Source of the DNA: Gemmobacter caeruleus | GTDB taxonomy: Bacteria; Pseudomonadota; Alphaproteobacteria; Rhodobacterales; Rhodobacteraceae | Direction: 5' to 3' | Length of the DNA stretch: 64,000 nucleotides | NCBI RefSeq assembly: GCF_008271655.1 | Contig: NZ_VKKX01000022.1 | Location: 310,001-374,000, forward strand | Shown: positions 1-64,000 of the stretch, one piece after another | Numbering within the stretch: position 1 is the stretch's first letter | How the letters are laid out: each line of letters begins with the position of its first letter | Made by a program: the position numbers and the translations under genes | The notes under the pieces: model-generated | The model's database searches: none | What the model saw: the letters and a program-made list of their open reading frames with translations, nothing else | What the model was told of the DNA's origin: nothing

Positions 1-253
1 CGCGGAAATCCAGATCGCGCACCGTGACGATGCCGCTGGTGATGAACCAGACCAGCCCCGCCCAGACCACGACCGTCACCGCCGTCGTGATCAGCGCCTT
101 CTTCTTCACGCCGCCGCTGGCCGGGGCCGATTTCGGCGTACCCGGCACCACCTCGCCCGCCTCGTCCTGGCTGACGAAACGGATGGGCAGGACCATGAAG
201 AACACCATGAACCAGGTCACGGCAAAGACGATCAGCGCGGCGGTGATGGACAT
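1..253 (-). CDS. DUF1467 family membrane protein (3' end outside window)
   Basis: The first 84 codons of a small membrane protein; the stop lies beyond base 1. It opens with a hydrophobic segment (about residues 5-23, rich in I, V, F, W), then a short loop containing VSQDEAGE and VPGTPKSAP, a KKK patch, and a second hydrophobic helix (about residues 50-70). This two-helix plan with the basic patch is that of DUF1467, a short inner-membrane family of unknown function found in alphaproteobacteria. The start codon at 253 lies 3 bp after the mce stop, so it is very likely co-transcribed and perhaps translationally coupled with mce; that pairing recurs in the Rhodobacterales. Family assignment is fairly secure, role unknown. 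Confidence 0.75.
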   Translation of the reverse strand, partial: MSITAALIVFAVTWFMVFFMVLPIRFVSQDEAGEVVPGTPKSAPASGGVKKKALITTAVTVVVWAGLVWFITSGIVTVRDLDFR

Positions 254-256
254 GGG

Positions 257-661
257 TCAGACCTGTTCCAGTTCGACAAGACAGCCGTTGAAATCCTTGG
301 GGTGCAGGAACAGCACCGGCTTGCCATGCGCGCCGATCTTCGGCTCGCCCGAGCCCAGCACCCGCGCGCCCGCGGCCTTCAGCCGGTCCCGCGCGGCCAG
401 GATATCCTCGACCTCATAGCAGATGTGATGGATGCCGCCGGCCGGGTTCTTTTCCAGAAAGCCCGCGATGGGGGAATTTTCGCCCAGCGGATAAAGCAGT
501 TCGATCTTGGTATTCGGCAGTTCGATGAAGACGACCGTCACCCCGTGATCCGGTTCATCCTGCGGCGCGCGCACGGTAGCGCCGAGCGTGTCACGATACT
601 GCGCCGACGCCGCCTCCAGATCGGGCACCGCGATGGCGACATGGTTCAACCGTCCGATCAT
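257..661 (-). CDS. mce: Methylmalonyl-CoA epimerase
   Basis: A 134-residue protein of the vicinal oxygen chelate (glyoxalase) fold that interconverts (2S)- and (2R)-methylmalonyl-CoA, the step between propionyl-CoA carboxylase and methylmalonyl-CoA mutase. It shows the family N-terminus MIGRLNHVAIAVPDL, the metal-site elements NHVA, IELLYP, GIHHICYEV and a C-terminal CLVELEQ. Length is typical for the stand-alone enzyme. The open frame runs 17 codons further upstream, but ATG at 661 is chosen because AGAGGAGAG precedes it and it matches the family start. The DUF1467 gene follows after 3 bp. Upstream lies a divergent response regulator gene at 837. Confidence 0.93.
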   Translation of the reverse strand: MIGRLNHVAIAVPDLEAASAQYRDTLGATVRAPQDEPDHGVTVVFIELPNTKIELLYPLGENSPIAGFLEKNPAGGIHHICYEVEDILAARDRLKAAGARVLGSGEPKIGAHGKPVLFLHPKDFNGCLVELEQV

Positions 662-836
662 CCTGCTCTCCTCTTTGCCAATCGGGATCATCCGCGCCGC
701 CGGACGGGCCATGGCCCGGCGCGCCTGTCGCTTATGCGGTGCGGGCGGGGGCGGCGCAAGCGGTGTTGGCCGGGCTTTACCATTCGTTAGGGGCTTTGTG
801 CTTGGCTGGGGACAGCAGCCCGAACAGGAGGTTCCG

Positions 837-1601
837 ATGCCCGGCCCCGACAGCCCGCTCCACCTGCCGCAAGCCCCCGCCTCTGACAGTCAGGGCGCCC
901 CCTTGCAGGGCATGACCCTCCTTGCGGTGGAAGATAGCCGCAGCGCCTCCGACATGCTGCGCCTGATGTGCCAACGCTCCGGCGCGCGGCTGCGGCGCGC
1001 CGAATCGCTGGAGGTAGCGCGCTCGCATCTGCGCTGCTACCGCCCCGATGCGGTTCTGGTCGATATCGGACTGCCCGATGGCGATGGCACGCTGTTGATC
1101 CGCGATCTGGCCGCCCGGCGCGACCGGCCCGCCGTTCTGGCCATGTCGGGCGACCCCGATCTGGCGCAGGCGGCACTCGCCAGCGGCGCGACGGCCTTTC
1201 TGGCCAAACCCATCGGCCCGCTGGCGGCGTTTCAACGCCAGATCCTGCTGGCTGTAACCGGCAGCACCGCGCTGCCCCTGCCTCTGCCGGCCGAGGATGG
1301 GGCACCCGCGCGTCCCGATCCGCTGGCGCTGCATGACGATCTGCTGCATGCCGCCGCCTTGCTGTCCTGCGCCCGCGACGACCGGCGCACCACCTTCATC
1401 GCCGGCTTTGTCGAAGGCGTCGCGCGCATGTCGCAGGATGGGGAAATGGCGCGCATCGCCCATGCCGCACGGCTGAGCGGGGTGACCGGGCAAGAGGCGC
1501 TGCGCCGCATTCTGGCCGATCGGCTCGCGGTGCCGCTGGGTGATCTGATCGCCCCGCCGCCGCCCGAGACGGGTCAGCCCGCCGCCGCGCAATCGGCATA
1601 G
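837..1601 (+). CDS. Response regulator with receiver domain and uncharacterised C-terminal region
   Basis: A 254-residue protein. A CheY-like receiver domain spans about residues 26-140: acidic pair E32-D33 (VEDSRS), phospho-acceptor D76 (VLVDIGLPDGDG), the conserved S/T strand (LAMSGD) and K124 (FLAKPIG). After a proline-rich linker comes about 90 residues that I do not recognise: mostly helical, no helix-turn-helix, GGDEF, EAL or histidine kinase motif. It may therefore be a single-domain-type output regulator working by protein contact. No kinase gene is next to it. ATG at 837 is preceded by AGGAGG at ideal distance; the frame is open further upstream. The last 28 bp overlap the convergent MliC-like gene. 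Confidence 0.82.
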   Translation: MPGPDSPLHLPQAPASDSQGAPLQGMTLLAVEDSRSASDMLRLMCQRSGARLRRAESLEVARSHLRCYRPDAVLVDIGLPDGDGTLLIRDLAARRDRPAVLAMSGDPDLAQAALASGATAFLAKPIGPLAAFQRQILLAVTGSTALPLPLPAEDGAPARPDPLALHDDLLHAAALLSCARDDRRTTFIAGFVEGVARMSQDGEMARIAHAARLSGVTGQEALRRILADRLAVPLGDLIAPPPPETGQPAAAQSA

Positions 1602-1912
1602 ATCGTAGCCTCTGCATCGCCTGCGCCATAAAGCAGCATCGCCGCATCGCCCTTTGTCCACCAGACAAAGGGCTGGGCGGGGTCAAGGCTGGCATAGCGC
1701 GCGCCCGAGGCGCTGCGCGCGATTTCAAGGGCAAGCTGCCGCCCCTCGAACCCCAGAACCGCCAGGCTGCGCCCGCCGATATTGACATAAGTCGCCTCGA
1801 CCTGCGCGCCGCGATCACAGCGATAGTGCTGCGTCATCACCGCGTCGCCCTGCGCCAGGGCGGGGGCCGCGCCGCAGAGCAGCGCCAGGGTCAACATGCT
1901 CGTCTTCATCAT
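1574..1912 (-). CDS. MliC-family secreted protein (C-type lysozyme inhibitor-like)
   Basis: A 112-residue protein with a cleavable signal peptide (about residues 1-20, ending APALA before QG). The mature part has the MliC/PliC pattern: YRCDRG near its start, VNIGGRSLAVL, the ASGARYAS loop and VWWTKGDAAML, and two cysteines (in YRC and ADCAA) that could form a disulfide. Family members sit in the periplasm or outer membrane and block C-type lysozyme; here there is no lipobox, so it should be periplasmic. Start at 1912 overlaps the upstream GNAT stop (TGATG arrangement), indicating coupling; ATG at 1909 is an equal alternative. Function is inferred from motif match only. Confidence 0.78.
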   Translation of the reverse strand: MMKTSMLTLALLCGAAPALAQGDAVMTQHYRCDRGAQVEATYVNIGGRSLAVLGFEGRQLALEIARSASGARYASLDPAQPFVWWTKGDAAMLLYGAGDAEATIYADCAAAG

Positions 1913-2625
1913 CACCCCCTCGCCAATGTCGGGTCATCGGCGCCGCGCGCCAGGCCCGTCAGATCCGACAGGCTTTCGCGCTGCCGCGCGCCATCGCTGA
2001 AATTCGCGGGCGCCAACCAGGCGCGAAATGCCTCGTCCAGGCCCGGCCATTCGCTGTCGATCACCGAAAACCACGCGGTATCGCGGTTATGGCCCTTGAC
2101 GATCATGTGCTGACGGAAGGTGCCCTCATAGGCAAAGCCCAGCCGCCGCGCCGCCCGGCGCGATGGCTGGTTCAGCGCGTTGCACTTCCATTCATAGCGC
2201 CGATAGCCCGCCGCAAAGGCCCATTGCATCATCAGATACATCGCCTCGGTCGCGGCCCGGGTCTTTTGCAGTTCCGGCGCGAGGCAGATATGGCCCACCT
2301 CGATCACGCCCTGCGCCGCGTCGATGCGCAGGAACGAGGCCACGCCACAGGCATGCCCGGTTTCCAGATCGCGGATCGCAAAGAACACCGGATCCAGCCG
2401 CGCCTCGTGATCCTTGACCCAGCGATGATAGGCCGCCGCGCCGGGAAAGGGGCCATAGCCCAGATAATCCCACAGCGAATCGTCGCTGGAAAAGGCGCGA
2501 TACAGATCGCCGGCATGGGCCTCGGCCTCCAGCGGTTCCAGCCGCGCCCAGCGGCCCTCCAGCGCGATGCCCGCCGGATGCGGCGGCACCACAAACCCGT
2601 TCACGCGCGGCCCGATCCTGTTCAC
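1912..2625 (-). CDS. GNAT family N-acetyltransferase (RimJ/RimL-like)
   Basis: About 237 residues resembling the RimJ/RimL subgroup of acetyltransferases: an N-terminal WARLEPL strand, FFAIRDLETG and GVASFLRID strands, IEVGHICLAPELQKTRAATEA around the acetyl-CoA loop, and the terminal NQPSRRAARRLGF(A)YEGTFR motif. The substrate is not predictable; relatives acetylate N-termini, amino acids or antibiotics. A GTG start at 2625 behind GGGGGGCAGG is chosen; a second GTG seven codons on is possible and the frame extends 19 codons upstream without a better site. It is coupled to the MliC-like gene by overlap, and 60 bp separate it from the DUF1501 gene upstream, so it may end that transcript. Confidence 0.82.
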   Translation of the reverse strand: MNRIGPRVNGFVVPPHPAGIALEGRWARLEPLEAEAHAGDLYRAFSSDDSLWDYLGYGPFPGAAAYHRWVKDHEARLDPVFFAIRDLETGHACGVASFLRIDAAQGVIEVGHICLAPELQKTRAATEAMYLMMQWAFAAGYRRYEWKCNALNQPSRRAARRLGFAYEGTFRQHMIVKGHNRDTAWFSVIDSEWPGLDEAFRAWLAPANFSDGARQRESLSDLTGLARGADDPTLARG

Positions 2626-2685
2626 CCTGCCCCCCACCGAAACCCTTGCCGGGCAGGTTATCAGGCGGGAAACAAAGCGCAATAT

Positions 2686-3951
2686 CTAGCGCAGAAGCCG
2701 CGGATCATCCCCCATCTGCAAGCCGGGAAAGACCGCGCTTTCCAGCACCGCGCGATCCAGCCCGAACATGGCTCGCATCACCCAGGCCGCCCAGGCCCGC
2801 ACATCCGAGGTGGGCATCAGGTCGCGCCGGTCGAACAGCGCCGCCTCCTCCAGCCCCGGCCAGTTGCCCAGCACCCGCCCGCCGCGCAGGGCGCCGCCCG
2901 CCATCACCATGGCGCCGCCAGTGCCGTGATCGGTGCCCTGCGAGCCGTTCTCGGCGGCGGTGCGGCCGAATTCGGTCATGCACAGCACCGCCGTCCGATC
3001 CCAGACCGTGCCCAGATCGGCGCGCAGCTTCAGCAAGAGATGTTCGAGCCCCGACAGGCTCGGCGCCAGCGCGGCCGCCTGTTTGCGATGCGTATCCCAG
3101 CCCGAGATGGAAAAGGCCGCGATCCGGCTTTCGCCGCGCAGCCGGTCGGCCGCGAAACCGGCCAGCCGATCCAGATCGGCCAGGCGACGGCCCGGCGCGG
3201 GCGCGGTCATCATGCCCGTCACGGGCGCGGCCATATCGGTTTCCTCGGCCTGCATCAGCGCCTTGGCCAGATCCTCCATCTGCATCTCGTCGGCCAGATC
3301 CATCGCCTCGGTCGCCGCTTCGCGGAACAGGTCATCGTCGTGATAGACCTGTTCCAGCAAAAGCCGCGCCTGCGGGCTGAGCGCGAGGCGCTGTTCCGGC
3401 ACCCAGCTGCGCACCGGCGCGCCGCCGGCCAGCAGCGGCAGCGCCTCGCGCCCGATGGCATAGGCGGTTTCGGCCTGCATCCCCGGCACCACCTGCAACA
3501 TGCGGTTCAGCCAGCCGTCGCGCACCTCGGTCTGCGGCACGTCAAGGCCGGTCCCGGCCTCCAGAATGTCCTGCCCGTCGAAATGGCTGCGCTTGTTGCG
3601 ATAAGGAGTCGAGGTGGCATGCACGAAGGCCAGTTCCTCCGCCGTCCACAGGGGCGCGAGGCCCGCCAGACGCGGATGCAGCTCAAAGAACCCGTCCAGC
3701 GGCAGGCCCGGCCCGCCCGATTGCGCCAGATTGGGGCGCAGCGCCGCAAAAAGCGGGTCGCCCACCGGGCGCAGCGCGTCCATCCCGTCCATCGCGCCAC
3801 GCAGGATCACCACGACCAGCCGGTGATCGCCAAAGCCCGGCGCCCCCTGCGCCAGCGTCACCGTCGTCAGCCAGGGATGCGCCGCGGCGGAACAGCCCAG
3901 CACGCCCGCAGCGGCGCCCCGGAGAAACAGCCTTCGGGTCAGATCGGCCAT
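2686..3951 (-). CDS. DUF1501 domain protein, Tat-exported
   Basis: A 421-residue protein of the DUF1501 family (alkaline-phosphatase-like fold). It begins with a twin-arginine signal, LTRRLFLRG followed by a hydrophobic stretch (AAAGVLGCSAAAHPW), predicting folded export to the periplasm. Characteristic pieces follow: VVVILRGAMDGMD, LFELHPRL-type segment, HATSTPYRNKRSHFDGQD, ISGWDTHR, LCMTEFGRTAAENGSQGTDHG and GGRVLGNWPGL, which carry the putative metal-site Asp/His residues. Biochemical function is not established. The start is 8 bp after the DUF1800 stop. DUF1800 and DUF1501 genes are a recurrent pair across bacteria, implying a joint role. Confidence 0.9.
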   Translation of the reverse strand: MADLTRRLFLRGAAAGVLGCSAAAHPWLTTVTLAQGAPGFGDHRLVVVILRGAMDGMDALRPVGDPLFAALRPNLAQSGGPGLPLDGFFELHPRLAGLAPLWTAEELAFVHATSTPYRNKRSHFDGQDILEAGTGLDVPQTEVRDGWLNRMLQVVPGMQAETAYAIGREALPLLAGGAPVRSWVPEQRLALSPQARLLLEQVYHDDDLFREAATEAMDLADEMQMEDLAKALMQAEETDMAAPVTGMMTAPAPGRRLADLDRLAGFAADRLRGESRIAAFSISGWDTHRKQAAALAPSLSGLEHLLLKLRADLGTVWDRTAVLCMTEFGRTAAENGSQGTDHGTGGAMVMAGGALRGGRVLGNWPGLEEAALFDRRDLMPTSDVRAWAAWVMRAMFGLDRAVLESAVFPGLQMGDDPRLLR

Positions 3952-3959
3952 GATGCCCC

Positions 3960-5348
3960 CTATCTGCGATTGAAGACGGGCGAGGCCAGCACGATGCCGA
4001 CCGCCTCGCGCGGGGTTTCGGCGCGCCGGATCAGGGCGGGCAGCGGCAGCCCGTCGCCGCCCTGCGTCGCGGTCAGCGTGCCGAGGCCCTGCGCCAGCAC
4101 CTGTTCTGCCGGCGGCAGGCCGGTTTCGCGCCGCAGCCGCCCCGGCACATCCATTGCCCAGCCGATCCGCGCCGCAAGGCCCTGCGGCGTGATCCAGCTT
4201 TCGGCGTTTTCGGGCCAGCCATCGGGACCGCGCGGCGCGTCCCAATCCTGCCCCATCACCGCCAGCGGTTCGCGGATCATCCGGCGAAACGGCTTGGGGC
4301 CAAGCGCCATCACCTCGGCCCCGGTGACGCCAAGCGCACGCAGCGAGGCGACAAGAAAATCAAAAGGTTGCCGCGCCTTGCGCAGCGGCGGGCGCAGTGC
4401 GGACGGGTCTGTCAGCAGGACGCGCAGCATGGGGCGCATCGCGGTATCGGCATCAAGATAGGCTGTGGCCATCCGGTCCACCAACCCTTCATCGGGCGTG
4501 TCGGACAGGAAATGCACCGCCAGCTTGCGCGCCAGATGCCGGGCGGTTTCGGGGCGGCGGGCCAGATCGGCCATCACCTGAAGGATCGGCGCCAGACCCT
4601 CGCCGGCATAGCTCTGACCCAGCACGATCTCGGCGCCCGGTTCCACCCGGCCCGGGGTGAAGGCCAGCCCCTCGCCCTCGCGCACGCCCAGGCCGGTCAG
4701 CAATTCAGCGAGTTGGCGCACGTCATCCTGACTATAGCCGGTGCCGACGCCCAGCGTATGCAGCTCCATCATCTCGCGCGCGAGGTTTTCGTTCAGCCCC
4801 AATCCCTTGCGCTGCCCGATGCGGGAATTCGGCCCGACCGAGGCCATCTGATCCAGCGCGAGCAGCATCGAGGGGTGCAGCTCCGCCGCCTGCAACAGGT
4901 CGATGAAGCGGCCCCCGACATGCGGGCGGATCGCGTGGTCAAAGCGGCTGGCGGTCAGGCCGCGATGGTCGCGCAGCCTGGCGAGCGTGGTGAAATGGTC
5001 GCCCCAGAACCGCACCAGCCTTTCGCGAAACCCGTCCGGGCTGTCGATGGCGCGGGCGATTTGCAGCTTCAGGAACAGGGTCTGCTGGGCGAGAACCTCT
5101 TTCACCAGCAGGACGAACGCCTTGCGTTCCGCCGATCGGGGCGGCGTGCCCCGGGCTAAGCGGCGCCCGGCGGCGCAGCGGGCATGCAGGTCCAGCACCT
5201 CTTGCGGCGGTGGCGCGGGCCAGAGCGCCAACCCGGCATCCAGCCCGGCCAGCAGGGCCAGCATGGCGCGCGGGTTGCGCGGCGCCCCCTGCCCCAGCGG
5301 CAGGCCGGTGCCAAAGCGAAAGGCGGCGATCTCGGCGGGGTCGATCAT
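3960..5348 (-). CDS. DUF1800 domain protein
   Basis: A 462-residue protein of the DUF1800 family, the usual genomic partner of DUF1501. Family features visible: N-terminal AAFRFGTG, a helical middle with the LVRFWGDHFTT and DHAIRPHVGGRFIDLL segments, LNENLAREMMELHTLGVG followed by YSQDDVRQLAELLTGLG, and KARQPFDFLVASLRALG near the C-terminus. No signal peptide is evident, unlike its Tat-signal partner. It is the promoter-proximal gene of the pair. Start ATG at 5348 has only a weak ribosome binding site but agrees with the family N-terminus. Its biochemical role is unknown; only the pairing and the fold family can be stated. Confidence 0.9.
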   Translation of the reverse strand: MIDPAEIAAFRFGTGLPLGQGAPRNPRAMLALLAGLDAGLALWPAPPPQEVLDLHARCAAGRRLARGTPPRSAERKAFVLLVKEVLAQQTLFLKLQIARAIDSPDGFRERLVRFWGDHFTTLARLRDHRGLTASRFDHAIRPHVGGRFIDLLQAAELHPSMLLALDQMASVGPNSRIGQRKGLGLNENLAREMMELHTLGVGTGYSQDDVRQLAELLTGLGVREGEGLAFTPGRVEPGAEIVLGQSYAGEGLAPILQVMADLARRPETARHLARKLAVHFLSDTPDEGLVDRMATAYLDADTAMRPMLRVLLTDPSALRPPLRKARQPFDFLVASLRALGVTGAEVMALGPKPFRRMIREPLAVMGQDWDAPRGPDGWPENAESWITPQGLAARIGWAMDVPGRLRRETGLPPAEQVLAQGLGTLTATQGGDGLPLPALIRRAETPREAVGIVLASPVFNRR

Positions 5349-5398
5349 GGCAATGGCACGTTCCGGCGACAGCTGACGCCCTCAACATAGGCGCCCCC

Positions 5399-5425
5399 CG
5401 CGCGAGCGAAAGCCCCCCTCGCGCG
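5399..5425 (-). terminator. GC-rich hairpin downstream of the DUF1993 gene
   Basis: Perfect 8-bp stem CGCGCGAG / CTCGCGCG with an 11-nt loop, 21 bp after the DUF1993 stop. A second, imperfect hairpin (GTGACCGG / CCGTCAC) lies between it and the stop. No T tract follows, so termination is only suggested by position. Confidence 0.35.
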
Positions 5426-5446
5426 TGACCGGCGGATTTCCGTCAC

Positions 5447-5953
5447 CTAGAACCGGAAGCCATGCGGGTAATCGTGCAGCCCGTCGAAATCGGCCTTGCC
5501 GATCTCCAGCCCCTGCTGGCGCAATACGGCAAAGGCCATGCTGACATGGAACAGGAAGTTCGGCATCCCGAACAGGTGCAGGAATTCGGCGCCCGTCTGA
5601 TCCAGTTCGGCAAAGCCCGCGCGGTGGCGGATGCGGCGCTCAGCCGCGCCGGCGAAATCTTCGGGGCGCAGCGCCGCCAGCCCCTGCCGCGCGTCCACGA
5701 TGCGGCGACCAAGGCCGATCCGGTCCAGTCCGTGATCCTGCGCGGGTGGCACCGCGCGCCCGGCCAGCGGGCAGGCGATGCGCAGGGCAAAACCCGCCGC
5801 CGTCGCCACCTGCTGCGCCGCGCTGAACATATCGGGCACCAGCCGCGCCGCCAGCATCTGCTCGCGCCCTGCCGTGCGATCGACCATCCCGGCCAGCCGT
5901 GCCAGATAGTGATCCAGGACCGGCACCGAGGCCGCATAGATTTCTTGTGACAT
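5447..5953 (-). CDS. DUF1993 family protein
   Basis: A 168-residue protein of the DUF1993 family, an alpha-helical DinB-like bundle of unknown function. Family signatures: N-terminal YAASVPVLDHYLARLAGMV, ARLVPDMFSAAQQVATAA, and the C-terminal segment FLHLFGMPNFLFHVSMAFAV then LRQQGLEIGKADFDG. The histidine in FHVS and the aspartates in the helices are the type of residue used for metal binding in related DinB folds, but that is inference. ATG at 5953 is preferred over an upstream start because AGGATCAACAGG precedes it. It lies immediately behind the aspS terminator and needs its own promoter or read-through. Confidence 0.85.
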   Translation of the reverse strand: MSQEIYAASVPVLDHYLARLAGMVDRTAGREQMLAARLVPDMFSAAQQVATAAGFALRIACPLAGRAVPPAQDHGLDRIGLGRRIVDARQGLAALRPEDFAGAAERRIRHRAGFAELDQTGAEFLHLFGMPNFLFHVSMAFAVLRQQGLEIGKADFDGLHDYPHGFRF

Positions 5954-5965
5954 CCTGTTGATCCT

Positions 5966-6003
5966 CAAAGAAAAAGCCCGCTCTGCCGTCGGGCGGAGCG
6001 GGC
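5966..6003 (-). terminator. Intrinsic terminator of aspS
   Basis: Read on the minus strand, an 8-bp stem GCCCGCTC / GAGCGGGC (5976-5983 with 5996-6003) is followed by TTTTTCTTT. This is a complete Rho-independent terminator 24 bp after the aspS stop. Confidence 0.85.
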
Positions 6004-6027
6004 CTTGGTCGCGGCGCGGTCGGACGG

Positions 6028-7809
6028 TCAGGCGTCCTTGGGCACCACGCGCAGGCGCAGCTCGCGCAGTTGTTCGTTGGTGGGCTCCGAGGGCGCGTTC
6101 ATCAGCAGATCCTCGGCCCGCTGGTTCATCGGGAACATGATGACCTCGCGGATGTTCATCTCATCGGCCAGCAGCATCACCGCGCGGTCGATCCCCATGG
6201 CACAACCGCCGTGGGGCGGGGCGCCATATTTGAACGCCTTGACCATGCCGCCAAAGCGCTTGTCCACCTCGGAATTCGGGTAGCCGGCCAGTTCAAAGGC
6301 GCGATACATGATTTCCGGCTTGTGATTGCGGATACCGCCCGAGATCAGCTCATAGCCGTTGCAGGCCAGGTCGTATTGATAGGCATGCACCGTCAGCGGA
6401 TCGCCATTCAGCGCCTCCATCCCGCCTTGCGGCATGGAGAAGGGGTTGTGGCTGAAGTCGATCTTGCCGTCGTCGGTTTTCTCATACATCGGGAAATCGA
6501 CGATCCAGGCGAAACGGAAGGTATCGGTTTCGGCAAGGTTCAGCTCGCGCCCGATCTCGTTGCGGGCACGGCCGGCGAAACCCTCGAACTGTTCGGGCTT
6601 GCCGCCAAGGAAGAACGCCGCATCGCCGAGGCCGAGCCCCAGTTGCTGACGGATGGCCTCGGTCCGCTCCGGCCCGATATTTTTCGCCAAGGGGCCGGCG
6701 GCCTCCATCGCGCCATTCTCACCGTCGCGCCAGAAGATATAGCCCATCCCCGGCAGGCCCTCTTTCTGGGCATAGGCATTCATCCGGTCGCAGAACTTGC
6801 GGCTGCCGCCGGTGGGGGCCGGAATCGCGCGGATCTCGGTGCCCTCATTCTCCAGCAGCTTGGCGAAAACCGCAAAGCCAGAGCCTTTGAAATGGTCGGA
6901 AACCACCTGCATCTTGATCGGGTTGCGCAGGTCGGGCTTGTCGCTGCCATACCACAACATGCTGTCGCGATAGGCGATGCGCGGCCAGTCGGCCGGCACC
7001 TTGCGATCGGGGCGGAACTCCTCGAACAGGCCCTGAATGACCGGCTGCACGGCGGCGAAAATGTCTTCCTGCTCGACGAAAGACATTTCGATATCAAGCT
7101 GATAGAAGTCGGTCGGGCTGCGGTCGGCGCGCGGGTCTTCGTCGCGGAAGCAGGGCGCGATCTGGAAGTAGCGGTCGAAACCGGCCACCATGATCAACTG
7201 CTTGAACTGCTGCGGCGCCTGCGGCAGGGCGTAGAACTTGCCCGGATGCAGCCGCGACGGCACGAGGAAGTCGCGCGCGCCCTCGGGGCTGGAGGCGGTG
7301 ATGATCGGCGTCTGAAACTCGTTGAAGCCCTGATCCCACATCCGGTTGCGGATCGAGCGCACCACGTTCGAGCGCAGCATCATGTTGCCATGCAGCTTTT
7401 CGCGGCGCAGGTCGAGGAAGCGGTAGGTGAGGCGGGTTTCCTCGGGGTAGTCGGTTTCCCCGAACACCGGCAGCGGCAGGTCACCCTCCACCGCGCCCAG
7501 CACGCGGACGGATTTCACATAGACCTCGATCTCGCCGGTGGCGAGTTTCGGGTTCACGAGGCTGGCGTCGCGCGCCTTGACCACGCCATCGAGCGAGATC
7601 ACCCATTCGGCGCGCAGCTTTTCGATCTCCGCGAAGGCCGGGCTGTCGCTGTCGGCCAGCACCTGCGTCACGCCGTAATGGTCGCGCAGGTCGATGAACA
7701 GCACGCCACCATGATCGCGCACCCGATGCACCCATCCGGCCAGCCGGACATTCTGGCCGACATGATCCTTGTTGAGTTGCGCACAAGTATGGCTACGATA
7801 GGCGTGCAT
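6028..7809 (-). CDS. aspS: Aspartyl-tRNA synthetase, probably non-discriminating
   Basis: A 593-residue class IIb synthetase charging tRNA-Asp. The N-terminal OB-fold anticodon domain (about 1-105) opens with MHAYRSHTC; class II motif 2 is in [24 protein letters not shown]-type sequence (about residues 220-242), a bacterial GAD insertion follows, and motif 3 is [13 protein letters not shown] near the C-terminus. H33 in VRDHGGV is the residue associated with bacterial non-discriminating enzymes (leucine in the E. coli discriminating type), so this one likely also charges tRNA-Asn for the GatCAB amidotransferase; that is inference, and no gat genes are in the window. ATG at 7809 follows AAAAGGGGAG; an in-frame ATG at 7836 is less likely. 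Confidence 0.96.
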
Positions 7810-7846
7810 CACGCTCCCCTTTTCCGAGGCTTTCATCTGACGTGCC

Positions 7847-7875
7847 GATACACACCGGGGCGGCGGCCAAGTCAA
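7847..7875 (-). promoter_or_regulatory. Predicted promoter of aspS
   Basis: On the minus strand TTGACT (7875-7870) and TGTATC (7852-7847) are separated by 17 bp. This places the transcript start about 30 nt before the aspS ATG. The -35 box is 5/6 to the housekeeping consensus; the -10 box is weaker. Confidence 0.5.
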
Positions 7876-7881
7876 GCCCGG

Positions 7882-7944
7882 CCGGCCATGGCCGGACCGA
7901 TCCTTCGTCGAAGGATCGGATCAAAATCTTCGTCGAAGATTTTG
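7882..7944. repeat. Three adjacent palindromes, two sharing a TTCGTCGAA core
   Basis: Three perfect inverted repeats lie between the aminotransferase stop and the aspS promoter. The first is CCGGCCATGGCCGG (7882-7895). The second is a 23-nt palindrome with arms CCGATCCTTCG / CGAAGGATCGG (7897-7919). The third is a 23-nt palindrome with arms CAAAATCTTCG / CGAAGATTTTG (7922-7944). The latter two share the centre TCTTCG-T-CGAAGA or CCTTCG-T-CGAAGG. They would fold as strong RNA hairpins at the end of the pabB-aminotransferase transcript (minus strand) and may act as terminators or 3' stabilisers. DNA-binding sites are the alternative. Confidence 0.7.
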
Positions 7945-7946
7945 GC

Positions 7947-8537
7947 TCACCCCAACCAGACCGCGGGGATCAGCCCGCGCAGGGCATTGCCGAGCCAGAG
8001 CCTGACATGGGGCAGGTCGGCGGCGGACAGCAGCTCCTCGGGGCAGGCCAGTTCGGCGCGCAGCACGCCGGGCAGCAGCCCGGAGGTCAGCGGCGGCGTG
8101 CGCATCCCCTGCCCCCGATCAAAGAACAGGTTGGTGATCGTGCCCTCGCAGACCTCGCCGCGTTCATTGAGAAAGATCGCCTCGTCAATGCCGGCGGGCA
8201 GCGTGGCGCGCGTCTCGTCATAAAGCTTGCGCCGGGTTGTCTTGTGGCGCAGCCAGGGGTCGGCGCTGTCAAGCCGTGCCTCGGCCAGCGCAACGCGCCA
8301 GTGCGCGGCCGCCGGCGGCAGCGGCCCTAGGGTGACCTGCGGCCCGTCGGCATCCAGCGTCAGCCGCACCCGGGCGGCACCGTCGGGCGCGGGCAGCACC
8401 GCCCGGATCGCCGCCGGATCACAGGTCAACCCGAAAGCCCTGGCGGAAGCCGTCAGCCGCGCAAGATGCAGGGCCAGGCGCGGATAGGCGGCGCCATCCC
8501 AGAGCATCGTCTCGATCAGGGTCACGGGACCGGTCAT
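7947..8537 (-). CDS. Aminotransferase class IV, probable 4-amino-4-deoxychorismate lyase
   Basis: A 196-residue, rather short member of the PLP fold type IV family (BCAT, D-amino acid transaminase, PabC). Visible motifs: LIETMLWDG at the N-terminus, KTTRRKLYDE with the likely PLP-binding lysine, EAIFLNERGEVCEGTITNLFF and the C-terminal PPLTSGLLPGVLRAEL. It overlaps the pabB stop by 4 bp (ATGA), so it is almost certainly translated with pabB and would convert aminodeoxychorismate to p-aminobenzoate plus pyruvate for folate synthesis. The family members are hard to tell apart by sequence, and the functional call rests on this linkage. Confidence 0.82.
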   Translation of the reverse strand: MTGPVTLIETMLWDGAAYPRLALHLARLTASARAFGLTCDPAAIRAVLPAPDGAARVRLTLDADGPQVTLGPLPPAAAHWRVALAEARLDSADPWLRHKTTRRKLYDETRATLPAGIDEAIFLNERGEVCEGTITNLFFDRGQGMRTPPLTSGLLPGVLRAELACPEELLSAADLPHVRLWLGNALRGLIPAVWLG

Positions 8538-9643
8538 CGGCTCAGCACCGCCGCATAGCGGGCCTTCCAATGCGCCTCGTCCCATTCCCCCTGCGCGGTG
8601 GAATCGAAGACCACCCCACCCCCCACATTCAGCACCACCCGTTGCCCAAAGACCGACAGCGTGCGGATCGCCACGTTAAAGGTGGCCGCGCCATCGGGGG
8701 CCATCCAGCCGATCGCCCCGCAATAGACGCCGCGGGCATGCGGCTCGACCTCGCGGATGATTTCCATCGCGCGGATCTTGGGCGCCCCGGTGATGGACCC
8801 GCAGGGAAAGAGCGCGGGCATCAGCCGCGCCATGGCGGGCGGTTCCAGCAATTGCCCCACCACGCGCGACGACATCTGGTGGACGGTGGCGAAGGCTTCG
8901 ACCGCGAAAAGTTCGGGCACCTTGACCGACCCGACCCGCGCCAGGCGCGAGATGTCGTTGCGCAAGAGATCCACGATCATCAGGTTTTCGGCCCTGCCCT
9001 TTTCGCTGCGCCACAGGTCTTCGGCCAGGGCGGCGTCTTCCTCGGGGTCGGGGCTGCGCGGCGCGGTGCCCTTCATCGGGCGGCTTTCGATACGCCCGCC
9101 GGCGGTGACCGAAAAGAACAGCTCGGGCGAGCGCGACACGATCGCCGGCCCCACGCCCAGATCGACCAGCGCGCCAAAGCCCACGGCCTGCCGCGACCTG
9201 AGCGCGGCATAAAGTTCGCGCGGATCGCCGTTCAGATCGGCCTCCATCGGGAAGGTCAGGTTGATCTGATAGCAATCCCCGGCGCGGATATAGGCGGCGA
9301 CCTTGTCAAAGGCCGCGCCATATGCGTCGCGGCTGACCAGCGGACGCAACGGCGACAGATGCGCGTCGCCCGTCGGGGTGACGGCCGCCCCCGGCCCCTC
9401 GTAAAGGCCAAAGGCCAGCAGCGGATGCGCCCGATCCTGCGGCATGAGCGGGGCGAGCCGCGGCTCCAGCGCATAGCCCGCCTCATAGGACAGATAGCCC
9501 GCGACCCAAAGCCCCGACGCGCGCGCCGCATCCAGCCGCGCCAGCGCGGGCGCGACCTCATCGGGCTGCCAGGCCACGACCAGATCGCGCGGAGCGTCGA
9601 ACATCGCGGGCCGGCCCTCGGGGCCATGTTCCAGAAGGATCAC
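8534..9643 (-). CDS. pabB: Aminodeoxychorismate synthase component I
   Basis: A 369-residue chorismate-binding enzyme that uses ammonia from PabA to aminate chorismate. The C-terminal chorismate-binding domain is complete: [31 protein letters not shown] (catalytic lysine of PabB rather than the alanine of TrpE), [30 protein letters not shown] and the closing [16 protein letters not shown]. The N-terminal part is short compared with E. coli PabB. GTG start at 9643 has AAGGAGAAG upstream. Overlap with the following aminotransferase gene makes a two-gene pABA unit. No pabA is in the window. Confidence 0.92.
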
Positions 9644-9769
9644 GTCGGGCTTCTCCTTTGACCGAGGCTTAGCAGCCCCGGCCCGCCCGGACCAGCCCGC
9701 GCGCGACCCTTCGCAGCCCCCCGGCGCCGCCTGCCCGCGCGGCCAGAACGCCCGTGCGGCGATAAGCCC

Positions 9770-9797
9770 TTGCGCCCCGGCCCGGCGTGACTATAAC
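9770..9797 (+). promoter_or_regulatory. Predicted promoter of carB
   Basis: TTGCGC (9770-9775) and TATAAC (9792-9797) are separated by 16 bp in the 244-bp gap before carB. The -10 box matches 5/6 of the housekeeping consensus. This would leave a leader of about 85 nt before the ATG. Confidence 0.45.
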
Positions 9798-9887
9798 CCC
9801 CGACAATTTGCGCTTCGCCCAGAATCCTTCCTTGCTCCCCTTCCGGGGGCAGCGGCGCGCACACGCGGAACACATACGGGGGCCTCC

Positions 9888-13214
<3,327 letters not shown>

Positions 13215-13236
13215 CCGTGCCAACAGGGCAGAATGC

Positions 13237-13268
13237 GAAAAGGCCGGGCTTTGCCCCGGCCTTTTTCT
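13237..13268 (+). terminator. Intrinsic terminator of carB
   Basis: AAAAGGCCGGG, a 4- to 6-nt loop, then CCCGGCCTTTTTC, starting 23 bp after the carB stop. The stem runs into a T5 tract. The A tract on the other side could also make it bidirectional. Confidence 0.88.
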
Positions 13269-13532
13269 TGCAAGTCCTGTCGGCCGGCCTGGGAGTGTGG
13301 GGTGGGTGTGGCGGGCCAGCCGACAGTGCGTTGCTTGCCCCTTCATCTTGCGTGTGGTCCAGATGAAATGCAACTAAAAGATGCACAATTTACATGACTA
13401 ATCTGAAAAATTGAATCGTTCTCCTTTACCTTGCGGCAAGAAAGGTTGCGAAAACCTGAATCCGCCCCGATTTCCGCCCTTGAACAGGAACAAAAACGGA
13501 TCATCCTGTGGGGCCAAGCCCCGCGAGTCGTC
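13269..13532 (+). other. Non-coding upstream region of uvrB with an AT-rich patch
   Basis: The gap between the carB terminator and the uvrB start. It contains the most AT-rich stretch of this part of the window (about 13370-13425), the expected place for the uvrB promoter, but no convincing -35/-10 pair. An alphaproteobacterial LexA box (GTTC-N7-GTTC or GAAC-N7-GAAC) was looked for and not found. The uvrB frame is open from 13431, so a longer N-terminus cannot be fully excluded. Confidence 0.5.
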
Positions 13533-15713
13533 ATGCCCCACAACAATACCAACGCCCCCGCCCCCCGCCCCGACGTGCTGACCCGCCCCAAGCTGGAAGG
13601 CGGTCGGCGCTTTGTCATGCAATCGCCCTTTCAGCCGGCGGGCGACCAGCCGACCGCCATCGCGGAACTGACCGCCGGCGTGCAGGCCGGCGAACACGAT
13701 CAGGTGCTGCTGGGCGCCACCGGCACCGGCAAGACCTTTACCATGGCCAAGATCATCGAGGAGACGCAGCGCCCTGCGATCATCCTCGCGCCCAACAAGA
13801 CGCTGGCGGCGCAGCTTTACGGCGAATTCAAGGGCTTCTTCCCGGATAACGCCGTTGAGTATTTCGTAAGCTATTACGATTACTACCAACCCGAAGCCTA
13901 TGTGCCGCGGTCGGACACCTATATCGAAAAGGAAAGCCAGATCAACGAACAGATCGACCGGATGCGCCACTCGGCCACCCGGGCATTGCTGGAACGCGAC
14001 GATGTGATCATCGTGGCCTCGGTCAGCTGCATCTACGGCATCGGCTCGGTCGAAACCTATTCGGCGATGACGCAGGATCTGATCGTGGGGCAGATGTATG
14101 AACAGCGGCAGGTGATCGGCGAACTGGTGGCGCAGCAATACCGGCGCAATGACGCGGCCTTTGCGCGCGGCAGCTTCCGGGTGCGCGGCGACAGCCTTGA
14201 GGTCTGGCCCGCCCACCTTGAGGATCGCGCCTGGCGGTTTTCGTTCTTTGGGCCGGAACTGGAAAGCATCGTCGAATTCGATCCGCTGACCGGGGCGAAG
14301 ACCGATGTGTTCAAGCAGATCCGCATCTATGCGAACAGCCATTATGTGACGCCGCGCCCGACGATGCAGCAGGCGATCAAGGGCATCAAGCTGGAGCTGC
14401 GGCAGCGACTGGAACAGTTGCAGGCCGAGGGCAAGCTGCTGGAGGCGCAGCGGCTGGAACAGCGCTGCAATTTCGATCTGGAAATGCTGGAGGCGACGGG
14501 CGTCTGCAACGGGATCGAAAACTATTCGCGTTACCTGACCGGCCGCGCCCCGGGCGAGCCGCCGCCGACGCTGTTTGAATTCATCCCCGACAATGCCATT
14601 GTTTTCGCGGATGAATCCCATGTTTCGGTGCCGCAGATCGGCGGCATGTATCGCGGCGACTATCGGCGCAAGTTCACGCTAGCGGAACACGGCTTCCGCC
14701 TGCCCTCCTGCATGGACAACCGCCCGCTGAAGTTCGAGGAATGGGACGCGATGCGCCCGCAGTCGATCTTTGTCAGCGCCACCCCGGCGGCATGGGAGAT
14801 GGAGCAGGCCGGCGGCGTCTTTGCCGAACAGGTGATCCGCCCCACCGGCCTGCTGGACCCGGTGGTCGAAATCCGCCCGGTGGAGATGCAGGTCGATGAC
14901 CTGCTGGACGAGATCCGCAAGGTGGCGGCGCAAGGCTTGCGCGTGCTGGTCACCACGCTGACCAAGCGGATGGCCGAAGACTTGACCGAATATTTCCACG
15001 AACAGGGTATCCGCATCCGCTATATGCACAGCGACATCGACACGATCGAACGCATTGAAATCCTGCGGGATTTGCGGCTGGGGGCCTTTGACGTGCTGGT
15101 GGGGATCAACCTCTTGCGCGAGGGGCTGGATATCCCGGAATGCGGGCTGGTCGCTATTCTGGACGCGGACAAGGAAGGGTTCCTGCGGTCGGAAACCTCG
15201 CTCATCCAGACCATCGGGCGGGCCGCGCGCAATGCCGAAGGCCGCGTGATCATGTATGCCGACCGCATCACCGGCAGCATGGAACGCGCCTTGGCCGAAA
15301 CCAACCGCCGCCGCGAAAAGCAGATGGCCTATAACGAGGCGCATGGCATCACGCCGCAAACGGTGAAGAAGAACGTGGAGGATGTGCTGGCCGGCCTCTG
15401 GCAGGGCGATACCGATCAGGCACGCATCACGACCAAGGTGGACAAACCGATGGTCGGGCAGAACCTGGCCGCCCATCTGGATGCGCTGCGCGCGCAGATG
15501 CGCAAGGCCGCCGAAAACCTGGAATTCGAGGAGGCCGCCCGCCTGCGCGACGAGGTGAAGCGGCTGGAGGCGGTGGAACTGGCGGTTTCCGACGACCCGC
15601 TGGCGCGGCAATCGGTGATCGAGGACGCGGTGGAGGAGGCGGTGAAATCCTCGGGCCGCTCCACCGCCGGGCGCGCGGGCCAGCGCGGCGGCAACAAGCG
15701 GCGCCGGCGCTAG
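13533..15713 (+). CDS. uvrB: Excinuclease ABC subunit B
   Basis: A 726-residue nucleotide excision repair helicase-like protein that loads onto damage handed over by UvrA and recruits UvrC. Walker A GATGTGKT (about residues 61-68), the beta-hairpin segment [12 protein letters not shown], the SCIYGIG motif, helicase motifs [11 protein letters not shown] and QTIGRAARN, and a C-terminal UVR domain ([20 protein letters not shown]) are all present. A basic tail GNKRRRR ends it. The start at 13533 matches family N-termini (short polar stretch before the RPKLEGG motif) although the ribosome binding site is poor. Single gene, followed at once by a shared terminator. Confidence 0.97.
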
Positions 15714-15718
15714 AATGC

Positions 15719-15743
15719 AAAGGCCCCCGCGCGGGGGGCCTTT
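15719..15743. terminator. Bidirectional terminator between uvrB and yebC
   Basis: AAAGGCCCCC, a GCGC loop, then GGGGGGCCTTT lies in the 36-bp gap between two convergent genes. T runs on both sides are short (three), but position and symmetry suit a shared terminator. Confidence 0.75.
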
Positions 15744-15749
15744 CGGGTA

Positions 15750-16490
15750 TCAGAGCTGGGCGGCCACGTCTTCGGGCACGTCGAAATTATGGGTGACGGT
15801 CTGCACGTCGTCATCCTCTTCCAGCATGTCGATCAGCCGCATCAGCTTTTGCGCCGTGTCCAGATCGACCTCGGTGCGCGATTGCGGCTTCCAGATCAGC
15901 TTCGACTCGGTCGATTCCCCAAGCGCCTTTTCCAGCGCATCGGAAACCTCGGACAGGTCTTCGACCTGGCAATAGATCCAGTGGCCGTCCTCATCGGTTT
16001 CCACATCGTCGGCGCCGGCCTCAAGGGCGGCCATCATCACCGTATCGGCATCGCCGGCCGAGATCGGATAGGAAATCTCGCCCACGCGGTCAAAGCTGTG
16101 CGCGACCGAACCGGTCTGCCCCAGATTGCCGCCGCATTTGGTGAAATAGCTGCGCACATTCGAGGCGGTGCGGTTCAGGTTGTCGGTCATCGCCTCGACG
16201 ATCACCGCGATACCGCCGACGCCATAACCTTCGTAGCGGATTTCGGTATAGCTTTCGGCATCGCCGCCGATGGATTTCTTGATCGCGCGTTCGATCACGT
16301 CCTTGGGCATCGACACGGCCTTGGCGGCCTTTACCGCCAGACGCAGGCGCGGGTTCTTGTCAGGATCAGGGTCGCCCATCTTGGCGGCGACGGTGATTTC
16401 CTTCGCCAGCTTCGAGAACATCTTGGAGCGCAGCTTGTCCTGCTTGCCCTTGCGATGCTGAATGTTCGCCCATTTCGAATGGCCTGCCAT
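15750..16490 (-). CDS. yebC: YebC/PmpR family regulator
   Basis: A 246-residue member of the universal YebC family, reported in different bacteria as a DNA-binding regulator or as a factor that helps ribosomes through proline stretches. N-terminal signature [18 protein letters not shown] and the following [12 protein letters not shown] are diagnostic. The middle [17 protein letters not shown] and C-terminal acidic segment [13 protein letters not shown] are also typical. In many proteobacteria it sits upstream of ruvC; here ruvC is 45 kb away, so that linkage is lost. It is preceded on the same strand by no gene and followed by the uvrB/yebC terminator. Confidence 0.95.
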
Positions 16491-16539
16491 GACCCCAGAC
16501 TCCGGTCCCTGATACGGTGATGGCGTCCTCTACACCAGC

Positions 16540-16571
16540 CAAGGGGGCGCGGGCAACCCCTGCCCCCCTTG
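16540..16571 (-). terminator. Hairpin downstream of the SLC13 permease gene
   Basis: An 8-bp stem CAAGGGGG / CCCCCTTG with a GC-rich interior directly follows the permease stop on the minus strand. No T tract is present. It is likely the transcript end before yebC. Confidence 0.4.
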
Positions 16572-16576
16572 CCCGG

Positions 16577-18361
16577 TCAGGGGTAAAGCGGCCAGATCAG
16601 CGGAATCAGCGCCGAACAGAGCAGCCAGAGCAGGATGTTCAGCGGCAGGCCCAGCCGGGTGAAATCGGTGAACTTGTAGCCGCCGGGGCCGTAAACCATC
16701 ATGTTGGTCTGATATCCGACCGGCGTCGCGAAGGCGAGCGTGGCCGAGAACATCACCGCCACCGCAAAGGGGCGCGGGTCCACGCCCAGTTGCTGCGCCA
16801 GGCTGATGGCAATCGGCGTATACAACACCGCGACCGCGTTGTTCGACAGGAATTCGGTCAGCACCATGCCCAGCAGATACACCACCATGATCATGGCAAA
16901 GGGCGGCAGGTCGGTCATCAGAGGCTCCACCGCCTCCACGATCAGCGTCACCGCGCCGGATTGTTCCAGCCCCTGCCCGACCGCGATCATCGAAAAGATC
17001 ATCGCCAGCAGCCGCCCGTCCACAAAGCTGAACGCCTCGTCGCTGTCGATGCAACGGGTGATCAGGATCAGGCCGACGGCAAAGAAGCCCAGCGTATAGA
17101 TCGGCGCGACCTCAAACGCCGAAAGGACCACCACCGCCGCCAGCGCGCCGATGGCGATCGGCGCCTTGCCCCGACGATAGGCGCGCTGCTTGGGCTTGGA
17201 CACATCGACCATGTCCATGTCATCGGCCAGACGGCGGATATCCTCGGACGCGCCTTCCAGCAGCAGCGTATCGCCCACCTGCACCACCAGCTCGTCCAGT
17301 TGCCGGCCGATATTCTGGCTCTTGCGATGCGCGGCCAGCACATAGACCCCATAGCGCCGGCGCAGCCGCATCTCGCCCAGGCTGCGCCCGATCATGTGGC
17401 AACCGGGGGTGATCAGCACCTCTACCGTCTCTGTCTGCACCGATGAAAGCTTGTCCACGATGCGCATGTCGGTGCGGTTCTGCATGTCCAGCAGTTCCGA
17501 CATCTCGGTGCGCAAGACCACACGGTCGCCCGCCTCCAGCACCACCGCCTGAAGGTCGCGCCGCAAGGACAGATCGCCGCGCAGCACGTCCACCACCCGC
17601 ACGCCGGCGCGCTTGAACTGCTGCACCTCCAGAACCGGGGTGCCGACCAGCACCGAATCCTCGGGGATCGCGACCTCGGTGAAATACTTCATCCGCTTGC
17701 GGTCGCCCAGCAGCGAGGCCATGGACTGCCGCTCAGGCAGCAGGCGGTTGGCGAACAGCGCCTGATAGGCCCCGCCCACGAGCAGCACCGCCAAGCCCAT
17801 CGGGGCGATCTCGAACAGGCCGAAATGCGGCAGGCCCGCGCCATGCACCACGCCATCGACCAGCAGGTTGGTCGAGGTGCCGATCAGCGAGATCATCCCC
17901 CCCATGACGGTCATATGGCTGAGCGGGATCAGCATTTTCGACGGCGCGACGCCCAGCTTGTTGGCCATCTGCATCACGACCGGGATCATCACCGCCACCA
18001 GAGGCGTGTTGTTCATCACTGCCGAGGCAAGGCCCACGAACAGGAACAGCACCGCAATCGTGGTCTTGGGCCGGTTGCCGACATGGGCCTCGGCCGCGTT
18101 GATCATCAGCTCCACCGCGCCGGTGCGCACCAGACCGCCCATCACCATGAACATCAGCGCGATGGTCCAGGGGGCATTGTTCGACAGAACCTTCAGCGCC
18201 TCCTTTTCAGGCAGGATGCCGACCAGGATCATCGCCGCCGCGCCGATCATCGCGGTCACCTCCACCGGGAAGGTTTCGCGCACGAACAGCACAAACATGC
18301 CAAACAGGATCGCCAGCGACACATAGGCCTGGGTTTCCTGCGCCAGTTCCAATCCGAGCAT
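16577..18361 (-). CDS. SLC13 (DASS) family permease with two RCK_C domains
   Basis: A 594-residue membrane protein. N- and C-terminal blocks of hydrophobic helices each carry the family hairpin motif with the conserved asparagine-proline or asparagine-alanine turn (SAVMNNTPLVAVMIPV; TEFLSNNAVAVLYTPI) and the SLIGTSTNLLVDG loop. Between them (about residues 205-390) are two TrkA-C/RCK_C-like soluble domains (EDSVLVGTPVLEV; GCHMIGRSLGEM). This architecture is common in bacterial sodium-coupled sulfate or dicarboxylate permeases; the substrate cannot be read from the sequence. The gene stands alone, with a 153-bp gap upstream that includes an AT-rich stretch suited to a promoter. Confidence 0.9.
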   Translation of the reverse strand: MLGLELAQETQAYVSLAILFGMFVLFVRETFPVEVTAMIGAAAMILVGILPEKEALKVLSNNAPWTIALMFMVMGGLVRTGAVELMINAAEAHVGNRPKTTIAVLFLFVGLASAVMNNTPLVAVMIPVVMQMANKLGVAPSKMLIPLSHMTVMGGMISLIGTSTNLLVDGVVHGAGLPHFGLFEIAPMGLAVLLVGGAYQALFANRLLPERQSMASLLGDRKRMKYFTEVAIPEDSVLVGTPVLEVQQFKRAGVRVVDVLRGDLSLRRDLQAVVLEAGDRVVLRTEMSELLDMQNRTDMRIVDKLSSVQTETVEVLITPGCHMIGRSLGEMRLRRRYGVYVLAAHRKSQNIGRQLDELVVQVGDTLLLEGASEDIRRLADDMDMVDVSKPKQRAYRRGKAPIAIGALAAVVVLSAFEVAPIYTLGFFAVGLILITRCIDSDEAFSFVDGRLLAMIFSMIAVGQGLEQSGAVTLIVEAVEPLMTDLPPFAMIMVVYLLGMVLTEFLSNNAVAVLYTPIAISLAQQLGVDPRPFAVAVMFSATLAFATPVGYQTNMMVYGPGGYKFTDFTRLGLPLNILLWLLCSALIPLIWPLYP

Positions 18362-18514
18362 GTCGCCTCCCGATCAAACTCGACCGAATGAGTAGATAAT
18401 AATTTCCCGTCTGGCAAAGGATTCGTTGCCGCAGCCCCGTTCCGGGCCGCAGAAAGGGAAGAAAGTCCCTGTCCAGCGGCTGCGCCGGACGATCATGCCG
18501 CAAAAGACGGCGGA

Positions 18515-19327
18515 TCAGGGACGCGCCTCCTCCAGCCGCCCGCCGATACGGATCATGCGCACCCGGCTGGCAAGGCCGGTGCGGTCATCGGTCTCCACAT
18601 AGACGCCTGACAGGGTGGCCGGGCCATTGGCAGGGGTGAAACGCTCCTTCGGCATGCCGGTGACGAAACGGCGCATCGGCTCCAGCTTTTCCATGCCGAT
18701 CACGCTGTCATAATCGCCGCACATGCCGGCATCGCTCAGATAGGCGGTGCCGCCGCGCAGGATCTGGGCGTCGCCGGTGGGCACATGGGTATGGGTGCCG
18801 ACGACCAGACTGGCCCGGCCGTCGCACCAATGGCCCATGGCCATCTTCTCCGACGTGGCCTCGCAATGGATGTCGATCACCGCGGCCTGCACCGCCCCGC
18901 CCAGCGTCTGCGTCTTCAGCACGGCGTCGATGGCCGAAAACGGATCGTCAAAGGGCCGCTTCATGAAGACCTGCCCCAGCACCTGCGCCACCAGCACCTT
19001 GCGCCCGCGCGTGTCGGAAAACACCCGCGCGCCCTTGCCCGGCGCCAGTCTGGCAAAGTTCAGGGGCCGCAGGATGCGGTTTTCCTGCTCGATGAAGGGC
19101 AGCATGTCCTTCTGGTCAAAGGCATGATCGCCCAGCGTCAGGCAATCCGCCCCCGCCGCCAGCAGCGCCTTGGCATGATCGGCCGTCAGCCCCGCCCCCG
19201 ACGAGGCGTTCTCGCCATTGACCACCACGAAATCGAGGCCCCATTCGGTCCGCAGACCGGGAAGCCGCTCCACGATGGCGGCACGCCCTGCGCGCCCCAT
19301 CACATCGCCCAGAAACAGGATCTTCAT
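18515..19327 (-). CDS. YmdB-family metallophosphoesterase
   Basis: A 270-residue dimetal phosphoesterase of the YmdB (TIGR00282) family. Metal-site motifs in order: FLGDVMGRAGR (Asp), VVNGENAS (Asn-Glu), TLGDHAFD (Asp-His), IDIHCEATSEK (His-Glu), VVGTHTHVPT (two His) and TAYLSDAGMCGDYDSVIG. The Bacillus enzyme hydrolyses 2',3'-cyclic nucleotides and cAMP and affects RNA turnover and biofilm; the alphaproteobacterial role is not known. It is divergent from the helicase gene across the unusual repeat-rich segment at 19373-19559. The start at 19327 is unambiguous. Confidence 0.92.
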   Translation of the reverse strand: MKILFLGDVMGRAGRAAIVERLPGLRTEWGLDFVVVNGENASSGAGLTADHAKALLAAGADCLTLGDHAFDQKDMLPFIEQENRILRPLNFARLAPGKGARVFSDTRGRKVLVAQVLGQVFMKRPFDDPFSAIDAVLKTQTLGGAVQAAVIDIHCEATSEKMAMGHWCDGRASLVVGTHTHVPTGDAQILRGGTAYLSDAGMCGDYDSVIGMEKLEPMRRFVTGMPKERFTPANGPATLSGVYVETDDRTGLASRVRMIRIGGRLEEARP

Positions 19328-19372
19328 CCCCGATCCCTAGGCCGCCGCTGCCTTGGGCGCAAGCCTTCTGCC

Positions 19373-19559
19373 TTGCTTCTTGCCGAAATACTCCGGGGGT
19401 CCGGGGGGTGGCCCCCGGCGCCCGCCCGCCGCGCGCAACGGTCAGGGCGGAGGGGGGGGGGGGGGGGGGGGCCCCCCCCCCCCGCCCGCCCGCCGCGCGC
19501 AACGGTCAGGGCGGACCGGGGCGCTGCCCCGGACCCCGGAGTATTTTGCCAAGGAGCAA
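19373..19559. repeat. Two inverted copies of a dispersed repeat flanking a G/C tract
   Basis: Copy 1 (19373-19420, plus) begins TTGCTTCTTGCCGAAATACT and continues through CCGGGGGTCC into a stem-loop CCGGGGG-4 nt-CCCCCGG. It matches a 48-bp copy at 59558-59605 with three differences. Copy 2 (19516-19559) lies in the opposite orientation: a 7-bp CCGGGGC stem-loop, GGACCCCGGAGTATTTT and GCCAAGGAGCAA. Together they form terminal inverted repeats around the direct repeats and homopolymer tract at 19419-19515. The segment sits between divergent genes, not at a transcript end. Element type is not known to me. Confidence 0.75.
19419..19515. repeat. 33-bp direct repeat flanking a G20C12 homopolymer palindrome
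   Basis: Bases 19419-19451 and 19483-19515 are identical (33 bp, offset 64), ending CGCAACGGTCAGGGCGGA. Between them lie twenty consecutive G (19452-19471) and twelve consecutive C (19472-19483, the last overlapping the second repeat). The G12C12 part is self-complementary. Homopolymers of this length are prone to slippage and to assembly error, so the exact length should not be trusted. Confidence 0.8.
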
Positions 19560-19604
19560 GAGGCAGGCTCTGGTCACCGTTCGGCAAAAGCCTATCTTGG
19601 CGCC

Positions 19605-21998
19605 ATGACCGCCTTGCCCCCCGCCCTTTCCGACTGGTTTGCCGCGCAAGGTTGGCAGTTGCACCCGCATCAGCAGGCGATGCTGGCCCGGGCAGAGGCG
19701 GCATCGACGTTGTTGATCGCGCCCACCGGCGGCGGCAAGACGCTGGCGGGGTTTCTGCCCTCCTTGGCCGAGATCGCCGCGGATCCGCGACCGGGGCTTC
19801 ATACGCTCTATATCTCGCCGTTGAAGGCGCTGGCCGCCGATATCCGCCGTAACCTGCGCCGCCCGGTGGAGGGGGCGGGCCTGCCGATCCGCATCGAGGA
19901 TCGCAGCGGCGATACCAGCCAGACGCAACGCCGGCGCCAGCGCGCCGATCCGCCGCATATCCTGCTGACGACACCCGAAAGCCTGGCGCTGCTCTTGAGC
20001 CACGAAGACGCGGCCCGGGTCTTTGCCGGGTTGCGGCGGGTGGTGGTGGATGAAATCCATGCCCTTGCCGAAAGCAAGCGCGGCGATCAGTTGATGCTGG
20101 GCCTCGCACGGTTGCAGGTGCTGGCGCCGGGGCTGCGGCGGGTGGGGCTTTCGGCGACAGTGGAAGACCCCGCCGCGCTGGCGCGGTTTCTGGGGGGCGG
20201 GGCAGAGGTGCTGCTCGCCGATCCGGGGCCAGAGCCCGATATCACCATGCTGGATACCGGCGCCCCGCCGCCCTGGGCCGGCGGGGGTGGGCGGCATGCG
20301 ATCCCGGCGATCCTCGATCAGGTGCGGCGCCATCGCACCACGCTGATCTTTCACAATACAAGGGCGCAGGCAGAGATCTTTTTCCATCATCTGTGGCTGG
20401 CCAATACCGACAATCTGCCGATCGCCATCCATCACGGCAGTCTCTCGCGCGAGGCGCGGGCGCGGGTGGAGGCGGCGATGGTGGCGGGTCAGCTGCGCGC
20501 GGTGGTCTGCACCGGCACGCTGGATCTGGGCATCGACTGGGGCGATGTGGATCTGGTGATCCAGGTCGGCGCGCCGCGCAATGTGAAGCGGCTGGTGCAG
20601 CGCATCGGGCGGGCGAACCACCGCTACAACGCGCCTTCCAAGGCGCTGCTGGTGCCGGCGAACCGCTGGGAGGTGGTGGAATGCCAGGCCGCGCTGGAGG
20701 CGGTGCGCGCCCGCGATCTGGATGGCGAGCCGCGCGGCCCCGGCCCGCGCGACGTGCTGTGCCAGCACATTCTGGCCACCGCCTGTGCCGGTCCCTTCAC
20801 GGCCGACGCGCTTTATGCCGAGGTGGTGACCGCCGGCCCTTATGCCGGTCTCACACGCCGCGATTTCGATGCCTGTCTGACGTTCTGTGCGACGGGCGGT
20901 TATGCGCTGCGCGCCTATGATCGCTGGCAGCGCCTGATGCTGCGTGACGGGCGTTGGCGGTTGCGTGACCCGCGCAGCGCCGCCGTGATCCGCCAGAACC
21001 TTGGCACGATCATCGACAGCGAATTGCTCAAGGTCCGGCTGAAGGGGCGCGGCGGCGGTGTGCCGCTGGGCGAGGTGGAGGAGGGGTTCGCCGCCAGCCT
21101 GACCCCGGGCGACACCTTTCTGATCGGCGGCGAGGTGGTGCGGCACGAGGGCCTGCGCGAGATGACGGTGGAGGTCAGCCGCAGCCCGGGGCGCGAGCCC
21201 AAGGTGGCGGTGTTCAGCGGCACGAAATTCGCCACCTCGACCCGGTTGTCGGAGCGGATCCTGCGCCTGTTGCAGGCCGGGCGCTGGCCCGATCTGCCGG
21301 CCCATACCGCCGAATGGCTGGCGCTTCAGGCCGAGGTGTCGCGCCTGCCCGCGCCGGACCGGCTGCTCTGCGAGAGCTTTCCGCATGAGGGGCGCGAACA
21401 TCTCTGCGTCTACGGTTTTGCCGGGCGCAATGCGCAGGCGACGCTGGGCCTGTTGCTCACCCGGCGGATGGAGGCGCGCGGGCTGGCGCCGCTGGGCTTT
21501 GTCTGCACCGATCACGCGACGCTGATCTGGGGGCTGGAGCCGGTCACCCGGCTGGACGGGCTGTTCGATGCCGAGGATCTGCGCGAGGGGCTGGAGGGCT
21601 GGCTGGCCGGCAATGCGGTGATGAAGCGCACCTTTCGCAATGCCGCCATCATCGCCGGGTTGATCGAGCGCAGCCATCAGGGCCGACGCAAGAGCGGGCG
21701 GCAGGCGGCGTTTTCCTCGGACATCCTCTATGACACGCTGCGCCGCTTTGATCCCGGGCATCTGATGCTGGACATCACGCGCGAAGAGGCGATGCGCGGT
21801 CTGGTCGATTTCAGCCGGATCGAGGCGATGCTGGCCCGGGTGCGCGGCCGGATCGACCTTGTGCGATTACGCAGCGTCACACCCTTTGCCGCGCCGCTGT
21901 TTCTTGAGCCGGGGCGGATCCCGGTTCAGGGTCAGGCGCAGGAGAGGCTGGCCGAGGCCGCGGCGCAACGTCTGATGGCGGCGGCGGGCCTGACCTGA
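19605..21998 (+). CDS. Ligase-associated DNA damage response DEXH-box helicase (Lhr-like)
   Basis: A 797-residue superfamily 2 helicase of the Lhr group, in the subfamily associated with bacterial ATP-dependent DNA ligases. Motifs: Q-motif region LHPHQQAM, Walker A APTGGGKT (about 38-45), SPLKALAAD, TTPESLALLL, DEIH (about 149), GLSATVEDP, then the second RecA lobe with TLIFHNTRAQAE, CTGTLDLGIDWGDVDLVIQ and LVQRIGRANH. The C-terminal Lhr-type region is full length. In the known module this helicase travels with a ligase, an exonuclease and PdeM; here only PdeM is near. The frame is open upstream through the G/C tract but ATG at 19605 fits family N-termini. Confidence 0.93.
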   Translation: MTALPPALSDWFAAQGWQLHPHQQAMLARAEAASTLLIAPTGGGKTLAGFLPSLAEIAADPRPGLHTLYISPLKALAADIRRNLRRPVEGAGLPIRIEDRSGDTSQTQRRRQRADPPHILLTTPESLALLLSHEDAARVFAGLRRVVVDEIHALAESKRGDQLMLGLARLQVLAPGLRRVGLSATVEDPAALARFLGGGAEVLLADPGPEPDITMLDTGAPPPWAGGGGRHAIPAILDQVRRHRTTLIFHNTRAQAEIFFHHLWLANTDNLPIAIHHGSLSREARARVEAAMVAGQLRAVVCTGTLDLGIDWGDVDLVIQVGAPRNVKRLVQRIGRANHRYNAPSKALLVPANRWEVVECQAALEAVRARDLDGEPRGPGPRDVLCQHILATACAGPFTADALYAEVVTAGPYAGLTRRDFDACLTFCATGGYALRAYDRWQRLMLRDGRWRLRDPRSAAVIRQNLGTIIDSELLKVRLKGRGGGVPLGEVEEGFAASLTPGDTFLIGGEVVRHEGLREMTVEVSRSPGREPKVAVFSGTKFATSTRLSERILRLLQAGRWPDLPAHTAEWLALQAEVSRLPAPDRLLCESFPHEGREHLCVYGFAGRNAQATLGLLLTRRMEARGLAPLGFVCTDHATLIWGLEPVTRLDGLFDAEDLREGLEGWLAGNAVMKRTFRNAAIIAGLIERSHQGRRKSGRQAAFSSDILYDTLRRFDPGHLMLDITREEAMRGLVDFSRIEAMLARVRGRIDLVRLRSVTPFAAPLFLEPGRIPVQGQAQERLAEAAAQRLMAAAGLT

Positions 21999-22019
21999 GG
22001 CGCAGGGGGGAAAGACCGG

Positions 22020-22427
22020 ATGGAAGACCGCATCCGCGCGAGTTTCGCGCAGCAAAGCCTGATGCAGACCTTTGGCGCAAGGCTGGCCGATCTGGCCCCC
22101 GGCCGCGTCGTGCTGGAGGCGCCGATTTCCGACGGCGCGCGCCAGCAGCATGGCGCGGGCCATGCCGGACTGACCTTCGCGCTGGCCGATACCGCCGCCG
22201 GCTATGCCGCGCTGACCCTGATGCCCGAGGGACGCGAGGTGATGACGGTCGAGGCCAAGATCAACCTGCTGGCGCCCTGTCTGGGCGACCGGCTGATCGC
22301 GCGGGGCGAGGTGGCCCGGGCCGGGCGGCGCCTGACCGTCTGCCGGGCCGAGGTCTTTGCCCTGCGCGGCGATGACGAGACCTGTATCGCGCTGATGCAG
22401 GCGACGATGATCCCGGTCGATCCCTGA
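22020..22427 (+). CDS. PaaI-family hotdog thioesterase
   Basis: A 135-residue single hotdog-fold protein. The PaaI-type signature is visible as QQHGAGHAGLTFALADTAAGYAAL in two parts, followed by MTVEAKINLLAPCLGDRLIARGEV. Such enzymes hydrolyse aryl- or acyl-CoA thioesters. The start has GGGGGGAAAG upstream and lies 21 bp after the helicase stop, and pdeM follows 44 bp later, so it is wedged inside a DNA repair pair with which it has no obvious biochemical link. Substrate cannot be predicted. Confidence 0.85.
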   Translation: MEDRIRASFAQQSLMQTFGARLADLAPGRVVLEAPISDGARQQHGAGHAGLTFALADTAAGYAALTLMPEGREVMTVEAKINLLAPCLGDRLIARGEVARAGRRLTVCRAEVFALRGDDETCIALMQATMIPVDP

Positions 22428-22471
22428 CAGCCGGGATTGCGCCGCCCCCCGGCTTGGGGCAAGTCAGGGGC

Positions 22472-23128
22472 ATGAGCGGATATGCCTTCACCTTTGCCGG
22501 CGCCGATCTGGTGGCGCTGCCCTCGGGCGGGTTGCACTGGCCTGCCGCGCGGCTGCTGGTGGTGGCCGATCTGCATCTGGGCAAGGCGCTGCGTCTGGCG
22601 CGGCGCGGCGGCGGGTTGCTGCCGCCCTATGAAACCCGCGCGACGCTGATGAAACTGGACGCGGATCTGGCGCGGACCGACCCGGCGACGGTGCTGTGTC
22701 TGGGCGACAGTTTCGATGATCTGGAGGCGGGGGCCGAGCTTGATCCGCAGGATCGCGACTGGCTGGCGCGGCAGATGGCGGGGCGGTTCTGGATCTGGGC
22801 CGAGGGCAATCACGACCCCGGCCCCGGCGTGATCGGCGGCACGCATCTGGCCGAATGGCAGCATGGCGGGCTGCATTTCCGTCATATCGCGACCCCCGGC
22901 GGCGCGGCCGAGGTTTCGGGCCATTACCACCCCAAGGCGCGGCTGGCGGGGCAGCGGCGGCCCTGTTTCCTGATTGACGGCGACAGGCGGCTGATCTTGC
23001 CGGCCTATGGCACCTATACTGGCGGGCTTGCCTGCGGTGACCCGGCGCTCGGCGCGCTGATGGGGCCGGGGGCGGTGGCGGTGGTGACGGGCGCGCGCTG
23101 CCTTGCCCTGCCCTATTCGGCGGCCTGA
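22472..23128 (+). CDS. pdeM: Ligase-associated DNA damage response endonuclease PdeM
   Basis: A 218-residue calcineurin-like phosphoesterase with the PdeM arrangement of metal motifs: VVADLHLGKALRLARRG (Asp, His), LCLGDSFDDLE (Asp), WAEGNHDPGP (Asn-His-Asp) and VSGHYHPKA (His-x-His), then a LPAYGTYTGGL segment near the end. In the ligase-associated repair module PdeM is the nuclease partner of the DEXH helicase found two genes upstream. Start ATG at 22472 has CAGGGG before it. Its last 16 bp overlap the convergent LytTR gene. Confidence 0.92.
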   Translation: MSGYAFTFAGADLVALPSGGLHWPAARLLVVADLHLGKALRLARRGGGLLPPYETRATLMKLDADLARTDPATVLCLGDSFDDLEAGAELDPQDRDWLARQMAGRFWIWAEGNHDPGPGVIGGTHLAEWQHGGLHFRHIATPGGAAEVSGHYHPKARLAGQRRPCFLIDGDRRLILPAYGTYTGGLACGDPALGALMGPGAVAVVTGARCLALPYSAA

Positions 23129-23922
23129 ACCTCGAAGTCGCGGCCCTCCAGCTTGTCGCGATGGGTCTTGCTGACCGGCAGGCGCAATTCGGGGCATAGC
23201 CGCACCCAGAGCTTGCCGGCGTCACGCTCGATCCCCTTGACCGCCCACCAGGCCACCCAATGCGACCTGTGGATCTGCGCGCCCCCTTCGCCCTCGGCCT
23301 CGGCGATGGCATCGGCAAAGCGGATCAACACGCTGCCCTTGCCCTCGGTCGTATGCACATCGACGTAATGGTCGCGCACCGTCATCGCGATCAACCGGCC
23401 CTGCAATGCCGGTTCCAGCCGCAAGACGATGCGCGGCAGGTCGAGATCGGCGCGCTCAAGGTCGGGCGGGTCTTGATCGACCTCGGGCTGCAAGGCGCGC
23501 ACGGCGCCCGGCCCCTGGGCAATGCCGTGGCGAAAGGCGCTGATCACCAGCGAGATCGCAAAGATGAACAGCGCGACATCGCCATGGGACACTTCATCAG
23601 CCAGCCGCAGCGGCACGAGACGATGCAGCAGCGCATGCAGCGGCAGGGTCATGATCGCGGCGCAGAGCGTGGCCAGAGACAGCACCACAAGCTGCCGGTT
23701 GCGCAGGCCCAGCGGGCCGGTCAGCAGCGCGCGGATCACGATCCCGACCATCATGCCCGCCCCCATTGTGGTGGCCCAGAACAGCAGCCGCGACGGCAAG
23801 GGCATGACGATATAACTGCCGAACGGCCCGGCAATGGCAATCAGCACGCTGAGCGCCGCCCAGGCGGCATACAGCAAAGGGTTGCGGAAATCGGTCCGAA
23901 TTATGCTCAGAAACGCCGCCAT
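23113..23922 (-). CDS. Membrane-anchored LytTR DNA-binding regulator
   Basis: A 269-residue protein. The N-terminal half holds about four hydrophobic helices (about residues 15-35, 42-65, 76-98, 115-132). After a charged linker, residues from about 165 form a LytTR DNA-binding domain: LIAMTVRDHYVDVHTTEGKG, VLIRFADAIAEAEGEGGAQIHRSHWVA and LRLPVSKTHRDKLE. Membrane LytTR proteins usually act as direct transcription factors sensing the membrane or controlled by a membrane partner. Target genes cannot be deduced; autoregulation is common. A good -35 box lies upstream. Confidence 0.9.
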   Translation of the reverse strand: MAAFLSIIRTDFRNPLLYAAWAALSVLIAIAGPFGSYIVMPLPSRLLFWATTMGAGMMVGIVIRALLTGPLGLRNRQLVVLSLATLCAAIMTLPLHALLHRLVPLRLADEVSHGDVALFIFAISLVISAFRHGIAQGPGAVRALQPEVDQDPPDLERADLDLPRIVLRLEPALQGRLIAMTVRDHYVDVHTTEGKGSVLIRFADAIAEAEGEGGAQIHRSHWVAWWAVKGIERDAGKLWVRLCPELRLPVSKTHRDKLEGRDFEVQAAE

Positions 23923-23952
23923 AAGCCCCGCACCAACTACACCCGGTGCCCA

Positions 23953-23980
23953 GAAATAAAGGCTCGGCCTGTGCTGTCAA
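23953..23980 (-). promoter_or_regulatory. Predicted promoter of the LytTR gene
   Basis: Minus strand: perfect TTGACA (23980-23975), 16-bp spacer, TATTTC (23958-23953). Predicted transcript start is roughly 25 nt before the ATG. The -10 box is weak, so an activator may be needed. Confidence 0.45.
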
Positions 23981-23987
23981 TGGGGTT

Positions 23988-24009
23988 CGCGCCCCGGTCC
24001 CGGGGCGCG
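23988..24009 (-). terminator. GC hairpin downstream of folD
   Basis: Perfect 9-bp stem CGCGCCCCG / CGGGGCGCG with a 4-nt loop, 12 bp after the folD stop on the minus strand. No T tract follows. It is the probable end of the fhs-folD transcript. Confidence 0.5.
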
Positions 24010-24021
24010 CAGGCGGCGGGG

Positions 24022-24912
24022 TCAGGCGGTCAGACCCTGCGGTTCGCTCAACCCATGGCTGCGGCAAAAGGCGGTCAGTGTATTGGCCAGCAGGCAGGCG
24101 ATGGTCATCGGCCCGACCCCGCCCGGCACCGGGGTAATCGCGCCGGCCACCGCGGCGGCCCCGGCGAAATCCACGTCGCCCACCAGCCGCGTCTTGCCGT
24201 CGCGTTCGATCCGGTTGATGCCCACGTCGATCACCGTGGCGCCCGGCTTGACCCAATCGCCCTTGATCATCTCGGGGCGGCCCACGGCGGCCACGAGGAT
24301 ATCGGCCTGGCGGCAGACCGCCGGCAGATCGCGGGTGCGGCTATGCGCGATGGTCACGGTGCAGCTGTCGCCCAGCAGCAGCTGCGCCATCGGCTTGCCC
24401 ACGATATTGGACCGGCCGACCACCACCGCGTTCAGCCCCGACAGCGACCCGTGATGGTCGCGCAGCATCATCAGGCAGCCCAGCGGCGTGCAGGGGACCA
24501 TGCTTTTCTGCCCGGTGCCCAACAGCCCGACGTTGGAGATGTGGAAGCCGTCCACATCCTTGGCCGGGTCGATCGAATTGATCACCAGTTCCGAATTCAG
24601 ATGCCCCGGCAGCGGCAGTTGCACCAGAATGCCATGCACCGCCGGATCGGCATTCAGCCGCGCGATCAGCGCCAGAAGATCGGCCTCGGGCGTATCGGCG
24701 GGCAGCTTGTGTTCGAACGAGGTCATGCCCACCTCGACGGTCTGCTTGCCCTTGGACGAGACATAGACCTGGCTTGCGGGGTCTTCGCCCACCAGCACCA
24801 CGGCAAGCCCGGGGGTCAGCCCCTGTTCCTCTTTCAGCCGGGCCACATGGGCCGCGACCTCGGCCCGAACGCGGGCCGCGAATGCCTTGCCGTCGATGAT
24901 TGCCGCGGTCAT
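24022..24912 (-). CDS. folD: Bifunctional methylene-THF dehydrogenase / methenyl-THF cyclohydrolase
   Basis: A 296-residue folate one-carbon enzyme converting 5,10-methylene-THF to 10-formyl-THF in two steps with NADP. Motifs: [15 protein letters not shown] with the catalytic lysine, VQLPLPGHL, the NADP-binding [15 protein letters not shown] and the closing [13 protein letters not shown]. Length is normal. It is the last gene of a minus-strand group with chorismate mutase and fhs, and together FolD and Fhs interconvert formate and methylene-THF. ATG at 24912 fits. Confidence 0.96.
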
Positions 24913-24936
24913 GCGGGCTCTCCTGTCAGATGGGGC

Positions 24937-25230
24937 TCAGCGGCCCAGGACTTGTTCTTCGCGGGCGATGGACCAGTCGATCAGCCGCCGCCACAGGGCT
25001 TCGGCAAGATCGGCGTCCAGCCCGGTCTCTTGCGCCGAAGCCCGCACCTTGGAGACCACCGCCTCGACCCGGTCGTCGATGCGTGCAGGCAATCCCTCGG
25101 CCGGCTTCAGCTCGGTCGCGCGGTCGATATAGGTGGCACGCCGCGCCAGCAGCGCCACCAACTGACGGTCCAGCGCGTCGATCTCAACGCGCAGTTCCGC
25201 CATGTTCCGGCATTCTTGCGGAGCCTTCAT
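24937..25230 (-). CDS. Chorismate mutase, AroQ type
   Basis: A 97-residue all-helical AroQ-class chorismate mutase (chorismate to prephenate). The pattern MAELRVEIDALDRQLVALLARR with the arginine pair, YIDRATELKP with the active-site lysine, ARIDDRVEAVV and a C-terminal LWRRLIDWSIAREE helix are those of the monofunctional enzyme. Relatives in the same group include isochorismate-pyruvate lyase, which cannot be wholly excluded. ATG at 25230 is chosen for the GGAGGG upstream. It sits between two folate genes, 75 bp after fhs and 24 bp before folD. Confidence 0.88.
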   Translation of the reverse strand: MKAPQECRNMAELRVEIDALDRQLVALLARRATYIDRATELKPAEGLPARIDDRVEAVVSKVRASAQETGLDADLAEALWRRLIDWSIAREEQVLGR

Positions 25231-25305
25231 CACGCCCTCCGGGTTGCATGCCCGCGAGGTATCCGCTCGCGGGCGCAAGTTCAAGGCAAGGCCCCTCGGC
25301 TTTCG

Positions 25306-26982
25306 TCAGAACAGGCCCTCGACCTGACCCTGATCATTGAGGCGGATCACCTCGGCGCTTGGTGTCCGGGGCAGGCCCGGCATGGTCATGATCTCGCCGC
25401 AGATCACCACGACAAAGCCCGCGCCGGCCGACAGGCGCACCTCGCGCACGGGCACCGAATGGCCGGTGGGCGCGCCGCGCAGGTTGGGATCGGTGGTAAA
25501 GCTGTATTGCGTCTTGGCCATGCAGATCGGCAGATGGCCATAGCCCGCCGCCTCCCATGCCTTCAGCTGATCGCGGATCGACTTGTCGGCCAGCACCGCA
25601 TCGGCGTGGTAGATCCGCTTCGCGATGGTCTCGATCTTCTGGAACAGCGGCATGTCATCGGGATAGAGCGGCGCGAAATGGCTGGCGCCGCTTTCGGCCA
25701 GCGCCACCACCTTGCGCGCCAGATCCTCGATCCCGGCACTGCCCTGCGCCCAGTGCTTGCAAAGGATCGCCTCGGCGCCCTGCCGCGCGACATAATCCTT
25801 GACCGCCGCAACCTCGGCCTCGGTATCGCCGTGGAAATGGTTGATCGCCACCACCACCGGCACGCCAAAGGATTTCACATTGGCGATGTGACGGCCCAGA
25901 TTGGGGCAGCCCTTCTGCACGGCGCCGACATTCTCGGCGCCCAGATCGGCCTTGGCGACGCCGCCATTCATCTTCATGGCGCGCACCGTCGCCACGATCA
26001 CCGCCGCCGCCGGTTTCAGCCCGGCCTTGCGGCACTTGATGTCAAAGAACTTTTCCGCGCCCAGATCGGCGCCAAAGCCCGCCTCGGTCACCACATATTC
26101 GCCCAGCTTCAGCGCGGTCTGCGTGGCGATCACGCTGTTGCAGCCATGGGCGATATTGGCAAAGGGGCCGCCATGCACGAAGGCGGGGTTGTTCTCCAGC
26201 GTCTGCACCAGATTGGGCTGCATCGCGTCCTTCAGCAGCACCGTCATCGCGCCATCGGCCTTGATGTCACGGCAATAGATGGGGGTCTTGTCGCGGGTAT
26301 AGGCGACCACGATATCGCCCAGCCGCTTTTGCAGATCCGGCAGGTCTTTCGACAGGCAGAGGATCGCCATCACCTCGGAGGCGACGGTGATGTCAAAGCC
26401 GGTCTGGCGCGGAAAGCCGTTCGACACGCCGCCCAGCGACACCACGATATCGCGCAGCGCGCGGTCGTTCATGTCCATCACCCGGCGCCACACCACGCGG
26501 CGTTCGTCGATGCCCAACGAATTGCCCCAATAGATGTGGTTGTCGATCATCGCCGACAGCAGGTTATGCGCGCTGGTGATGGCGTGAAAATCGCCGGTGA
26601 AGTGAAGGTTCATCTCCTCCATCGGCACGACCTGGGCCATGCCGCCGCCCGCGGCGCCGCCCTTCATGCCGAAATTCGGGCCAAGGCTGGCCTCGCGGAT
26701 GCAGATCACCGCCCGTTTGCCGATGCGGTTCAGCCCGTCGCCCAGACCCACGGTGGTTGTGGTCTTGCCCTCGCCCGCCGGGGTCGGGTTGATCGCGGTC
26801 ACCAGGATCAGCTTGCCATCCGGGCGGTCTGCGAGGCTTTTGATGAAGTCCTGCCCGACCTTGGCCTTGTCATGACCATAGGGCAGCAGATGTTCGGCCG
26901 GAATGCCAAGCCGGGCGCCGATCTCCTGGATGGGCTTTTTCTGCGCCTCGCGCGCGATTTCGATATCGGTCCTGAAAGCCAT
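25306..26982 (-). CDS. fhs: Formate-tetrahydrofolate ligase
   Basis: A 558-residue ATP-dependent ligase making 10-formyl-THF from formate. The nucleotide-binding loop [11 protein letters not shown] (about residues 67-77) and family blocks [55 protein letters not shown] and the C-terminal [19 protein letters not shown] are intact. A strong GGGGGAGGAAAAGC site precedes ATG at 26982. With FolD downstream it links formate to the methylene-THF pool, useful during C1 or glycine/serine metabolism. No folate riboswitch was recognised in the 229-bp upstream region. Confidence 0.97.
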
Positions 26983-27211
26983 GCTTTTCCTCCCCCGGGG
27001 TGGCGCGCCCTGCGCGATACAGTAGCGACATGAAAGCCGAAAAATGGGCAGATAGCGACACTGACCCCATCAAAATCGCCATGGCGGTGCGGCCATACCC
27101 CGCATGGGGGTAGAGGTCCGGCCAACCCCATGCAAGATTGACGAAAACCGCCCCCGCGCCCGGTCAGGCCGCGCTGAAAGGGGGGGCTTTCAAGCCGGGA
27201 AAGGGCTGGGA

Positions 27212-28603
27212 ATGGCGAACAATGTCTATATCGTGGATCAGCTGGCCACCGGCACCGAGACGATCACCGTCAACGACGATGGCAGCGGCATCGACTGGAT
27301 CGTGATCCAGGGCGTCTACAGCCTGGCGACCGATATCCGCCTGGGTCATGGCTATCCGCCCTCCAGCACCTCGGGGTCGGGCTTCTATTACAACCCCGGC
27401 AATTGGGGGCATCGCCTGATCGTGGTCGGCCTGATCGAGAACGCGCGCGGCAGCAATGGCACCGATTACATCCAGGGCAACGAACTGGGCAACCTGCTCT
27501 ATGGCGATGCGTCGAATGCGGGCCCGGGCGGGGCCGACACGATCGACGCGGCCGATGGCAATGACACCGTCTTTGGCGGCGCGGGCAATGACACGATCAA
27601 CGCCGCCGATGGCAATGACCTGCTGTTCGGCGATGCCGGGAACGACACGCTGTCGGGCAATTACGGGGCCGATACGCTGGTGGGCGGTGCCGGGGCGGAT
27701 TCGATGTCGGGCGGGTCGGATGGCACCGATTGGGTGTTCTACACCACCTCCTCGGCGGCGGTGGATGTGCGTCTGATCGCGGGCGATACCAGCACCAGCT
27801 ATGGCGGCGATGCGCAAGGCGACCGCATCCACGGCGTCAACCATGTGCGCGGCAGCGCCTTCAACGACAGGATCACCGATCAGCCCGAAAGCAATTTCTA
27901 CAACACCAACCGCTTTGACGGCATGGACGGGCATGACCACCTGAAAATGGGCGGCGGCAATGACACCGCCTATGGCGGCAATGGCAATGACACGATCGAG
28001 GGCGCGACCGGCAATGACCGCCTCTATGGCGAGGCCGGGGGCGACCGCATCTATGCCGGGGCCGGCAATGACACGGTGTTTGGCGGTGACGGCTACAACC
28101 TGCTGGATGGCGGGGCCGAGAATGACCGGGTGGTGGGCGGTGCCCTGCGCGAGACGCTTTATGGCGGCACCGGCGAAGACACGCTGCTGGGCAATGGCGG
28201 CAACGATCTGTTCTTTGGCGGCACGGGCCGCGACCGGCTGCTGGGGGGCGCGGGCAATGACACGCTGATCGGCGGCGGCGGCAAGGACCGGCTGATCGGC
28301 GGCGCGGGCGCCGATCATTTCAAGTTCATCGCCCGCAGCGAAAGCGGCCCCGGCGCCACCACCCGAGACGTGATCGAGGATTTCCGCCGCTTGCAGGGCG
28401 ACAAGATCAACTTTGACCAGTTGATCGCGACCGGCGATTTCATCGGCCGCGCCGCCTTTGGCCATCACGCGGGCGAGGTGCGGTTCATCACCACCACGAC
28501 CGGATCGCGCGCCCTGTTCGACATGGATGGCGACGGGCGCGCCGACATGTCGGTGGACGTGCTGGGGGTCTCGACGTTGCGGGCCTCGGACTTCATCCTT
28601 TGA
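27212..28603 (+). CDS. RTX-type calcium-binding secreted protein
   Basis: A 463-residue protein dominated by hemolysin-type nonapeptide repeats (GGxGxDxUx): repeated GNDT, GGAGND and GGNGND units in two blocks, about residues 105-170 and 245-375, with a less repetitive stretch between. These form calcium-loaded parallel beta-rolls. The last 85 residues (HFKFIARSESG onward, ending LRASDFIL) resemble the C-terminal secretion region of type I exported RTX proteins. The first 90 residues are not a recognised enzyme domain. No ABC exporter, HlyD or TolC gene is adjacent. ATG at 27212 behind GGGAAAGGG is preferred to the long upstream extension. The end overlaps the convergent methyltransferase gene by 11 bp. 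Confidence 0.88.
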   Translation: MANNVYIVDQLATGTETITVNDDGSGIDWIVIQGVYSLATDIRLGHGYPPSSTSGSGFYYNPGNWGHRLIVVGLIENARGSNGTDYIQGNELGNLLYGDASNAGPGGADTIDAADGNDTVFGGAGNDTINAADGNDLLFGDAGNDTLSGNYGADTLVGGAGADSMSGGSDGTDWVFYTTSSAAVDVRLIAGDTSTSYGGDAQGDRIHGVNHVRGSAFNDRITDQPESNFYNTNRFDGMDGHDHLKMGGGNDTAYGGNGNDTIEGATGNDRLYGEAGGDRIYAGAGNDTVFGGDGYNLLDGGAENDRVVGGALRETLYGGTGEDTLLGNGGNDLFFGGTGRDRLLGGAGNDTLIGGGGKDRLIGGAGADHFKFIARSESGPGATTRDVIEDFRRLQGDKINFDQLIATGDFIGRAAFGHHAGEVRFITTTTGSRALFDMDGDGRADMSVDVLGVSTLRASDFIL

Positions 28604-29368
28604 CAAGGGTGAAGAACAGCCGCCGAAACGGCATCAGCGCGCGCCCGTCCGCCAGCGGCGGATAGGCCCCGGCCAGCGCGGCGTCATAGGCCGCGAGATA
28701 GGGCGCCACCTCATCCGCGTTCAGACGCGCAACGATCGGCCGCATCGCGGTGCTTTCGGTAAAGCGGCGTACCGGATGGGCGGCGGCATCGGCGGGCAAG
28801 GCTTGCAGATAGGTGGTTTCCCAGACGCTGACCGCGCCCAGGGGCGCCAGCATCGCCCAGTATTCGCCGAGCGGGGCCACGGGTGCGGGCGGCGGGTCGG
28901 GCGAAAAACGGTCGGGGAACAGCCGCGCCGCAACCTGATGCAGCAGCATATGCGAGGGCGCCGCCCCCTGCCCCGGCATCTGCACCGCCAGAACCCCGCC
29001 CGGCGCCAGCAGCCCCGCCAGACGCGGCATCAGCCGGGCGTGACCGGGCAGCCATTGCAGCGCCGCATTGGAAAAGATCAGCGCGGGCGGCGTCTCGGGG
29101 TGCCAGGTGGCGATATCGGCCTCGTGCAGCGCCTCATAGCCCCGCGCCTGCGCCAGCATGGCAGGCGAGTCATCAACCCCGATCAGCCGCCGGTCGGCGA
29201 AGGCCTGCCGCAGCGCCGGCCCCACCGCACCATCGCCGCAGACCAGATCGACCACATCGCCCGCCGGCAGCGGCCCGACCTGCGCCAGAAGGTCCAAGGC
29301 CGGGCGCAAACGCAAACCCCGGAACCTTGCATAGGCCCCGGGGTTCCAATCCTGTCCGGCGTGGCCGC

Positions 29369-29372
<4 letters not shown>
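28593..29372 (-). CDS. SAM-dependent methyltransferase, trans-aconitate 2-methyltransferase-like
   Basis: A 259-residue class I methyltransferase resembling Tam. N-terminal [26 protein letters not shown] motif [12 protein letters not shown] (the usual DLGCGPG is altered to DLVCGDG), motif [26 protein letters not shown] and the C-terminal [14 protein letters not shown] match that family, which methylates trans-aconitate to protect aconitase. The altered glycine loop still has enough glycines to bind SAM. Its ATG overlaps the ftsH stop by 4 bp, so it is translated as the last gene of the ftsH transcript. Substrate is a family inference. Confidence 0.85.
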
Positions 29373-31276
<1,904 letters not shown>

Positions 31277-31371
31277 GAGGGAACTCCTTGGTGTCGTGCC
31301 GGCGCGCCGGGCTTTGGGGGCCAAGACACGGAAGGCTGGGCGCGTGCGGAATGCGCGCGGCGTTTCGTCCT

Positions 31372-31399
31372 AAAATAGACATCTCGCGCGGGGGTTCAA
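31372..31399 (-). promoter_or_regulatory. Predicted promoter of ftsH
   Basis: Minus strand TTGAAC (31399-31394), 16-bp spacer, TATTTT (31377-31372). The TTGAA element would also suit a heat-shock sigma factor, which is plausible for ftsH. The predicted leader is about 90 nt. The -35 box overlaps the tilS stop codon. Confidence 0.4.
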
Positions 31400-32640
31400 T
31401 GCGCCAAGATGAACATTCCGAAATCAGGTCGCAACTGTGCCTGCCAAAGCGGGTCCGGCCGGGCCAGCGGCGCGGCAATCAGCCGCGCGCCCTGCCAGAC
31501 AGCGGGGGTGACGATCAGCGCCTCGCGCGGGCCATGGGCGCGCCAGTCGGCGCATTGTGCAAGGCCCGACGCCCCGAGCGCCGCGATGGTCTGGCCGGGG
31601 GCAAAGGGGCCGGTCACCTGCCAGCGGTGATCCCAGATGCCGCCGGGGGCGACCGGGCCCATGGCGGCGCGGGCCTCGCGCGTGATGGCGATGCGGCCGG
31701 CGCGCGGGCGAAAGCGCAGCCCGGCCAGCGTGGCGTCGCGACCCTGATCCAGCGCGAGGTCCAGCCGCGCAACCTGGGCCGCGCGGGGCGGATAGCCGCC
31801 GCCCCCCATCCAGAGCGTCATCGCGACCAGCAGGCGCCGGCGCAGTTCGGCGGGCAGCGCGACCCAGTCGGCGCGCGCGACCGACAGCGCGCCGGCGCTC
31901 TCGGTCAGGCAGTCCGCGGCTCGGTGCGTGGCCGCCTGCACCACCCCCCGCGCCGCTGCCAGATGGGCGATGCTGTCGGCCAGCCGATCGACCGTGATGC
32001 CCAGCGGGGCCAGCGCCGCCAGCGCGCGCCGCGCCTTGACCCGGGTGAAGCGGTCATTGTCATTGCCGGGATCGTCGATCCAGCCGATGCCCTGCCGCCG
32101 CAGCCAGGCCCGCAATTCGGCGCGCGTGACGCCCAGCAGGGGCCGGTGCCAACGGATGCCCTGATCCTGCCATTGCGGGCGCATGCCCGACAGCCCCTCC
32201 AGCCCCGCCGCGCGGCCAAGGTTCATCAGGAAGGATTCGGCATCGTCATCGGCGGTATGGCCAAGCGCCACATCGTAGAGGCCCCGCGCCCGCGCCCAAT
32301 CGGCGATCAGCGTGGCGCGGGCGCGGCGGGCCTGATCCATCAGGTTGCCGGTCGGTGCCGGCCCGTGCCATTGCAGCGTGACATGCGGCAGGCCCAGCCC
32401 GGCACAAAACGCGGCCACCCCCGCCGCCTCGGCCGCGCTTTCGGGGCGCAGGCCGTGATCGACCGTCACCACATGCAACGCCAGCCCCGCCCGGGGGGGC
32501 AGCCGGTGCAACAGATGCAACAGCGCCACCGAATCGCCGCCACCCGACACCGCCACCCCCAAAGGCAAAGGCGCGGCCGGATCGGGCCGCGCCTTGGCGA
32601 TGGCTTGCGCCACCCGGTCCAGAAGGGCGTCGTCGCTCAC
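31396..32640 (-). CDS. tilS: tRNA(Ile)-lysidine synthase
   Basis: A 414-residue N-type ATP pyrophosphatase that converts C34 of the AUA-reading tRNA-Ile to lysidine. The PP-loop VAVSGGGDSVALLHLL (about 28-43), VDHGLR, the GHTADDDAESFLMNLGRAAGLEGLSGM block and RPLLGVTRAELRAWL are diagnostic. The C-terminal substrate-binding region is more diverged. A GTG start overlaps the cpoB stop by 4 bp (GTGA), showing translational coupling. Downstream is ftsH after 119 bp. Gene order cpoB-tilS-ftsH is common in alphaproteobacteria. Confidence 0.93.
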   Translation of the reverse strand: MSDDALLDRVAQAIAKARPDPAAPLPLGVAVSGGGDSVALLHLLHRLPPRAGLALHVVTVDHGLRPESAAEAAGVAAFCAGLGLPHVTLQWHGPAPTGNLMDQARRARATLIADWARARGLYDVALGHTADDDAESFLMNLGRAAGLEGLSGMRPQWQDQGIRWHRPLLGVTRAELRAWLRRQGIGWIDDPGNDNDRFTRVKARRALAALAPLGITVDRLADSIAHLAAARGVVQAATHRAADCLTESAGALSVARADWVALPAELRRRLLVAMTLWMGGGGYPPRAAQVARLDLALDQGRDATLAGLRFRPRAGRIAITREARAAMGPVAPGGIWDHRWQVTGPFAPGQTIAALGASGLAQCADWRAHGPREALIVTPAVWQGARLIAAPLARPDPLWQAQLRPDFGMFILAH

Positions 32641-33455
32641 GGACAGGCGAGGCTGGCCAGCGCGGCCGAGGCATCGTTGGCCGCGGTCGAGCCGGGGAAA
32701 CGCACCCCCACCTCTTGCAGCGTCACGCAGGCCTCGGGCGTCTGCCCCAGCACCGCCAGCGCCTGCCCTAGCCGGACCAGCGCATCGCCGGCCTTGTCCC
32801 CGTCGGGCTTGCCCGAAAACGCATCCAGATAGGACCGCGCCGCATTCGCCGTATCGCCGGATTGCTTCAGCGCGTCCCCTTTCAGGATCAGCGCCTCTGG
32901 CATCAGGGGGCTGCCCGGATAGGCTTTGGCAAAGGTATCAAACTCTTGCGCGGCGGCACGAAAGTCACCCTGACCGAGCACCCCCTTGGCCCGGTCGAAT
33001 GCTTCCTGTTCGCCGACAGCCAGTTCGGCACCCCCGGAAGGCGGGGCGGTTTCAGCGGTTGGGGCAATCGTGGCCTGCGCCGCGCCGCCCAGGGGTTGCG
33101 TCGGCGGCAGGGCGCCGACATCGCCGCCCTCCAGTTCGGTCACACGAAATTCCAGATCGCCGATCCGGTTGGTGCCGTCGCTGGCCACGCGGTTCACGCG
33201 CAGTTCCACCTGTTCGGTCTGCGCGGTCAGACGCATCAGCGCCGCCTCGATCGCATCGAGCCGTTGCAGCGCATTGCCGCCGGCCGCACCGCTATTGATC
33301 GCGCCGGTGCTGACCAGCTCTTGCTTCAGCTGGGTGAACTGGGCGTTCAGCGACGCCAGCTCTCCCTTGATATCGGCCAGCGTCTGCGCCCGGTCCTGTG
33401 CGAACAGGCCGCCGGGAACCAGGCAGAGCGCCAGCGCCAGGACGCCGACCCGCAT
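32637..33455 (-). CDS. cpoB: Tol-Pal system protein CpoB (YbgF)
   Basis: A 272-residue periplasmic protein. Signal peptide to about residue 19 (GGLFA before QD), a coiled coil with heptads (residues about 20-110, LADIKGELASLNAQFTQLKQEL), a proline/alanine linker, then TPR-like repeats typical of the YbgF C-terminus (AFDRAKGVLGQGDFRAAAQEFDTFAKAYPGSPL and following). In E. coli CpoB couples peptidoglycan synthesis to outer-membrane constriction at division. The start follows the pal stop by 4 bp, and the stop overlaps tilS. Confidence 0.92.
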   Translation of the reverse strand: MRVGVLALALCLVPGGLFAQDRAQTLADIKGELASLNAQFTQLKQELVSTGAINSGAAGGNALQRLDAIEAALMRLTAQTEQVELRVNRVASDGTNRIGDLEFRVTELEGGDVGALPPTQPLGGAAQATIAPTAETAPPSGGAELAVGEQEAFDRAKGVLGQGDFRAAAQEFDTFAKAYPGSPLMPEALILKGDALKQSGDTANAARSYLDAFSGKPDGDKAGDALVRLGQALAVLGQTPEACVTLQEVGVRFPGSTAANDASAALASLACP

Positions 33456-33459
33456 CGGA

Positions 33460-33987
33460 TCAGGCCCCCGCGCCCATCGACAGCACGGTCACCGCGCGGC
33501 GGTTCTTGGCAAAGCAGGCTTCCTGCGCGCAAACCTCGATCGGGCGTTCCTTGCCATAAGAAACGGTGCGCATGCGGTTCGGCGCGATGCCCATCGAGAT
33601 CAGATAGTTCTGCACCGCCGACGCACGCCGCGCGCCAAGCGCGAGGTTGTATTCACGGGTGCCCTGTTCGTCGGCATGGCCTTCGATGATGATCGCGTAA
33701 TCGGCATTCTGTTGCAGCCATTGCGCCTGACGGGTCAGGATGGTCTGCGCCTCGGCCGAGAGGGTGGACTGGTCCACCGCGAACAGCACACGGTCGCCCA
33801 GCGTCTGCTGGAAATAGGCGATGGAGGTCGGGTCGTTCGGCCCGCCCAGACCCGCGCCATTCACGCCGCCGGCGCCATAGCCGCCATTCGCGCCCGGGCC
33901 GCCCGCGCCATAGCGGTCGGGGTTCTTGCAGGCCGCCAGGCCGATGGCGGCCACGGTGATCAGCAGGGCTTTCGTCATATACGCCAT
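33460..33987 (-). CDS. pal: Peptidoglycan-associated lipoprotein Pal
   Basis: A 175-residue outer-membrane lipoprotein. Lipobox GLAAC with the acylated cysteine at residue 20, a glycine-rich linker (about 27-50), then an OmpA-like peptidoglycan-binding domain: VLFAVDQSTLSAEAQTIL, IIIEGHADEQGTREYNLALGARRA and VSYGKERP. It anchors the outer membrane to peptidoglycan and binds TolB. ATG at 33987 is preceded by AAGGACAAGAC; ATG at 33978 is an alternative that would still give the same lipoprotein. tolB lies upstream after a 117-bp gap containing a hairpin. Confidence 0.96.
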   Translation of the reverse strand: MAYMTKALLITVAAIGLAACKNPDRYGAGGPGANGGYGAGGVNGAGLGGPNDPTSIAYFQQTLGDRVLFAVDQSTLSAEAQTILTRQAQWLQQNADYAIIIEGHADEQGTREYNLALGARRASAVQNYLISMGIAPNRMRTVSYGKERPIEVCAQEACFAKNRRAVTVLSMGAGA

Positions 33988-34067
33988 TGTCTTGTCCTTC
34001 TTTGTCCGCTCGCCGGTTCGTGCGAAGGCCACTTCGGGCCGATTGTTTCGTTCGTTCTAACAGTTTT

Positions 34068-34092
34068 GCGCCGCCGGGGAAATCGGCGGCGC
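34068..34092 (-). other. Stem-loop between tolB and pal
   Basis: Perfect 9-bp stem GCGCCGCCG / CGGCGGCGC with a 7-nt loop, 12 bp after the tolB stop. On the transcribed strand it is followed by AAAA, not T, so it is not a classical terminator. It may be an mRNA processing or stability element that separates pal, which is needed in higher amounts, from tolB. Confidence 0.5.
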
Positions 34093-34104
34093 ATCACAAG
34101 CTGA

Positions 34105-35427
34105 TCAGGGCAGCAAAGGCGACCAGGCCGGATCCGACGAGGCGGTGCCGTTCTTCACCGGGCGCAGCACGCGGCCGGTGGTATCCACGCTCCAGAGTTC
34201 CGGGTTGCCCTCGCCCGGGGGCTGACGGGTGAACATGATCACGCGGCCATTGGGCGACCAGGTCGGGCCTTCGTCGAGATAGGACGAGGTCAGCAGCTTT
34301 TCCTCGGTGCCGTCGGTCAGCATCACGCCGATATGGAAGCGGCCCTGATTCTGCTTGGTGAAGGCGATGTAATCGCCGCGCGGCGACCAGACCGGGGTGC
34401 CATAGCGCCCGGCCCCGCCGGAAATCCGCCGCGGCTCACCACCGCCGGCCGACATGATATAGAGCTGCTGGCCGCCCGAACGATCGGATTCAAACACGAT
34501 CTGGCTGCCATCCGGGCTGAACGAGGGCGCCGTCTCGATCGAGGGCGAGTCGGTCAGCTGGCTCAGCGCACCCGAGCCGATATCGAGCATGTAGATATCG
34601 GTATTGCCGCCGCGTTCCAGGCTGAACACCACGCGGCTGCCATCGGGCGAAAAGCGCGGGGCAAAGGTCATGGTGCCGGGCTGTTCGCCCAGACCGCGGA
34701 TTTGCAGGCTGGCCACATCCATCAGATAGATCTGCGGGAACCCGGTGGAGTAAGAGGTGAACAGGATCCGGTCGCCCGAGGGCGAGAAGCGCGGCGCCAG
34801 CAAGATGGAGGAGCTATCGGTCAGATAGCTGACATTGGCGCCATCGTAATCCATCACCGCCAGCCGCTTTTGCCGCTGGTTCTTCGGCCCGCTTTCGGCC
34901 ACGAAGACCACGCGACTGTCGAAATAGCCGGTCTCGCCGGTGATGCGGCTGTAAACGGCATCGGCCACCTTATGCGCCACCCGGCGCCAGCTTCCGGCAT
35001 CGCCCGCGAATTGCATGCATTCGCCCATGGTGCCATTGGCGAAAACATCATGCAGACAGAACTTGACCGCGACCTGACCGCCACCGGCCTGCACCGCGCC
35101 GGTGATCAGCGCCTGGGCGTTGATCGCCTGCCAGTCGGGGTAAGAGACCGCCGCATCGAACGAGGTCAGCCGCTGAATATAGGCGCTTTCGGGGATTTGC
35201 TCGAACATGCCGGTGCCTTGCAGATCCGACACGATCACGGCGCTGATATCGGCGGCCATCGACCCGCCGCCGCCCTCATCGGCGAAGGTCGGCAGGGCAA
35301 AGGGCATCGGCTCGATCACCGGGCTGCCCAGCGTGATCGACAGGCGGGCCTCGGCGGGGGCGACAAGGCCCAGCCCCAGCGTGGCCGCGGTCATGGCGGC
35401 GGTGAAGAAATGGCAGAGACGGCGCAT
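34105..35427 (-). CDS. tolB: Tol-Pal system beta-propeller protein TolB
   Basis: A 440-residue periplasmic protein. Signal peptide to about residue 27 (APAEA before RL), an N-terminal alpha/beta domain (about 30-160), then repeated beta-propeller blades with the [24 protein letters not shown] type repeat ([48 protein letters not shown]). TolB shuttles between Pal and TolA. ATG at 35427 has GAGGGTC upstream. The 137-bp gap to tolA contains a perfect 16-bp palindrome CCCGGGCGCGCCCGGG (35522-35537). Confidence 0.96.
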
Positions 35428-35564
35428 CTGACCCTCGTTCCTGTTCTTGCGGCGGGGTTGGTTTTCCGCCGGTATCCTGTCTGTGACAAGGGGAAAGCCG
35501 CGCGCGGCCTCCCCGGTTCCGCCCGGGCGCGCCCGGGAAATGCGTGCAAGGACAGCGGTGCGCA

Positions 35565-36788
35565 TCACAGCCCCACCCTGCCCTTGTCGAAGATCAGTTC
35601 GAGTTCCTTCCAGGTCTCGTATTTCTCGTCCGGCAGCGGGAAGCCGGGCGACCCGCAGCGCAGGATGGCGCGGCGGGCGGCCTCATAGGCCTGCCGGGTC
35701 GCCGCGTCGCCGGCATCCGACCGCGCCAGTTCGATCGAGGTCGAGACCGGCTTCTTGTCGGGGCCGATGGTCACATAGACCGAAATCACCGCGCGCTGCG
35801 CCTCGGTCGAAAGGGCGGCGACGTTCCAGCAGCGTTCCACCGCCACGCGCAGCGCATCCTTTTCGCCGGCCGACATGGGCGGGCCATTGGCGGCCAGCCC
35901 ACGCGCCGGCGGCGCATCGGTATTGGCGGCCTGCTGGTTGCTGCTGCTGCTTGCCGCGGCCTGTTCGGCCAGGGCCTGCGCCACGGCATCCTCGGTCGCC
36001 TGCTGGTCGGCGGCGTTCTGCGACGACGCGGTCTGCGCCTCGGCCGGGCGTTCGGCGGCGGGATCGGGGCGGCGCGGACGGCTGCGCGGCCGCATGGAGG
36101 CCGTGGGCGCCAGTTGCGGCGTCTCGTCGGTCTCGGTCGCCTCGGTCACGACCTCGGTCGTGGCTTCGGGCGGGGCGGCGGCCTCTTGCTGCTCCTCGGC
36201 GGGCGGGGTGTCGGGCGTGGCCTCGTCGGTCACGGCCTGCTGCACCTCTTCGGCCTCGGGCACATCCTCGGGCGGGGCCTCTTGCGGCATGGGCGCCACG
36301 CGGCTGGCCGGGCGCGGCCGCGGCCGGACCGAAGACGGGATCACCGCGACGGGCTGTTCCTGTTCGGCGGGCGGCGCCACGGGTTCGGGCACCGGCAGGG
36401 GCTGGGCCACATCCGCCTCGGGGATCGGTTCGGGCTCCGGCTCGGGTTCCGGCTGGGGCGCGGGTTCGGGCGCGGGCTGCTGCATTTCCGGCTCGGGCGG
36501 GGTCGGCTCGGGCGGGGTCGGTTCTGGCGCGGGTTCGGGCGGCTGCGGGCGCTCCGGCGGGCGGACCGAGGCGCTTGGCGCGGTTTCCGCCGGCTGTTCG
36601 GGCTGCGCGCCCCCGGCGGCAGCCATCATCGCGTCAAACTGCTCGGTCGAGATGGTGTCCACCGTCATCACCACCGGCTCGGTCGGGACCGGCGGGCGGA
36701 ACAGGATATCGCCAAACAGCACCCAGAGGATCAGAACCCCATGTCCTGTCCCCGAGATGACGAAGCTCCTGTCCATGTCGCGAAACAT
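35565..36788 (-). CDS. tolA: Tol-Pal system protein TolA, proline/glutamate-rich form
   Basis: A 407-residue inner-membrane protein spanning the periplasm. An N-terminal transmembrane helix (about 10-30, [17 protein letters not shown]), a very long low-complexity region (about 60-290) rich in Pro, Glu, Ala and Gln rather than the Lys/Ala helix of E. coli TolA, and a C-terminal TonB/TolA-like domain (about 300-400: [42 protein letters not shown]) with two cysteines that could pair. The call rests on this C-terminus and on position between tolR and tolB. ATG at 36788 follows AGGTCC and is 8 bp from tolR. Confidence 0.88.
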
Positions 36789-36796
36789 GCGCGGAC

Positions 36797-37294
36797 CTAT
36801 TCGTTCGGCGCCGCAGCGCCACCCCCGGCAGCCGCGCCCATCAGGGGGCCGTTGCTGTCGGTCACCAGACCGATATTGCGGAACCCGCCCGCGTTCAGCG
36901 CGCCCATCACCTGCGCCACCCGTTCATAAGGCACGGTGCCATCGGCGCGCAGAAAGATCTTGTCCGACGTGCGTTCGGCCGCGATCGCCTGCAATTGCGG
37001 GATCAGCGCCGCCTCGTCGGCCTCGCTGTTCATCAGGAACAGCTTGCCATCGGCGGCGATGGTGATCGCCAGCGGCTCCTCCTGTTCGGTCGGCAGGCTG
37101 GCGGCGGCGGTTTCCGGCAACTGGATCGGCACGCCAACGGTGAGCATCGGCGCCGCGACCATGAAGATGATCAGCAGCACCAGCATCACGTCCACAAAGG
37201 GCGTGATGTTGATATCGGCCATGGCACTGGAATGGCCGCGACGGCGCCCGCGCCGCCCGCCCCCGCCCGATTTCTTGACGACCCCCGCCCCCAT
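36797..37294 (-). CDS. tolR: Tol-Pal system protein TolR (ExbD family)
   Basis: A 165-residue ExbD/TolR protein. After a glycine/arginine-rich cytoplasmic start, the family signature MADINITPFVDVMLVLLIIFMV holds the conserved transmembrane aspartate needed for proton-driven function with TolQ. The periplasmic part (GVPIQLPETAAASLP; IFLRADGTVPYERVAQVMGALNAGG) is typical, with a glycine/alanine tail. It starts 3 bp after tolQ and is followed 8 bp later by tolA. Confidence 0.95.
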   Translation of the reverse strand: MGAGVVKKSGGGGRRGRRRGHSSAMADINITPFVDVMLVLLIIFMVAAPMLTVGVPIQLPETAAASLPTEQEEPLAITIAADGKLFLMNSEADEAALIPQLQAIAAERTSDKIFLRADGTVPYERVAQVMGALNAGGFRNIGLVTDSNGPLMGAAAGGGAAAPNE

Positions 37295-37297
37295 GGA

Positions 37298-37987
37298 TCA
37301 GGCGTCCAGCTGGCGCGAAAGGATCGTGGCGAATTCGTCGGCGAAAGCCTCATAGCCGCCCAGGATGCGTTCGCTGTCGGCATTGAGCTTGTTGTAGAAC
37401 ACCACGGCCGGAATGGCCGCGACCAGACCGATGCCGGTCGCCATCAGCGCCTCGGCGATACCGGGGGCGACTGTCGCCAGGTCGGTGTTCTTGGTGGCGG
37501 CGATTTCGGTGAAGGCGTGCATGATGCCGTAGACCGTGCCGAACAGCCCGATGAAGGGCGCGGTGGAACCCACCGTGGCCAGAAAGCTGAGCCCGCTGTT
37601 CAGCGTCTCGCTTTCGCGGGCGATGGCCACATCCATGGCGCGGTCGATGCGCGATTGCGCCCCGGCGATCAGCCCGCCATCGGCGCGGTGACTGCGGCGC
37701 CATTCGATCATGCCGGCGGCAAAGATCTTTTCGCTCTGCCCCTCCGGCGCGGGGCCGATCTTTTCAAACAGCTCGTCCAGCGGCTCGCCCGACCAGAAGG
37801 CGCGGTCAAAGATATCGGCCTCGGCCCGGGCCGCGCGATACATGATGTGTTTGCGAATGATGATGGCCCAGGAATAGAAGGACATCACCAGAAGCCCGAT
37901 CATCACCAGTTTGACGGTGATGGTCGCGCGCGCGAAAAGGGCCAGCAGGGAGAAATCGAGTTCCTGCGCCGCCGTGACGGTTTCCAT
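37298..37987 (-). CDS. tolQ: Tol-Pal system protein TolQ (ExbB/MotA family)
   Basis: A 229-residue inner-membrane channel component with three transmembrane helices: about 25-42 (VKLVMIGLLVMSFYSWAII), about 130-155 (LATVGSTAPFIGLFGTVYGIM) and about 168-190 (GIAEALMATGIGLVAAIPAVVFYN). With TolR it converts proton motive force to movement of TolA. It is the first gene of the tolQRAB-pal-cpoB run and has a good promoter immediately upstream. Confidence 0.96.
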   Translation of the reverse strand: METVTAAQELDFSLLALFARATITVKLVMIGLLVMSFYSWAIIIRKHIMYRAARAEADIFDRAFWSGEPLDELFEKIGPAPEGQSEKIFAAGMIEWRRSHRADGGLIAGAQSRIDRAMDVAIARESETLNSGLSFLATVGSTAPFIGLFGTVYGIMHAFTEIAATKNTDLATVAPGIAEALMATGIGLVAAIPAVVFYNKLNADSERILGGYEAFADEFATILSRQLDA

Positions 37988-38040
37988 GATCTATACGCCT
38001 GCTCGTTATCCGGGTTCGTGGCGACCCGCTCTTACCAATG

Positions 38041-38070
38041 ATTCTAGCGCGGTTTGAGGGGGATTGCCAA
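38041..38070 (-). promoter_or_regulatory. Predicted promoter of tolQ
   Basis: Minus strand TTGGCA (38070-38065), 18-bp spacer, TAGAAT (38046-38041). Both boxes match the housekeeping consensus at 5 of 6 positions, the best such pair I found in the window. Predicted leader is about 45 nt. Confidence 0.65.
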
Positions 38071-38135
38071 CACAACCGCGTCATAAGGCCACAATCCGCC
38101 CATGCAAGGGCCGCAATGCTGCGGCGCGGCAACAA

Positions 38136-38531
38136 TCAGCCGGATTCGAGCGCGCGCCGCAGCGCATCAGGCAGTCGGGCGGCACGACCATCCGCGCCGA
38201 CACAGACCAGCGTGACGCGGGCGGTGAACATCGGCACCTCGCCGCGCAGCACCGCCTGATCCAGCTCGATCCGCGCGCCGCCCAGCAGGCGCAGGCCGGT
38301 GGTGACGGTCAGCAGGTCGTCATAAAGTGCAGGGCGCAGGTAATCGGCCTCGATCCGCCGCACGACGATGATGAGCCCCTGATCGGCGCGCAATTGCCGC
38401 TGGTCGATCCCCGCCTCGCGCACCCATTCCGACCGGGCGCGTTCGATGAATTTCAGGTAATTGGCGTGATAGACGATACCGCCGGCATCGGTGTCCTCGT
38501 AATAGACGCGGACGGAGAAGTGGTGGGTCAT
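38136..38531 (-). CDS. ybgC: Tol-Pal system-associated acyl-CoA thioesterase YbgC
   Basis: A 131-residue 4-hydroxybenzoyl-CoA thioesterase-type hotdog protein. The signature VYYEDTDAGGIVYHANYLKFIERARSEW, split here, includes the catalytic aspartate (DTDAGG) and the YHANYL turn. LGGARIELDQAVLRG follows. YbgC is the conserved first gene of tol-pal clusters and is thought to act on acyl-CoA or acyl-ACP thioesters. It begins 3 bp after the leucine-rich repeat gene. Between it and tolQ lies the tolQ promoter. Confidence 0.94.
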   Translation of the reverse strand: MTHHFSVRVYYEDTDAGGIVYHANYLKFIERARSEWVREAGIDQRQLRADQGLIIVVRRIEADYLRPALYDDLLTVTTGLRLLGGARIELDQAVLRGEVPMFTARVTLVCVGADGRAARLPDALRRALESG

Positions 38532-38534
38532 GGC

Positions 38535-39125
38535 TTACCGCAGACCTTGCAGAAAAGCTGAAACCTCGGCGTGATCGAACAGGATCGTGCCGTCGGGCAG
38601 CACCAGCCGATCCAGGGCGACAAGGCTGCGCAGGGGCGTCAGATCCGCGACCGAGGTGCGATCGAGATTGAGCGCGCGCAGCCCTGTCATCGCCGCAAGC
38701 GGTGTCAGGTCGCTGACGGCGGTGCCGGCGATGTTCAGGCTTTGCAGGCCGCGCAGTCGCGTGATCGGCGCCAGATCGGCCAGCGCGTTGTTGCTGAGCG
38801 ACAGCCGCCGCAGGCGCGGCAATTGCGCCAGGGATCGCCATTGATCATCGGTCAGCGCGCCCATATCGAGGGTCGCGGCGATGTTCACGCGATCCAGCCC
38901 GGGCAAAAGCGGCAAGGCGGCCAGATCATCCGGCCCCTGCACCTCGACGAGGGTGACATTGTTGGCGGGTTCGCAGATGCCCGCGATCATGGCGCCACCT
39001 TCGCAGCCATGGCGGGCCTCAAGGCGGGCACGATGCGCCGGTTCGACCGGCACCGGCCAGGTCTCGGCCCGCGCCGGCAGGGCGCCGAGGCTGGCCAAGA
39101 GCAGGACCGCCCCGACCGCCTTCAT
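38535..39125 (-). CDS. Secreted leucine-rich repeat protein
   Basis: A 196-residue protein with a signal peptide (about 1-20, LPARA before ET), two cysteines in a short N-terminal part (RHGCEGG; AGICEPA), then four to five leucine-rich repeats of about 21 residues of the internalin/SDS22 type: LPRLRRLSLSNNALADLAPI, LRGLQSLNIAGTAVSDLTPL, MTGLRALNLDRTSVADLTPL and a last one ending LDRLVLPDGT. Likely a periplasmic binding protein. It is coupled by overlap to the hypothetical gene upstream and followed 3 bp later by ybgC, so it is in the tol-pal transcript. Specific function unknown. Confidence 0.82.
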   Translation of the reverse strand: MKAVGAVLLLASLGALPARAETWPVPVEPAHRARLEARHGCEGGAMIAGICEPANNVTLVEVQGPDDLAALPLLPGLDRVNIAATLDMGALTDDQWRSLAQLPRLRRLSLSNNALADLAPITRLRGLQSLNIAGTAVSDLTPLAAMTGLRALNLDRTSVADLTPLRSLVALDRLVLPDGTILFDHAEVSAFLQGLR

Positions 39126-39739
39126 GCGCGCATCCTCGCCGCCAGGCGCAGGGCGTGGCTGGGGTCGCGGGCGACGGCAGGCAGGACGGGGGCATAGGCT
39201 GCGCGGATCACCCCGGCAATGTCGGGGCGCAGGATCACCGTTTCGCCCACCCGCGCCAGCGGCGAGGTCTCGGCAAAGGCGCGGTCAGACCAGAGCAGGA
39301 TCACCTGCGCCGCCTGCGACAGCGCCAGCGTCTCGGCCGGAATTTCCGACAGGGCGGCATCCATGCGCAGAAAGACGAAGGCCGCCTTGATCGCGCCATC
39401 GGCATCAAAGCGGAAGATGCGATATTGATTGGCACCCTGCACCGCCAGCCGCGCGCAAAGGGGCACAAGATCGGGGATCAGCCGGTCGAGATTGGGCAGC
39501 TCCGGCAGTTCGACCCAGTCGCGAAAGAAGAAGACCATGAGATTCGCGCCCAGTTCCGGGTCGGTTTCCGCCATGCGGTGCCCGGCCAGCGTCACCACCG
39601 CCTCGATCGCGCCCTTGACGATGGCGAGCGTCGCATCATCGACGCCAAAGACCACCGGCACGATGGGCCGGCCCCAGCGGGCGCAGAGATATTCGCCCGA
39701 TGCGCGGGTGAACAGGGCCTCGACGGCGGTTGCGTCCAT
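39122..39739 (-). CDS. Conserved-type hypothetical protein
   Basis: A 205-residue soluble protein I do not recognise. No signal peptide or membrane helix. It has an alpha/beta look: CARWGRPIVPVVFGVDDATL, NLMVFFFRDWVELPELPNLDRLIP, QYRIFRFDADGAIKAAFVFLRMD, and a terminal helical segment rich in Ala and Arg. Start ATG at 39739 has CAGGAG about eight bases upstream; the frame is open beyond. Its stop overlaps the leucine-rich repeat gene start (ATGA), so the two are translated together ahead of ybgC. The gene is divergent from the RbsD/FucU-like gene. Confidence 0.75.
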   Translation of the reverse strand: MDATAVEALFTRASGEYLCARWGRPIVPVVFGVDDATLAIVKGAIEAVVTLAGHRMAETDPELGANLMVFFFRDWVELPELPNLDRLIPDLVPLCARLAVQGANQYRIFRFDADGAIKAAFVFLRMDAALSEIPAETLALSQAAQVILLWSDRAFAETSPLARVGETVILRPDIAGVIRAAYAPVLPAVARDPSHALRLAARMRA

Positions 39740-39820
39740 GATGCTCTCCTGCAAGATGGGGTTGGGATAGCGTGAAACGGGGCGGCCCTCAACCTTCGCC
39801 GCCCGACGGGGGGATGCAGG

Positions 39821-40258
39821 ATGCTGAAGGGAATCGATCCGCGGGTGACGCCTGATCTGATGGATGTGCTGATGCGGCTGGGCCATGGCGACGAACTGGC
39901 GGTGGTAGACAGCAACTATCCCGCCTTTTCGCTGCCCACGCGCAGCGGGCGGGTGGTCGATCTGCCGGGGCTGGACGTGGTGGCGGCGCTGCGGCTGATC
40001 ACCGGGCTGATGCCGCTAGACGGGTTCACCGAGTATGGCGCGCTGTGGATGGAGCGTGACGGCGCGGGCGACCGGCCCGACCCGGTGCATGTCGCCGCGC
40101 TGGAGGTGATCGGCGCCGCCCTGCCCGAAGGCGCGCAGGCGCGGTCGATCGAGCGGCAGGCCTTCTATGCCCATGCGCCGGGCTGCGCCGCCGTGGTGCG
40201 CTGCACCGAGAACCGGGCCTTTGGCTGTTTCATCCTGCGCATGGGCGTGGTGTTCTGA
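39821..40258 (+). CDS. RbsD/FucU-family sugar mutarotase
   Basis: A 145-residue protein of the RbsD/FucU family, which interconverts anomers of ribose or fucose. The N-terminal block MLKGIDPRVTPDLMDVLMRLGHGDELAVVDSNYPA-type sequence contains the catalytic histidine (GHGDEL) and aspartate. The middle GLMPLDGF and C-terminal ERQAFYAHAPGCAAVVRCTENRAFGCFIL follow FucU more than RbsD. No sugar transporter or kinase gene is adjacent, so the sugar is uncertain. Start at 39821 has GGGGGATGCAGG directly upstream. Confidence 0.88.
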   Translation: MLKGIDPRVTPDLMDVLMRLGHGDELAVVDSNYPAFSLPTRSGRVVDLPGLDVVAALRLITGLMPLDGFTEYGALWMERDGAGDRPDPVHVAALEVIGAALPEGAQARSIERQAFYAHAPGCAAVVRCTENRAFGCFILRMGVVF

Positions 40259-40283
40259 CCGCGCGCCCGGCGGCGGCGGAACA

Positions 40284-40347
40284 GGGGGCTGTCTGCGCCC
40301 TCTTGGGCCTGCGGCCCAATTCACCCCCGAGGATATTTTTGAACAGA
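40284..40347. repeat. Intergenic stem-loop element between convergent genes
   Basis: Perfect 7-bp hairpin TTGGGCC-TGC-GGCCCAA (40303-40319) lies inside an outer GGGGG / CCCCC pairing and is followed by CCGAGGATATTTTTGAACAG and ATGAAA. It lies between the convergent RbsD/FucU-like and pcs genes and probably ends one or both transcripts. From memory, similar segments ending in GGATATTTTT are frequent at gene ends in Rhodobacteraceae. Only one copy is in this window. Confidence 0.5.
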
Positions 40348-40357
40348 TGAAAGCCGC

Positions 40358-41059
40358 TCAGGCCCGCGACGCGCGTTCGGGCAGCAGTTGCTGGGCGATG
40401 CCCGCGAAGGTCAGGTAGAGCGAGGTCACCACAAGGCCCCAATGCGCCCAGCTTTGCGCGTGGAAATCGACCCAGGCGGCCCAGCCGGCAAAGAAGGTCC
40501 AGGCGATCGAGACCGGCAGCGTCACGCCATGCCACCGCTGGGTGCGGGTGGGGTGGACGAATTTCAGGTTGGTGAACATGGCGATGGTCAGCGCGATGAC
40601 AAAGGCCAGGATCACCCCTTCGGGCGGTTTCAGCGCGAACATCACCAGCACGAACATGTTCCAGCAGGCCGGAAAGCCGGCAAAGGACCAGTCCTTTGTC
40701 TTCATCCGCGTATCGACGAAATAGACGACCGAGCCATAGGTGATCACGATGATCGCGATCCAGCCGGTCCAGCCCGGCAGCAGATCGGATTTGAACAGCG
40801 CGAAGGCAGGGATGAAGACATAGGTCAGATAGTCGATGATCAGATCGAGCAGCTGGCCGTCATAGGTGGGCCAGTTGTGTTTCACATCGTATTTGCGCGC
40901 CAGCGGCCCGTCGAGCCCATCGACGAACAGCGCCACGACCAGCCAGAGGAACATCAGATCCCATTTGCGATCGACGGCGGCCAGCATGGCCAGCATGGCA
41001 AGCACCGCGCCGGTGGCGGTGAACAGGTGGACGAGCAGGGCTTTGATACGCAGCGACAT
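40358..41059 (-). CDS. pcs: Phosphatidylcholine synthase
   Basis: A 233-residue integral membrane CDP-alcohol phosphotransferase joining CDP-diacylglycerol and choline in one step to make phosphatidylcholine. The catalytic motif is DG-PL-AR, twelve residues, G-QLL-D-LII-D, that is the longer-spaced DGx2ARx12Gx3Dx3D form reported for Pcs rather than the usual x8 spacing. Several hydrophobic helices (about 8-28, 35-50, 90-110, 130-175, 185-225) fit the family. ATG at 41059 has AAAGGAAAG upstream; the frame is open far beyond it. Presence implies phosphatidylcholine membranes when choline is available. Confidence 0.93.
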   Translation of the reverse strand: MSLRIKALLVHLFTATGAVLAMLAMLAAVDRKWDLMFLWLVVALFVDGLDGPLARKYDVKHNWPTYDGQLLDLIIDYLTYVFIPAFALFKSDLLPGWTGWIAIIVITYGSVVYFVDTRMKTKDWSFAGFPACWNMFVLVMFALKPPEGVILAFVIALTIAMFTNLKFVHPTRTQRWHGVTLPVSIAWTFFAGWAAWVDFHAQSWAHWGLVVTSLYLTFAGIAQQLLPERASRA

Positions 41060-41166
41060 GCTTTCCTTTCGCGCATCGCCCCCCGAAAAGCAACCGTCGC
41101 GGCGCGCGCGGTCAAAGATTGCCGGCGCGGGGGTGTTGCGGGCAGAATGGCGCATAAAGGGGTGCG

Positions 41167-41699
41167 ATGACACTGACATCCTTTGCCGCGGAGATCTGGC
41201 TGGCGGCGGGGCCAGAGCTGGCGACGCTGGGCTTTGCCTATCCGACGCGGATGGTGGTGATCCGGCTGGCTGACGGCGGCTTGTGGCTGTGGTCGCCCGT
41301 CGCCCTGACCTGCGTATCGACCGCGATCTGGGCGATGCGCCCGTGCCGGAATGGCGGCGCGACCTCGACCACGTGCAGGTGCCGGGCAATCGCATCACCA
41401 CCGAGACGGTATTCTTTCATCGCAATAGCGGCACGGCGATCTTTGCCGATCTCTTGCAACAGTTTCCCGCCGGCTGGTTTCGCGGCTGGCGGGCGGTGGT
41501 GGCGCGGCTGGATCTGATGGCAACGCCAAGGCCCGAGGTGCCGCGCAAGTTCCGTCTGGCCTTTCGTGACCAGGGCGTGGCCCGCGCGGCGGTGGCGCGC
41601 ATCCTTGACTGGCCCAGCCAGCGGGTCGTGATGGCGCATGGCACCCCGGTCCTGTGCGAAGGTCAGGCGGAGTTGCGCCGCGCCTTTGCCTGGCTGTGA
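41167..41699 (+). pseudogene. DUF4336 protein gene, broken by internal deletion and frameshift
   Basis: The first 48 codons (MTLTSFAAEIWLAAGPELA then ATLGFAYPTRM and GGLWLWSPVALT) match the N-terminus of DUF4336, a metallo-beta-lactamase-like family. The matching C-terminal half (ARRPDLRIDRDLGDAP, ITTETVFFHRNSGTAIFADLL, PAGWFRGWRAVVARLDLM, ILDWPSQRVVMAHGTPV) continues in another frame from about 41298. The roughly 50 residues normally between, including the histidine-containing VAPN-LHH type segment, are missing. The junction lies in 41296-41310, where the bases read sensibly in both frames, which suggests a microhomology deletion. A good ribosome site (AAAGGGG) remains. The 3' end overlaps xerC by 37 bp. 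Confidence 0.82.
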
Positions 41700-42631
41700 C
41701 CCGCGCGGGGATGGCTGGCCTCATAGACTTCCATCAGGCGGGCCGCATCGACGCCGGTATAGGTCTGGGTGGTGGAGAGCGAGGCATGGCCCAGCAATTC
41801 CTGGATGCTGCGCAGATCGCCCCCCGCCGCCAGAAGATGCGTGGCAAAGCTGTGGCGCAGCGCATGCGGCGTGGCGGTCGCGGGCAGGCCCAGACGGTTG
41901 CGGGTGCGCTCCATCGCGGCGGCGATCAGCCGGGGGTTCAGCGCCCCGCCCCGCGCGCCGCGAAAGAGCGCGCCATTGGCCGGCAGATCGAAGGGACATA
42001 GATCGACATAGGCCGCCACGGCCGCGCGCGCGGCAGGCAGGACCGGCACCAGCCGTTCCTTGCCGCCCTTGCCGCGAATGCGCAGCACCGGGGGCAGATC
42101 GGCCTCGGCGCCGGTCAGGCCTAGCGCCTCGGAGATCCGCAGGCCACAGCCGTAAAGCAGCGTCACCACCGCGGTATCGCGCGCGGCAATCCAGGGTTGG
42201 CGCGCATCGTCGCCGACGCTGTCCAGCACATCCACCGCCCCCTCGACGCTGAGCGGGCGGGGCAGTTTCTTTTGAAAGCGCGGCGCGCGGGCAGACAGGA
42301 TGGCCGTCGCGTCGCGGCCCTGCCGGTCGGCCAGCCAGGCGGTAAACCCCTTGACCGCCGACAAGGCCCGCGCGACCGATCGCGGGGCCACGCCGCGCCC
42401 GCGTTCATGGGCCATCCAGGCGCGCAGGTCCGAGACCGGCACCTCGGTCAGGCCCGCCAGCCCCTCGGTCCCGCCGCGGTGATGGGCCAGAAAGGACAGC
42501 CAGCCGCGCAGGTCGGCGGCATAGGCGGTGATCGTCTTGTCGGCGCGCCCGTCCAGCGCGCGCAGATGGGTCAGCCATTCCTCCATCGCCGCCCGCGCGG
42601 CCGGAGAAATCGCCAGCCCCGGCGCGCTCAT
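41663..42631 (-). CDS. xerC: Tyrosine recombinase XerC
   Basis: A 322-residue site-specific recombinase that resolves chromosome dimers at dif with XerD. N-terminal SAM-like core-binding domain (about 10-105), catalytic domain with GCGLRISEALGL (first Arg), GKGGKERLVPVLP (Lys), HALRHSFATHLL (His-x-x-Arg), ELLGHASLSTTQTYTGVD (His and the nucleophilic Tyr). A short basic tail follows. Although it is an integrase-type enzyme, its place between DUF484 and the fsa-priA block marks it as the housekeeping XerC, not a mobile element. Its GTG/ATG region overlaps the DUF484 stop by 4 bp. Confidence 0.94.
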   Translation of the reverse strand: MSAPGLAISPAARAAMEEWLTHLRALDGRADKTITAYAADLRGWLSFLAHHRGGTEGLAGLTEVPVSDLRAWMAHERGRGVAPRSVARALSAVKGFTAWLADRQGRDATAILSARAPRFQKKLPRPLSVEGAVDVLDSVGDDARQPWIAARDTAVVTLLYGCGLRISEALGLTGAEADLPPVLRIRGKGGKERLVPVLPAARAAVAAYVDLCPFDLPANGALFRGARGGALNPRLIAAAMERTRNRLGLPATATPHALRHSFATHLLAAGGDLRSIQELLGHASLSTTQTYTGVDAARLMEVYEASHPRAGHSQAKARRNSA

Positions 42632-43320
42632 GACAGCCAGCGGCGCATCGTCCGCTCGAACACGCCGGCGAAAAACGCCAGCAGGTCGGTGCCATGGGTG
42701 GGCTTGAAGTGATGCGGATCCTCGCAGCCCATGACCAGCAGCCCGGGCAGGCGTCCCTTGCCGAAATCCAGCCGCATCAGCGCCTCGGACCGGATCCAGC
42801 CCGCGCTTTCGCCATAGATCATGGTCGAGGCCGGGATGGTCTGGCGCAGCGTTACCGGCCGGAGCGAGACATTGCGCCCGCCCGAGACGTAATCGGCGAT
42901 GAAGCCGGGCTCTGCCACGAACAGCACATCGCCCAGCCGACGCAGCGCCGCATCCTCGGCCTCCTGCACCGATTCCAGCACCAGGCGGATACTGTCCACC
43001 CGCAGGGTCTGCGCCACGTCGCTGGCGAGGCTTTTGAGGAAATCCTCGAAGGACAGCGGATCAAGCATTTGCAGGATCGCGCGATGCACCTGATTGGTGC
43101 CGGCCAGGTTTTCATAGGCGGCGGCGATGACGGTGCGATGGGTATCTTCCAGCCGCTCCAGCCGGTTTTCCAGCCGCTCCATCGCGATGCCGCGCAGATC
43201 GACGACGTTCGACCCCATGGCGCGGTCATTGGCCGCGATCAGCGCGCGCATCAGGTCGCGGTCTTCCAGAATGGTTTCCGGCTTTTCCAGAATCCGGTCG
43301 CGGAGGTCCGGTTCGATCAT
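42628..43320 (-). CDS. DUF484 family protein
   Basis: A 230-residue protein of the DUF484 family, whose fold resembles GAF domains. N-terminal helix segment DLRDRILEKPETILEDRDLMRAL, a coiled region (AMERLENRLERLEDTHRTVIAAA), then the GAF-like part (VAQTLRVDSIRLVLES, ADYVSGGRNVSLRPV, GLLVMGCEDPHHFKPTHGTDLLAFFAGVFERTM). Function unknown; the gene is next to xerC in many proteobacteria including E. coli. Start ATG at 43320 has a weak ribosome site. It overlaps xerC by 4 bp. Confidence 0.88.
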   Translation of the reverse strand: MIEPDLRDRILEKPETILEDRDLMRALIAANDRAMGSNVVDLRGIAMERLENRLERLEDTHRTVIAAAYENLAGTNQVHRAILQMLDPLSFEDFLKSLASDVAQTLRVDSIRLVLESVQEAEDAALRRLGDVLFVAEPGFIADYVSGGRNVSLRPVTLRQTIPASTMIYGESAGWIRSEALMRLDFGKGRLPGLLVMGCEDPHHFKPTHGTDLLAFFAGVFERTMRRWLS

Positions 43321-43470
43321 CGTCACTGCCCGTTTATTGGATTTGCGCAACTCTAGCAAAAGCGCGGCCGGCTTGTCCCGCGAAAATGTCGCAAAACGGA
43401 TGCCGCGGCATGAAATGGCCGCCATTCGGGGTGCGGATGGCGGCCCGGCAATCGTCGCCTCAGCGGCGGA

Positions 43471-44124
43471 TCAGAGGATCTTTTGCCCGGTCTTGGCCCA
43501 GTCCTTCACGAACTGATCCAGCCCCTTGTCGGTCAGCACATGGCTGGCCAGCCCCTTGATGACGGCGGGCGGCGCGGTCATCACATCGGCGCCGATCAGC
43601 GCGCATTGCGTGACGTGATTGGCCGTGCGGATCGAGGCGGCAAGGATCTGGGTTTCAAAGCCGTAATTGTCATAGACCTGACGGATGTCCGAGATCAGTT
43701 CCAGCCCGTCAAGGTTGATGTCATCCAGCCGGCCGATGAAGGGCGAGATGAAGGTCGCGCCCGCCTTGGCGGCGACCAGCGCCTGATTGACGCTGAAACA
43801 CAGGGTCACGTTCACCATCTTGCCTTCGCCCGACAGCACCTTGCAGGCTTTCAGCCCGTCCCAGGTCAGCGGCACCTTCACGGTGATGTTCGGCGCGATC
43901 TCGGCCAGCTTGCGGCCTTCGGCGATCATCTCGTCAGCGGTCAGCGACACGACCTCGGCCGAGACGGGGCCGGAAACGATGGAGCAGATTTCCTTCGTCA
44001 CTTCCATGATGTCGCGGCCAGACTTCAGGATGATCGAAGGGTTGGTGGTGACGCCGTCAACCATGCCAAGGTCGTTGAGTTCGGCAATGGCGGCCACGTC
44101 GGCGGAATCGACGAAGAATTTCAT
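43471..44124 (-). CDS. fsa: Transaldolase / fructose-6-phosphate aldolase family (TalC-like)
   Basis: A 217-residue short transaldolase-family enzyme. [51 protein letters not shown] with the Schiff-base lysine, [31 protein letters not shown] and [14 protein letters not shown] are family blocks. Members either transfer dihydroxyacetone or cleave fructose 6-phosphate, and this length is shared by both activities, so transaldolase in the pentose phosphate pathway is equally possible. It is divergent from priA by 80 bp, a conserved arrangement in the Rhodobacteraceae. Confidence 0.92.
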
Positions 44125-44204
44125 CGGGGATGTCCTCTCGGGGTTGCGGGCGCTCTCGCCGCCGTATTAGCCCATGACAAGGGCCGGGAAAAGGAAGGAA
44201 TGCC

Positions 44205-46406
44205 GTGGAGCGCGTGTTTGCCGAGGGGGATCGGGTCGGTGTCATGCTGACCGAGACGCTGGGGCGTGCGCTGTCGGGCTGTCTGGATTATCGCGCGCCC
44301 GAGGGGGGCTGCGGCACCGGCGATTTCGTGGAGGTGCCGCTGGGCCCGCGCCGGATGCTGGGTGTGGTCTGGGGGCCGGGGGATGGCACGTTTGACGCGG
44401 CAAAGCTGCGATCCGTCGCCCGGGTGCTGGAGGCGCGGCCGATGCGGGCAGAGCTGCGCGCCTTTCTGACCCGCGCCGCCGAATACACGCTGACCCCCCT
44501 GCCCGCCATGCTGCGGCTTGCCACCCGCGCCCCCGGTCTGGGCGAGGCGCCGGGCATGCGGCGGCTCTATCGGCTGGGCGGCCCGGTGCCCAACAAGCTG
44601 ACCGAGGCGCGCCATCGCGTGATCGAGGCGCTGCGCGGCTTTGGCGGCGCGGGCCTGACGCTGGGCGAACTGTGCGAGGCGGCAGGCTGTTCGTCATCGG
44701 TGGTCAAGGGGCTGGTCGGCGCGGGCGTGCTGATCGAGGCCGAGGCCCCGCGCGACCTGCCCTTTCCCGATCTGGCGCCGCAGGGGGGCGTCGCCTTGCA
44801 GGGCGACCAGATCGCCGCCGCCGATGCGCTGGTCGCCGCCGTGGCGCAGGGGGGCTATGGCACGACGCTGCTGAAGGGCGTGACCGGATCGGGCAAGACC
44901 GAGGTTTACCTGGAGGCGGTGGCCGAATGCCTGCGGCAGGGGCGGCAGGCGCTTGTGCTCTTGCCGGAAATTGCGCTTACGGCCGAATTCCTGACCCGGG
45001 TCGAGGCACGTTTCGGCGCGCGTCCCGCCGAATGGCACTCCGGCGTGACCCAGACCGAACGCCGCCGGGTGTGGAAGATGGTGTCGGAAGGTCAGGCGCA
45101 GATGGTGGTCGGCGCGCGGTCGGCGCTGTTCCTGCCGTTCCAGCAGCTTGGGCTGATCGTGGTCGATGAGGAACACGATACCTCTTACAAACAGGACGAG
45201 GGCGTGCATTACAACGCCCGCGACATGGCGGTGCTGCGCGCCTCGATCTGCGGGGCGCAGGTGGTGCTGGCCTCGGCCACGCCCAGTCTGGAAAGCTGGG
45301 TGAATGCCGATCAGGGCAAATATCTGCGGCTGGATCTGGGGGCGCGTTTCGGCACGGCCGAATTGCCCGAGATGCGGGCGATCGACATGCGCAATGAACG
45401 CCTGCCGGCGAACCGCTGGATCTCTGACGCGCTGGCGCAGGCGGTGACGGCGCGGCGGGCGGCGGGGGAACAGTCTCTGCTGTTCCTGAACCGGCGGGGC
45501 TATGCGCCGGTCACGCTGTGCCGCGCCTGCGGGCAGCAGGTGGGCTGCGATCATTGCGACGCGCGCATGGTGGAACACCGTTTCCTCAAGCGGCTGGTCT
45601 GCCATCAATGCGGCGCCACGAAACCCGTGCCCGAGGCCTGCCCCTCTTGCGGGGTGGAGGGGCGGATGGCCGCCGTCGGCCCGGGGGTGGAGCGGCTGGC
45701 CGAGGAAGTGGCCGAACGCTTTCCCGAGGCGAAGCTCGCGATCCTGTCCTCGGATCTGTTCGGCTCGGCCCGCGCGCTGAAGGACAAGATCGAGGAAATC
45801 GCACGCGGCGAGGCCGAGATCGTGATCGGCACGCAGATCGTGGCCAAGGGGCACAACTTTCCGCTGCTGACGCTGGTCGGCGTGATCGACGCCGATCTGG
45901 GCTTGCAGGGGTCAGATCTGCGCGCGGCGGAACGCACGTTTCAACTGATGCGGCAGGTGGCGGGGCGCGCGGGGCGGTCGGGCGACCGGCGGGGGCTGGC
46001 GCTGTTGCAGACCCACCAGCCCGAACATCCGGTGATCCGGGCCATTCTGGGCGGCGACGAGGAGGCATTCTGGCGCGCCGAGGCGGCCGAGCGGCGCGCG
46101 GCCGGCGTGCCGCCCTATGGGCGCATGGCGGGGATCGTGCTGTCGGGCAGCGACGTGGCCAAGGTCTTTGACTTTGGCGCCGAACTGGCGCGGCGCGACG
46201 GGCCGCTGCGGCGGATCGGGGCGCAGCTTTTCGGCCCCGCCCCGGCGCCGATTGCCCGGGTGCGCGGGCGCCATCGGGTGCGGCTGTTGATCAAGGCCGA
46301 AAAGACCGCGCCGATCCAGGCCGCCATCGCCGACTGGCTGGCGCAACTGAAGCCGCCGGGCGATCTGCGCGTGGCGGTCGATATCGACCCGCAAAGCTTT
46401 TACTGA
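44205..46406 (+). CDS. priA: Primosomal replication helicase PriA
   Basis: A 733-residue 3'-5' helicase that reloads the replisome at stalled forks. N-terminal DNA-binding domain with DFVEVPLGPRRMLGVVWG, Walker A GVTGSGKTE (about 224-232), DEEH (about 320), LFLNRRGYAP, a zinc-binding cysteine cluster (about 440-482: CRACGQQVGCDHCD, CHQCGA, CPSCG) and motifs V-VI (GTQIVAKGHNFPLLTLVGVIDADL; RQVAGRAGRSG). GTG at 44205 with AAGGAAGG upstream agrees with family N-termini; the first in-frame ATG, at 44244, would trim the N-terminus. Confidence 0.95.
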   Translation: MERVFAEGDRVGVMLTETLGRALSGCLDYRAPEGGCGTGDFVEVPLGPRRMLGVVWGPGDGTFDAAKLRSVARVLEARPMRAELRAFLTRAAEYTLTPLPAMLRLATRAPGLGEAPGMRRLYRLGGPVPNKLTEARHRVIEALRGFGGAGLTLGELCEAAGCSSSVVKGLVGAGVLIEAEAPRDLPFPDLAPQGGVALQGDQIAAADALVAAVAQGGYGTTLLKGVTGSGKTEVYLEAVAECLRQGRQALVLLPEIALTAEFLTRVEARFGARPAEWHSGVTQTERRRVWKMVSEGQAQMVVGARSALFLPFQQLGLIVVDEEHDTSYKQDEGVHYNARDMAVLRASICGAQVVLASATPSLESWVNADQGKYLRLDLGARFGTAELPEMRAIDMRNERLPANRWISDALAQAVTARRAAGEQSLLFLNRRGYAPVTLCRACGQQVGCDHCDARMVEHRFLKRLVCHQCGATKPVPEACPSCGVEGRMAAVGPGVERLAEEVAERFPEAKLAILSSDLFGSARALKDKIEEIARGEAEIVIGTQIVAKGHNFPLLTLVGVIDADLGLQGSDLRAAERTFQLMRQVAGRAGRSGDRRGLALLQTHQPEHPVIRAILGGDEEAFWRAEAAERRAAGVPPYGRMAGIVLSGSDVAKVFDFGAELARRDGPLRRIGAQLFGPAPAPIARVRGRHRVRLLIKAEKTAPIQAAIADWLAQLKPPGDLRVAVDIDPQSFY

Positions 46407-46475
46407 CTTCGCGACCTGCCTGAATTTCGGGCGGATTTCGCGCCCATGCCCATTTGGCGGGCAACATGAAACATG

Positions 46476-46494
46476 GATGCCGCATCGCGGCATC
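46476..46494 (+). promoter_or_regulatory. Stem-loop upstream of nasT
   Basis: Perfect 7-bp stem GATGCCG / CGGCATC with a 5-nt loop, 53 bp before the nasT ATG, in the 141-bp gap after priA. No promoter pair was convincing here. A role in control of nasT is only a possibility. Confidence 0.25.
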
Positions 46495-46547
46495 GCCCCC
46501 TTGTCCGACGCCCCACCTTGCCGCACCGCGAGGGGGACGGAGGCGCC

Positions 46548-47132
46548 ATGAGCGAGTCACTGACCATCATCGTTGTCGAACCCGACCGCGCCCGCGCGCT
46601 GGAAATCGTCGATGCGCTGCGCGAGGCCGGCAATCACCGGGTGCATGTGCTGGGCGATGGCGCCAGCCTTGCCCGGCGCGTGACCGAACTGCGCCCCGAT
46701 CTGGTGCTGATCGACATCACCAGCCCCTCGCGCGACATGCTGGAGGAACTGGCGCTGGCCTCTGGCCCGACCGAACGCCCGGTCGCCATGTTCGTCGATC
46801 GCACCGATGCCGGCCTGACCCGCGCCGCGATCGAGGCGGGCGTGTCGGCCTATGTGGTGAACGGTCTGGCCGCCGACCGCATCCGCCCGGTGCTGGATGC
46901 CGCCATTGCCCGCTTTCACCTGTTCAGCCGGATGCGCAGCGAACTGGCCGCGACCCGTGCCGCGCTGGAGGAACGCAAGGTGATCGACCGCGCCAAGGGT
47001 TTCATCATGCGCGCCAAGGGCATCGGCGAGGAAGAGGCCTATGCGCTGATGCGCCGCGCCGCGATGGATCAGGGCAAGCGTCTGCCCGAGGTGGCGCAGG
47101 CCATCGTCATGGCGGCGGAGGTGCTGAAATGA
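46548..47132 (+). CDS. nasT: ANTAR-domain antiterminator NasT
   Basis: A 194-residue RNA-binding regulator. An N-terminal pseudo-receiver domain (LTIIVVEPDRARAL; DLVLIDITSPS with D56) is joined by a helix to a C-terminal ANTAR domain (about 130-192): RAALEERKVIDRAKGFIM, GIGEEEAYALMRRAAMDQGKRL, EVAQAIVMAAEVL. In Paracoccus denitrificans and others, NasT binds paired stem-loops in the nas leader RNA and prevents termination when nitrate or nitrite frees it from NasS. Start at 46548 has ACGGAGG. The stop overlaps the nasS start (ATGA). The matching RNA target is visible at 48372-48411. Confidence 0.95.
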   Translation: MSESLTIIVVEPDRARALEIVDALREAGNHRVHVLGDGASLARRVTELRPDLVLIDITSPSRDMLEELALASGPTERPVAMFVDRTDAGLTRAAIEAGVSAYVVNGLAADRIRPVLDAAIARFHLFSRMRSELAATRAALEERKVIDRAKGFIMRAKGIGEEEAYALMRRAAMDQGKRLPEVAQAIVMAAEVLK

Positions 47133-48280
47133 CCCGCGCCCTGCCCGTCGGATATATCCCGCTGGTCGATGCCGCGCCGCTGATCGTGGCCGCCGAGTTC
47201 GGCTTTGCCGAGGAGGAGGGGCTGGTGCTGGAACTGCGCCGCGCGGCCTCGTGGTCGATGCTGCGCGACATGCTGGATTTCGGGCAGGTGGCGGCGGCGC
47301 AGATGCTGTCGGTGGTGCCGGTGGCGCGGGCGCTGTCGCTGGGCGGCGGCGCGCAGCCGCTGGAGGCGCTGATGGTCATGGCGCTGAACGGCCAGATCTT
47401 CGGGCTGGGCCCGCATCTGCCCGCCCTGCCCTTCGGCGATCCGCTGGCCGCCGGACAGGCGCTGGCCGCGCTGAACCGGCCGCTGCGCATCGGCGTGCCC
47501 TTTCCCTTCTCGATGCAGGCGGAATTGCTGGCCTATTGGCTGGAACGCGCGGCCCCGCGCGCCGAGGTGCAGATCCGCACCGTGCCGCCCCCGCGCATGG
47601 CCGAGGCGCTGCGGGCCGGCGAGGTCGATGGCTTTTGCGTGGGCGAACCCTGGGGCAGCCAGGCGGTCGAACAGGCCGGCGCGCGGCTGGTCTGGCCGGG
47701 ATCGGCGATCTGGTGCCAGGCCCCGGAAAAGGTGCTGGCCACCCGCGCCGGCTGGGCCGAGGCGGAACCCGAGCGCGCGGGCCGACTGATCCGCGCCCTG
47801 TGGCGGGCGACCCGCTGGATGGCCGACCCCGCCAACCGCGTCACCCTGTCGGCGGTGCTGGCGCGGCGCGATCATCTGGATGTCGGGGCCGAGCTGATCG
47901 ACCGCGCGCTGTCGCATCGGCTGCTGATCGCGCCCACCGGGCCGGAAATCGTCGTGCCGCAATTCCAGACCTTTCACCACGGCCTTGCGAATTTTCCGTG
48001 GCGCAGCCAGGCGGGCTGGATCGGGGCGCGGCTGGCGGGGCGGTTCGGCCTGCCGCTGCCCGCCGCGCTGGAAACCGCCCGGGCCACCTTCCGGTCGGAT
48101 CTCTATCGCAGCCATATCGCGCCGCTGGGCGTGTCGCTGCCCCGCGCCTCTGACAAGGCCGAGGGCGCGCTGGCCCGGGATGAATCGCTGCCCGGCACCC
48201 ATGGGCCGCTGACGCTGGCGCGCAATCAGTTCTTCGACGGACGGATTTTCGACCCCGCCCCGGCGATTTCGCCCAAATAA
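47129..48280 (+). CDS. nasS: Nitrate sensor NasS (NrtA-like, cytoplasmic)
   Basis: A 383-residue protein of the NrtA/CmpA solute-binding family but without signal peptide or lipobox, opening directly with LPVGYIPLVDAAPLIVAAEFGFAEEEGL. Family blocks GVPFPFSMQAELLAYWL, EALRAGEVDGFCVGEPWGSQAV and NFPWRSQAGWIGARL are present. Loss of the export signal and tight coupling to nasT (4-bp overlap) identify it as NasS, which holds NasT inactive until it binds nitrate or nitrite. It is about 70 residues shorter than the exported NrtA downstream. The leader RNA with its control signals follows the stop. Confidence 0.93.
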   Translation: MTRALPVGYIPLVDAAPLIVAAEFGFAEEEGLVLELRRAASWSMLRDMLDFGQVAAAQMLSVVPVARALSLGGGAQPLEALMVMALNGQIFGLGPHLPALPFGDPLAAGQALAALNRPLRIGVPFPFSMQAELLAYWLERAAPRAEVQIRTVPPPRMAEALRAGEVDGFCVGEPWGSQAVEQAGARLVWPGSAIWCQAPEKVLATRAGWAEAEPERAGRLIRALWRATRWMADPANRVTLSAVLARRDHLDVGAELIDRALSHRLLIAPTGPEIVVPQFQTFHHGLANFPWRSQAGWIGARLAGRFGLPLPAALETARATFRSDLYRSHIAPLGVSLPRASDKAEGALARDESLPGTHGPLTLARNQFFDGRIFDPAPAISPK

Positions 48281-48299
48281 GCGGCATTTCTCTGCATCG

Positions 48300-48315
48300 C
48301 GGCACGGATTTCGCT
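48300..48315 (+). promoter_or_regulatory. Predicted sigma-54 promoter of the nrt-nas operon
   Basis: CGGCACGGATTTCGCT matches TGGCACG-N4-TTGCW with GG at 48301-48302 and GC at 48313-48314, exactly ten bases apart. Predicted transcript start is about 48325, some 45 nt before the first ANTAR stem-loop. Sigma-54/NtrC control fits a nitrate assimilation operon. An NtrC binding site was not identified in the end of nasS. Confidence 0.65.
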
Positions 48316-48371
48316 GCAACGCAACAAGGGGTTTGACGCCCACCGAATCCGGGCGCAACCTGATCTTCAAG

Positions 48372-48411
48372 ACGGAGCAAGGACGTTCCGTTTCCTCCCG
48401 AATGATCGGGA
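48372..48411 (+). promoter_or_regulatory. Tandem hexaloop ANTAR target (NasT binding site) in the leader RNA
   Basis: Hairpin P1 (48372-48391) has stem ACGGAGC / GTTCCGT (7 bp with one G-T pair) and hexanucleotide loop AAGGAC. Hairpin P2 (48396-48411) has stem TCCCG / CGGGA and loop AATGAT. Both loops have A at position 1 and G at position 4, the known ANTAR recognition rule, and they are 4 nt apart. A terminator follows at 48459. This is the expected RNA target of NasT. Confidence 0.88.
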
Positions 48412-48458
48412 TGACAGGCAAGGCCGCCTGACCCGCCTCCCCCCCACCTCCTCCCTGG

Positions 48459-48494
48459 GGCCGGCGCGTGTCACGCGGCCTTTTTGCATTTTTT
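48459..48494 (+). terminator. Leader terminator (attenuator) before nrtA
   Basis: A GC-rich hairpin with a CGCGT-GTC-ACGCG core, flanked by further GGCC / GGCC pairing, followed by TTTTTGCATTTTTT. It lies 47 nt after the second ANTAR loop and 16 nt before the nrtA ATG. Read-through should require NasT. A pyrimidine-rich tract containing CCTCCTCCC lies just before it. Confidence 0.85.
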
Positions 48495-48510
48495 CCATAC
48501 GGAGCCAGAG

Positions 48511-49866
48511 ATGACCAGAACCGCCCTCCTTCTGTCTGCCGCCCTGCTTGCCCATCCTGCCTTTGCCGCGACCGACGGCATCGAAAAGGATCAGCTTACC
48601 CTCGGCTTCATCAAGCTGACCGACATGGCCCCCCTCGCCATCGCCAAGGAAAAGGGGTTTTTCGAGGATGAGGGCCTGTTCGTGACGCTGGAGGCGCAGT
48701 CGAACTGGAAGGTGCTGCTGGACCGTGTGATCGCGGGCGAACTGGACGGGGCGCATATGCTGGCCGGGCAGCCGCTGGCGGCGACGATCGGCTATGGCAC
48801 CAAGGGCGCCATCGTCACGCCCTTTTCGATGGATCTGAACGGCAATGCGATCACCGTATCAAATGCGGTCTGGGAGGAGATGAAGCCCAATATCCCCGTC
48901 GGCGCCGATGGCAAGCCCGCGCATCCCATCTCGGCCGCGGCGCTGAAGCCTGTGGTCGAGGCCTTTGCCGACCGGGGCGAGGCGTTCAATCTGGGCATGG
49001 TCTTTCCCGTCTCGACCCATAATTACGAACTGCGCTACTGGCTGGCAGCGGGCGGCATCAACCCCGGCTATTACAGCCCCGAAGACGTGTCCGGCCAGAT
49101 CGGCGGCGATGTGCTGATCTCGGTCACGCCGCCGCCGCAGATGCCCGCCACGCTGGAGGCCGGCACCATCGTCGGTTACGCCGTGGGCGAGCCGTGGAAC
49201 CAGGCGGCGGTGCAAAAGGGCATCGGCGTGCCGGTCATCACCGATCACGAGATCTGGTCCTATAACCCCGAAAAGGTGTTCGGCGTCACCGCCGAATTCG
49301 CCGAACAGAACCCGCAGACCATGCTGGCGCTGACCAAGGCGCTGATCCGCGCGGCGATCTGGCTGGACGAAAACGACAATGCCAACCGCCCCGAGGCGGT
49401 GGAGATCCTGAGCCGCCCCGATTATGTCGGCGCCGATGCGGCGGTCATCGCCAATTCCATGACCGGCACCTTTGAATTCGAACCCGGCGACAAGCGCCCG
49501 GCGCCCGATTTCAACGTGTTCTTCCGCCATAACGCGACCTTCCCCTACTACTCGGACGCGGTCTGGTATCTGACGCAGATGCGCCGCTGGGGCCAGATCG
49601 CCGAGGACAAGCCCGACAGCTGGTATGACGCGACCGCGAAATCGGTCTATCGCCCCGATCTCTACAAGGTTGCCGCCGAGGCGCTGATCGCCGAAGGGCT
49701 GGCCAAGCCCGAGATGTTCGATTTCGACGCCGACGGCTATCGCGCGCCGACCTCGGATTTCATCGACGGCATCGCCTATGACGGCCTGACCCCCAATGCC
49801 TATATCGACAGCCTTCCGATCGGGCTGAAGACCGGACAAACGGCCGCCGATGGCGCCGTGAACTGA
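48511..49866 (+). CDS. nrtA: Nitrate ABC transporter substrate-binding protein NrtA
   Basis: A 451-residue periplasmic solute-binding protein of the NrtA/CmpA family. Signal peptide to about residue 19 (AHPAFA then ATDG), not a lipoprotein. Family segments: [53 protein letters not shown], a long middle with [19 protein letters not shown], and [19 protein letters not shown]. It binds nitrate, possibly nitrite or bicarbonate in relatives. ATG at 48511 follows GGAGCCAGAG and is the first gene behind the attenuator. A stable hairpin lies between it and nrtB. Confidence 0.94.
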
Positions 49867-49874
49867 GCCAGGCC

Positions 49875-49897
49875 GCCCTGCCCGGCGCGGGCAGGGC
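49875..49897 (+). other. Stem-loop between nrtA and nrtB
   Basis: Perfect 9-bp stem GCCCTGCCC / GGGCAGGGC with a 5-nt loop, 8 bp after the nrtA stop, with no T tract. Such hairpins after a binding-protein gene commonly protect the upstream mRNA from 3' exonucleases and so raise binding protein over permease. That role is inferred here. Confidence 0.6.
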
Positions 49898-49921
49898 CTT
49901 CCCCGCGAACAGGACCCGATC

Positions 49922-51025
49922 ATGACCGCCATCGACACGCATCCCCCCGCCCAGACCGCCGCCCAGACCGCCGACGCCGCGCGCGAGGCCGCCCGCGCCC
50001 GCCGCCTGACCCGCATCAACCGCATGGATGTCTGGCTGCGCGCGCTTGGCCTGCCCTTCGTCACGCCGATCCTGCGCATCCTGGCCGGCGATCATGCCCG
50101 CCCGCAACTGCGCGAGATCTGGCGGCTGGCGGGGGTGCCGCTGCTGGCGATCCTGGCCTTCCTCACGCTGTGGGGCACTTTCGCGCCGATGGTGCAAACC
50201 TCGCTCGGGGCCATTCCCGGCCCGGCGCAGGTCTGGGAACAGGCCCTGGGCCTGAACGAGGCCGCCCGCGCCGAAAAGGTGAAAGAGGCAGAGTTCTACA
50301 GCAAGCAGGACGAACGCAACGCCGCCCTGATCGCCGAGGGCAAGGCCGATCAGGTCAAGACCCGCATCTATACCGGCAAGCCCACCTTCTATGAGCAGAT
50401 CTGGACCTCGATCCAGACGGTGTTCTTCGGCTTTCTGATCGGCACGCTGATCGCGGTGCCGCTGGGCATCGTGTCGGGCCTGTCGCCCACGGCCAATGCG
50501 GCGATCAACCCGCTGGTGCAGGTGTTCAAGCCGGTCTCGCCGCTGGCCTGGCTGCCCATCGTGACCATGGTCGTGTCGGCGGTCTATGTGGGGGGCGAAG
50601 GGGCGCTGCCGAAATCCTTTGTGATCTCGGCCATCACCGTCACGCTCTGTTCGCTCTGGCCGACGCTGATCAATACCGCGCTTGGCGTCGCCTCGATCGA
50701 CCGCGATCTGGTCTCGGTCAGCCGGGTGCTGAAACTGTCGCCCTGGAAAAAGATCACCCGGCTGGTGCTGCCCTCGGCGCTGCCGCTGATCTTTACCGGG
50801 CTGCGCCTGTCTCTGGGCGTGGGCTGGATGGTGCTGATCGCCGCCGAAATGCTGGCGCAGAACCCCGGGCTTGGCAAATTCGTCTGGGACGAATTCCAGA
50901 ACGGTTCCTCCGACAGCCTGGCGCGGATCATGGTCGCGGTCTTTACCATCGGCATCATCGGCTTTCTGCTCGACCGGGTGATGTTCGCGCTGCAATCCGC
51001 CTTCACCTTCTCCAGCAATCGGTGA
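49922..51025 (+). CDS. nrtB: Nitrate ABC transporter permease NrtB
   Basis: A 367-residue inner-membrane permease. A long Ala/Arg-rich cytoplasmic start and an early helix (about 63-82, LAGVPLLAILAFLTLW) precede a periplasm-side insert of about 60 charged residues (LNEAARAEKVKEAEFYSKQDE onward). The core permease domain follows with helices at about 165-185, 200-225, 235-250, 280-300 and 330-350, and the coupling EAA-type loop around SRVLKLSPWKKITRLVLPSALP. It pairs with NrtA and the fused ATPase. Start at 49922; 6 bp separate its stop from the next gene. Confidence 0.93.
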   Translation: MTAIDTHPPAQTAAQTADAAREAARARRLTRINRMDVWLRALGLPFVTPILRILAGDHARPQLREIWRLAGVPLLAILAFLTLWGTFAPMVQTSLGAIPGPAQVWEQALGLNEAARAEKVKEAEFYSKQDERNAALIAEGKADQVKTRIYTGKPTFYEQIWTSIQTVFFGFLIGTLIAVPLGIVSGLSPTANAAINPLVQVFKPVSPLAWLPIVTMVVSAVYVGGEGALPKSFVISAITVTLCSLWPTLINTALGVASIDRDLVSVSRVLKLSPWKKITRLVLPSALPLIFTGLRLSLGVGWMVLIAAEMLAQNPGLGKFVWDEFQNGSSDSLARIMVAVFTIGIIGFLLDRVMFALQSAFTFSSNR

Positions 51026-51031
51026 CGCGCC

Positions 51032-52678
51032 ATGGCCATTCTTGAATTGCGCAACGTCTCCAAGGGTTATGGCGAAACGCCGGTGCTGCGGGGCATGGAT
51101 CTGACGGTGGAGGAAGGCGAGTTTCTGGCCATCCTCGGCTTTTCGGGATCGGGAAAGACCACGCTGATGAAGCTGATGGCCGGGCTGGAACTGCCCGACC
51201 GTGGCGAGGTGCTGTTCCGCGGCCAGCCCGTCACCGGGCCGGGGCCGGAGCGGGGGCTGGTGTTCCAGTCCTATGCGCTGATGCCCTGGCTGACCGTGGC
51301 CGGCAATATCGCGCTGGCGGTCGAGGCGGTCCACAAGGGCAGCAAGGCCGAACGCGATGCGCTGGTCGCGAAATATATCGGGCTGGTGGGCCTCGGCCAT
51401 GCCGCCGACCGCCGCCCGTCGGAACTGTCGGGCGGGATGCGGCAGCGGGTGGCGGTGGCGCGGGCGCTGGCGCTGGCGCCCGACATGCTCCTGATGGACG
51501 AGCCGCTTTCGGCCCTGGACGCGCTGACCCGCGCCAATGTCGCCGCCGAGATCGAGGCGATCTGGGAGGCCGACCGCCGCACCGCCGTTCTGATCACCAA
51601 TGATGTGGACGAGGCGCTGCTGCTGGCCGACCGCATCGCCTGTCTGAACCCCGACGGCACGCTGGGCGAGGTGTTCACCGTCGATCTGCCGCGCCCGCGC
51701 GACCGGCAGGCGATGAATGACAGCCCCCGGTTCAAGGCGCTGCGCGCCGCCGTCACCGCCTATCTGATGGATGTGGGCATGGCGGCGAAGGTCGCCGACA
51801 GCCGGCGCCTGCCCGATGTCACGCCGCGCCACGCCCTGCCCGGCGCCTATGCCAAGGCCGCCGCCGGCAGCCAGATCGACGACCGCTATCTGCACTATTC
51901 GCAGCTGCACAAGATCTATGCTACGCCGAAAGGCCCGCTGACCGTGGTCGAGGATTTCAACCTGACCCTGAAGAAGGGCGAATTCGTCAGCCTGATCGGC
52001 CATTCCGGTTGCGGCAAATCGACGGTGCTGACCATGACCGCCGGGCTGAACGCCATCAGCAAGGGGGCGATCAAGCTGGACGGCTATCACGTCGAGGGCG
52101 CCGACCCGGAACGCGCCGTGGTGTTCCAGTCGCCCAACCTGTTTCCCTGGCTGACCGCCAAGGAGAACGTGGCGATCGGGGTGGACAAGGTCTATCCCCG
52201 CGCCAGCCAGGCCGAAAAGCAGGAGGTGGTGGAATACTACCTTGAGCGCGTGGGCCTGGCCGATGCGATGGACCGGCCCGCCTCGGACATGTCGAACGGC
52301 ATGCGCCAGCGCGTCGGCATCGCCCGGGCCTTTGCGCTGTCGCCCAAGCTGCTGCTGCTGGATGAACCCTTCGGGATGCTCGACAGCCTGACCCGCTGGG
52401 AATTGCAGGAAGTGCTGATGGAGGTGTGGTCGCGCACCCAGGTCACCGCCGTCTGCGTCACGCATGACGTGGACGAGGCGATCCTGCTGGCCGACCGGGT
52501 GGTCATGATGACCAATGGCCCCCGCGCCACCATCGGCCGCATCTGCGAGGTCAACCTGCCCCGCCCGCGCAGCCGCAAGGCGCTGCTCGATCACCCCGAT
52601 TATTACCACTATCGCCAGCAGGTTCTGGATTTCCTTGAGGAATACGAACATGGCGCGCAAAAGAAGGATGCAGCGTGA
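51032..52678 (+). CDS. Nitrate ABC transporter ATPase, two fused ATP-binding domains (NrtC/NrtD-like)
   Basis: A 548-residue protein made of two complete ABC ATPases in tandem. Domain 1: Walker A GFSGSGKTT (about 38-46), signature LSGGMRQRVAVARALA, Walker B MLLMDEPLSALD (about 151). Domain 2: Walker A GHSGCGKST (about 323-331), signature MSNGMRQRVGIARAFA (an altered LSGGQ), Walker B LLLLDEPFGMLD (about 440). A linker of about 45 residues joins them. Unlike cyanobacterial NrtC, there is no NrtA-like C-terminal domain. One polypeptide would supply the whole ATPase dimer for NrtB. The stop overlaps the nirB-type gene start. Confidence 0.92.
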   Translation: MAILELRNVSKGYGETPVLRGMDLTVEEGEFLAILGFSGSGKTTLMKLMAGLELPDRGEVLFRGQPVTGPGPERGLVFQSYALMPWLTVAGNIALAVEAVHKGSKAERDALVAKYIGLVGLGHAADRRPSELSGGMRQRVAVARALALAPDMLLMDEPLSALDALTRANVAAEIEAIWEADRRTAVLITNDVDEALLLADRIACLNPDGTLGEVFTVDLPRPRDRQAMNDSPRFKALRAAVTAYLMDVGMAAKVADSRRLPDVTPRHALPGAYAKAAAGSQIDDRYLHYSQLHKIYATPKGPLTVVEDFNLTLKKGEFVSLIGHSGCGKSTVLTMTAGLNAISKGAIKLDGYHVEGADPERAVVFQSPNLFPWLTAKENVAIGVDKVYPRASQAEKQEVVEYYLERVGLADAMDRPASDMSNGMRQRVGIARAFALSPKLLLLDEPFGMLDSLTRWELQEVLMEVWSRTQVTAVCVTHDVDEAILLADRVVMMTNGPRATIGRICEVNLPRPRSRKALLDHPDYYHYRQQVLDFLEEYEHGAQKKDAA

Positions 52679-55107
52679 TGGCCGAAAAGCTTGTCATCAT
52701 CGGGGCCGGCATGGCCTCGGGGCGGATGCTGGAACATCTGCTGGAAGCCGCGCCCGGGCAGTTCGACGTGACACTGTTCAACGGCGAGCCGCGCGGCAAT
52801 TACAACCGGCTGATGCTGTCGCCGGTGCTGTCGGGCGAAAAGACCTATGAACAGATCGTCACCCATGACGATGCCTGGTATGCGGCAAACGGCGTGACCT
52901 GCCGCTTTGGCGAGGCCGTGGTGCGGATCGACCGCGACCGCAAGGTCGTGGTGTCGAAAGGCGGCGAGACGGCTTATGACAAGCTGGTCATCGCCACCGG
53001 ATCGGCGCCCTTCATCATTCCGGTCGCGGGCAAGGAACTGCCCGGCGTCGTCACCTATCGCGATCTGGAAGATACCAATGCGATGATCGCCGCCGCCCGG
53101 CCCGGCGCCTCGGCCGTGGTGATCGGCGGCGGGCTGCTGGGGCTGGAGGCCGCCGCCGGTATGGCTGCCCGCGGCGCCAGCGTCACCGTCATTCACCTGA
53201 TGGGGCATCTGATGGAGCGCCAGCTCGATCCGGCGGCGGGCTATCTGCTGCAAAAGGATCTGGAACGGCGCGGCATCACCGTGCATTGCAAGGGCGCGAC
53301 CAAGGCCATTCTGGGCACCGACCGGGCCGAGGCGGTGCTGCTGGAAGACGGCACCGTCTATCCCGCCGATCTGGTCTGCATGGCCGTGGGCATCCGCCCC
53401 GAAACCCGGCTGGCCAATGACGCGCATCTGGAGGTCGGGCGCGGCGTCGTGGTGGATGACCAGATGATGACCTCGGATCCGTCGATCTTTGCGCTTGGCG
53501 AATGCGTGGAACATGACCGCCAGTTGTTCGGCCTTGTCGCGCCGCTTTACGATCAGGCCAAGGTGCTGGCCCGCGCGCTGATCGGCGAGGCTGCGGCCTT
53601 CCGCCCGGTGCAGACCGCGACCAAGCTGAAGGTGACGGGCGTCGATCTGTTCAGCGCCGGCGATTTCGCCGAGGGTCCGGGCCGCGAGGATATCGTGTTC
53701 CGCGATCCCGGGCGCGGCATCTACAAGCGCCTGATCCTGGAGGGCGACCGCCTGCTGGGGGCCGTGATGTATGGCGATACCGCCGACGGGTCGTATTTCT
53801 TTGACCTGATCAAGCAGGGCAAGGACGTGTCGGATCTGCGCGAGACGCTGATCTTTGGCCCGGCCTTCGCGGGAGGGTCCAAGGCGGACCCTCTGGCGGC
53901 CGTTGCAGCCTTGCCGCCTGAGGCGGAGATCTGCGGTTGCAACGGCGTCTGCAAGGGAAAGATCGTTCAGGCCATCGAAGGCGGCGCGACCTCGCTGGAT
54001 GCGATCCGCGCCACCACCAAGGCATCGGCATCCTGCGGCACCTGCACGGGGCTGGTGGAACAGGTGCTGCAACTGACGCTGGGCGCCGATTTCGTGCTGC
54101 CCACGGTGCAGACCCTGTGCAAATGCACCGATCACACGCATGAGGACGTGCGGCGGCTGATCAAGTCGATGGGTCTGAAATCCATTCCGGCGGTGATGCA
54201 GGAACTGGGCTGGAAGACGGTGGGGGGCTGTGCCTCGTGCCGGCCGGCGCTGAACTATTACCTGCTGGCCGACTGGCCGCTGGACTATCAAGATGACCGC
54301 CAGTCGCGTTTCGTCAACGAACGTAACCACGCCAATATCCAGAAGGATGGCAGCTATACGGTGGTGCCGCGCATGTGGGGCGGCCTGACCACCCCGGACG
54401 AATTGCGCGCCATTGCCGACGCGGCCGAGAAATACGCCGTGCCGATGGTCAAGGTGACGGGCGGCCAGCGGATCGACCTCGTGGGCGTCCGCAAGGAGGA
54501 TCTGCCGGCGATCTGGTCGGATCTGAACGCCGCCGGCATGGTGTCGGGCCACGCCTATTCCAAGGGGCTGCGCACGGTAAAGACCTGTATCGGGTCGCAA
54601 TTCTGCCGCTTCGGCACGCAGGACAGCACCGGGTTGGGGGTCAAGCTGGAAAAGCTGCTCTGGGGGTCGTGGACGCCGGCCAAGGTCAAGCTGGGCGTCT
54701 CGGGCTGTCCGCGCAACTGCGCCGAGGCCACCTGCAAGGATATCGGCGTGATCTGCGTGGACAGCGGCTATCAGATCAGCGTCGCCGGCGCGGCGGGGCT
54801 GGAGGTCAAGGAGACCGAGCTTCTGATGACCGTCGCCACCGAGGAGGAGGCGATGGAGGTGATCGCCGCCTTCACCCAGCTTTATCGCGAAAACGCGCGC
54901 TATCTGCACCGGATCTACAAATGGGTGGCCAAGGTCGGGCTGGACTGGTGCAAGGACCAGATGGCCGACCCGGACACCAGACGCGCGCTTTATGACCGCT
55001 TCATGATCAGCCAGTCGGTCTATCAGAAAGACCCCTGGGCCGAACATGCCGCCACACCCGCCGAATGGGCACCGATCGCCGATCTCACGCTGAGGGCCGC
55101 AGAATGA
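52678..55107 (+). CDS. nasB: Assimilatory NAD(P)H-nitrite reductase large subunit NasB (NirB-type)
   Basis: An 809-residue cytoplasmic siroheme enzyme reducing nitrite to ammonium. FAD/NAD(P)H domain at the N-terminus (LVIIGAGMASGRML; VVIGGGLLGLEAAAGMAARGA; FALGECVEHD), a BFD-like [2Fe-2S] region with cysteines about 418-455 (CGCNGVCKGK, CGTCTG), a second cysteine pair group (CKCTD about 480; CASCRP about 517), then ferredoxin-like and siroheme/[4Fe-4S] domains with CIGSQFCRFG (about 637) and GCPRNCAEATC (about 676). ATG at 52678 overlaps the ATPase stop. It overlaps nasG by 4 bp, so the two are made together. Confidence 0.95.
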   Translation: MAEKLVIIGAGMASGRMLEHLLEAAPGQFDVTLFNGEPRGNYNRLMLSPVLSGEKTYEQIVTHDDAWYAANGVTCRFGEAVVRIDRDRKVVVSKGGETAYDKLVIATGSAPFIIPVAGKELPGVVTYRDLEDTNAMIAAARPGASAVVIGGGLLGLEAAAGMAARGASVTVIHLMGHLMERQLDPAAGYLLQKDLERRGITVHCKGATKAILGTDRAEAVLLEDGTVYPADLVCMAVGIRPETRLANDAHLEVGRGVVVDDQMMTSDPSIFALGECVEHDRQLFGLVAPLYDQAKVLARALIGEAAAFRPVQTATKLKVTGVDLFSAGDFAEGPGREDIVFRDPGRGIYKRLILEGDRLLGAVMYGDTADGSYFFDLIKQGKDVSDLRETLIFGPAFAGGSKADPLAAVAALPPEAEICGCNGVCKGKIVQAIEGGATSLDAIRATTKASASCGTCTGLVEQVLQLTLGADFVLPTVQTLCKCTDHTHEDVRRLIKSMGLKSIPAVMQELGWKTVGGCASCRPALNYYLLADWPLDYQDDRQSRFVNERNHANIQKDGSYTVVPRMWGGLTTPDELRAIADAAEKYAVPMVKVTGGQRIDLVGVRKEDLPAIWSDLNAAGMVSGHAYSKGLRTVKTCIGSQFCRFGTQDSTGLGVKLEKLLWGSWTPAKVKLGVSGCPRNCAEATCKDIGVICVDSGYQISVAGAAGLEVKETELLMTVATEEEAMEVIAAFTQLYRENARYLHRIYKWVAKVGLDWCKDQMADPDTRRALYDRFMISQSVYQKDPWAEHAATPAEWAPIADLTLRAAE

Positions 55108-55439
55108 CCGATTTCATCGACATCGCCGCATTGGACGACATTCCCCGCCAGGGCGCGCGGGTGGTCAAGACGCCGCTGGGCTGCATCGCCATCTTCCGCA
55201 CCGCCGATGATCAGGTCTTTGCGCTGGAGGATCGTTGCCCCCACAAGGGCGGCCCGCTCTCCGAAGGCATCGTGCATGGCAGCCAGGTGACCTGTCCGCT
55301 GCATGGCTGGGTCTTCGACATGGCGACCGGGCTGGCACAGGGCGCCGACGAAGGTGCGGTGCGCAGCTTTGCCGCCCGGACCGAGGGCGGGCGGGTGCTG
55401 CTGGACGCCGCCTTCATGGCGCGCAGGTCGGCGGCATGA
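55104..55439 (+). CDS. nasG: Rieske [2Fe-2S] protein NasG (NirD-type nitrite reductase small subunit)
   Basis: A 111-residue Rieske protein. Cluster ligands are C-x-H in DRCPHKGGPL (about 44-46) and C-x2-H in TCPLHGWVFD (about 63-66). In Paracoccus denitrificans NasG passes electrons between the NADH-oxidising nitrite reductase NasB and the nitrate reductase NasC. Its placing exactly between those two genes, with 4-bp ATGA overlaps on both sides, supports the same role here. ATG at 55104 is set by the overlap; the open frame begins 13 codons earlier inside nasB. Confidence 0.94.
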   Translation: MTDFIDIAALDDIPRQGARVVKTPLGCIAIFRTADDQVFALEDRCPHKGGPLSEGIVHGSQVTCPLHGWVFDMATGLAQGADEGAVRSFAARTEGGRVLLDAAFMARRSAA

Positions 55440-58063
55440 CGGCGGGGGTGCGCACCACCTGCCCCTATTGCGGCGTGGGCTGCGGGGTGCGGGTCGCGCC
55501 CGCCCCCGGGGGCGGCTTCGCGGTCAGGGGCGATGCCGATCACCCGGCCAATCAGGGGCGGCTCTGTTCCAAGGGCACCGCGCTGGCGGAAACCCTGTCG
55601 GATGCCGGGCGGCTGCTCGCCCCGCGCATCCACGGGCAAGACGCGGATTGGGACAGCGCGCTAAACCTGATCGCGCGCCGCTTTGCCGAAACCATCGCCA
55701 CGCATGGCCCGGATTCCGTCGCGCTCTATGTCTCGGGCCAGTTGCTGACCGAAGATTACTATGTCGCGAACAAGCTGATGAAGGGCTATATCGGCAGCGG
55801 CAATATCGACACGAATTCAAGGCTTTGCATGGCGTCTTCCGTCGCAGGCCACCGACGCGCCTTTGGCACCGACACCGTGCCGGGCCTTTATGACGATCTG
55901 GAAAGCGCCGATCTGGTGGTGCTGACAGGGGCCAACCTCGCCTGGTGCCACCCGGTGCTGTATCAGCGCCTGGTCGCGGCGAAACAGGCCCGACCGGGGC
56001 TGAAGATCGTGGTCATCGACCCGCGCCGCACCGCCACGGCCGATATCGCCGACCTGCATCTGCCCCTTGCGCCGGGCTCGGATGCCGCCCTGTTCAACGC
56101 GCTGCTGGCCGAGATCGACCGCCGCGGCGCCACCGATCGGGCCTATCTCGCCCATATCGCCGGGTATGAGGCCGCCCTTGCCGCCGCACGGGCCACCGAC
56201 CCCGCCATGACCGGCCTTGCCCCCGCTGACCTCGCGCGGTTCTGTGACCTGTGGATCGGCACCGAACGGGTTGTCACCGTCTATTCGCAGGGCATCAACC
56301 AGTCGGCCACCGGCACCGACAAGGTGAACGCCATCCTGAACTGCCACCTCGCCACGGGCCGCATCGGGCGCCCCGGCATGGGGCCGTTCAGCGTGACCGG
56401 CCAGCCCAATGCCATGGGCGGGCGCGAAGTGGGGGGGCTGGCCAATATGCTCGCCTGCCATCTGGAGATCGAGAACCCCGCGCATCGCGCCGCCGTGCAG
56501 GGCTTCTGGGCCAGCCCGCGCATGGCCGACCGCCCGGGCCTCAAGGCCGTAGACATGTTCCGCGCGGTCGAGGAAGGGCGGATCAAGGCGCTGTGGATCA
56601 TCCACACCAACCCCGCCGTTTCCATGCCCGAGGCCGACCGCGTGGCCCGCGCCATCGCCGGCTGCGATTTCACCGTGGTCTCCGACATCACGGCGGCGAC
56701 CGATACCGCGCGGCTGGCGCAGGTCTTGCTGCCCGCCGCCGCCTGGGGCGAGAAATCGGGCACCGTCACCAATTCCGAACGCCGCATCAGCCGCCAGCGC
56801 CCGTTCCGCCCGGCCCCGGCTGCGGCGCGGCCGGATTGGTGGGCGCTGGCCGAGGTGGCGCGCCGCATGGGCTTTAGCGGGTTCGACTGGGACGGGCCGG
56901 CGGCGATCTTTGCCGAATATGCCGCGCTGTCGGGCGTGGCGGGCGAGATGGGCAGCGATTTCGACATCTCGGACCATGCCGCTATCGACGCTGCCACCTA
57001 TGACCGGCTGGAGCCGTTCCTCTGGCCCGCCAATGCGCGTCAAAACGGCGGGCGCTTCTTCGGCAATGGCCGGTTTCATACGCCCGACGGGCGCGGGCGC
57101 ATGCTGCCGATCACACCGCAGGCGCCGCAACCGCTCAGCCCCGACTGGCCGTTCCGGCTGAATACCGGGCGGGTGCGCGACCAGTGGCACAGCATGACAC
57201 GCACCGGCCTCGCACCCCGCCTCGGGCATCATCTGGGCGAACCCTATCTGGAGATTCACCCCCGCGACGCCGCGACGCTGGGCCTTGCCCCCGCCACCCT
57301 GGCCGAGGTGACCAGCCCCTCGGGGCGCGCGCTGATGCGGGTTCTGGTGTCGGATCGGGTGGCGCCGGGCCACCCCTTCGCCCCGATCCACTGGACCGGC
57401 GAAACCGCGCCTTCGGGCCGGATCGACGCGCTGGTGCCCGGGCGCACCGATCCGGTCTCGGGCCAGCCCGACAGCAAATCCGCCACCGTGGCCATCCGGC
57501 CCTTTGCGGCGGGCTGGTATGGCTATGCCGTCTCTGCCGCGCCCATGCGCCCCGATTGCGCCTATTGGGCGCAGGCGCCGCTGGCCCAGGGCCACCGGGC
57601 CGAACTGGCCGGTGCGGCGCCGCCGCCCGACTGGGCCGACTGGGCGCGCGCGTTGTTCGCCCTGCCCGCAGAGGCCTCTGCGCTGATCTACGAAGACCGG
57701 GCGCGCGGCCAGATGCGGCTGGCCTTCACCATGGGCGGCAAGGTCGTCGCGGCCCTGTTCGTGGCGCCGGAGCCCGTCGCCCTGTCGCGCAGCCACCTAG
57801 CCGAGCTGCTGGGCGAACACCCCGCCGCCGCCACGCTGGCCGGCCGCCCCGGCGCCGACCGGCCCGACCCCGGCCCGGTCGTCTGCGCCTGTTTCAGCGT
57901 GGGGGCGAACACCATCCTGCACGCGATCACCGAGGGCGGCTGCCTGACGGTCGAGGCCATCGGGGCGGCGCTTCAGGCCGGCACCAATTGCGGATCGTGC
58001 AAGCCCGATCTGGCGCGGCTGCTGGCACAGGCCCGCCCGCCCCGGCAACACGCGGCGGAATAG
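55436..58063 (+). CDS. nasC: Assimilatory nitrate reductase catalytic subunit NasC
   Basis: An 875-residue molybdopterin oxidoreductase reducing nitrate to nitrite in the cytoplasm. N-terminal [4Fe-4S] site CPYCGVGC (C9, C12, C16) with the fourth cysteine in CSKG (about 43), the Mo-ligand cysteine in SRLCMASSVAG (about 130), the family blocks GPFSVTGQPNAMGGREVGG, VTNSERRISRQR and the C-terminal molydopterin-dinucleotide-binding domain with NTGRVRDQWHSMTRTG. An extra BFD-like [2Fe-2S] domain at the end (CACFSVGANTILHAI about 817; CGSCKPDL about 851) would accept electrons from NasG. Start overlaps nasG by 4 bp. Confidence 0.96.
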   Translation: MTAGVRTTCPYCGVGCGVRVAPAPGGGFAVRGDADHPANQGRLCSKGTALAETLSDAGRLLAPRIHGQDADWDSALNLIARRFAETIATHGPDSVALYVSGQLLTEDYYVANKLMKGYIGSGNIDTNSRLCMASSVAGHRRAFGTDTVPGLYDDLESADLVVLTGANLAWCHPVLYQRLVAAKQARPGLKIVVIDPRRTATADIADLHLPLAPGSDAALFNALLAEIDRRGATDRAYLAHIAGYEAALAAARATDPAMTGLAPADLARFCDLWIGTERVVTVYSQGINQSATGTDKVNAILNCHLATGRIGRPGMGPFSVTGQPNAMGGREVGGLANMLACHLEIENPAHRAAVQGFWASPRMADRPGLKAVDMFRAVEEGRIKALWIIHTNPAVSMPEADRVARAIAGCDFTVVSDITAATDTARLAQVLLPAAAWGEKSGTVTNSERRISRQRPFRPAPAAARPDWWALAEVARRMGFSGFDWDGPAAIFAEYAALSGVAGEMGSDFDISDHAAIDAATYDRLEPFLWPANARQNGGRFFGNGRFHTPDGRGRMLPITPQAPQPLSPDWPFRLNTGRVRDQWHSMTRTGLAPRLGHHLGEPYLEIHPRDAATLGLAPATLAEVTSPSGRALMRVLVSDRVAPGHPFAPIHWTGETAPSGRIDALVPGRTDPVSGQPDSKSATVAIRPFAAGWYGYAVSAAPMRPDCAYWAQAPLAQGHRAELAGAAPPPDWADWARALFALPAEASALIYEDRARGQMRLAFTMGGKVVAALFVAPEPVALSRSHLAELLGEHPAAATLAGRPGADRPDPGPVVCACFSVGANTILHAITEGGCLTVEAIGAALQAGTNCGSCKPDLARLLAQARPPRQHAAE

Positions 58064-58069
58064 GACGAA

Positions 58070-58100
58070 GGGCGGAATTGTGGCGGGCACAATTCCGCCC
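58070..58100 (+). terminator. Long perfect hairpin after nasC
   Basis: Perfect 13-bp stem GGGCGGAATTGTG / CACAATTCCGCCC with a 5-nt loop, 6 bp after the nasC stop and 35 bp before the MFS gene. There is no T tract. It either ends the nas transcript in part or stabilises its 3' end. Confidence 0.55.
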
Positions 58101-58135
58101 CTCGCCCCCCGGGCCGGAGCGGCCTAGAAAGGTGC

Positions 58136-59380
58136 ATGAACCGGATTCTGCCCCTTTCCGAGGCGCATCGCCTGCCGCGCTGGCGCCAGCCCGTGACGCT
58201 TCTGTTCCTCATGGCCGTGGCGATGCCCCTGGCCTTTGCCACCTGGTCGGCGCTGCTGAACAATTTCGTCATCGAAAAGGCCGGCTTCACCGGGGTCGAG
58301 ATCGGCTGGCTGCATACGGTGCGCGAGATCCCGGGCCTGCTGGCCGTGGGGGTGCTGCTGTTCCTGCTGGTGCTGCGCGAACAGGTCATGGCGGGGCTGA
58401 TGCTGGTCGTGCTGGGCAGCGCCACCGCCGTCACCGCCTGGTTTCCCAGCTTTGGCGGGCTGCTGATGGTGACGCTGATCTCGTCCATCGGGTTTCACTA
58501 TTACGAAAGCTGCAACCAGTCGCTGCAACTGCAATGGCTGACCAAGGCCGAGGCGCCCAAGGTGCTGGGCAAGCTGGTCGCGGCCGGCTCCACCGCCTCG
58601 CTGGTGGCCTATGGGCTGATCGTGCTGTGCTGGAAGACCTTTGATCTGAGCTATGATTTCGTCTTTCTCACCTCGGGCGGGTTGTGTGTGCTGATCGCGC
58701 TTTATGTGCTGATCGCCTTTCCCCGCTTCGAGGCCGAACACAAGCAGCGCAAGTCGATCGTGCTGCGGCGGCGCTACTGGCTCTATTACCTGTTCGAGAT
58801 GTTGAACGGTGCCCGGCGGCAGATCTTTGTGGTCTTCGCCGCCTTCATGATGGTCGAACGCTATCATTACGGCGTGGAATCGGTGACCGCGCTGATGCTG
58901 ATCACCTTTGTCGCCAACATGATCACCGCCCCCTCGATCGGCCGCTTCGTCGCGCGGTTCGGCGAACAGAAGGCGATGCTGATCGAATTCTCGGGCCTGT
59001 TCGCGGTGTTTGTCGGCTATGGCTGCCTGTATTGGTATGACCTGCCCGGCTGGATGGCGGCGGGGCTCTATGTGGCGAACAACATCTTTTTCGCCATCAG
59101 CTTTTCGCACAAGACCTATTTCCAGAAGATCGCCGATCCCTCGGACATGGCGACCTCGGCGGCGCTGTCCTTCACCATCAACCATATCGCGGCGGTGTTC
59201 CTGCCGGCGGGGCTGGGTTATATCTGGGCGACCGCGCCGGATTACGTCTTCATCCTCGCGGCCGGCATCGCGCTGGCACAGATCCTGCTGGCGCTTCTGG
59301 TGCCCCGCAACCCGAGCGCCGGCAACGAAACCCGCCTGCGCGAGATGCGCGGGCCGGGCTACGCCCCCGCCCCCGTCTGA
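58136..59380 (+). CDS. Major facilitator superfamily transporter of unknown substrate
   Basis: A 414-residue membrane protein with about twelve hydrophobic helices. N-terminal VTLLFLMAVAMPLAFATWSALLNNFVIE and HTVREIPGLLAVGVLLFLL, a charged central loop (about residues 197-215, FPRFEAEHKQRKSIVLRRRYW) and C-terminal GLYVANNIFFAISFSHKTYFQKIA fit the MFS. The glycine-rich nitrate signature of NarK/NasA carriers (GGGxGN type) is absent, so a nitrate or nitrite function should not be assumed from position. It follows nasC by 72 bp with a hairpin between and may be partly co-transcribed. Confidence 0.82.
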   Translation: MNRILPLSEAHRLPRWRQPVTLLFLMAVAMPLAFATWSALLNNFVIEKAGFTGVEIGWLHTVREIPGLLAVGVLLFLLVLREQVMAGLMLVVLGSATAVTAWFPSFGGLLMVTLISSIGFHYYESCNQSLQLQWLTKAEAPKVLGKLVAAGSTASLVAYGLIVLCWKTFDLSYDFVFLTSGGLCVLIALYVLIAFPRFEAEHKQRKSIVLRRRYWLYYLFEMLNGARRQIFVVFAAFMMVERYHYGVESVTALMLITFVANMITAPSIGRFVARFGEQKAMLIEFSGLFAVFVGYGCLYWYDLPGWMAAGLYVANNIFFAISFSHKTYFQKIADPSDMATSAALSFTINHIAAVFLPAGLGYIWATAPDYVFILAAGIALAQILLALLVPRNPSAGNETRLREMRGPGYAPAPV

Positions 59381-59507
59381 CCTGCCGCAAGGCGGCGCGC
59401 CCCGACCGCGCGCGGCTGTCCCTCGCGCGCCCGCGCCGCCGCCCGGCCCTGCGCCGGTGGCCCCGGACGCCCTTGCCCGGCGGGCGCGCCCAATGGAAAG
59501 GTTGTCT

Positions 59508-59605
59508 GAGTATTTGGGCAAGAAGCAAAGGCAGATGCGGTTTGGCTGCGGCTGTGTTTGCTTCTTGTCGAAATACTCCGGGGGACCGGGGGCTGGCCCC
59601 CGGCG
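59508..59605. repeat. Dispersed repeat: inverted half copy plus full copy with hairpin
   Basis: Bases 59508-59529 (GAGTATTTGGGCAAGAAGCA and two more) and 59557-59578 form 22-nt inverted arms with two mismatches around a 27-nt loop. The second arm continues into a full 48-bp copy (59558-59605) of the element at 19373-19420, with three differences, including the CCGGGGG-CTGG-CCCCCGG stem-loop (59586-59603). It lies between the MFS gene and prmA and may end the MFS transcript. Confidence 0.75.
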
Positions 59606-59670
59606 TCGCCGCTTGACCCCCGCTGCGTGGGGGGCTATCGCGGGTCCAAGCCGAGCCCGAGGAGCCCGCC

Positions 59671-60543
59671 ATGACCACCTATTCCGCGCTGACCACCCTG
59701 ATGGGCGAAGACGCCGCCGAGGCCCTGGGCGAGGCGTTGGAAAAGCTTGATCCCGCGCCGGTGGGCGTCGGCGTCTTCGAGATCGAGGATGATTCCGGTC
59801 TGTGGGAGGTTGGCGCCTATTTCGTCGAGCCGCCCAATGAGGTGATGCTGGAGGTGCTGGCCCTGGCCTTCGAGGCGCGGCCTTTCGCGGTGTCGGAACT
59901 GCCCGATATCGACTGGGTCGCCCATGTGCGGCGCGAGTTGGCCCCGGTGGAGGCCGGGCGGTTCTTTGTCTATGGCAGCCATGATGCCGACAAGGTGCCC
60001 GCCGACAAGGTTGCCTTGCAGATCGAGGCGACGGTTGCCTTTGGCACCGGCCATCACGGCACGACGCTGGGCTGTCTGCGGGCCTTCGACCGGCTGTTCG
60101 AGGCCGGGCTGCGGCCGGCGCGGGTGGCCGATATCGGGTGCGGCACCGCGGTTCTGGCGCTGGCCGCCGCCGCTGTCCTGCCGGAGGCGCGGATCCTTGC
60201 CTCGGATATCGACCGGGTGGCGGTGGATGTGGCCGAGGCGAATGTGGCGATCAACGGCCTTGCGGGCCGGGTGGAATGTCTGGAGGCCGCGGGCTTTGCG
60301 CATCCGCTGCTGGCCGAGGCCGCGCCCTATGACCTGATCTTTGCCAATATCCTGAAAGGTCCGCTGATCGAGCTGGCTCCCGCCATGGCGGCCCATGCGG
60401 CGCCGGGGGGGTTGGTCATCCTGTCGGGCTTGCTGGTCGTCCAGGCCGAGGCGGTGATCGCGGCCTATGAGGCGGTCGCATTTTCGCTGCAATCGCGGGA
60501 AGATTTAGGCGAGTGGTCTGCATTGGTCCTGAAAAAAGCCTGA
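59671..60543 (+). CDS. prmA: Ribosomal protein L11 methyltransferase
   Basis: A 290-residue class I methyltransferase that methylates ribosomal protein L11. The C-terminal catalytic domain has ATVAFGTGHHGTTLGCLRA, the SAM loop VADIGCGTAVLALAAA, ILASDIDRVAVDVAEANVAING and the IFANILKGPLIELAP motif typical of PrmA, after an N-terminal L11-recognition part. ATG at 59671 follows GAGGAG. It stands apart from the MFS gene behind the repeat element, and a hairpin follows its stop. Confidence 0.93.
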   Translation: MTTYSALTTLMGEDAAEALGEALEKLDPAPVGVGVFEIEDDSGLWEVGAYFVEPPNEVMLEVLALAFEARPFAVSELPDIDWVAHVRRELAPVEAGRFFVYGSHDADKVPADKVALQIEATVAFGTGHHGTTLGCLRAFDRLFEAGLRPARVADIGCGTAVLALAAAAVLPEARILASDIDRVAVDVAEANVAINGLAGRVECLEAAGFAHPLLAEAAPYDLIFANILKGPLIELAPAMAAHAAPGGLVILSGLLVVQAEAVIAAYEAVAFSLQSREDLGEWSALVLKKA

Positions 60544-60548
60544 AAATG

Positions 60549-60581
60549 GGCCGATTGCCCTAGTTCTGCCACAATCGGGCC
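60549..60581 (+). terminator. Stem-loop after prmA
   Basis: CCGATTG (60551-60557) pairs with CAATCGG (60572-60578), extended by GGC / GCC with one extra G, starting 6 bp after the prmA stop. There is no T tract. It is a possible transcript end between prmA and the next small gene. Confidence 0.35.
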
Positions 60582-60625
60582 GCATAACGGTCTTATGGTG
60601 GGGGCCGTATCGAGGAGTTACAGGT

Positions 60626-60970
60626 ATGGCCGAACAGGATTTTAATGAGTTCTACGCACGGGTCGCGCGCATCGAGAAGGCGCGCGCCATGGGATACGGG
60701 TTCGAGGCCGAGGGCACGCTCGGGCGCTCGCACTATCATCGCCCCACGAGACGCCGCCCGCGCATTCTGGCCCCGCTTCTCTTTGCCACGCTGTCGTTCT
60801 TTTGCCTGAAGGGTGCGCTGCACCATCAGATCGGGCATGATACCTATGTGCAGCGGCTGGAACTGATGCAGGCCTCGGAAAGTGGGATGGAGCGGGTGGC
60901 CGCGGCACTGATGCAGGCTGACGGGCTGACCATGCGCATTTCCGACCAGATCGAATCCGCGCTGCACTGA
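60626..60970 (+). CDS. Small single-pass membrane protein, hypothetical
   Basis: A 114-residue protein I do not recognise. An acidic/basic N-terminal part (MAEQDFNEFYARVARIEKAR, then GYGFEAEGTLG) leads to an arginine-rich stretch (RPTRRRPRI), one hydrophobic helix (about residues 47-62, LAPLLFATLSFFCLKGAL) and a polar C-terminal helix ending near DQIESALH. By positive-inside logic the N-terminus is cytoplasmic. The start has GAGGAGTTACAGG upstream. It stands between prmA and a shared terminator with the convergent DUF1127 gene. It is likely a real gene because of its good ribosome site and composition. Confidence 0.75.
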   Translation: MAEQDFNEFYARVARIEKARAMGYGFEAEGTLGRSHYHRPTRRRPRILAPLLFATLSFFCLKGALHHQIGHDTYVQRLELMQASESGMERVAAALMQADGLTMRISDQIESALH

Positions 60971-61046
60971 AGCCTGGCTGACCCGACGGGATCGGCGTCC
61001 TTGCGGGGGCGCCGCCCTGCGCTTGCCCTGCGCCACAGAGAAACCG

Positions 61047-61078
61047 AAAAGGCCGCCACCCGTCAGGGTGCGGCCTTT
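61047..61078. terminator. Bidirectional terminator
   Basis: AAAAGGCCG-CCACCC, a GTCA loop, then GGGTG-CGGCCTTT. On the minus strand the stem is followed by TTTT (end of DUF1127), on the plus strand by TTT (end of the small membrane protein gene). Confidence 0.75.
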
Positions 61079-61136
61079 GGCGTTTGCGGCATTGGTTACC
61101 GGGGATGTTCCCCCGGCCTTGCCTCTGCGCGGTCGA

Positions 61137-61352
61137 TCAGATCGAATCCCGGGCGCCGATCGTGTCAATGTCGCCGCGGCACAGGCCGATATCGTCCAGT
61201 TCGCGGTCCGACAGCTTTTCCAGCGCGGCGCGGGTCACGCGCGCATCGTTCCATTCGACGACGGCGCCGAACAGGCTGCCGACAAACTGGATGAAGCGGT
61301 AGGTGGTGATGGCGCCAAAGGGCGCCGTACGGGTCGTCTCATAAGCGGCCAT
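61137..61352 (-). CDS. DUF1127 domain small protein
   Basis: A 71-residue protein ending with the DUF1127 (YjiS-like) motif: AALEKLSDRELDDIGLCRGDIDTI. Proteins of this family in Rhodobacter and Agrobacterium act in stress responses, RNA turnover or phosphate and carbon metabolism, some as RNA-binding factors such as CcaF1. Here no small RNA repeats with the CCUCCUCCC motif follow it, unlike the Rhodobacter sphaeroides CcaF1 locus. Its upstream region is AT-richer than average and should hold a promoter. The specific role is unknown. Confidence 0.9.
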   Translation of the reverse strand: MAAYETTRTAPFGAITTYRFIQFVGSLFGAVVEWNDARVTRAALEKLSDRELDDIGLCRGDIDTIGARDSI

Positions 61353-61664
61353 GGCGGTTGTCCTTGTTCAAAAACTGCTCAGTCGGAAGGCATCCTTGCC
61401 TTCGAGGCGGTAAATAGTCGGGCATCAGGCAAACAACAACTGACGGCTCCGCATGACGCAGTTGCAGAAAGTGCATGGCTCAGCACCCGAATTTCGCCGT
61501 TTTTATTGGGGTTTGCGACATGCTGCACCGCGGCGCGTCGGTTTTGTGGGGCGATCCGTCGCTTTCCGGTGCCGCCTGCCGATGCGCGCCCGCGCGGCAA
61601 TTTCACCTTGGCCGATGTTCGCGCTTTGTGCTAGATTCGCGAAAAGACCAGAAACGGGGCAGAT
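61353..61664. other. Divergent intergenic region between DUF1127 and ruvC
   Basis: 312 bp without a gene. Near ruvC, TTGGCC (61608-61613), an 18-bp spacer and TAGATT (61632-61637) make a possible plus-strand promoter. Near DUF1127, TTGTTG, 17 bp and TATTTA can be read on the minus strand, but weakly. No LexA box (GTTC-N7-GTTC) was found. A small inverted repeat AGGCATCCTTGCCT (61389-61402) lies in the DUF1127 leader. Confidence 0.4.
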
Positions 61665-62183
61665 ATGCGGGTTATGGGCATTGATCCGGGGTTGCGCAAC
61701 CTTGGATGGGGCATCATCGACGTGAAAGGCGCGCGGTTGACCCATGTCGCGAACGGCATCTGCCATTCGGCCCCCGGCACGGCCGAGGGCGATCTGGCGC
61801 TGCGGCTATGCAGCTTGCATGCCCAGTTGACCGAGGTCTTGCGCCAGTATCGCCCCGACAGTGCGGCGGTGGAACATACTTTCGTCAACAAGGACGCTGT
61901 CGCCACGCTGAAGCTGGGTCAGGCGCGGGGTATCGCGCTGCTGGTGCCGGCGCAATTCGGGCTGACGGTGGGGGAATATGCCCCCAATGCGGTGAAAAAG
62001 ACGGTGGTGGGTGTGGGCCATGCCGCCAAGCAGCAGATCGACCATATGGTGCGGCTGCATCTGCCGGGCGTCGTGATCGCCGGGCCGGATGCGGCGGACG
62101 CGCTGGCGGTGGCGATCTGCCATGCGCATCACTGTCAATCCGGCGGCCGGCTTGAGGCTGCCTTGCGGAGGGCGGCGGGATGA
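61665..62183 (+). CDS. ruvC: Crossover junction endodeoxyribonuclease RuvC
   Basis: A 172-residue Holliday junction resolvase with an RNase H fold. Catalytic acids are visible in [13 protein letters not shown] (D7), [11 protein letters not shown] (Glu) and the C-terminal [18 protein letters not shown] (Asp pair). The segment [22 protein letters not shown] is typical. It cuts junctions moved by RuvAB. The stop overlaps ruvA (ATGA). The ribosome site before ATG at 61665 is weak. Confidence 0.96.
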
Positions 62184-62854
62184 TCGGCAAGATCTCGGGG
62201 CGGCTGGACTGGCGCGGCGCGGATAATGTGCTGATCGACGTGCGCGGCGTGGGCTATATCGTGCATGTCAGCGACCGCACGCTGGCCGCCCTGCCCGGCA
62301 TCGGCGAGGCCTGCGCGCTTTATACCGAACTGGTGGTGCGCGAGGATCTGCTGCAACTGATCGGCTTTCCCACCATGCTGGAAAAGGAATGGCATCGCCT
62401 GCTGACCACGGTGCAGGGCGTGGGCGCCAAGGCGGCGCTGTCGATCCTGGGCGCGCTCGGCGCCGAGGGGACGGCGCGGGCGATCACGCTGGGCGATGCG
62501 CGGGCCATTCAGGCGGCGCCGGGGATCGGGCCGAAAATCGCGCAGCGCGTGGTGCTGGAGCTGAAATCCAAGGCCCCCGCCATCATGGCGCAGGGTGCGG
62601 CGCTGCATGCCGAACCCGTGCTGGATGCGGTCATCGAACCCGCCGCCCCCACGCGCCCTGGCCGCAAGGCGGCCGCGCCCCCCGTGGTCGCGCGCGCGGC
62701 TTATAGTGCCGATGCGCTGTCGGCGCTGCTCAACCTGGGTTATGGTCAGGCCGATGCGGCGCAGGCCGTGGCGCAGGTTTCGGGCGAACAGCCCGAGGCC
62801 GATACCGCCGCCCTGATCCGTCACGCGCTGAAGCTGCTGATGCCACGCAACTGA
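62180..62854 (+). CDS. ruvA: Holliday junction DNA helicase RuvA
   Basis: A 224-residue junction-recognition protein. N-terminal OB-fold [21 protein letters not shown], two helix-hairpin-helix motifs ([18 protein letters not shown] and [18 protein letters not shown]), a variable proline-rich linker and a C-terminal RuvB-binding domain ([20 protein letters not shown]). It is coupled to ruvC by a 4-bp overlap. ruvB does not follow directly: htpX lies between. Confidence 0.95.
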
Positions 62855-62909
62855 CCGCCCCCTTGTCGCGCCGGGCCCTGCTGCCAATATTCACCGCAGG
62901 AGGTGCCCG

Positions 62910-63794
62910 ATGACCGGATATTTCAAGACAGCCCTGCTGATGGCGGCGATGACCGCGCTGTTCATGGCGGCGGGGGCGCTGATCGGCGGGACAACCGGGG
63001 CGGTGATCGCGCTGGTCATCGCGGGGGCGATGAACCTGATGACCTGGTGGGGCAGCGACAAGGCCGTGCTGTCGATGACCGGCGCACGGCTGGTGACGGC
63101 GCAGACCGCGCCCGAATTCGTGTATCTGGTCAATGATCTGGCCGACCGCGCCGGCATGCCGCGCCCGGCAATCTATGTGATCGACAGCGATCAGCCCAAT
63201 GCCTTTGCCGCCGGCCGCGACCCGCAGAATGCCGCCGTGGCGGCCTCGACCGGGTTGTTGCAGCGCCTGACCCGCGACGAGATCGCCGGGGTCATGGCGC
63301 ATGAGCTGGCCCATATCCGCAATCGTGACACGTTGATCATGACGATCACCGCCACCATGGCCGGCGCCATCGGCATGCTGGGCAATTTCGCCTTTTTCTT
63401 TGGCGGCAACCGCGACCGCGAGGGCGGCTTTCTGGGCGCGCTGCTGGTGATGATCTTTGCGCCGCTGGCCGCCGCCATCGTGCAAATGGCCATTTCGCGG
63501 TCGCGCGAATATGAGGCCGACCGGGGCGGGGCCGAAATCAGCGGCGCGCCGCTGGCGCTGGCCTCGGCGCTGCGCAAGATCGACCATTACGCGCGCGGCA
63601 TCGACAACCGGCAGGCCGAGGCGAACCCCGCGCTTGCGCATATGTTCATCATCAATCCGCTGCATGGGCAGGCCCGCGACGCGCTGTTTTCCACCCATCC
63701 GAACACCGAGAACCGCATTGCCGCGCTGGTCGCCATGGCCGAGGCCGGCGGCGGGCAGAGCCGCGCGACCTCCATCCCGCGCGTGCGGCGCTGA
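62910..63794 (+). CDS. htpX: Zinc metalloprotease HtpX
   Basis: A 294-residue inner-membrane M48-family protease for membrane protein quality control, partly overlapping FtsH in role. Two N-terminal helices (about 5-50), the zinc site HELAH (about 130-134) with the third ligand in [10 protein letters not shown] (about 198-203), and two further helices between (about 145-165, 175-195) are all visible. A C-terminal cytoplasmic part with INPLHG and [13 protein letters not shown] is typical. It is inserted between ruvA (55 bp upstream) and ruvB (52 bp downstream), likely in the same transcript. Confidence 0.95.
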
Positions 63795-63846
63795 GGGGAC
63801 CGCGGCAAGGCTTGCCAAATCGGGCGCGTTCGGCAATTGTTCCGCC

Positions 63847-64000
63847 ATGACGCAATCCGACCCCACGCTTCGCCCCGACCGCCTGCCCGAGGATGCCGAC
63901 CGCGCCTTGCGCCCGCAGGTGCTGGAGGATTTCGTGGGCCAGGCCGAGGCGCGGGCGAACCTGCGCATCTTCATCGAAAGCGCCCGCATCCGGTGCGAGG
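63847..64000 (+). CDS. ruvB: Holliday junction DNA helicase RuvB (5' part only)
   Basis: The first 51 codons of RuvB, cut by the window edge. [19 protein letters not shown] is followed by the family block [27 protein letters not shown], which precedes the AAA ATPase Walker A (outside the window). RuvB is the hexameric motor of branch migration. The start is 52 bp after htpX. Confidence 0.93.

Follow-up and report, generated by a model that had tools for sequence, protein, structure and literature searches.

Antitermination by NasS and NasT is already known. In the Paracoccus denitrificans nasABGHC system, as the available parts of PMC3795266 and PMC5424462 describe it, nasT-nasS lie directly upstream of the operon, a nitrate-released ANTAR protein acts on the leader RNA, and NtrBC exerts general nitrogen control. 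NasT binds the nasA leader RNA there (PMC3795266), and a hairpin mutation in the leader, which has two hairpins (HI and HII), abolishes growth on nitrate (PMC3795266, PMC5424462). The same excerpts place an NtrC site ahead of nasT; one within the nasA leader is, in their account, not yet located. Klebsiella nasF, in the excerpts at hand, likewise combines nitrate-responsive ANTAR antitermination with Ntr control, but NasR senses nitrate itself, and the general tier is Ntr including NtrA (sigma-54) rather than an NtrC lacking the GAFTGA loop. Bradyrhizobium diazoefficiens NasT targets the leaders of several genes, those named in the available part of PMC6759348 including nos, nap, nirA and a putative coxS, with siroheme synthase not among them. 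A further related system is EutV with the Enterococcus faecalis eut leaders (PMC3369931, PMC8934654, both consulted as partial texts): two hairpins whose hexaloops carry A at position 1 and G at position 4 (A1/G4), the second inside the terminator, separated by a linker of 5-12 nt. Extending the linker by 20 nt abolished EutV antitermination, and EutV is proposed to move from P1 to the terminator-overlapping P2 (PMC8934654, in its available portion).

The locus described here lies in a window of 64,000 nucleotides (the whole stretch of Gemmobacter caeruleus DNA that was analysed), from a genome of 55 contigs and 3.99 Mb with a completeness of 99.99%; all genes and leader features below are on the forward strand. 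The product of nasT (46548-47132) has response-regulator-like and ANTAR domains (ANTAR, PF03861, E 2.5e-20; the Response_reg match, at 28.6 bits, falls slightly below its cut-off of 30.2), and a profile search found no other ANTAR match in the genome. Its closest named relatives, in the best 80 of 223 (records very near this genome may be absent), belong to Rhodobacteraceae, Gemmobacter included. The start of nasS (47129-48280, stop codon 48278-48280) overlaps the 3' end of nasT by 4 nt; it encodes a nitrate-sensor-like substrate-binding protein of the NMT1_2 family (PF13379, E 1.2e-55), and its name rests on family and position. Downstream of this pair, on the same strand, the presumed controlled operon opens with an nrtA-like substrate-binding protein gene (48511-49866; PF13379, E 2e-91), followed by an nrtB-like permease (49922-51025; permease match under the NCBIfam cut-off), an nrtCD-like protein (51032-52678; two ABC domains, ntrCD match over the cut-off), a nirB-like gene (52675-55107; TIGR02374 over the cut-off), a Rieske/NirD-like gene assigned by eye (55065-55439) and a nitrate-reductase-like gene from 55436, the block ending at 58063 (assimilatory nitrate reductase matches under NCBIfam cut-offs). 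The nrtCD-like product is a single protein in which ABC_tran and ntrCD each match two stretches, as though nrtC and nrtD had been fused.

A first-pass annotation of the region between nasS and nrtA had read it as a NasT/NasS-type antitermination leader behind a sigma-54 promoter. The first half of this reading agrees with the position of nasT-nasS directly upstream, and on comparative sequence evidence the region is an ANTAR (NasT) antitermination leader. By every computable feature it belongs to the ANTAR-dependent leaders: it has two A1/G4 hairpins, P1 and P3, P3 overlaps the terminator, and the genome encodes a cognate ANTAR protein. Rfam families gave no match at gathering score in the window.

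The predicted architecture consists of three hairpins and a strong terminator ahead of nrtA, where the P. denitrificans leader has two hairpins. P1 (48370-48393) presents the hexaloop AAGGAC (48379-48384) on a 9-bp stem (48370-48378 with 48385-48393) and is the proposed recruitment hairpin; the middle hairpin, M (48396-48411), presents AATGAT (48401-48406) on a 5-bp stem (48396-48400 with 48407-48411); and P3 (48415-48430, CAGGC-AAGGCC-GCCTG), the proposed antitermination hairpin, presents AAGGCC (48420-48425) on a stem of 48415-48419 with 48426-48430. The stem-loops with AAGGAC and AATGAT were both in the first-pass annotation and are present in the sequence where it placed them. Its pairing of these two as the ANTAR element did not hold: the third A1/G4 hexaloop, absent from that reading, has A1 and G4 like the P1 loop, and the conserved pair is AAGGAC with AAGGCC, the latter overlapping the terminator. 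The P1-P3 linker is 21 nt in the window, with a P1-M gap that would be 2 nt, and 22-37 nt across 56 aligned leaders when counted from a 5-bp P1 stem. It is thus longer than the eut linkers and, in contrast to them, contains a third hairpin, placing the leader outside the eut type; as this hairpin spaces the two conserved ones, the EutV hand-over model can be tested here on a naturally occurring arrangement.

The terminator hairpin, which the first-pass annotation had also noted with its T5 and T6 runs ahead of nrtA, is confirmed. Its 5' arm (48420-48433) has bases in common with P3 and its 3' arm (48469-48482) covaries with the 5' arm; the T runs lie at 48481-48485 and 48489-48494, at the terminator's end and upstream of the nrtA start at 48511. 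Bases 48420-48430 are common to P3 and the terminator, so the two are mutually exclusive. The 171 nt from 48330 to 48500 fold more stably than all 200 of 200 shuffles (z -3.95). When the growing transcript was folded, P1, M and P3 were kept to 48475 and the terminator fold had appeared by 48486 (-57.2 kcal/mol); for 48368-48498 the minimum was -58.0 kcal/mol, versus -44.0 with P3 forced. Since the predicted flip is complete by 48486, NasT would hold P3 only while polymerase crosses the T runs; that NasT does so is inferred by analogy with the EutV model and with NasT on the P. denitrificans nasA leader. The leader's end lies near a GGAG string ahead of the nrtA start, as might be expected if control were translational or by Rho and the hairpin were not an intrinsic terminator. 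We consider this very improbable, given that the stem is rich in GC and leads into T5 and T6 runs, a stem and T run kept in the 56 aligned leaders (a set partly selected for them), and the same combination ahead of three cysG or methyltransferase genes described below.

To compare this architecture across relatives we collected the stretches downstream of nasS from the best 80 of 223 NasT relatives, the best 30 of 61 family-genome matches and the window. From these 112 entries (the window and 111 loci) we removed three whose nasS runs off the contig end, five set aside by hand (L071 and L034, whose nasS frame is broken; L059, L061 and L063, in which no leader was seen) and six duplicates, leaving 98 leaders; a P1 rule failed in four, so that 94 were usable for counts anchored on loop 1. 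A simple rule requiring two nearby A1/G4 hexaloops found them in 38 of 109 leaders, with duplicates kept and the window present three times, versus 2 of 1,090 shuffles. We defined nrtA-type leaders as those with nrtA as the following gene, at 70% identity or more to the copy in the window; 43 of them were distinct. In 40 of these 43, P1 and P3 occurred together with a downstream arm able to pair with the loop and stem of P3, versus 9 of 840 shuffles; this count uses a relaxed terminator rule, applied identically to the shuffles, an initial stricter rule having given 18 of 43. The remaining three (L037, L057 and L102) score 46-61 bits against the covariance model R1 introduced below, which was built without them, so that between them the two methods account for all 43.

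The rule was passed by 58 leaders of the nrtA-type and short groups, and 56 of these (all but L046 and L019) entered a structure-blind MAFFT alignment used to examine base-pairing. Cells of P1, M and P3 changed on both sides numbered 121, where shuffles gave 49.8 and slid versions 13-27, and the covariation score was 0.399 versus 0.218 in shuffles. The number of pairs with a two-sided change was no higher than in shuffles (10 versus 10.5), and further pair types (35 versus 32.1) were counted as not exceeding them. P1 had 83.8% of cells paired with two-sided changes in six of eight pairs, P3 had 97.9% with three of five, and M, whose alignment was poor, had 68.2%. The terminator helix was paired in 88.5% of cells over the 56 leaders, with two-sided changes in 7 of 13 pairs (5.3 in shuffles; 36 of 500 shuffles were as high) and 43 cells changed on both sides, versus 15.0 in shuffles and 2-13 in slid versions. 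All these paired percentages are biased upward, because the aligned leaders were chosen partly for having hairpins and a terminator, and the covariation shuffles ignore shared ancestry.

The middle hairpin is less constant. By rule 9 of 40 nrtA-type leaders carry an A1/G4 hexaloop there (44 of 800 shuffles) and 31 do not; its stability is mostly unexceptional for its composition, and in only 7 of 56 leaders did no more than 5 of 100 shuffles equal it. M too bears an A1/G4 loop in the window's clade. A relay is conceivable, both there and in a second set of nas leaders, in which M would be a true site and NasT would use all three loops in turn, or a multimer would bind them together. A count of leaders with three spaced A1/G4 hexaloops, its thresholds set after viewing the leaders, gave 20 of 98 against 0 of 980 shuffles, in favour of such a relay; the P. 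denitrificans NasT oligomer is broadly consistent with a hexamer (PMC3795266, available part). In the ten nrtA-type leaders of this triple-loop set the M loop varies at positions 2, 3, 5 and 6, but the constancy of A1 and G4 in the set is there by construction, since A1/G4 defined it. The window's own M, moreover, favours an alternative 4-nt loop by 1 kcal/mol over AATGAT (-8.8 versus -7.8). With the M loop lacking A1/G4 in most nrtA-type leaders, we regard the relay as rather unlikely. Under the preferred reading, in which P1 and P3 are the NasT sites, M may instead be a spacer that shortens the P1-P3 distance. Mutating AATGAT, the loop named in the first-pass annotation, would then probe the wrong hairpin.

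The initiation signal proposed at first, a sigma-54 (-24/-12) promoter at 48300-48314 read by NtrC and followed by AAGGAC and AATGAT as the ANTAR pair, fared poorly. A -24/-12-like string, GGCACG-GATT-TCGC (48300-48314), does exist in the leader, but it carries 8 of 10 consensus letters, a score that 62 places reach or exceed in the 64-kb window on both strands, and we judge it a chance match. Neither Sigma54_DBD nor Sigma54_CBD had a match in this 99.99%-complete genome, each having matched 4 of 14 control genomes, and the genome's own NtrC (L115; ntrC is its best family at 397 bits, under the cut-off of 558.6) lacks the GAFTGA loop, the part that contacts sigma-54. NtrX and one other regulator also lack GAFTGA, and one further regulator has GAFPGA. 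The absence extends through the family: Sigma54_DBD had no match in 44 of 61 nasT-positive family genomes, nor in one further family genome (G170), while it was present in 27 of 27 nasT-positive genomes of other families found among 190 genomes of the class. Matches of at least 9/10 occur in 1 of 98 family leaders versus 4 of 294 shuffles, and GG-N10-GC has no strong fixed place (best 7-nt window 13 of 94 leaders, mean 5.4). Among 19 alphaproteobacterial stretches downstream of nasS from outside the family, 9 score 9-10/10 (6 of 380 shuffles reach at least 9/10), so the guess suits the wider group; yet the window's string lies 78 nt ahead of loop 1, a distance of about 30-50 nt in those eight high-scoring non-family leaders for which a loop is listed. 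Together with the scarcity of AATGAT-type A1/G4 loops among relatives, this makes a sigma-54 promoter with that hairpin pair scarcely credible here. The high-scoring loci outside Rhodobacteraceae are L121, L122, L123, L124, L127, L128, L129, L136 and L137. Hexaloop spacing outside the family varies widely, some adjacent loop pairs being 18-21 nt apart.

A different promoter class is indicated by position. TTGA occurs 43-49 nt ahead of A1 of loop 1 in 57 of 94 leaders, versus a mean of 5.3 per 7-nt window, and is missing from this place in the other 37. In columns anchored on TTGA, A is enriched at +24 (32 of 57) and T at +28 (34 of 57), a pattern that fits a -10 box separated from it by a 17-nt spacer. 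The box is far from universal, as counts in short leaders indicate: it was found in 9 of 20 from rpoN-negative genomes and in 2 of 7 from rpoN-positive family genomes, none of the latter having a -24/-12 score above 8. In the window we predict a -35 box, TTGACG (48333-48338), 46 nt ahead of loop 1, and a -10 box, CAACCT (48356-48361), after a 17-nt spacer, positions from which we infer that the RNA starts near 48368, at the base of P1. This is contrary to a start downstream of 48411, which the first-pass annotation had named as evidence against its leader.

That annotation had joined nitrogen status and nitrate in an AND gate. Two inputs are plausible, but its sigma-54 initiation is contradicted by the lack of an rpoN match. 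In Rhodobacterales NtrC the GAFTGA loop is deleted, and Rhodobacter capsulatus NtrC works via sigma-70 (PMC10274813, available part); by analogy with R. capsulatus and P. denitrificans, an NtrC input may exist here too. The published NtrC-site pattern, as given in the accessible part of PMC5424462, gave no excess in the window (86 matches with at most two mismatches, 92.7 expected). A motif TGC-N(2-6)-GCAGC occurs upstream of the -35 box, about 58-106 nt ahead of loop 1, in 34 of 94 leaders versus 4.7 in shuffles, and 28 places noted in the same comparison fit a related pattern; the window has a loose version only. It is a candidate binding site for NtrC, NtrX or another regulator.

The covariance model R1, built from 53 of the 56 aligned leaders (L011, L015 and L027 were left out), ties the leader to its putative regulator. 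Over 149 family genomes, the same set as in the nasT search, R1 gave 47 matches in 45 genomes, all nasT-positive: 45 of 61 nasT-positive genomes matched versus 0 of 88 nasT-negative ones (Fisher 6.6e-25; 4.0e-18 after removing 16 genomes used for training R1, though some of those left may be near-identical to named training loci), with no match in 16 of the 61. Where a close nrtA is lacking, as in Paracoccus, the leader scores no more than 25 bits or goes unmatched, the P. denitrificans leader (L075) reaching 16 bits; outside the family, one locus (L126) matches well at 43.7 bits. The window's genome has a single site. Weaker matches in the window at 59518-59618, 59456-59483, 61356-61406 and 14761-14831 (10.5-19.1 bits) were dismissed as chance, none appearing in the own-genome search at E 1. 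The first sits in a long inverted repeat (59508-59578, GAGTATTT...AAATACTC) that separates an MFS-like gene from its neighbour.

Five R1 matches lie away from the nasT identified in their genomes. Two, in G008 and G022, are the nrtA leader on a separate contig; the other three, in G071, G088 and G092, stand ahead of siroheme synthase CysG (two) or uroporphyrinogen-III methyltransferase (one). These copies (L160:229-293, L161:296-361 and L162:3675-3739) each have a GCGGCTTTTTT terminator ahead of the start codon. Siroheme serves NirB-type nitrite reductase, so NasT leaders on siroheme genes make functional sense. The window's own genome has no second R1 site, though uroporphyrinogen-III methyltransferase-type genes occur elsewhere in it. 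The parts of the literature available to us do not mention siroheme synthase as being under NasT control, and a search covering mostly papers outside subscription turned up none that describes a three-hairpin NasT leader.

Taken together, we think it very probable that the leader is a NasT-controlled transcription attenuator, with a TTGAC promoter, P1, M and P3 followed by the terminator, and nitrate-freed NasT acting on P1 and then P3. A housekeeping-type (TTGAC) promoter would initiate the RNA at about 48368, and P1, M and P3 would form in order as it emerges. With no nitrate, NasT would be held by NasS, and the 3' arm at 48469-48482 would capture the P3 loop and stem, giving the stabler terminator and a stop before nrtA. 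With nitrate, freed NasT would bind P1, for recruitment, and then P3, preventing the terminator until polymerase is past the T runs; both the binding to P1 and P3 and its order are proposed by analogy. M would draw P1 and P3 near each other despite the long linker. If nitrogen status exerts control as well, it would do so via the GAFTGA-less NtrC at the sigma-70-type promoter, as is reported for R. capsulatus.

More tentatively, and with somewhat less than even confidence, we suggest that these leaders form a distinct three-hairpin ANTAR switch: NasT would be recruited at P1, right at the 5' end of the RNA, and pass by way of M, an A1/G4 site in some lineages, to P3, so that the long linker works; its regulon would have reached siroheme synthesis in some Rhodobacteraceae; and its promoter would have changed from sigma-54 to sigma-70 as GAFTGA and rpoN were lost, the RNA switch remaining unchanged. 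The present comparison corrects the layout of the ANTAR element for a large group of nitrate-assimilating bacteria. It suggests that the promoter class was swapped while the RNA switch downstream was retained, and it predicts that in some relatives nitrate would control synthesis of the siroheme cofactor via NasT.
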